DNA from: Burkholderiales bacterium 68-10 | GTDB taxonomy: Bacteria > Pseudomonadota > Gammaproteobacteria > Burkholderiales > Burkholderiaceae_C | Assembly: GCA_001897615.1 (NCBI GenBank) | Contig: MKTG01000070.1 | Span: 43,736-76,638 of the forward strand | Direction of reading: 5' to 3' | Length of the DNA stretch: 32,903 nt | Part shown: positions 1-32,903 of the stretch, piece by piece | Numbering within the stretch: position 1 is the first letter of the stretch | How the letters are laid out: every line of letters starts with the position of its first letter | Notes under the pieces: model-generated | What the model was told of the DNA's origin: nothing | The model's input: the letters and a program-made list of their open reading frames with translations, nothing else | Databases searched by the model: none | Position numbers and translations under genes: made by a program

Positions 1-509
1 AAGTCGGCCCGCAGCGGCGACGGCTCGGGCAACGACTCGGGCGAGATCACCCAGTAGGCGATGCCGCACTGCGCCAGCAAGGTCTGCTTGAGCTGGCGAT
101 TGCTGCGCGACAGGCCACGCGGGCCCAGCACATCCACGCAGCCAATGACCTGTCCCGTGCTGTCGCACAGCGTGAAGCTGCAATACGCGCGGCTCAGCAG
201 GTCGAACCATTCGGTCGCCTCGCCCGTCTGGCGCGGCATGGTGAAGCGGGTCAGCGGCAGCTTGACCATGATGTGGTGGGCCGGGAACACCTTGCGCAGC
301 CAGTGCCAGACACGGCGCTCGGCGCTGTTGGCCAGCGGCCTGGGGATCAGCGGCCATTGCTGCGGCAGGCGGCGCTTGCCGTTCGGCTTGGCCGCCGGCG
401 GGGCGCGCCCGCGCGGCATGAAGCTGCTCAGGCCGAGGTAGCCGGTGAACAGACCTGCCACAGCCAGAATGATGGCCCATATGACGGTCGAACCGGTGAC
501 TGCGCTCAC
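1..509 (-). CDS. DUF2726-like membrane-anchored protein (3' end outside window)
   Basis: Own reverse-strand translation from GTG at 507-509: MSAVTGSTVIWAIILAVAGLFTGYLGLSSFMPRGR...SAERRVWHWLRKVFPAHHIMVKLPLTRF...CSFTLCDSTGQVIGCVDVLG...KQTLLAQCGIAYWVISPESLP; N-terminal TM helix then nuclease-like DUF2726 pattern. Open to the window edge and absent from the ORF track. Confidence 0.7.
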   Translation of the reverse strand, partial: MSAVTGSTVIWAIILAVAGLFTGYLGLSSFMPRGRAPPAAKPNGKRRLPQQWPLIPRPLANSAERRVWHWLRKVFPAHHIMVKLPLTRFTMPRQTGEATEWFDLLSRAYCSFTLCDSTGQVIGCVDVLGPRGLSRSNRQLKQTLLAQCGIAYWVISPESLPEPSPLRAD

Positions 510-675
510 ACTGGATCCCCTTGGCGCGCTTGCCGCGCTGTAATCGTTGCACGATGTTACTGGTGCATCAGAGCAATGGAAAGGTACTTTTGACCTCATT
601 ACGATCGGCGCCATGGTTTCCGAGAAAAAAGTCATGCCGCGGCTGGACTTACCCCCTGTTCGCGGGGTGCGACGC

Positions 676-1425
676 ATGCGACTGAGTGAGCTGCTGTTCA
701 GCCAGGGTTTCGGCACGCGCCGGGTCTGCGCCGGCCTGATCGAGCAAGGCCTGGTGCGGGTGGGCGGCGCCGCGTGCACCGACCCGGCGGCCGAGGTCGA
801 TCTGGCCGCCGGCGCGCCGCGGTTCGAGGTCCAGGGCCAGGCGTGGACCTTTCACGAACGCGCCTACCTGATGCTGCACAAACCGGCCGGCGTGGAATGC
901 TCGCACCGGCCGGGGCGCTGGCCGGGCGTCTACACGCTGCTGCCGGCGCCGCTGCGGCAGCGCCCGACGGCAGGCAAGGTGGCGGGCGTGCAGGCGGTGG
1001 GCCGGCTGGACCAGGACACCACCGGCCTGCTGCTGCTGTCCGACGACGGTGCCTTCATCCACCGCATGAATTCGCCGCGCCACCATGTGCCCAAGGTGTA
1101 CGAGGTGAGCACGCGCCACCCGCTGGACGAGCGCCAGCTGGCACGCTTGCGCGGCGGCGTGGTGCTGGACGACGACCCGCACCCGGTGGCCGCGGCGGCG
1201 GCCGAGGCGATGGGCCCCTGCCAGCTGCGGCTGACGCTGACCGAAGGCAAGTACCACCAGGTCAAGCGCATGGTGGCGGCGGTGGGCAACCGGGTCGAGG
1301 CGCTGCACCGCTCGCGCATCGGTGGCCTGGCGCTGCCGGCCGATCTGGCGCCGGGGCAGTGGCGCTGGCTGACGCCGCGGGAGCTGGCGCTGCTCGTGCC
1401 GTCGGCTCCCTGGCTCGGAGCTTGA
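676..1425 (+). CDS. rsuA: 16S rRNA pseudouridine(516) synthase
   Basis: MRLSELLFSQGFGTRRVCAGLIEQGLVRVGG (S4 domain), then LMLHKPAGVECS, AVGRLDQDTTGLLLLSDDG (catalytic GRLD motif), TEGKYHQVKRMVAAVGNRV. Confidence 0.92.
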   Translation: MRLSELLFSQGFGTRRVCAGLIEQGLVRVGGAACTDPAAEVDLAAGAPRFEVQGQAWTFHERAYLMLHKPAGVECSHRPGRWPGVYTLLPAPLRQRPTAGKVAGVQAVGRLDQDTTGLLLLSDDGAFIHRMNSPRHHVPKVYEVSTRHPLDERQLARLRGGVVLDDDPHPVAAAAAEAMGPCQLRLTLTEGKYHQVKRMVAAVGNRVEALHRSRIGGLALPADLAPGQWRWLTPRELALLVPSAPWLGA

Positions 1426-1428
1426 TCG

Positions 1429-1478
1429 GCTTTTTGACCTTGATGGACAAGCGCAAGCAGCTATTGTATTGATAGTGA
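1429..1478 (-). repeat. dispersed repeat copy 1
   Basis: Reverse complement: cactatcaatacAATAGCTGCTTGCGCTTGtccatcaaggtcaaaaag. Confidence 0.65.
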
Positions 1479-1493
1479 TTTGGTGAGCATGCG

Positions 1494-2273
1494 TCACTCC
1501 AGCCCGGCCAGGAGGTCGGCGATGGCGGCGTTGACCGCCTGCGGCTGGTCCTGGTGCGGCGCGTGTCCGCAGGCCGGCAGCTTGAGCAGGCGCGTGTGCG
1601 GCAGCGCCGCCGCGATGTCGTCCAGCTGGGCCATGCTGGCGTAGCCGTCGTCCACGCCCTGGATCGCCAGCAGTGGCGCCTGGATGGCGCGGAGCTCGCC
1701 CCGGATGTCGAAACCACGGAAATCCGGGTTCAGCCAGGCGTCGTTCCACTGCCAGAAGGCGCCGTCCACGTCGTCGTGAAAGCGCGCCAGGCGGGCGCGC
1801 AGCCCGCCCGATTCGAAGGCCTGGCGCGTCTGCTCGATGGCGCGCAGGCAGATGTCCTCGACCATCACATGCGGCGCCATCACCACGCCCGCCGTCACCG
1901 GGTGGTGGGCGGCATGGATCAGCGCGATGGTGGCGCCGTCGGAGTGGCCGACGAGTACCGGCCGCTCGATGTCCAGCGCCCGCAGCAGCCGCGGCAGCAC
2001 GTGCAGCGCCTCGCGGTGCAGGTAGTCGGGCGGCAGGCGACCGGCGCCGCGCACGTCGGGCACCGGGCTGGAGCGCCCGTAGCCGCGGCGCGAATAGACC
2101 CAGCCGGCGCGTCCGGTGGCGGCGCACAGGCGCGCCGGCCAGTCGCGCCACAGGGCGACCGAGCCCAGCCCCTCGTGCAGAAACACCAGCGGCGCCGCGG
2201 CCGGCGCCGCCCCGGCCGGTAGGGGAACGTGCTGCAACTCCAGGCGGATGCCGTCGATGTCCACGATTCGCAT
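1494..2273 (-). CDS. alpha/beta fold hydrolase
   Basis: MRIVDIDGIRLELQHVPL...PLVFLHEGLGSVALWRDWP...GHSDGATIALIHAA nucleophile elbow, C-terminal CGHAPHQDQP. Confidence 0.9.
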   Translation of the reverse strand: MRIVDIDGIRLELQHVPLPAGAAPAAAPLVFLHEGLGSVALWRDWPARLCAATGRAGWVYSRRGYGRSSPVPDVRGAGRLPPDYLHREALHVLPRLLRALDIERPVLVGHSDGATIALIHAAHHPVTAGVVMAPHVMVEDICLRAIEQTRQAFESGGLRARLARFHDDVDGAFWQWNDAWLNPDFRGFDIRGELRAIQAPLLAIQGVDDGYASMAQLDDIAAALPHTRLLKLPACGHAPHQDQPQAVNAAIADLLAGLE

Positions 2274-2352
2274 GGCTCGGATGTTAAGCAGCTTCACCGG
2301 GCGCGGACTTACACTCGCGCGCCGCCATTCACCGCTTTTTTTAAGGTTCATC

Positions 2353-3369
2353 GTGGAGTTTGCCGAACTTCCGACTCTGACACGCCGCCAACTGCTGGTC
2401 GCTGGCGCCGGCCTGGGCGGCGCGGCGCTGGCGCCGTCCGCGCTGGCCGGGCCCGGGCGCTCGCCGGTGCTGGTGCTGAACTCGCTCGACGGCACCGTCA
2501 GCGTGATCGACCCCGTCCGCTGGGTGGAAACCGGCCGCATCGCCACCGGCAAGGAGCCGCACCACCTGTACATGACGCCGGACGAGAAGTCGGTCATCGT
2601 CGCCAATGCCGGCAGCGACTCGCTCACCTTCATCGACCCGCGCACGGCCACGGTGCAGCGCACGCTGCGCGGCATCATCGACCCCTATCACCTGCGCTTT
2701 TCGCCCGACATGCGCTGGTTCGTCACGGCCGCCAACCGCCTGAACCACATCGACCTGTACCGCTGGGACGGCGAGAACCCGGTGCTGGCCAAGCGCATCG
2801 CCACCGGCAAGACGCCCAGCCACCTGTGGATCGACAGCGGCAGCACCACCGTGTGGGCCAGCATGCAGGACAGCAACGAGCTGGTGGCCATCGACCTGGC
2901 GACGCAGCAGCTGGCGCACCGCGTCAAGACCGGGCCGATGCCGGCCGACGTCTACGTCACGCCCGACGAGCGCCACCTGCTGCTGGGCCTGACCGGCGGC
3001 GAGGGCGTGCAGGTGTTCGAGCTGGCCACCGGCCAGGCGCCCAGGGCGGTCGGCCAGGTGCCCACCGGCAAGGGCGCGCACGCGTTTCGCGCGCTGGGTG
3101 ACCGCCGACACGTGCTGGTCAGCAACCGGGTCGCCAACACCATCAGTCAGATCGACAGCACCCGCCTGGCGGTGGTGGCCGACTTTCCGGCGCCGGCCGG
3201 CCCCGACTGCATGGACGTGTCGGCCGACGGCAGCCTGATCATGGTCGGCTCGCGCTGGGCCGGCCGGCTGACGCTGATCGACGTGGCCAGGCGGCAGCCG
3301 GTGCACCAGGTCAGGGTCGGCAAGTCGCCGCACGGCGTGTGGACGCTGGACCATGCCGCGCGGGTGTGA
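2353..3369 (+). CDS. YVTN-family beta-propeller protein with Tat-like signal
   Basis: GTG start; TRRQLLVAGAGLGGAALAPSALA twin-Arg-like signal; repeated VLNSLDGTVSVIDP / VIVANAGSDSLTFIDPRT / HVLVSNRVANTISQIDSTR blades. Confidence 0.85.
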   Translation: MEFAELPTLTRRQLLVAGAGLGGAALAPSALAGPGRSPVLVLNSLDGTVSVIDPVRWVETGRIATGKEPHHLYMTPDEKSVIVANAGSDSLTFIDPRTATVQRTLRGIIDPYHLRFSPDMRWFVTAANRLNHIDLYRWDGENPVLAKRIATGKTPSHLWIDSGSTTVWASMQDSNELVAIDLATQQLAHRVKTGPMPADVYVTPDERHLLLGLTGGEGVQVFELATGQAPRAVGQVPTGKGAHAFRALGDRRHVLVSNRVANTISQIDSTRLAVVADFPAPAGPDCMDVSADGSLIMVGSRWAGRLTLIDVARRQPVHQVRVGKSPHGVWTLDHAARV

Positions 3370-3382
3370 GCACGGACGCATC

Positions 3383-4183
3383 ATGCAACGCCGAAATGCT
3401 ATTGTTACGATAGCTGCTGGCGCGCTCTGGACAAGCGCCAGAGGCCAAAATAGCTCTGAGCCCGGCGCGGCACCGCTGTACCTCACGTTCGACACCGGCC
3501 ACATGGGCATTGCCGCGCTGGTGGCCGAGGTGCTGCGGCGCCAGCAGGTGCGCGCGAGCTTCTTTGCCGCCAACGAGCGCACCCAGGAGGGCGAGGGCAG
3601 CCTGAGCCGCCACTGGGGCCCGTGGTGGAAGGCGCGCGCCGACGAAGGACACGAGCTGGCCTCGCACACCTGGGACCACGTCTACTGGCGCGCCGACCTG
3701 CCCGGGCGCGAGCCGCGCTTTCGGGTGCGCCCCTCGGCCGGCGCCTTTGCCGGGCGCGAATTCACCTGGAGCGCCGAGCAGTACTGCCAGAACATCGAGC
3801 AGGCCAGCGAGCGCCTGGCCTACTACAGCGGCAAGAAGCCCCTGCCGCTGTTTCGCGCCCCGGGCGGCAAGACCTCGCCGCGCCTGCTGGCGGCGGCCCG
3901 CGCCTGCGGCTACGCGCACGTGGGCTGGTCGCCGGCCGGCTTCCTGGGTGACGAGCTGCCCAGCGACAAGTACCCCAACCGCGTCTTGCTGGAGCGCGCG
4001 CTGAAGACGATCCGCCCCGGCGACATCCTGCTGGCGCACCTGGGCATCTGGTCGCGCCAGGACCCCTGGGCGCCGGCCGTGCTGGAGCCGCTGATCGAGG
4101 GGCTGAAGGCGCGTGGCTTCGTGTTCCGCACCCTGCGCCAGCACCCGCAATACGCGCCCTGGATCGCGCAGCAGCGCGCCTGA
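3383..4183 (+). CDS. polysaccharide deacetylase family protein
   Basis: LYLTFDTGHMG motif 1, HELASHTWDHVYW motif 2, PLFRAPGGKTSP motif 3, GDILLAHLG. Confidence 0.88.
   Translation: MQRRNAIVTIAAGALWTSARGQNSSEPGAAPLYLTFDTGHMGIAALVAEVLRRQQVRASFFAANERTQEGEGSLSRHWGPWWKARADEGHELASHTWDHVYWRADLPGREPRFRVRPSAGAFAGREFTWSAEQYCQNIEQASERLAYYSGKKPLPLFRAPGGKTSPRLLAAARACGYAHVGWSPAGFLGDELPSDKYPNRVLLERALKTIRPGDILLAHLGIWSRQDPWAPAVLEPLIEGLKARGFVFRTLRQHPQYAPWIAQQRA
3398..3460 (+). repeat. dispersed repeat copy 2 (in coding sequence)
   Basis: tgctattgttacgATAGCTGCTGGCGCgctctggacAAGCGCCAGAGgccaaaatagctctgag. Confidence 0.7.
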
Positions 4184-4197
4184 GCAAGACCCGCACG

Positions 4198-5151
4198 ATG
4201 ACCCCTGCCGACCTGTTCGCCAGCGCCCAGCAGTGGCTGTTCGAGGCGCTCATCGGGCCGGCGGCCTTCCGGCTCGGCCTGGGCAACCTGCTCGAAGACG
4301 GCTTCGTCGCCGCCGGCTGGCTGCTGCTGGGGCTGTTGCAGATCGCGGTGCTGCTGCTGGTGATCGGCCCGCTGCAGCGCCTGTGGCCGGCCGAGCCGGT
4401 GCGCGACCGCGCGGCCATCCGCGTCGACGTGCTCTACACCCTGCTGCACCGCCTGGGCCTGTTCAAGCTGGCGATGTTCTTTAGCGTCGAGGCCTGGCTG
4501 ACCGACGCCATTGGCGTGCTGCGCGCCCACGGCCTGCCGACGCTGCACCTGGATCAGTGGTGGCCCGGCGTCAGCGACGGGCCGCTGGCCAGCTTCGTGC
4601 TGTACCTGCTGGTGTTCGACCTGCTCGGCTATCTGCTGCACCGCGCGCAGCACCAGTGGGACTGGTGGTGGCGGCTGCACGCCGTGCACCACTCGCAGCG
4701 CCAGATGACCATGTGGAGCGACAGCCGCAACCACCTGCTGGACAGCGTCATCACCGACGCCGTGTTCGTCGTCGTCGCCATCCTGATCGGTGTGGCGCCC
4801 TCGCAGTTCGTGTGGCTGGTGGCCCTGAGCCAGCTGCTGGAAAACCTGCAGCACGCCAACCTGCGCTGCTCCTTCGGCCGCCTGGGCGAGCGCCTGCTGG
4901 TCAGCCCGCGCTTTCACCGCCGCCACCACGCCATCGGCATCGGCCATGAAGCCGGCGCTCAGGGCGCGCTCAAAGGCGTCAACTTCGGGGTGCTGTTCCC
5001 GCTCTGGGACGCGCTGCTGGGTTCGGCCGACTTCGGCGGTCGCTTCGAACCCACCGGCATCCGCGACCAGGTGGAGCAGGGGCGCGACTACGGCCGCGGC
5101 TTCTGGGCCCAGCAGTGGCTGGGCCTGCGGCGGCTGGTGGGCCGCGCCTGA
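4198..5151 (+). CDS. sterol desaturase / fatty acid hydroxylase family protein
   Basis: Histidine boxes HRAQHQ, LHAVHHS, HRRHHA between TM segments. Confidence 0.9.
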   Translation: MTPADLFASAQQWLFEALIGPAAFRLGLGNLLEDGFVAAGWLLLGLLQIAVLLLVIGPLQRLWPAEPVRDRAAIRVDVLYTLLHRLGLFKLAMFFSVEAWLTDAIGVLRAHGLPTLHLDQWWPGVSDGPLASFVLYLLVFDLLGYLLHRAQHQWDWWWRLHAVHHSQRQMTMWSDSRNHLLDSVITDAVFVVVAILIGVAPSQFVWLVALSQLLENLQHANLRCSFGRLGERLLVSPRFHRRHHAIGIGHEAGAQGALKGVNFGVLFPLWDALLGSADFGGRFEPTGIRDQVEQGRDYGRGFWAQQWLGLRRLVGRA

Positions 5152-5170
5152 ACGCTTATCCTTGACGGAC

Positions 5171-6046
5171 ATGACGCTGCTGCTTGACTCCTTCTGGCGC
5201 GCCGTCGCCTACTGCCTGCATCCGCGCGTGATCGCGCTGTCGCTGCTGCCGCTGGGCCTGCTGGTGGCGCTCAGCTTCGGGCTGGGTTACCTGTACTGGG
5301 CCTCGGCGCTGGCGGCAGTCACCGCCTGGCTCGACGCCTCGGTGGTGTTTTCCACCCTGTGGGGCTGGCTCGGCCAGCTGGGCGCTGGCGAGTTGCGCCA
5401 GGGCATTGCGCCGGTGCTGCTGGTGCTGCTGGTCGCGCCGGTGCTGATCGTGCTGGCGCTGCTGCTGGTGGCCCTGCTGATGACGCCCGCCGTGCTGCGA
5501 CTGGTGGCGACACGGCGTTTTGCGACGCTGGAGCGGCACGGTGCCAGCTCGATGCTGGGCTCGGCCCTGTGGTCGCTGGGGCACACCGTGCTGGCACTGG
5601 CGGCGCTGGCGCTGTCGCTGCCGCTGTGGCTGGTGCCGCCGCTGATCCTGATCTTGCCGCCCCTGATCTGGGGCTGGCTGACCTACCGGGTGATGAGCTA
5701 CGACGCCCTCGACGCCCACGCCAGCCGCGCCGAGCGGCGCGCCATCCTGCGCCAGCACCGCACGCCGCTGCTGGCGATGGGCATCGTCTGCGGCTACCTG
5801 GGCGCGGCGCCAGCCCTGGCCTGGGCGTCGCTGACGCTGTTCGCCGTGGCCTTCGCGGTGCTGATCCCGCTGGCGATCTGGATCTACACCCTGGTGTTCG
5901 CCTTTTCCGCCCTGTGGTTCACCCACTACTGCCTGTCGGCGCTGCAAACGCTGCGCCAGAGCGCGCCAACAGCTATCGAAATAGAAGCGAAGGCGGCCAC
6001 GGCACCGGCCGCCGACGCACCCGCCGCCCTGTCCCATGAGCCCTGA
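5171..6046 (+). CDS. EI24 domain (CysZ-like) membrane protein
   Basis: MTLLLDSFWRAVAYCLHPRVIALSLLPLGLL..., multiple TM helices, YDALDAHASRAERRAILRQHR. C-terminus carries a copy of the dispersed repeat. Confidence 0.85.
   Translation: MTLLLDSFWRAVAYCLHPRVIALSLLPLGLLVALSFGLGYLYWASALAAVTAWLDASVVFSTLWGWLGQLGAGELRQGIAPVLLVLLVAPVLIVLALLLVALLMTPAVLRLVATRRFATLERHGASSMLGSALWSLGHTVLALAALALSLPLWLVPPLILILPPLIWGWLTYRVMSYDALDAHASRAERRAILRQHRTPLLAMGIVCGYLGAAPALAWASLTLFAVAFAVLIPLAIWIYTLVFAFSALWFTHYCLSALQTLRQSAPTAIEIEAKAATAPAADAPAALSHEP
5951..5990 (-). repeat. dispersed repeat copy 3, degenerate (in coding sequence)
   Basis: Reverse complement: tcgcttctatttcgATAGCTGTTGGCGCgctctggcgcag. Confidence 0.5.
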
Positions 6047-6866
6047 ACATTCCACCCCCGGCTTCGGCCTGATCGTCGTCGGCGACGAAATCCTGTCCGG
6101 CAAGCGCGCCGACAAGCATCTGCCCAAGTTCGTCGAGCTGCTGGCCGAACGCGGCCTGCGCCTGGCCTGGGCCGAATACGTGGGCGACGAGCCGGCGCGC
6201 ATCACCGCCACGCTGCGGCGTGCCTTGGCCTCGGGCGACGTGGTGGTGTGCACCGGGGGCATCGGCGCCACCCCGGACGACCATACCCGCCAGTGCGCCG
6301 CCGCCGCCCTGGGCGTGCCGCTGGCGCTGCACCCCGAAGCCAGGCGCCTGATCGAGCAGCGCGGGCAGGACATGGCGCGCCAGCAGGGTGTGCCCTGGGA
6401 GCCCGAACGCGCCGACAACCAGCAGCGGCTGAACATGGGCGTGTTTCCGCAAGGCGCCCGCATCGTGCCCAATGCCTACAACCAGATTCCGGGGTTTGCG
6501 CTGGCCGGGCCTGCGGGACGCGCTATCTATTTCGTACCGGGTTTTCCGGTCATGGCCTGGCCCATGATGGCCTGGGCGCTGGACACCGACTGGTCGCACT
6601 GCTTCACGCGCGGCGCCTGGCGCGAGCGTTCGGTGGTGCTTTATGGCGCCATGGAGGCACCGCTCACCCCGGTGATGGAGCGCGTGGAGGCGGCGCACCC
6701 CGGCGTCAAGGTGTTCAGCCTGCCCAGCGTCGACCACCCGGAACACGGGCGGCATATCGAGCTGGGCGTCAAGGGCGCGCCGGCGCAGGTCGACGCCGCC
6801 TACACCGACCTGCGCGCCTGGCTGCTGCCGCATGCGCTGAGCTACGGGCCCGAGCTGCATCGGTAG
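6036..6866 (+). CDS. CinA N-terminal-like molybdopterin-binding domain protein
   Basis: [31 protein letters not shown]...[18 protein letters not shown]...[12 protein letters not shown]. Confidence 0.88.
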
Positions 6867-7081
6867 CGGCCAGCAGGCGTTGGCCGTGGCGGCGGCGTCG
6901 AAAATCCGCGGAAAAGTGTCACCGACCGGCGCCGACGGCAAAAAAGCGGCCTGACAACAGGCAAAATTCGGGGCATCGTGCAGACCATTGGCCGGGCCCC
7001 GCCCGGACGGCGGCCACGCCCAGCGTGCCGCGGTCGTACAACCGCCATCCCCCGTTCATATCCCCCTCAGGAGTACCCCCG

Positions 7082-8497
7082 ATGAGCCAGTCGGTCGCCG
7101 ACGTCATGAAACTGGTGAGCGAAGCCGAATGCAAGTTCGTCGACTTCCGCTTCACCGACACCCGCGGCAAGGAGCAGCACGTCACCGTGCCCGTGGCCGC
7201 CTTCGACGAGGACAAGTTCAGCGACGGCCACGCCTTCGACAGCTCCTCGGTGGCCGGCTGGAAGGGCATCGAGGCATCCGACATGCTGCTGATGCCCGAC
7301 GCCGGCACGGCCTTCATCGACCCGTTCTTCGACGAACCCACCCTGGTGCTGACCTGCGACGTGCTGGAGCCCGGTGACGGCAAGCCCTACGAGCGCGACC
7401 CGCGCTCCATCGCGCGCCGCGCCGAGGCCTACCTCAAGGCCAGCGGCATCGGTGACACGGCGTATTTCGGCCCCGAACCCGAATTCTTCGTCTTCGACAG
7501 CGTGCGCTGGAGCACCGAGCCGGGTCACAGCTTCTACCGCATCGAGGAATACGAGGCGCCCTGGAACACCGGCGCCGAACTGGAAGGCAGCAACCGCGGC
7601 CACCGCCCGCGCACCAAGGGCGGCTACTTCCCGGTGCCGCCGGTGGACAGCACGCACGACATGCGCGCCGAGATGGCGCTGATCCTGGACGCGCTGGGCG
7701 TGCCGGTCGAGGTGTTCCACCACGAGACGGCCGGCGCCGGCCAGATGGAGATCGGCACCAAGTTCAGCACCCTGGTCGAGCGCGCCGACTGGACGCAGCG
7801 CCTGAAGTACGTGGTGTGGAACGTGGCCGACCGCTACGGCAAGACCGCCACCTTCATGCCCAAGCCCTACCACGGCGACAACGGCAGCGGCATGCACGTG
7901 CACCAGTCGATCTGGAAGGGCGGCAAGAACCTGTTTGCCGGCAAGGGCTACGCCGGCCTGTCCGAGACGGCGCTGTTCTACATCGGCGGCATCATCCGCC
8001 ACGCCCGGGCGCTGAACGCCATCACCAACCCCACCACCAACAGCTACAAGCGCCTGGTGCCGCACTTCGAGGCGCCGGTCAAGCTGGCTTATTCGGCGCG
8101 CAACCGCTCGGCCTCGATCCGCATTCCGTACGCCGCCAACGACAAGGCGCGCCGCATCGAGGCGCGCTTTCCCGACCCCATGGCCAACCCCTACCTGTGC
8201 TTCGCGGCGCTGATGATGGCGGGCCTGGATGGCATCGAGAACAAGATCCATCCCGGCGAGGCCGCCACCAAGGACCTCTACCACCTGCCCCCCGAGGAAG
8301 ACAGGCTGGTGCCCACCGTGTGCCACGGCCTCGACCAGGCGCTGGAGGCGCTGGATCGCGACCGCGCCTTCCTGACGCGCGGCGGCGTGTTCACCGACGC
8401 CATGCTGGACGCCTACATCGAGTTGAAGATGACCGAGGTCAACCGCATCCGCGTGCAGGTCAACCCGGCCGAGTACGACATGTACTTCTCGCTGTGA
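7082..8497 (+). CDS. glnA: type I glutamine synthetase
   Basis: 471 aa; [62 protein letters not shown], adenylylation-site region [10 protein letters not shown]. Confidence 0.97.
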
Positions 8498-8659
8498 CGC
8501 TGTCGCCACAATGACACGGAAATCGCCCGAAATGGACGGCCTGGGGCTGCCGAGGGCGCATTTTGGGGAACAGGCGTGCCCCGGAACGGTCCACCTGCCG
8601 GATACTTGTTCGTTGAAGGCCTATCGCGGCAGTTCGCCGCGGCCGCTACCCCGACCGAC

Positions 8660-9190
8660 ATGAAGTCTTTGCTGCCGACCCTCCGTGTATCGCTTGTCGC
8701 CGCGACGCTGGCCGCCGCGGCTGTGCCCGCGGCGGCCCAGGACCGCATCTACCGCTGCGGCAACGAATACACCAACCAGCCCAAGGGCCGGCCGGACTGC
8801 AAGCTGGTGGAGGGCGGCAACGTCACCATCGTGCGCGGCACCGCACCCGCGCCCGCGGCGCCCGCGGCACCGGCGGCTGGCGGCGGTGCAGCGCCCGCGG
8901 CACGCTCCGCCGGGACAGCACCGGCCTCGGCACCGCGTATCGACAACGCCGAGCAGCGCAAGCGCGACGCCGACGCCAAGGCCATCTTGCAGCAGGAGCT
9001 GCGTCGTGCCGAGGCCCGGCAGGCCGAGTTGGACAAGGAATACAAGGGTGGCGAGCCCGACAAGATCGGCGGCGAGGCGCGCAACCACCAGAAATACCTG
9101 GACCGCGTGGCCGAACTGAAAGCCGCCATCGAGCGCAACCAGAGCGACATCGAGGGCATCAAGCGCGAGCTGGGCCGGCTCGGCCCCTGA
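8660..9190 (+). CDS. secreted DUF4124-like protein with coiled-coil C-terminus
   Basis: Signal peptide MKSLLPTLRVSLVAATLAAAAVPAAAQ, DRIYRCGNEYTNQPKGRPDCKLVEGGNVTI, Ala/Pro linker, charged C-terminal helix. Confidence 0.7.
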   Translation: MKSLLPTLRVSLVAATLAAAAVPAAAQDRIYRCGNEYTNQPKGRPDCKLVEGGNVTIVRGTAPAPAAPAAPAAGGGAAPAARSAGTAPASAPRIDNAEQRKRDADAKAILQQELRRAEARQAELDKEYKGGEPDKIGGEARNHQKYLDRVAELKAAIERNQSDIEGIKRELGRLGP

Positions 9191-9349
9191 GAGCCTGTGA
9201 AAAAATACCTCGCGCCCGCCCGAGCCGCCAAAACGCGCCCGCTCTTCGTTGCAAATCCTCGCCGTAGCCCCGGCTACGGCTGCGGTCTGCGCCTCGATCG
9301 GACGCGTTTTGACGACCCTTTCGGACGCGATCAATTCATTCACAGGCTC
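9191..9349. mobile_element. MITE-like inverted-repeat element
   Basis: Terminal inverted repeats GAGCCTGTGAA (9191-9201) / TTCACAGGCTC (9339-9349), nested arms GCCAAAACGCG / CGCGTTTTGACG and CCGTAGCCccGGCTACGG; TGA directly on both flanks. Confidence 0.65.
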
Positions 9350-9379
9350 TGAGCCCGGTTTTTCCGGCAGGGCTGCCGG

Positions 9380-9437
9380 AATACTATCGAATCAATAGCT
9401 GCTGGCGCAGGCTGGTGCTACGCTACAGCCGATTTTT
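9380..9437 (+). repeat. dispersed repeat copy 4
   Basis: atactatcgaatcAATAGCTGCTGGCGCaggctggtgctacgctacagccgattttta. Confidence 0.65.
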
Positions 9438-9470
9438 ATCTCTGGTTATTTGCCGTAGGTGTATCGCCCC

Positions 9471-10253
9471 TCACACCAGTTCCAGCGTGACTGGCGCGTG
9501 GTCGCTGGGCTTGGGCCATTTGCGCGGCACGCGGTCGATGCCGCAGGCCGCCACCTGGGCGCGCAGCGGCTCGCTCACCAGGATGTGGTCGATGCGCAGG
9601 CCGCGGTTCTTCTGGTAGCCCAGCATGCGGTAGTCCCACCAGGAAAAGCTCTTGTCCGGCTGTTCGAACAGCCGGAAGGCATCGGCCAGCCCCAGGCCCA
9701 GCAGCGCCTGGAAGTGGTGGCGCTCCTCGCTGGTGTGGTGAATGGTCTCGGCCAGGCCCACCGGGTCGTGGCTGTCGCGGTCCTCGGGGGCGATGTTGAA
9801 GTCGCCCAGCAGCAGCAGGCGCGGGTGCGCTGCCAGCTCTTCGCGCAGCCAGTCGCGCAGCGCGCGCAGCCAGCTCATCTTGTAATCAAACTTGTCGCTG
9901 CCCGGCGCCTGCCCGTTGACGAAGTAGCCGTTGACCACGCGCAAGGGCCCGCCCGGCGCCGGCACCGTGGCGGCGATCACCCGCGCCGAGTCGTCGGCAA
10001 AGCCCGGGATGTTGCGCACCACGTCATCGGCCGTCAGTGGCGCGCGTGTCAGCAGGGCGACGCCGTTATAGGTCTTCTGGCCGAACACGGCGGCTTCGTA
10101 GCCGGCTTCGCGCAGCGCCTGGTGCGGGAACTTGTCGTCGGTGAGCTTGAGCTCCTGCAGCGCCAGCACGTCGACCGGGTTGACGGCCAGCCAGTCCAGC
10201 ACGTGCTGCAGGCGGGCGGTGAGGGAGTTGACGTTCCAGGTGGCGATCTTCAT
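9471..10253 (-). CDS. xth: exodeoxyribonuclease III
   Basis: MKIATWNVNSLTARLQHVLDWL...DVLALQELKLTDDKFP...LLLGDFNIAPEDRDSHDP...LRIDHILVS...PSDHAPVTLEL. Confidence 0.95.
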   Translation of the reverse strand: MKIATWNVNSLTARLQHVLDWLAVNPVDVLALQELKLTDDKFPHQALREAGYEAAVFGQKTYNGVALLTRAPLTADDVVRNIPGFADDSARVIAATVPAPGGPLRVVNGYFVNGQAPGSDKFDYKMSWLRALRDWLREELAAHPRLLLLGDFNIAPEDRDSHDPVGLAETIHHTSEERHHFQALLGLGLADAFRLFEQPDKSFSWWDYRMLGYQKNRGLRIDHILVSEPLRAQVAACGIDRVPRKWPKPSDHAPVTLELV

Positions 10254-10304
10254 GGCCTGCATCTTAGGGGCTGAGCCTGCTAGCACCTTGTGTACGATGC
10301 CCGC

Positions 10305-11309
10305 GTGAACCCTAGCGCCCCATCCGCGATCGCGCCCCAGCCGCCCCAGCACTCGCCCGCGTCGCTGGCGCGGCGCCTGCGCCTGCAGCAGCTGTTGATC
10401 TTCGAGAAGGTGGTTCAGGCCGGCTCCATCCTGGCGGCCTCGCGCGAGCTGGCGCTGACGCAGCCGGCGCTCAGCAAGTCGATCCACGAGCTGGAGGCGC
10501 AGCTGGGCGGCCAGCTCTTCGTGCGCGGCAAGCGTGGCGTCGCGCTGACCGAGCTGGGCCGCCTGTTCGAACACCACGCCAAGACCTTGCTGGGCGAGCT
10601 GCGTTACCTGGCCGAGGACTTGAACGCGGCGCAGTCGGGCGCCGCCGGCCAGGTGGTGGTGGGCACGCTGATCACGGCTTCGGCGACGCTGCTGCCTGAG
10701 GCCATCACCCGGCTGCGCGCAGCGGCGCCCGATGTGGTGGTGACCATTCGGGTGGGCTCCAGCGCGCTGCTGTTTCCGGCACTGCTGCGCAGCGAGCTGG
10801 ACGTCGTCGTCGGCGTGCTGCCGGACGCGCGCGACACCCTGCTGGCGGACGAGCACGCCACGCGCCTGATTCACGTGCCGCTGCACCAGGAAGCGCTGCG
10901 CGTCGTGGTCGGCAGCCAGCATCCGCTGGCACGCCGGCGCCGGATCGACGCGGCGCAGCTGCGCGACCTGGACTGGATCGTGCCGACGCAGGACTCCGTG
11001 GCGGGTCGTTCGGTGGGTGCGTTTTTCAGCCGCGTCGGGCTGGCGCTGCCGCGTCGGCGCGTCGAGTCGGTGTCGATCCTGACGAACCTGGAGCTGCTGA
11101 TCAACAGCCACATGGTCGGGCTGATGCCGCAGTCGGCGGCCGACCGCTTTGCCCGCGCCGGCCTGCTGGCGCTGCTGCCGTTGTCGGGGCAGGGCGCGTT
11201 CGGCGCCGTGGGCTACACGGTGCGGGCCGATCGCCCGCCCTCGGCGGCAGCGCAGCGCTTTCTGCAGGCGCTGCGCGACGCCAGTCAGGGATTTGCGAGT
11301 CCCGGGTGA
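10305..11309 (+). CDS. LysR-family transcriptional regulator (PcaQ/GbpR-like)
   Basis: LQQLLIFEKVVQAGSILAASRELALTQPALSKSIHELEAQLGGQLFVRGKRGVALTELG HTH plus substrate-binding domain; GTG start chosen (track start 10290). Confidence 0.88.
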   Translation: MNPSAPSAIAPQPPQHSPASLARRLRLQQLLIFEKVVQAGSILAASRELALTQPALSKSIHELEAQLGGQLFVRGKRGVALTELGRLFEHHAKTLLGELRYLAEDLNAAQSGAAGQVVVGTLITASATLLPEAITRLRAAAPDVVVTIRVGSSALLFPALLRSELDVVVGVLPDARDTLLADEHATRLIHVPLHQEALRVVVGSQHPLARRRRIDAAQLRDLDWIVPTQDSVAGRSVGAFFSRVGLALPRRRVESVSILTNLELLINSHMVGLMPQSAADRFARAGLLALLPLSGQGAFGAVGYTVRADRPPSAAAQRFLQALRDASQGFASPG

Positions 11310-11414
11310 AGCGGCATATGTATTCCCATTGGCTATGGATGTTGCCGTCAAAATCATTGGTCAAGAATAGATTTGGCGCCTAGACTTCGGGCCATTGTCA
11401 ATCGGAGTTCCCTT

Positions 11415-12902
11415 GTGAGCCCACGCTTTCCGTTGCCCGTCTCGCTCAAGGAAGTGCGCAACTACGTCGATGGCGAGTTCGTCGCCACCGGCAAGACCTT
11501 CAACAATGTCAGCCCCATCGACGGCAGCGTGCTGGCGCCGGTGCACGAGGCCGACGCGGCCCTGGTCGACCGCGCCGTGCGCGCCGCGCGCCGCGCGCTT
11601 GATGAGGGCCCCTGGGGCCGCTCGACGGTGGAAGAGCGCGCTGCCGCGCTGCACCGCGTGGCCGACATCATTGCCCGGCGTTTCGACGAATTCCTGCAGG
11701 CCGAAGTGGCCGACACCGGCCGCCCGGTCGAGCAGGCGCGCAAGCTGGACGTATACCGCGGCATCGCCAACTTCCGCACCTTTGCCGACCTGGGCAAGAG
11801 CGCGCACGGCGAGTTTTTCGAGACCCACCTGCCCGACGGCACCCAGCTCATCAACTACACCAAGCGCAAGCCGCTGGGCGTGGTGGCCAGCATCTCGCCC
11901 TGGAACCTGCCCATCCTCTCGCTCACCTGGAAGGCCGCGCCGGCGCTGATCTGCGGCAACACCATCATCTGCAAGCCGTCCGAGGAAACGCCCTCGTCGG
12001 CGGTGCTGATCGCCGAGGCCTTCCACGAGGCCGGCGTGCCGCCCGGCGTGTTCAACGTGGTACACGGCTTCGGCCCCGGCTCGGCCGGCGAGGCGCTGAC
12101 CACCCACCCCGGCATCGACGCCGTCACCTTCACCGGCGAGTCGCGCACCGGCGCGGCCATCATGAAGGCGGTGGCCGACGGCGTGAAGGAAGTGTCCTTC
12201 GAGCTGGGCGGCAAGAACGCCGCCATCGTGTTTGCCGATTGCGACTTCGACGCCACCGTCGAGGGCCTGGCGCGCGCCCTGTTCACCAACACCGGCCAGG
12301 TCTGCCTGTGCCCCGAGCGCGTGTTCGTCGAGCGGCCGATCTTTGACAAGTTTGTCGCTGCGCTGAAAAAACACACCGAGTCGCTCACGATCGGCTGGCC
12401 CGACGACCCGAGCGTGGCCATGGGCTCGCTGATCTCGCGCGAGCACCGCGACAAGGTGCTGTCCTACTTCAAGCTGGCGGTGGAAGAGGGCGCCACCGTG
12501 GTCACCGGCGGCGGCGTGCCGCACTTCGGCGACGCGCGTGACAACGGCGCCTTCGTGCAGCCCACCATCTGGACCGGCCTGCCGGACAGCGCGCGCTGCG
12601 TGCGCGAGGAGGTGTTCGGCCCGGTCTGCCACATCGCGCCCTTCGACAGCGAAGAAGAAGTCGTGCGCCGCGCCAACGACAGCGACTACGGCCTGGCCGC
12701 CACGGTGTGGACCACCAACCTGTCGCGCACGCACCGCGTCGCGCCCCAGCTGCACGTGGGCATCGTCTGGGTCAACACCTGGTTCTCGCGCGATTTGCGC
12801 ACACCCTTTGGCGGCACCAAGCTCTCGGGCATCGGGCGCGAGGGCGGGCGCTGGTCGCTCGACTTCTATTCCGAGACCACCAACATCTGCATCAAGGTAT
12901 GA
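11415..12902 (+). CDS. aldehyde dehydrogenase, probably 2-aminomuconate/2-hydroxymuconate semialdehyde dehydrogenase
   Basis: VRNYVDGEFVATGKTFNNVSPIDGSVLAPV, FTGESRTGAAIMKAVADGVKEVSFELGGKNAAIVFAD, NTGQVCLCPERVFVE. Substrate call rests on the neighbouring 3-hydroxyanthranilate genes. Confidence 0.85.
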   Translation: MSPRFPLPVSLKEVRNYVDGEFVATGKTFNNVSPIDGSVLAPVHEADAALVDRAVRAARRALDEGPWGRSTVEERAAALHRVADIIARRFDEFLQAEVADTGRPVEQARKLDVYRGIANFRTFADLGKSAHGEFFETHLPDGTQLINYTKRKPLGVVASISPWNLPILSLTWKAAPALICGNTIICKPSEETPSSAVLIAEAFHEAGVPPGVFNVVHGFGPGSAGEALTTHPGIDAVTFTGESRTGAAIMKAVADGVKEVSFELGGKNAAIVFADCDFDATVEGLARALFTNTGQVCLCPERVFVERPIFDKFVAALKKHTESLTIGWPDDPSVAMGSLISREHRDKVLSYFKLAVEEGATVVTGGGVPHFGDARDNGAFVQPTIWTGLPDSARCVREEVFGPVCHIAPFDSEEEVVRRANDSDYGLAATVWTTNLSRTHRVAPQLHVGIVWVNTWFSRDLRTPFGGTKLSGIGREGGRWSLDFYSETTNICIKV

Positions 12903-13123
12903 GCGCGCAAGCCGGCATCTCGAACCCAGGGAGCCGCGTCGCCGACGTCACGCGACCAATGCAAGCCGGCTCGCACGACTTGGTGCCAGGTCAATCCCGC
13001 AGTGACGACCCCACGAAAGTTGCACCAATCGTGCTGCCGCGCTGCCGCAATGCGAACGGGCAGCGCCATCACGACATCTGCCTTCATTGAAGCACGCAGT
13101 GAAACTTTGAGAACCCAATCGCC

Positions 13124-14371
13124 ATGAACGACTCTACGAAAACCATCACCGAAGCGCAGGTTGCGCGCCTGGACGCCGCCGACCCACTGGCCGGCCGGCG
13201 CGAGCTGTTCGCGTTGCCCGAGGGGGTGATCTACCTCGACGGCAACTCGCTGGGCGCCTTGCCCAAGTCGGTGATGGGCCGCATGACGCGCGCCATCGAG
13301 CAGGAGTGGGGCGTCGGCCTGATCCGCTCCTGGAACGATGCCGACTGGTACCCGGCCCCGCAGCGCGTGGGCGGGCGCATTGCCACATTGATTGGCGCGC
13401 ACGCCGATGAGGTGATCGTCGCCGACTCGACCTCGGTCAACCTGTTCAAGGTGCTGGTCGCTGCGCTGCGCATGCGGCCGGGGCGCAAGCGCATCGTCGG
13501 CGAGCGCGGCAACTTCCCGACCGACGTGTATGTGGCCAGCGGCGTGGCCGAGCTGATGAACGCCGAGTTGGTGACGGTCGAACCCGATGACGTGATGGCG
13601 GCGATCGACGAGAACACGGCCATCGTGTCGCTCACGCACACCAACTACAAGACCGGCCGTCTGTACGACATGGCCGCCATCACGCGCCGCGCGCACGCCG
13701 TCGGCGCCCTGGTGGTCTGGGATCTGTGCCACACGGCGGGCGCCATGCCCTGCGACCTGAATGGCTGCGACGCCGATTTCGCCGTCGGCTGTGGCTACAA
13801 GTACTTCAACGGTGGTCCGGGCGCGCCGGCCTTCGTGTTCGTGGCGCGGCGCCATCAGGCGCAGGTGCGCCAGCCGCTGACCGGCTGGCATGGCCATGCG
13901 CGGCCGTTCGAGTTCACGCACGACTACGCACCGGGGACGGGGATCGACCGCATGCTGGTCGGCACGGCGTCGCAACTCGGCTTGATTGCCCTGGAGCAGG
14001 CGCTGCAGGCCTTCGATGGCGTCGACATGCAGCAACTGCGGCGCAAGAGCGAGCAGATGACCGACTTGTTCATTCGCCTCGTCGAGCAGGAGCTGGCCCC
14101 CTACGGCTTCGGCCTGGCGTCGCCGCGCGATGCGGCGCAGCGCGGCAGTCAGGTGTCGCTGACGCACGCCGAAGGCTACGCCATCATGCAGGCGTTGATC
14201 GCGCGCGGCGTGATCGGCGACTTCCGCGCGCCCGAGATCCTGCGCTTCGGCTTCGCCGTGCTGTATGTCAGCTTCCGGGACGTCTGGAACGCCGTTGCCA
14301 TCATCAAGGACGTGATGGCCACCGGCGCCTGGAAAGCACCCGAGTTCAGCGAGCGCAAGGCAGTGACCTGA
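13124..14371 (+). CDS. kynU: kynureninase
   Basis: VIYLDGNSLGALPKSV, RSWNDADWYPAPQRVG, VVWDLCHTAGAMPCDLNGCDADFAVGCGYKYFNGGPGAPAF (PLP lysine), APEILRFGFAVLYVSFRDVW. Confidence 0.95.
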   Translation: MNDSTKTITEAQVARLDAADPLAGRRELFALPEGVIYLDGNSLGALPKSVMGRMTRAIEQEWGVGLIRSWNDADWYPAPQRVGGRIATLIGAHADEVIVADSTSVNLFKVLVAALRMRPGRKRIVGERGNFPTDVYVASGVAELMNAELVTVEPDDVMAAIDENTAIVSLTHTNYKTGRLYDMAAITRRAHAVGALVVWDLCHTAGAMPCDLNGCDADFAVGCGYKYFNGGPGAPAFVFVARRHQAQVRQPLTGWHGHARPFEFTHDYAPGTGIDRMLVGTASQLGLIALEQALQAFDGVDMQQLRRKSEQMTDLFIRLVEQELAPYGFGLASPRDAAQRGSQVSLTHAEGYAIMQALIARGVIGDFRAPEILRFGFAVLYVSFRDVWNAVAIIKDVMATGAWKAPEFSERKAVT

Positions 14372-14415
14372 CACGGCTGCGAGTTCACTGCCAACCCTCA
14401 AGAGAGACAAGAGAA

Positions 14416-15393
14416 ATGACATTCAACAAGATTCGCCGCGCCTTGCTGGCCCTGTGTGTCGGCGCGGCGGCGCTGGGAGTGGCCCACGCGCAGGGCAGCG
14501 AGGGCCTCAGTGGCCCGGTCCGACTGGTGGTCGGCTTTCCAGCCGGTGGTGCGGGTGACATCATCGCCCGGGTGGTGGCCGACAAGATCGCGGGGCCCTT
14601 GGGCGTGACGGTGATCGTCGAGAACAAGCCGGGTGCCGGCGGGCGCGTGGCCGCGGAACTGTTGAAAGCGGCCCCGGCGGACGGCCGCACGGTGTTGATC
14701 ACGCCGCTGGCGCCGATCGTCATCGCCCCGCTGACCTTCCAGAAGCTGAACTACAAATCCGACACCGATTTCGTTCCGGTGGCGCAGCTGGTCAAGTTTC
14801 CGTTGTCGCTGGCGGTGGGCAAGGACAGCCCGAACACCAGCCTGAAGGATCTGGTGGCCTGGTTCAAGGCGCATCCGCAGCAGGCCTCCTTTGGCACATC
14901 GGCGGCCGGCAGCCAGCTGCATTTTCTGGGCCTGATGCTCGGACAGGCGGCGCACATTGACCTGGTTCACGTGCCCTATCAAGGGGGCACGCCACTGATC
15001 ACGGATCTGATCGGCGGGCAGGTGCCCAGCGCCATCGATGCCTTCCCGCTCGAGTTTCACAAGGCAGGCAAGATCCGGCTGCTGGCGAGCTCGGGCGAGA
15101 GCCGTTCGCCACTGTTGCCCGATGTGCCGACGTTCAAGGAGCAGGGCTACCCGACCGTGGTCGGGGAGGCATGGTTTGGCGCTTTCATGAGCGCCAAGAC
15201 CTCGCCGGCGCTGGTCCAGCGCGTGAGCGAGGCAATGGCCAGCGCAGTCCAGCAACCCGATGTGCGCCAGAAGCTCGCCGCCGCGGGGCTGGAAGCCACC
15301 GGTTTGAAAGCGCCTGAGTTTGCCAGGCTGGTGGCTGCCGATCAGGCGCGCTGGAAGCCCGTGATCGAAGTGTCGGGTTTCAAGGGCGATTGA
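14416..15393 (+). CDS. Bug/TctC-family tripartite tricarboxylate transporter substrate-binding protein
   Basis: Signal peptide, then [60 protein letters not shown]. Confidence 0.93.
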
Positions 15394-15458
15394 AGCGCTT
15401 GCACCCGGGACGATCCCATTTGACGACAGGTGACACACCGTTTCGAGAGGCCTACACC

Positions 15459-15893
15459 ATGACAGTCCCATCATCCGCACGCGCCTCGGTGGTGGCCGGC
15501 AAGGCCACCCCACGCGGGCGCTTTCCGCACATCAAGCGCGCCGGCGACTTCCTGTTCGTCTCCGGCACCAGCTCGCGCCGGCCCGACAACAGCTTTGCCG
15601 GCGTTCAGGTCGATGCCCTGGGCGTGACCAACCTGGACATCCGGGCGCAGACACGTGCCGTGATCGAGAACATCCGGGACATTCTCAGAAGCGAGGGTGC
15701 CGACCTCTCTGACCTGGTGGAGACACAGGTCTTTCTGGTCAGCATGAACGATTTTGGCGGCTACAACGAGGTCTGGGCCGAGTTCTTCGACTACGACGGC
15801 CCGACCCGCACCACGGTGGCGGTGCACCAGCTGCCGCACCCGCATCTGCTGATCGAGATCAAGGCGGTGGCCTACAAGCCTGTGCCGGCCTGA
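15459..15893 (+). CDS. RidA-family protein, probable 2-aminomuconate deaminase
   Basis: [35 protein letters not shown]...[43 protein letters not shown]; RidA/YjgF fold; role inferred from cluster. Confidence 0.8.
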
Positions 15894-15930
15894 TCCCTTC
15901 ACCAATCCCTTTCACTCACGGAGACACGCC

Positions 15931-16494
15931 ATGAACCCGAAGTACGGACTGCCGAAAAACCTGATGGGCTGGGTCGAGCAGAACCGCGCCAGCCTGAAGC
16001 CGCCGGTCAACAACGCGGCGATCTTTCCGGACGGCAACTACATCATCAACATGGTGGGCGGGGGCAACACGCGCACCGATTTCCACGACAACCCGACCGA
16101 GGAAATCTTCTACCAGATCAAGGGCACGGCCTACCTGAACATCTGGGACCGCGGCAAATTCGACCGCATCGACCTGAAGGAGGGCGACGTGTGGCTGATG
16201 GAGCCACACCTGCAGCACTCGCCGCAGCGCCCCGACCCGAACGGGCTGTGCTTTCTGGTCGAGCTCAAGCGCCCCCAGAGCGCGATCGACTCGCTCAACT
16301 GGTATTGCCCCAAATGCGCCGGCCTGGTGTGGGGCGCCAGCATGGAGCTGAAAGACCTGGTGGCCGATCTGCCGCGCACCTACGAAGTGTTCTACGCCCT
16401 CAGCGATGCCGAGCGCACCTGCAAGCAGTGCGGCACCGTGCATCCCGGTCGTGATTACGCGGCCTGGCACGCCATTCGGCGGGCCCACGCATGA
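15931..16494 (+). CDS. nbaC: 3-hydroxyanthranilate 3,4-dioxygenase
   Basis: [51 protein letters not shown]..., cupin His residues, rubredoxin-like WYCPKCAG...TCKQCGTVH. Confidence 0.95.
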
Positions 16495-17507
16495 GCGCGG
16501 CTCCTTCGATGATCGACATCCACGCCCACTTTCTGCCCCAGATCAGCCAGCAGGAAGCCGCTGCCGTGGAGCGCGAGCGCGCGCCCTGGCTGCGCATCGA
16601 CGCCAGCGGCGAGACCGGCCAGATCATGGTCGGCGAGCGCGAGTTCCGCCCGGTCTACCGGGCGCTGTGGGATGCCGACTTTCGCGTCTCCGAACTCGAT
16701 GCTCAGGGCATCGCCTTGCAGCTGGTGTGTGCCACGCCCATCATGTTCGGCTACGCCTGGGAGCCCGCGCGCGCGGCCGACTGGGCGGCGCGCATGAACG
16801 ACAAGGCGGTGGCGTTTTGCGCCGGCCATCCGACGCGCCTCAAGGCCTTGGCACAGGTGCCGCTGCAGGACACGAGGCTGGCCTGCGCCGAGGCCAGGCG
16901 CGCCATGGCCGCGGGCTGCGTGGGCGTGCAGATCGGCAACCACGTGGGCGACAAGGACCTCGATCATCCCGACCTGGTGGACTTTCTGATTTACTGCGCC
17001 GAGAACCACATTCCGGTGCTGGTCCATCCCTGGGACATGATGGGCGGTGCCGGACGCATGAAGCAGTGGATGATGCCCTGGCTGGTGGCCATGGCCGCCG
17101 AAACGCAGCTGGGCATGATGTCGCTGATCCTGTCCGGCGCGCTGGAGCGCATTCCCGAGTCGCTGAAGATCTGCTTTGCCCACGGCGGCGGCAGCTTTGC
17201 CTACCTGCTGGGGCGCGCCGACAACGCCTGGAAGCACCGCGACATCGTGCGCAAGGACTGCCCGCGCCCGCCGTCCGAATACGCGCGGCGCCTGCACACC
17301 GATGGCATCGTGTTCGACCCGCGCGCGCTGCGCCTGCTGACCGAGGTGATGGGCGTGGGCAATGTGATGCTCGGCTCCGACTACCCCTTTCCGCTGGGCG
17401 AGCAGCAGGTGGGCGAGTTGGTTCGCGGGGCCGATTTCCTGGATGCATGTCAGCGTCAGGCCATCCTGAGTGACAATGCCCGCACGTTTTTCCGCCTGAA
17501 CGGGTGA
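16491..17507 (+). CDS. nbaD: 2-amino-3-carboxymuconate-6-semialdehyde decarboxylase (amidohydrolase)
   Basis: [22 protein letters not shown] (HxH), [80 protein letters not shown]. 4-bp ATGA overlap with upstream dioxygenase. Confidence 0.93.
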
Positions 17508-17541
17508 GCACCCCACCCGGATCGCGTCTGGATCCTGGTCA

Positions 17542-17600
17542 AGGGTTTTCCATAATTTAGGCTTAAATAATCTATAAATAAACTACACACGACAACTAGG
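17542..17600 (+). promoter_or_regulatory. candidate promoter/operator for the ABC-transporter operon
   Basis: Markedly AT-rich patch with near-palindrome ATTTAGGCTTAAAT (17555-17568), then TATAAATAAA and AGGAG before the ATG at 17611. Confidence 0.45.
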
Positions 17601-17610
17601 AGACACATCA

Positions 17611-18774
17611 ATGAGACTTCTCACGCGCAACCTCATCGCCGCCGCCGCCTTGTCGCTGGCTGCGGGCTATGCCACGGCCGACGTCAAGGTTGGCTTCATG
17701 GCCACCATGTCGGGCAGCGCCGCCGCGCTGGGGCAGGACATGTATGACGGCTTCATGCTGGCGCTGGAGCAAAACGGCGGCAAGCTGGGGGGCCAGAAGA
17801 TTGACCTGGTCAAGGAAGACGACCAGCTCAAGCCCGACGTGGGCGTGCAGATCGTGCAGAAATTCATCGAGAAGGACAAGGTCGACATCGTCGCCGGCGT
17901 CACCTTCTCCAACGTCATGATGGCCATTGCCAAGCCGCTGGCCGATGCCGACATGACCTTTGTCGGCTCCAACGCCGGCCCGGCGCCGCTGGCCGGCAAG
18001 CAGTGCAACAAGGGCTTCTTCTTTGCCTCGTGGCAGAACGACGAGCAGGCCGAGGTCATGGGCGCGTACGCCAATGACAAGGGCTACAAGAAGGCCTATT
18101 TGCTGGCGCCCAACTACCAGTCGGGGCGCGACCAGATCGCCGGCTTCAAGCGCCTGTACAAGGGCAGCGTGGCGGGCGAGGTCTACACCCAGCTGAACCA
18201 GCCCGACTACTCGGCCGAGCTGGCGCAGCTGCAGGCCGCCAGCCCCGATGTGGTCTACGTGTTCTACCCCGGCGGCATGGGCGTCAACTTCATCAAGCAA
18301 TACCGCCAGGCGGGCCTGCTGGGCAAGATCCCGCTGGTGTCGGCCTCCACGGTCGACGGCACCACGCTGCCCGCGCTCAAGGACATCGCCCTGGGTGCGG
18401 TCACGGGCACCTTCTGGGGGCCGGACTTCAACAACCCCACCAGCAAGGCCTTCGTCGCCGCGTTCGAGAAGAAGTACAACCGCATTCCCTCGCAGTATGC
18501 GGCGCAAGCCTATGACTCGGCGCTGCTGATCGACAGCGCACTCAAGAAGACCGGTGGCAAGGTGGCGGACAAGCAGGCCTTGCGCAGCGCGCTGCGGGCG
18601 GCCGACTATGCGTCGCTGCGTGGGCCGTTCAAGTTCGACGTCAACGGCTTCCCGATCCAGGACTTCCACGTCTTCGAGGTGATCAAGGACAGCGCCGGCC
18701 GCGTCTCGCTCAAGACCATTGCCACCCCGTTGAAGGCGCACCGCGACGCCTACGTGGGCGAGTGCAAGCTCTGA
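17611..18774 (+). CDS. Liv-type ABC transporter substrate-binding protein
   Basis: Signal peptide; DVKVGFMATMSGSAAALGQDMYDGFMLALEQNGGKLGGQKIDLVKEDDQLKPDVGVQIVQKFIEKDKVDIVAGVTFSNVM. Confidence 0.93.
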   Translation: MRLLTRNLIAAAALSLAAGYATADVKVGFMATMSGSAAALGQDMYDGFMLALEQNGGKLGGQKIDLVKEDDQLKPDVGVQIVQKFIEKDKVDIVAGVTFSNVMMAIAKPLADADMTFVGSNAGPAPLAGKQCNKGFFFASWQNDEQAEVMGAYANDKGYKKAYLLAPNYQSGRDQIAGFKRLYKGSVAGEVYTQLNQPDYSAELAQLQAASPDVVYVFYPGGMGVNFIKQYRQAGLLGKIPLVSASTVDGTTLPALKDIALGAVTGTFWGPDFNNPTSKAFVAAFEKKYNRIPSQYAAQAYDSALLIDSALKKTGGKVADKQALRSALRAADYASLRGPFKFDVNGFPIQDFHVFEVIKDSAGRVSLKTIATPLKAHRDAYVGECKL

Positions 18775-18814
18775 GCGCGCGTAGTCTGCTGGCAGCTTGG
18801 CTCTCGAACGCCGC

Positions 18815-19735
18815 ATGACCGATACGGCTCGACGTTTTCACATCGGGACCGTGGAGATCACGCTGGTGGTCGAAGCCTGCGGCCCCTTGCTGCGCCCGGC
18901 CGAGCTCTACCCCGAGGCCACGCCCGAGTGCATCGCGGCGCAGCGTGGGTGGCTTGAGCCGTCGCTGTACGACGCCGCAAGCGATCGGCTGGTGCTGGCC
19001 ATGCAGGGCTTTGTGCTGCGCAGCGGCGGCAAGACCATCCTGGTCGACAGTTGCGTGGGGGATTGCAAGCAGCGCGTGCGGCCGGATTTTGACGGCATGC
19101 GCTGGCACTGGCTCGATCGGCTTGATGCCGCCGGCGTGGCGCCGCAGGACGTTGACATCGTGCTGTCGACCCACCTGCACGTGGATCACGTGGGTTGGCA
19201 CACCCGGCTGGTCGATGGACGCTGGGAGCCCACCTTTCCGCGCGCGCGCTACCTGTTCGTCGATGCGGAGTTTGCCTATTGGAATTCCGACGCGGGGCGC
19301 CAGGCGCTGGAGCGCACCGGGGACTATGTCGCCGACAGCGTGCGCCCGGTGTTCGATGCCGGTCTGGCTGATCTGGTGTCACCCGACCACCGGATCGACG
19401 ATGCCATCACGCTGGTTCACACCCCGGGCCACACGCCCGGCCATGTCTGCGTGGCGATCGACAGCCAGGGCGAGCATGCACTGATCACCGGCGACGTGCT
19501 GCATCACCCGCTGCAATGCCGCTTTCCACTGTGGAGCACGCGCTTTTGCTTTGATGCCGAGCAGGCGCGCGCCACGCGTTTGGGCCTGCTGCAGCAACAT
19601 GCCCAGCGCCAGACCCTGCTGTTTCCGGCGCATTTCCCCGATCCGACCGCGGGGCGACTGCGCTGCGTGGACACACCGGATGGGCCCTGCTATGCCTACG
19701 ATTTCGTCGCCGACGGACTGGCGGGGGCGGCATGA
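18815..19735 (+). CDS. MBL-fold metallo-hydrolase
   Basis: VLSTHLHVDHVGWHTRL (HxHxDH), LVHTPGHTPGHVCVAI, ALITGDVLHHPLQ; ATGA overlap with the following permease. Confidence 0.88.
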   Translation: MTDTARRFHIGTVEITLVVEACGPLLRPAELYPEATPECIAAQRGWLEPSLYDAASDRLVLAMQGFVLRSGGKTILVDSCVGDCKQRVRPDFDGMRWHWLDRLDAAGVAPQDVDIVLSTHLHVDHVGWHTRLVDGRWEPTFPRARYLFVDAEFAYWNSDAGRQALERTGDYVADSVRPVFDAGLADLVSPDHRIDDAITLVHTPGHTPGHVCVAIDSQGEHALITGDVLHHPLQCRFPLWSTRFCFDAEQARATRLGLLQQHAQRQTLLFPAHFPDPTAGRLRCVDTPDGPCYAYDFVADGLAGAA

Positions 19736-20652
19736 CGCCTGAACTGCTGCTGATCCAGACGCTCAACGGCTTGCAGTTCGGCGTGCTGCTGTTCCTGATG
19801 GCCGCCGGCCTGACGCTGGTGTTCGGCATCATGAGCTTCGTCAACCTGGCGCACGGCGCGCTGTACATGTTCGGCGCGTACTTTGCCGCCACGGCGTGGA
19901 ACGCCAGCGGCTCCTTTGCGCTCGCCGTGCTGGCGGGGTTTGGCGGGGTGTTCGTGCTGGGCACGGTGATCGACCGGGTCGGCCTGTTCGCGCTGTACCG
20001 GCGCGATCACCTGGACCACGTGCTCGCCACCTTTGGCCTGGTGCTGTTCGCCAACGAGCTGGCGCGCATGATCTGGGGCGCCTCGCCGGTTTTCATGGAG
20101 TTGCCCGATTCGCTGGCCACCTCGGTGTCCTTGTTCGGCATCAATTACCCGGTGTACCGGGTCGTCATCATCGTCGCCGGGCTGGCGGTTGCCGCGGGGC
20201 TGTACCTGCTGATCGAGCGCACGCGCATCGGCATGCTGATCCGTGCCGGGGCCAGCAACCGCGCCATGGTGTCGGCGTTGGGGGTCAACATCGGCTGGCT
20301 CAATACCTTCATCTTCGCGCTGGGCGCCGGGCTGGCCGGTCTGGCCGGCGCCATGGTGGGGCCCATCATGTCGGTGCAGCCGGGCATGGGCGATCCGATC
20401 CTGATCACCACGCTGGTGGTCATCGTCATCGGCGGCATCGGCTCCATCCGAGGGGCTTTTCTGGGGGCGTTGGTGGTCGGCGTGGTCGATACTGTGGGTC
20501 GCACTCTGGTGCCGGGTCTGCTGCGGGGGGCGCTCGATCCCGAGGCTGCCAACACCCTGGGGCCGGCCCTGTCGTCGCTGGCCGTCTATGTGTTGATGGC
20601 GGTGGTGCTGGCGCTCAAGCCCGACGGCCTGTTTCCGGTCAAGAAGCGTTGA
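19732..20652 (+). CDS. branched-chain amino acid-type ABC transporter permease (LivH-like)
   Basis: LIQTLNGLQFGVLLFLMAAGLTLVFGIMSFVNLAHGALYMFGAY; C-terminal VLALKPDGLFPVKKR. Confidence 0.93.
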   Translation: MTPELLLIQTLNGLQFGVLLFLMAAGLTLVFGIMSFVNLAHGALYMFGAYFAATAWNASGSFALAVLAGFGGVFVLGTVIDRVGLFALYRRDHLDHVLATFGLVLFANELARMIWGASPVFMELPDSLATSVSLFGINYPVYRVVIIVAGLAVAAGLYLLIERTRIGMLIRAGASNRAMVSALGVNIGWLNTFIFALGAGLAGLAGAMVGPIMSVQPGMGDPILITTLVVIVIGGIGSIRGAFLGALVVGVVDTVGRTLVPGLLRGALDPEAANTLGPALSSLAVYVLMAVVLALKPDGLFPVKKR

Positions 20653-20672
20653 AGGGGCGATCCATCGTGTCC

Positions 20673-21668
20673 ATGCCTTCCCCTTCAATGGCCGAGCCCG
20701 TGCCGACGCTGCTGGGCGTGCCCAAGGCGCGCTGGCGCGTCGCGCTGACGGTGCTGTTGGCGGCGTTTTTTCTCCTCGTTCCGGTCTATGCCTGGCAGGC
20801 CGGCGACAGCTACGTGCTGATCCTGATCGGTCGCATCCTGGTGTTCGCGCTGGCTGGCGTGGGCCTGAATCTGGCCATGGGGTACGGCGGCATGGTCAGC
20901 TTCGGTCACGCGATGTACATGGGCGTGGGAGCCTACGTGGTGGCCATTGCCTCGCACCACGGCCTGGACAGCGGGCTGGCGCATCTGCTGCTGGTGTTTG
21001 TGCTCACGGTGTTGATTGCCGTGCCCGTCGGCCTGGTGGCGCTGCGCACCCAGGGCATCGCCTTCATCATGATCACGCTGGCCTTTGCGCAGATGCTGTA
21101 CTTCGTCACCGTGGGGCTGAAGCAGTATGGTGGCGACGAGGGCCTGAGCATTGCCCGGCTGTCGCACTTCGGCGCGCTGACGGGCAACAAGACCGCCCTG
21201 TACCTGGCGATGCTGGGGGCCCTGGGCGTGGCCCTGCTGCTGATGCACCGTGTCGTGGCCGCGCGCTTCGGGCTGGTGCTGCGGGCCACCATGATCAATG
21301 AAAGGCGGGTGCGAGCGGTCGGCACGCAGCCCCTGGGCTATCGGCTGATGGCTTACGTGCTGTCAGCGCTGCTGTGCGCGCTGGCCGGGTATTTTCTGGC
21401 CAACCTGACTTCGTTTGCCTCGCCCGCTTACATGGCCTGGACGGTGTCTGGCGAATTGATCGTCATGGTGTTGCTCGGCGGCATGGGCACGGTGGTGGGG
21501 CCGGTGGTCGGCGCGCTGGTGTTTTTGCTGCTGGAGGAAGGGCTCAAGGGCCTGACCGATCACTGGCTGGTCATCCTGGGCCCGATCATCGTGCTCATCG
21601 TGCTGTTCCTCAAGAACGGGCTCTGGGGCATCCTGTCCGATGCGCCGGCGGCTCGGGGAGGGCATTGA
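20673..21668 (+). CDS. branched-chain amino acid-type ABC transporter permease (LivM-like)
   Basis: ILVFALAGVGLNLAMGYGGMVSFGHAMYMGVGAYVV...IMITLAFAQMLYFV; alternative GTG start at 20667. Confidence 0.92.
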   Translation: MPSPSMAEPVPTLLGVPKARWRVALTVLLAAFFLLVPVYAWQAGDSYVLILIGRILVFALAGVGLNLAMGYGGMVSFGHAMYMGVGAYVVAIASHHGLDSGLAHLLLVFVLTVLIAVPVGLVALRTQGIAFIMITLAFAQMLYFVTVGLKQYGGDEGLSIARLSHFGALTGNKTALYLAMLGALGVALLLMHRVVAARFGLVLRATMINERRVRAVGTQPLGYRLMAYVLSALLCALAGYFLANLTSFASPAYMAWTVSGELIVMVLLGGMGTVVGPVVGALVFLLLEEGLKGLTDHWLVILGPIIVLIVLFLKNGLWGILSDAPAARGGH

Positions 21669-21669
21669 A

Positions 21670-22424
<755 letters not shown>

Positions 22425-22428
<4 letters not shown>

Positions 22429-23153
22429 GTACCGCTGCGCTGCTGGAGGTCGAGGGCCTGAACGCCGGCTACGGCAAGAGCCAGGTGCTGTTCGGCATGA
22501 CGCTGCGGGTGGACGCTGGCACCTGCTCGACGCTGTTGGGCCGCAACGGCATGGGCAAGACCACCACCATCAAGAGCATCATGGGCCTGATCGGGCCGAC
22601 GGGTGGGGCCGTGCGCTGGTGCGGGCGCGATGTCCGGGGGCGGGCGCCACACGCCATTGCCCGGCTGGGCCTGGGTCTGGTGCCCGAAGGGCGGCAGGTG
22701 TTTCCCAACCTGACGGTGCACGAAAACCTGGTGGCCACCGCGGTGCAACGCAAGACCGGCGCCGCGGCTTGGACGCTGGAGCGCGTGCACCAGCTGTTTC
22801 CGCGCCTGGCCGAGCGCGCGTCCAACTTCGGCAATCAGCTGTCGGGTGGCGAACAGCAGATGCTGGCCATTGGCCGCGCCCTCATGACCAATCCGCAGCT
22901 GCTGATCCTGGATGAGGCCACCGAAGGCCTGTCACCGCTGGTGCGCCAGGAAATCTGGTCAGCGCTGCGACAGATCAAGGCCCAGGGCATGGCCATCCTG
23001 ATCGTCGACAAGAACCTGGGCCCGCTGCTGAGCCTGGCCGACCACCATCACGTCGTGGAAAAGGGCCAGGTGGTCTGGAGCGGCACGTCGGAGGCACTGC
23101 GCGCCGATCGGCTTGCGCTGCAGCGCTACCTGTCGGTGGGCGGGGGGCACTGA
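22425..23153 (+). CDS. ABC transporter ATP-binding protein (LivF-like)
   Basis: Walker A GRNGMGKTT, signature LSGGEQQMLAIGRAL, Walker B LLILDEATEGLSP; GTG start in 4-bp overlap with upstream gene. Confidence 0.93.
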
Positions 23154-23734
23154 GCGCCGACTGCTCGGGGCGTGGCGGCGCCAGGGGCGTCAGACGGGTA
23201 GCGCACCAGGCCGTCCGCCGCAACGCGGGCAAAAGGCGTCGGCCTCGCGTCCTCGACATGGCCGTCCATGATGTGGCGTACCGTCTCGCCGGTGGCCAGC
23301 AGGTGGTCGGCGATGATGCGCCGGTGGCAGCGCCACCACAGGCTTTCGGCGCACATGACGGCGCAGCACTGGCGCTGGCCGGTTGCGCGCAGATGCGCCA
23401 ACGCGGCGCCAAACGCCGGCTGCAGCGCCCAGTCGGCGTAGTGGTGGAAGCTCTCGTTGTCCCAGCCGCCGTTGACCTCGGGCGCCACACCGGGCTGGCG
23501 CCCGCGCCGCCCGCCCAGGTCGGCCATGTGTTCGTAGTCGATGCCCTGCGTGGCCAGCGCCGCCGGCAGGGTATCCAGGTTGAACTGCGGGTTGCTGCGC
23601 GAGCGCGGGAAGGCGCGCACGTCCACCAGCCGCTGCACGCCCGCGCCCAGCAGCACGGCGATGAAGTCGGGCAACCCCAGCGCGGCATGGCCGATGGTGA
23701 AGAAGGGCAGGCGGGCAGGGCGGGCGTCAGTCAT
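23126..23734 (-). CDS. DUF488 family protein
   Basis: FFTIGHAALGLPDFIAVLLGAGVQRLVDVRAFPRSRSNPQFNLDTL...CAVMCAESLWWRCHRRIIADHLLATGE. Confidence 0.9.
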   Translation of the reverse strand: MTDARPARLPFFTIGHAALGLPDFIAVLLGAGVQRLVDVRAFPRSRSNPQFNLDTLPAALATQGIDYEHMADLGGRRGRQPGVAPEVNGGWDNESFHHYADWALQPAFGAALAHLRATGQRQCCAVMCAESLWWRCHRRIIADHLLATGETVRHIMDGHVEDARPTPFARVAADGLVRYPSDAPGAATPRAVGAQCPPPTDR

Positions 23735-23942
23735 CGAGCAGCGTCAGCACATGGCCCCGGTGCACGGCCACGTGGTCCGTCTTGTCGCTGCGGATCTCGT
23801 ACTGCGGGTCGTCGGGCCGGGCGTGGTGCGTGTAGCCCTTCCAGTCGAAATCCCGCCGGTGCACCCGGATGATGCGGCCGGTGACGTGGCCGGCTTCGGA
23901 GTTCCAGCGGACGTGGTCGCCCACCTTGAAGGTCTGGGTCAT
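23727..23942 (-). CDS. DUF2945 (TUDOR-like, hypervirulence-associated) small protein
   Basis: MTQTFKVGDHVRWNSEAGHVTGRIIRVHRRDFDWKGYTHHARPDDPQYEIRSDKTDHVAVHRGHVLTLLDD; internal start of the longer track ORF. Confidence 0.85.
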   Translation of the reverse strand: MTQTFKVGDHVRWNSEAGHVTGRIIRVHRRDFDWKGYTHHARPDDPQYEIRSDKTDHVAVHRGHVLTLLDD

Positions 23943-24009
23943 GGTGCGTCTGTTCGCAGCGTGTTCAGCGGCATTGTGGGGCGAACCTGCAACGCTGACC
24001 GCAGCAGGG

Positions 24010-24525
24010 TCAAGCGGCCGCGCGCGGGGTGCGTCGCCAGGTAACAAACGCCAGCCGCATCCCATTGCCGGCCACCAACGGCTGGCGCGCCACGGCCTGC
24101 CATTCGGGGCCGATGGCGGGGGCGAAGGCGTCACCGTCGATGTCGGCGTCGATCTCGGTCACCACCAGTTCGTCGGCCAGGGGCAGGGCCTGGGCGTAGA
24201 TCTGGGCGCCGCCGATCACCCAGACCTGCTCCGAATTCTCACATTGTTGTAGCGCCTCGCGCAGGCTGGATGCGCGCTGCGCGCCGATTTCATTCCAATC
24301 GCCCTGGCGCGTGACGACGAGGTTGCGGCGGCCGGGCAGGGGGCGAAAACGTGGCGGGAGGGATTCCCACGTCTTGCGGCCCATGATGACCGGGTGGCTG
24401 AGCGTGGTGCGCTTGAAGTGCGCCAGGTCTTCCGGCAGGTGCCAGGGCATGGTGCCGTCCTTGCCGATGACGCCGCCGCGCGCCTGGGCCCAGATCAGGC
24501 CGATGCGGGGCCGGCCGCTGCTCAT
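24010..24525 (-). CDS. folA: dihydrofolate reductase
   Basis: IGLIWAQARGGVIGKDGTMPWHLPEDLAHFKRTTLSHPVIMGRKTWESLP...RRNLVVTRQ...VWVIGGAQIYAQALPLADELVVTEID. Confidence 0.95.
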   Translation of the reverse strand: MSSGRPRIGLIWAQARGGVIGKDGTMPWHLPEDLAHFKRTTLSHPVIMGRKTWESLPPRFRPLPGRRNLVVTRQGDWNEIGAQRASSLREALQQCENSEQVWVIGGAQIYAQALPLADELVVTEIDADIDGDAFAPAIGPEWQAVARQPLVAGNGMRLAFVTWRRTPRAAA

Positions 24526-25553
24526 CGCTGCAGCAGTTGCTGCGTGGCAGCGACGATCTGGCCGGCGCCGATGCGCGCCTCGTCTTCCAGCACCTGCGCG
24601 TAGCCGACCGGGATGCGCGGCGCGCCCAGGCGCGCCACCTTCGCGCCGGTGTGCTCGGCCACGGTGGCGGCGATCTCGGCGCCGAAGCCCGCCACCTGGA
24701 TGGCCTCGTGTACCACCAGCAGGCGGCCGGTGCGGGCGGCGCTGGCCAGCACCGCGTCGCGGTCCCAGGGCCAGATGGTGCGCAGGTCGATCAGCTCGGC
24801 CTGTACGCCCTGCGCGGCGAGCTGCTCGGCCGCCTGCGCACAGGCCTGCACCTGGCGCGACCACGAGACGAGGGTGACGTCGCTGCCCGCGCGCACGGTA
24901 TGGGCGCGCCCCAGCGGCACCACGGCACCGGGCGTCACGGGGCCGCTCTGGCCCCACAGCTCCTTGTGTTCCATGTAGATCACCGGGTCGCCCGATTCAA
25001 GCGCTGCCAGCAGCAGGCCGTGGTTGTCGGCGGCCGTGGCGGGGGTGACGACCACCAGACCCGGGATGTGGGCGAACCAAGCCTCCAGCGACTGGCTGTG
25101 CTGCGCCGCCGAGGCCGACCAGATGCCGATGGGCATGCGCATCACCAGCGGCACGCGGCCCTGGCCGCCGAACATGTAGCGGTTCTTGGCGGCCTGGTTG
25201 ACGATCTCGTCGATGGCGCACAGGGCGAAGTCGACCACGCGCAGCTCGACCACCGGCTTGCAGCCGGCCAGCGCCATGCCGACGGCGGCGCCGACGATGG
25301 TGGCCTCGGAGATCGGCGTGTCGACGATGCGGCCGGGGCCGAAGCGCTGCACCAGCGGCTGGCCGGCAGCGTCGCGGTACTGGCCGAACACGCCGCCGCG
25401 GCCCAGGTCCTCGCCCAGGGCGACCACGGTGGGGTCGGCGTCCATCGCCTGCGACAGGGCCAGCGCGGCGGCCTGGGCGTAAGTCAGTTGCACGGTGCGG
25501 GTGTCCTCGTGGCTGGCGGTCACAGCGGTGTTCTGGGTATCGCGCGCGTTCAT
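24522..25553 (-). CDS. 2-oxoacid/acetoin dehydrogenase E1 component, beta subunit
   Basis: YAQAAALALSQAMDADPTVVALGEDLGRGGVFGQ...RIVDTPISEATIVGAAVGMALAGCKPVVE...NQAAKNRYMFGGQGRVPLVMRMP; transketolase Pyr/C domains. Confidence 0.92.
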   Translation of the reverse strand: MNARDTQNTAVTASHEDTRTVQLTYAQAAALALSQAMDADPTVVALGEDLGRGGVFGQYRDAAGQPLVQRFGPGRIVDTPISEATIVGAAVGMALAGCKPVVELRVVDFALCAIDEIVNQAAKNRYMFGGQGRVPLVMRMPIGIWSASAAQHSQSLEAWFAHIPGLVVVTPATAADNHGLLLAALESGDPVIYMEHKELWGQSGPVTPGAVVPLGRAHTVRAGSDVTLVSWSRQVQACAQAAEQLAAQGVQAELIDLRTIWPWDRDAVLASAARTGRLLVVHEAIQVAGFGAEIAATVAEHTGAKVARLGAPRIPVGYAQVLEDEARIGAGQIVAATQQLLQR

Positions 25554-26566
25554 GCCCACATCCCCGCGCCGACGGTCTGGATGTCGGTGTAGGCGGCGCC
25601 GGGCTCGGGCGGTGGCGCGGCGCTGGCGGTGGCGAGGGCGGCGTCGATCTCGGCCTGGGCGTCGCGCTCGATCTGCTCCACCCGCGCGGCCTGGCCTTGT
25701 TCGACCAGCTGCGCGCGCGTGCGCGCCAGTCCGTCGCGCGCCAGTGCGGCCGCCACTTGCGCCGGGTCGCGGTAGGTGGCGGGATCGACCGACACATGCC
25801 CCTTGTGCCGGTCGGTCAGCGCGTGCAGAAGGCGCGGGCCGTGGCCGGCGCGGATCTCGTCGATCAGGGTGGCGGCGGCCTCGCTCACGGCCAGCACGTC
25901 GGTGCCATCGACCTGCACGGCGGCAATGCCCATGGCCGCGGCGCGGGCGCTGGCACCGGGGCCGGCGGTCATCTTGCCGCTTTCGGTGGTGGCGGAGATG
26001 CGGTTGTCCTCGCACACGAACAGCACCGGCAGCTGGTACACCACGGCCCAGTTGAGTGCTTCCATGAACGGCCCGCGGTTGATGGCGCCGTCGCCGAAGA
26101 AGCACACGGCGATGGCGTCCTGGCCGCGCAGCTTCAGGCCCTGCGCGGCGCCCACGGCGATCGGCAGGCCGGCGGCGACCACGCCGTTGGCCCCCAGCAT
26201 GCCGACCGAAAAGTCGGCGATGTGCATGCTGCCGCCCTTGCCGCCGTTGTAGCCGCTGGCCTTGCCGAACAGCTCGCACATCATGCGTGTCGGGTCGGCC
26301 CCCTTGGCCAGCGTGTGGCCGTGGCCGCGGTGGGTGGAGGTCAGCAGGTCGGCGGGCTTGAGATGCGCGCACACGCCGGCGGCCACGGCCTCCTGCCCGG
26401 TGGACAGGTGCAGCGGCCCGCGCACCCGCGCCGGCTGCGCCGTGGCCGACTGGCCAAAGGCGGACACACCGCCCTGGCTGGCGGCTTCGGCCGCGTCCTC
26501 GAAGGCGCGGATGCGCACCATGGTGCGGTAGAGGGAGAGCAGGTCGGTCATTGGAATACTATTCAT
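25550..26566 (-). CDS. 2-oxoacid/acetoin dehydrogenase E1 component, alpha subunit
   Basis: LLSLYRTMVRIRAFEDAA...THRGHGHTLAKGADPTRMMCELFGKASGYNGGKGGSMHIAD...AVCFFGDGAINRGPFMEALN (TPP motif). Alternative ATG at 26549-26551. Confidence 0.92.
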   Translation of the reverse strand: MNSIPMTDLLSLYRTMVRIRAFEDAAEAASQGGVSAFGQSATAQPARVRGPLHLSTGQEAVAAGVCAHLKPADLLTSTHRGHGHTLAKGADPTRMMCELFGKASGYNGGKGGSMHIADFSVGMLGANGVVAAGLPIAVGAAQGLKLRGQDAIAVCFFGDGAINRGPFMEALNWAVVYQLPVLFVCEDNRISATTESGKMTAGPGASARAAAMGIAAVQVDGTDVLAVSEAAATLIDEIRAGHGPRLLHALTDRHKGHVSVDPATYRDPAQVAAALARDGLARTRAQLVEQGQAARVEQIERDAQAEIDAALATASAAPPPEPGAAYTDIQTVGAGMWA

Positions 26567-26613
26567 TCAATAGCAGTTTGCGCTTGCTTGGCGGGCGCTG
26601 CAACCTGATTTGT
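26553..26613 (+). repeat. dispersed repeat copy 5 (overlaps the 5' end of the E1 alpha gene)
   Basis: ggaatactattcattcAATAGCAGTTTGCGCTTGCTtggcgggcgctgcaacctgatttgt. Confidence 0.65.
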
Positions 26614-26623
26614 TGTTGAACAC

Positions 26624-26721
26624 CCGAACGCAGAGGGCGCAGAGGGATCGCAGAAGACGCAAAAAATTTCTGGATTCTTCTTCTGCGACTTCTGCGCAAT
26701 CTTTGCGTCCTCTGCGTTCGG
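26624..26721. repeat. 98-bp imperfect palindrome of CGCAGAGG-type units
   Basis: Left arm CCGAACGCAGAGGGCGCAGAGGGATCGCAGAAGACGC; reverse complement of right arm CCGAACGCAGAGGACGCAAAGATTGCGCAGAAGTCGC. Confidence 0.75.
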
Positions 26722-26744
26722 TATTTCTGGCGGCGCCCGCCACC

Positions 26745-27566
26745 CTACACCGCCACCGGCGCCTTGATGGCCGGGTGCGGGTCGTAGCCCAGCACTTCGA
26801 AGTCCTCGTATTCGTACTCGAAGGTCGACGCCGGCCGCCGCTTGATGTGCAGCTGCGGATAGGGCCGCGGCACACGCGACAGCTGCTCCTGCACCTGCTC
26901 GAAATGGTTGCTGTAGATGTGGCAGTCGCCGCCGGTCCAGATGAAGTCGCCCACCTGCAGGTCGCACTGCTGCGCCAGCATGTGCGTGAGCAGGGCGTAG
27001 GACGCGATGTTGAACGGCACGCCCAGGAAGATGTCGGCGCTGCGCTGGTAGAGCTGGCACGACAGGCGCCCCTCGGCGACGTAGAACTGGAAGAAGGCGT
27101 GGCAGGGCATCAGCGCCATCTGGGGCAGATCGGCCACGTTCCAGGCACTCACGATGATGCGGCGGCTGTCGGGGTTGGTCTTGAGCTGTTCCACCACCTG
27201 CGCGATCTGGTCGACGTGGCCGCCGTCGGGCGTCGGCCAGCTGCGCCACTGCACGCCGTAGACCGGGCCCAGGTCGCCGTCGGGCTTGGCCCATTCGTCC
27301 CAGATGCTCACGCCGCGCTCCTGCAGCCAGCGCGCGTTGCCGTCGCCGCGCAGGAACCACAGCAACTCATAAATGATGCTTTTCAGGTGCACCTTCTTGG
27401 TCGTGACCAGCGGAAAACCCTGCCGCAGGTCGAAACGCATCTGGTGGCCGAACACGCTGCGCGTGCCGGTGCCGGTGCGGTCGGCCTTGGCCACGCCGTG
27501 CTCGTACACGTGGCGCATGAAGGTTTCATATTGGTCGCAGGAAGGTGCGCGCGGTTCAGCGGTCAT
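26745..27566 (-). CDS. thyA: thymidylate synthase
   Basis: [47 protein letters not shown]...[17 protein letters not shown]...[27 protein letters not shown]. Confidence 0.97.
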
Positions 27567-27623
27567 GACATCGGCTGCAGGTGGGTGGCTTCGGGGTGCG
27601 GGTGCAGGGCTTGACGCCGCACT

Positions 27624-27959
27624 TCAGCTGCCGGCCACGGGCTGGCCGTTGATGCGCACCTGGCCCGCCTTGTTATCCACCGTCAGGTGCGCGTCGTACC
27701 AGGTCAGCGTGGGTCGCGCGCCGAAGATCTGGGCGTATTCGGCGAGCTTGGCTTCGGTGAACCAGGCTTCGGCGGCGGCGCGGCTTTCCCAGACGTAGAC
27801 GCCGCCGGCGCCGCCTTCGCCGCGCACGTAGTCCTTGCTGACCAGGCCGCGTTCGCCCAGCTGGCGGAACATCGGCGCCGAGCGCTTGGCGATCTCGATG
27901 AATTGCGCTTCGGTGGGTACCGGAAGCTGGAAATGGCAGACGACGATGCAAGGCGCCAT
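27624..27959 (-). CDS. putative monooxygenase (YdhR / ABM-like fold)
   Basis: MAPCIVVCHFQLPVPTEAQFIEIAKRSAPMFRQLGERGLVSKDYVRGEGGAGGVYVWESRAAAEAWFTEAKLAEYAQIFGARPTLTWYDA. Confidence 0.7.
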   Translation of the reverse strand: MAPCIVVCHFQLPVPTEAQFIEIAKRSAPMFRQLGERGLVSKDYVRGEGGAGGVYVWESRAAAEAWFTEAKLAEYAQIFGARPTLTWYDAHLTVDNKAGQVRINGQPVAGS

Positions 27960-28065
27960 GGCGTGGATCTCCTCAAGGGGGCAAACGATTGTAGGCAGGG
28001 ACTCGGGGCGTCCCTGCCGGCCGGGGGCGGGGTGAGGCGCGGCCCTCCGTCGGGCCACAGCGCCG

Positions 28066-29121
28066 TCAGCAGCGCAGCGACGGCGTGGCGGCGGCGGCTG
28101 CCGATTCGCGGATGGCGTCCAGCACGCCCTGCGGGTCCAGGCCCACGTTGTCGTGGTCCAGCACGCGTTCGGCGCGGTAACTGGATCGCACCAGCGGGCC
28201 GCTGACTGCCTCCAGAAAGCCCTTGGCCAGGGCCATTTCGCGGTAGTGCTGAAACTGCTCGGGCGTGACGAAGCGCTGCACCGGCAGGTGGTTGCGCGTG
28301 GGGCGCATGTACTGGCCCAGGGTGACCACGTCGACGTCGGCGGCGCGCATGTCGTCCAGCGCCTGCTCGATCTCGTCGTCGGTTTCACCCAGGCCCACCA
28401 TCAGGCTGGTCTTGGTGATGGTGCCCGGCGCGTGGCGCTTGGCGAACTTCAGCACGTCCAGCGTCAGCTCGTAGCCGGCGCGCGGGTCGCGCACCGGGTG
28501 GGTCAGGCGCTTGACGGTCTCCAGGTTCTGCGCGTAGGTGGCCAGGCCGGCGTCCAGCACCTGGGCCACCAGCTCGTGCCGGCCCTGGAAGTCGGGCGTC
28601 AGGGCCTCCACCGCGGTGTCGGGCATGCGTCCATGGATGGCGCGGATGCAGGCGGCGTAATGGCCGGCGCCCAGGTCGGGCAGGTCGTCGCGGTCGACCG
28701 AGGTCAGCACCACGTAGCGCAGGTCCATCAGCGCCACGGCGTTGGCCACGTTGGCCGGCTCCTGCGGGTCCAGCCAGCCCTTGGGGTTGCCGGTGTTGAC
28801 CGAGCAGAACTTGCAGGCGCGCGTGCACACCGAGCCCATCAGCATCAGGGTGGCGGTGCCGCGGCCCCAGCATTCGGCGATGTTGGGACATTTGGATTCG
28901 GCGCACACGGTGGACAGCCGGTGCGACTGCACGATCTCCATCACGTCCTGGTACTTGGAGCCGGTGGGCAGGCGCACGCGCAGCCACGACGGCTTGGGCC
29001 CGGCGTCGGGCAGGTCGCTCAGGGCGCTGGGCTTGACGCCGTCCAGCACGGCGCGCGTGCCGTGGATGGTGATGACCTTGCTGCCGGACACCGGACGTGG
29101 GGGGCGGGGAGAGTCGCTCAT
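28066..29121 (-). CDS. lipA: lipoyl synthase
   Basis: [41 protein letters not shown] (CxxxxCxxxxxC plus radical SAM CxxxCxxC), SSYRAERVL. True start is internal to the 904-aa track ORF. Confidence 0.96.
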
Positions 29122-29360
29122 GGGGCCTCGGTCTCGCGAATGAAACGTCGCGCCTGCCCGCTGGCGGGCGCAGGGCCCCGATTTTATGAGGCTGGGTGTC
29201 TGCATGGGGCTTGTCCAGTGATTCGCACCGCCGCATCCCGGCCGGACCTGCCGCCGATGGCGCGCGTGCTGCAAACCCGGGAGCACCGCGCCCATGTCCC
29301 GCAAGGCCCGCCGCAGCGGTGTGCAAAACGCTTGCCAGAGCGGGCGGGGTGGGTACAGAA

Positions 29361-29380
29361 TACTGTATAAATAACCAGTT
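29361..29380 (+). promoter_or_regulatory. LexA-type SOS box
   Basis: TACTGTATAAATAACCAGTT, matching the CTG-N10-CAG core, 4 nt upstream of the imuA ATG (29385). Confidence 0.8.
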
Positions 29381-29384
29381 AAAC

Positions 29385-29795
29385 ATGTCTGCTTTTGCCC
29401 CTGATCCGTCCCTGGCTTCCGACTCATCCGGCGTCGGCGGGGCGGGTGCGCGTGGGGTCTCCACATGGCCAGGCCGGCTGGGGGCGCTGGCGCCGGCCGG
29501 CCTGTCGCCGGCGCCGCTGCGCCTGCGGCTGGATGTCGGCGCGGCGGGCGATGCCCTGATGGTCGACATCCTGAAGCGGCGCGGGTCGCCTTTGGCCGCG
29601 CCGCTGCGCTTGCCGGCGCAGCCGCCGGTCGTGCGCGCGCTGCTGGCGGCCGGCGCGGCGCGGGGCCGCACCAGGCAGGCGCGGCGGGATGCGCAGGTGC
29701 TGCCGTTTGGGGCGCGATCGGGTGGGGCGCAGCCGGGCGGCGCGACACTCTGCGAGGTGGTCCATGCAGTGGATCGCGTTGCAGTGGCCGCCTGA
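29385..29795 (+). pseudogene. imuA: ImuA (translesion synthesis-associated), N-terminal/central region missing
   Basis: Only the C-terminal ImuA-like stretch is recognisable: [48 protein letters not shown]; 136 aa against the roughly 200-250 aa I expect; overlaps imuB start; LexA box upstream. Confidence 0.6.
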
Positions 29796-30003
29796 GGCGG
29801 TGCCGGCCCCATGTCCCGCCGCCGTGGCCACCACCACCGCGCCGGGACAGGAGCCCCGGCGCGCGCCCGATGAGGCGCCGGGGTGGTGGGCGTTGCAGTT
29901 CACCCCGCGCGTGGCGCAGGTCGACGAGGTGCTGCTGCTGGAGGTGTCCGCCAGCCTGCGCCTGTGGGGCGGTTTGCGCGCCCTGGGGCAGCGGATCGAG
30001 GCA

Positions 30004-30060
30004 GAAAATCCGGCCCCACCGATTATCTGGCAAGCGCCAGCAGCTATTGGTTTGGTAGCG
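30004..30060 (-). repeat. dispersed repeat copy 6 (inside imuB)
   Basis: Reverse complement: cgctaccaaaccAATAGCTGCTGGCGCTTGCcagataatcggtggggcc. Confidence 0.65.
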
Positions 30061-30839
30061 TTGGCGCAGCTGCGCCTGCGCGCCGCCGGACAGGCGCTGC
30101 CACCACCGGCGGCGCTGCCCGAGGCGCTGCCGCTGGAGGCGCTGTCTGCTGCGCGCCCGCACCTGCAGCTGCTGGCGCGCCTGGGCTGCCGCAGCTGGGG
30201 CCAGGCGCACGCCTTGCCGCGCGCCGGGCTGGTGCGCCGCTGCGGGCCGGCGTTGCGCGCGGCGCTGGACGTCGCCTTCGGCCTGACGCCTGAAAGCTAT
30301 CCGTGGCTCGTGGCACCCGAGCAGTTCGATCAGCAGCTCGACCTGCACACCCACGTGGACAACGCGCCGGCCCTGCTGTGGGCGGCGGCGCGCTTGCTCG
30401 CCGCCCTGCAGCACTGGCTGCGCGCGCGCCAGCTCGGCGTGCTGGCGCTGGAATTGGCGTGGACGCTGGACTTGAAGCGCCTGGACGGCCAGCCGCTGCC
30501 GCCCGGGCAGGCGCTGGTGGTGCGCACCGTCCAGCCGGCCCAGGCCATGGAGCACCTGCGCCGCCTGCTGGCCGAGCGGCTGGCCCGCGTGCAACTGCTG
30601 GCGCCGGCCGTGCAGCTGCGCCTGCGGGCGCTGGAGACCGCGCCCTGGCAGGTCGCCAGCCACAGCCTGCTGCCCGACGAAGAGCGGCGCGCGGGCGATC
30701 CGCTGCACATGTTCATCGAGCGCGTCAGTGCCCGACTGGGGCCGGGGCAGGTGCTGGCGGTCGAGTCCGTGGCCGATCACCGGCCCGAGCAGCGCCAGCG
30801 CTGGCGCCCAGCTGGCTGCTGCCCGAACCGCTGCCGTTA

Positions 30840-30893
30840 AGGCCTGTTAACACTATGTGCAAGGCGATCCTCTTGCATAGCGTTGACAGGCCC
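30840..30893. mobile_element. 54-bp palindromic element inserted at TA in imuB
   Basis: GGCCTGTTAACACTATGTGCAAG - gcgatcct - CTTGCATAGCGTTGACAGGCC, bracketed by TA (30838-30839 and 30894-30895); removing it plus one TA restores ImuB-like LPLAQQGGRPLYHGPLQLLAGP. Confidence 0.7.
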
Positions 30894-30976
30894 TAGCCCA
30901 GCAGGGCGGCCGGCCGCTCTATCACGGCCCGCTGCAGCTGCTGGCCGGGCCGCGCCGCATCGAGGCGGGGTGGTAG

Positions 30977-31482
30977 CCCATCTCGTACACGACGACGTAT
31001 TCGAGCAGGTCGCGTGGCTTCTTCACCAGCTCGGTGTTCAAGCGAATATTTCCAGAGCCGGGATTGCAACTGCCCCACTTGGTTTTCATGCGCTGGAGGT
31101 AGTACGCGTGGGCCGAGACGCCGAGCTTGGGTTCCCACTTCTGGATCAGGCGCGGAATGGCCGCATGCAGCAAAGAGCGGTGCCATGTGTGCATGATGTC
31201 GGCGCGTTTGTCTTCATCGTTGCCGGCCGAACGCGCAGCACGATGCGCTTGTGGTCCAGCTGCACGCCGGTACGCCCTTGGGTCTCTTCCAATACCAGCA
31301 AATGGCGTCGCCCCCAAAGCAAGTGGGTCTCCCGCGTCAGGTAGCGTCGTGGCGTCTCACGGGCCTGGTCCCGCATGTCGGCCTGTTGCCGGCGTATCCA
31401 GTCGAGCTTGCCGCACCAGCGAAGCCATCAATTCCACGTGGTCAGAGTTTGACTTGGAAAACCGCCTGTGTGGATTCCAAAA
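30977..31482 (-). pseudogene. YgjP-like (DUF45/M48-type) metallopeptidase remnant
   Basis: Pieces in different reverse frames: KLDWIRRQQADMRDQARETPRRYLTRETHLLWGRRHLLVLEETQGRTGVQLDHKRIVLRVRP and DEDKRADIMHTWHRSLLHAAIPRLIQKWEPKLGVSAHAYYLQRMKTKWGSCNPGSGNIRLNTELVKKPRDLLEYVVVYEM, stopping at the HExxH-equivalent region. Confidence 0.75.
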
Positions 31483-31524
31483 CAACGTAAGTTGTTGATT
31501 TTATTATTTTTGGTCATCTGCGTA

Positions 31525-32421
31525 TTAACACCCCGGGCGACGGCGCAGACGCGGCCACAGCAGGTTGAGCGCCAGCCCGCCCATCACCAGGGCGGCGGCG
31601 GTCAGCTTCCAGGGCGGCAGCGGCTCGGCCAGCAGCGCGGCCGAGGCGCCCATGCCGAACACCGGCACCAGCAGCGAGAACGGCGCCACCGTGGCCGCCG
31701 GGTAGCGCGCCAGCAGCCAGGCCCAGACGCCGTAGCCGAAGATGGTGTTGCCGATGGACTGCCACAGCACGGCGGCCCAGGTGGCCCAGTCGGCTTCGGC
31801 CAGCCCGGCGGCGATGCGCGGCCAGCCCTCCAGCGTCAGGCTGAGCGCCGCCAGCGGCGGCACCGCCAGCAGGCTGGACCAGGCCACGTAGGCCAGCACG
31901 TTGACCGGGCCCGCGGCCCGGCTGGCGATGTTGCCCAGCGCCCAGGACAGGGCGGCGGCCAGGGTCAGCACCAGGCCCAGCGGCGTGGTCTGGCCGTCGC
32001 TGCGGCTGGCGATGAGCACGATGCCGGCCACGGCGATCAGCGCCGCCACCAGTTGAAAGGGGCGCACCCGCTCGCCGCTCAGCAGCATGGACAGCCCGAC
32101 GGTGAAGAACACCTGCGACTGAATCACCAGCGAGGCCAGGCCGGGCGAGATGTGACGCGTCATGACGTAGAACAGCAGCCCGAACTGGCCCACGCCGATG
32201 GTCAGGCCGTACAGCGCCAGGTTGCCCCAGGACACCGGCGGGCGCCGCACCAGCAGCACCAGCGGCAGGGCCGCCAGGGCAAAGCGCAGCGTGGCCAGCA
32301 GCAGCGGCGGCAGGTGTGCCAGCGCCAGCTTGATGACGACGAAGTTGCTGCCCCAGATGGCGACCACCACCAGCGCCAGCCACAGGTGGCGCGCGCTCAG
32401 CGTGGGCCGGGCGGCGTTCAT
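31525..32421 (-). CDS. EamA/DMT family transporter
   Basis: LWLALVVVAIWGSNFVVIKLALAHLPPLLLATLRFALAALPLVLL...; ten hydrophobic segments in two repeats. Confidence 0.9.
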   Translation of the reverse strand: MNAARPTLSARHLWLALVVVAIWGSNFVVIKLALAHLPPLLLATLRFALAALPLVLLVRRPPVSWGNLALYGLTIGVGQFGLLFYVMTRHISPGLASLVIQSQVFFTVGLSMLLSGERVRPFQLVAALIAVAGIVLIASRSDGQTTPLGLVLTLAAALSWALGNIASRAAGPVNVLAYVAWSSLLAVPPLAALSLTLEGWPRIAAGLAEADWATWAAVLWQSIGNTIFGYGVWAWLLARYPAATVAPFSLLVPVFGMGASAALLAEPLPPWKLTAAALVMGGLALNLLWPRLRRRPGC

Positions 32422-32903
32422 GAGGCGAACCGCCCGGCGCGCAGGCGCTGCGCCAGCGAGCGCGCCACGGGCAGCGGCTCGCCGTGCAGCGTGGCCGCCA
32501 GAAGTTCGCCGCACAGTACGGCCAGGGTCAGGCCGCGGGCGCCCAGGCCGGTGCACAGCTGCAGGGGCAGGCGCGAATGATCTGCTTCTGAATCGATAGC
32601 TGCTTGCGCTGACTGGGTAAGCGCTGGAGCCTTATTTTCTTCGGCGTCATGATGGCCGCCGGGCCGCCAGGCGCCGACCGCCGGCAGCCGGTCGGGCAGG
32701 GTGGCGCGCACCGCGGCCCAGGCCTGGGCGCGGCCGTCCGGCCACTGGGCGTCGAGCGCGGCGGCCGCCGCGGGCAGCAATTCGGCCAGGCGTTGGCGGT
32801 TGCTGGCGTGGTCGGCGGGCGTGCAGTCGGGTCGGGCGTTGGCGCGCTCGAAGGTCGAACCGGTGATCCACCACGGGCCGTCCGCGCCCGGCAGGTGGGC
32901 GAT
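32418..32903 (-). CDS. mnmC: MnmC, FAD-dependent oxidoreductase C-terminal part (5' end outside window)
   Basis: IAHLPGADGPWWITGSTFERANARPDCT...AAVRATLPDRLPAVGAW...LQLCTGLGARGLTLAVLCGELLAATLHGEPLPVARSLAQRL; 4-bp overlap with the EamA gene. Confidence 0.85.
   Translation of the reverse strand: MAHLPGADGPWWITGSTFERANARPDCTPADHASNRQRLAELLPAAAAALDAQWPDGRAQAWAAVRATLPDRLPAVGAWRPGGHHDAEENKAPALTQSAQAAIDSEADHSRLPLQLCTGLGARGLTLAVLCGELLAATLHGEPLPVARSLAQRLRAGRFAS
32587..32640 (+). repeat. dispersed repeat copy 7 (inside mnmC)
   Basis: tctgaatcgATAGCTGCTTGCGCTgactgggtAAGCGCTggagccttattttct. Confidence 0.7.

Follow-up and report, generated by a model that had tools for sequence, protein, structure and literature searches.

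In Yersinia pestis, the enterobacterial repeat unit RU-2, a small dispersed repeat, encodes residues 1-30 of the predicted signal peptide of YPO1552, and the relatives of YPO1552 have signal peptides that are unrelated to RU-2 (Delihas 2007, PMC2759123). In-frame repeat inserts are also known from Rickettsia and from other REP-rich genomes (PMC3733652), and the Rickettsia palindromic elements (RPEs) of Ogata, Claverie and colleagues are, as they are cited in PMC3733652 and PMC2759123, short repeats that lie in frame within protein genes. The window considered here, the whole stretch of 32,903 nucleotides that was analysed, holds a polysaccharide deacetylase gene that resembles the YPO1552 case, in that a dispersed repeat forms part of its probable signal peptide and repeat-free orthologues have unrelated ones. 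The gene, its upstream neighbor and the elements of its 5' end are the following.

2353-3369, plus strand: YncE-like beta-propeller gene, upstream (PF21783, E 2.7e-147), ending 13 nt before the deacetylase ATG
3383-4183, plus strand: polysaccharide deacetylase gene, 266 aa, starting at ATG 3383, a start conserved in relatives
3383-3397, plus strand: n-region MQRRN with two arginines, outside the repeat core (translation and repeat boundaries)
3398-3448, plus strand: repeat copy in the deacetylase gene, model positions 1-51 of 57, 43.3 bits, E about 1e-11 to 2e-11 (0.8 Mb search)
3398-3448, plus strand: repeat-encoded residues 6-22 (AIVTIAAGALWTSARGQ), h-region and cleavage region (repeat model match)
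3437-3445, plus strand: predicted signal-peptidase site A19-R20-G21 before Q22 (heuristic A-x-G)
3485-3505, plus strand: motif TFDTGHM, where the NodB-type domain starts, downstream of the repeat (translation, Pfam)

The deacetylase matches PF01522 with 65.3 bits against a cut-off of 23.1 (E 6.5e-18, Pfam), and translation from the ATG at 3383 reads MQRRNAIVTIAAGALWTSARGQNSSEPGAAPLYLTFDTGHMG. Its first NodB motif is TFDTGH instead of the usual TFDDG, a variant that is conserved in the orthologues and possibly defines a distinct deacetylase subfamily. The repeat copy begins 15 nt past the first base of the ATG; in a local search it reached an E value of 4e-15, and the 78-column model of the repeat extends it to 3395-3464. 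An earlier note on this DNA had claimed that a repeat just after the ATG encodes the N-terminus of the deacetylase, and the profile match bears this out for residues 6-22. The note had also raised a start downstream of the repeat, a candidate that we reject: no in-frame ATG, GTG or TTG occurs between 3383 and 3503, that is, before the catalytic motif TFDTGH, and because an intact domain requires an upstream start, the repeat must be translated. In a relative (L063), a stop codon closes the frame just upstream of the deacetylase start, so that only the equivalent ATG can be its start. Codon choice in the repeat is foreign to this genome: ATA, found at residue 10, has a frequency of 0.35 per 1000 codons in 568 predicted genes and accounts for 0.8% of the Ile codons, and it occupies a conserved place in the repeat, which marks this N-terminal segment as repeat-derived.

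By heuristic, the N-terminus has the features of a Sec-type signal, namely basic MQRR, hydrophobic AIVTIAAGALW and A-R-G before Q22, and the sister genome L061 reads A-R-A (ARAQN) at the predicted signal-peptidase site. The hydrophobic stretch and the cleavage-like end are supplied by the repeat, as the earlier note had held. Residues 6-22 are the core of a probable Sec signal peptide, and the mature protein would be released by cleavage after G21.

The repeat itself is abundant in this genome, with 545 copies of its core (ATAGCTGCTNGCGC) at no more than one mismatch in 3.64 Mb, against eight for the reversed pattern. With a 57-nt profile of the copies (consensus GCTATTAAATTGATAGCTGCTGGCGCTCGCCGGGCAAGCGCTAGAGCCCGATTTGAT), nhmmer detects 177 copies in 0.80 Mb of the genome and none in the reversed sequence. 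In these 0.80 Mb, where gene context was assigned with a rough home-made gene caller, about two-thirds of the copies are intergenic, with 30 lying between convergent and seven between divergent genes, and the remaining third or so overlap predicted genes in several frames. Among the 72 genomes of the family, the core is abundant in about 25, and it falls to background level outside the family; the named carriers Comamonas badia, Polaromonas glacialis and Xenophilus all belong to the Comamonadaceae. An Rfam scan of the window matched no family, and our search of the open-access literature, with subscription papers outside its scope, returned no description of this repeat. For 115 intergenic copies, RNAalifold returned neither a consensus fold nor coherent covarying pairs, and we reject a stem-loop reading of the repeat for want of covariation support among them. 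The window contains six clear copies and one weak copy; those other than the deacetylase copy are listed below.

1425-1475, minus strand: intergenic repeat copy, 30.3 bits
5956-5990, minus strand: weak antisense repeat copy, 14.3 bits
9383-9438, plus strand: intergenic repeat copy, 37.3 bits
26558-26612, plus strand: intergenic repeat copy, 36.8 bits
30006-30059, minus strand: repeat copy antisense inside a predicted gene, 40.3 bits
32584-32637, plus strand: repeat copy in a doubtful predicted gene, 45.0 bits

When the copy at 1425-1475 was compared with L061 and L062, the corresponding junction in L062 held no match, and the divergence of L062, the single presence/absence comparison, is too great for the target to be defined or for a target-site duplication to show; no such duplication was found for the repeat. 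The weak copy at 5956-5990 encodes part of the C-terminal tail (APTAIEIEAK) of an EI24/CysZ-like protein (PF07264). The window also carries long imperfect inverted repeats of another type at 9187-9353 (58-nt arms, 74%) and at 26624-26721 (41-nt arms, 80%).

To place the deacetylase copy in an evolutionary context, we compared its orthologues. A targeted search finds the repeat in 40 of 102 non-redundant orthologue N-termini (E < 0.01), in the identical place, sense strand and frame, and the best E value in the reversed control was 1.5. In the loci around the gene, 34 repeat matches fall at -100 to 0 and 19 everywhere else. The earlier note had pointed to orthologues without the repeat as the relevant comparison, and in those of Variovorax, Ramlibacter, Pseudacidovorax and others the equivalent position is occupied not by the repeat's peptide but by an unrelated signal peptide of similar length. 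The distribution follows the abundance of the repeat: with repeat-rich genomes defined as those with at least 50 cores, 21 of 24 rich genomes and one of 25 repeat-poor genomes carry the repeat in the deacetylase signal peptide (Fisher p 1e-9), and the number of copies correlates with its presence (Spearman 0.80), both statistics ignoring kinship; only two phylogenetically independent pairs are fully supported, too few for a test. The repeat-rich genomes that do not have it are G032, G051 and G063. In a follow-up of repeat-rich genomes from other genera, G033, G038 and G039 carry the repeat as predicted and G032 does not. Residues shared among members of the genus and Comamonas, such as the W in LWTSA, suggest inheritance as well as re-insertion.

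In the frame used by the deacetylase, the repeat consensus reads [AT]-x-x-L-I-A-A-G-A-R-x-x-S-A-x-A, which in its predicted properties is a ready-made signal-peptide core. The deacetylase copies nevertheless differ from open intergenic ones. Over the first 12 residues that the repeat encodes, hydrophobicity averages 1.91 in the deacetylases and 0.80 in 78 intergenic copies with an open frame (p 1.5e-14, an overstated value because related sequences are not independent, although the direction is uniform), and residues 4-12 are free of D, E, K, R, N, Q and H in 38 of 43 deacetylase copies against 17 of the 78. Such a loss of charged and polar residues would be expected if the segment acts as the h-region of a signal peptide.

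The deacetylase is not the only gene of this kind. A scan for repeat copies that overlap signal-peptide-like N-termini, covering 0.8 Mb of the genome and about 1.5 Mb from relatives, gave an SLT_2/MltB-type transglycosylase, an SCO1/SenC lipoprotein and a lipoprotein without a Pfam family, which were then traced through their orthologues; all three bear the repeat in the window's own genome too. Repeat-encoded signal peptides occur in 15 of 19 repeat-rich and none of 10 repeat-poor genomes for MltB, in 15 of 16 and one of 14 for SCO, and in 13 of 19 and none of nine for the lipoprotein, families that were chosen since one member showed the feature; the scans that yielded the additional families required signal-peptide features, and the counts carry some selection bias. 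When the whole genome was searched with a profile of repeat-type signal peptides, the deacetylase, MltB and SCO genes ranked first, their own members being part of the profile, and a 161-aa lipoprotein (L374) and a 193-aa exported protein (L399) were added. A TPM-domain protein has an antisense repeat copy within its signal peptide. Hence at least seven proteins of the genome, the deacetylase and others unrelated to it, have probable signal peptides encoded by the repeat. Two peculiarities appeared among these families: the MltB-type gene at G003:C1:3623599-3624539 is split into two frames, by a frameshift or an assembly error, and in L346, L350 and L352 a second, unrelated repeat-like peptide (SPSPRWGEGRGEG) lies directly upstream of the repeat-encoded signal peptide of the lipoprotein.

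Copies also lie in frame in proteins without export features. Conserved cytosolic enzymes of the window's own genome contain the repeat internally at L150:7021-7076 (C48), C41:22476-22526 (L170) and C12:14887-14940 (L174), in a CCA nucleotidyltransferase, a Cu-oxidase_4 laccase and a probable ThiL, respectively. A cytosolic CysN-like GTPase of this genome is extended at its N-terminus by the repeat at C8:19815-19863 (L173; MNTNTINSIAAHAYPASAAAQN), and the extension has no signal-peptide features. In three genomes, a probable GNAT-type protein has an internal in-frame copy at a common site (SLIAVGA..), which is not a signal peptide, at these positions.

L166:12080-12130: internal copy in the GNAT-type protein
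L208:16819-16869: internal copy in the GNAT-type protein
L259:17697-17739: internal copy in the GNAT-type protein

To account for these distributions, we propose as the probable explanation that the repeat has recurrently been co-opted as a signal peptide at the 5' ends of exported genes and subsequently polished by selection. The earlier note had proposed co-option as an export signal; this is supported as a reading, but its scope was too narrow, as the phenomenon recurs across several genes and many species. The copies would have been spread by some enzyme. One open frame of the Comamonadaceae repeat would provide hydrophobic Ile-Ala-Ala-Gly-Ala followed by small residues, as a Sec signal peptide needs, and copies landing at the 5' ends of genes for exported proteins would be tolerated and take over as signal peptide; they may survive there because hydrophobicity and small residues are all that a signal peptide requires, and one frame supplies both. 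Point mutations under selection would then remove the charged residues, and the gene sites that are occupied in most repeat-rich relatives would have been filled partly by inheritance, partly by new insertion and probably also by conversion from copies elsewhere. The lipoprotein without a Pfam family provides evidence for more than one event: its repeat is in plus orientation in seven genomes and in minus orientation in six (up to 51 bits), the latter six grouping as a separate clade in the tree of the deacetylase, and opposite orientations at one site imply at least two events. The silent sites point in the same direction. At third codon positions of the deacetylase copies, the repeat subfamily of the own genome ranks first in seven of nine genomes (permutation p 1e-5), in a test that controls base composition and leaves position-specific mutation bias as a possible confounder; the other families gave p 0.0007 for MltB, 0.017 for SCO and a weak 0.04 for the lipoprotein. 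This match to the host's own subfamily implies that each lineage either acquired its copies by renewed insertion or had them overwritten with sequence from elsewhere in the repeat family.

These observations weigh differently on the alternatives. A single ancient insertion in the ancestor of the Comamonadaceae, inherited and faded wherever a match is now absent, agrees with the identical position, strand and frame everywhere, with the W-T residues common to several lineages and with faded-looking peptides in repeat-poor relatives, such as FAIFFIAIQAVNTSATAQN in L046. We consider it doubtful as a full account: silent sites that track the subfamily of each host, and a lipoprotein parallel with two orientations in sister clades, argue against it, as does the deacetylase tree, on which the presence of the repeat needs seven changes in the rich/poor set and 17 in the larger set, at least seven of these forced by supported branches. 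It is possible, and we advance it tentatively, that gene conversion from dispersed copies has rewritten an old signal-peptide copy time and again, so that it stays like the local subfamily; most repeat-rich genomes being occupied at equal sites with a host-subfamily match would follow from this, and the near-constant gene length looks like overwriting and not like net insertion, but no 50-nt tract of conversion between divergent copies was directly observed, and the orientation flip is better explained by new insertions. Signal peptides are low-complexity sequences with much I, A, G and L, and IAAGA-like stretches are frequent among them, but a chance match of the DNA by convergence is extremely improbable and is rejected on the reversed controls and the silent sites: E values at the DNA level go down to 4e-15 with no match in the reversed control, the rare ATA (0.8% of Ile codons) sits at the conserved place of the repeat and third positions fit the subfamily, and convergence needs equal match rates in repeat-poor genomes, in which one of 25 was observed. 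The repeat might instead matter at the 5' end for the RNA, in translation start or mRNA stability, the peptide being incidental. The scarcity of intergenic copies between divergent relative to convergent genes (7 and 30), like that of REP-like RNA elements, and two conserved short palindromic half-sites would fit such a role, which we think very unlikely given that the 115 intergenic copies show no covariation for a stem-loop and that the signal-peptide copies are altered at exactly the codons for charged residues.

Recurrent co-option would constitute a natural example, replicated many times, in which a non-coding dispersed repeat gave rise to new coding sequence, and its success would have a simple reason, in that one frame of the repeat already resembles a signal peptide. 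The dozens of species, the several genes, the two orientations and the matched relatives without the repeat make the turnover of signal peptides and the passage from repeat to protein directly testable. It is conceivable, as a speculation, that the repeat family acts as a dispersed signal-peptide library, in which segments of exported genes are continually refreshed by insertion or conversion from intergenic copies; if so, a non-coding repeat and a class of protein parts would evolve together, in concert. The results also carry a warning for annotation, as a simple codon-based gene caller skipped the real start here, and gene calls in Comamonadaceae may be wrong at the 5' ends of exported genes.

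Compared with known repeat systems, the Comamonadaceae repeat is similar to REP elements and REPINs in its hundreds of small, partly palindromic, mostly intergenic copies that are rare between divergent genes. It differs from REPIN-RAYT systems in its size of about 57-70 nt, in a consensus that has no GTAG or CGTC tag and in a genome that has no Y1/RAYT transposase gene; PF01797 is absent under a search that was positive in five control genomes, and mobilisation by a RAYT is rejected on this ground. MITEs are likewise short, non-coding, high in copy number and presumably non-autonomous, but the consensus here has no long terminal inverted repeats, and neither a parent transposase nor another mobilising enzyme was found. 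The likeness to RPEs lies in in-frame insertion into conserved genes in several frames, as in the CCA nucleotidyltransferase, Cu-oxidase_4 laccase, CysN-like and ThiL-like proteins; the host is unrelated, and the stable palindromic hairpin of RPEs is not seen among 115 copies of the Comamonadaceae repeat. RPEs are described as surface-exposed inserts and not as export signals. RU-2 is a different and longer element (168 bp), known in this role from one gene in one genus. Against this one-gene precedent and the known in-frame RPE inserts, what is new in the Comamonadaceae repeat is its occurrence in several genes, at least seven in one genome, in several genera and in both orientations, with a dose relation to the number of repeats.
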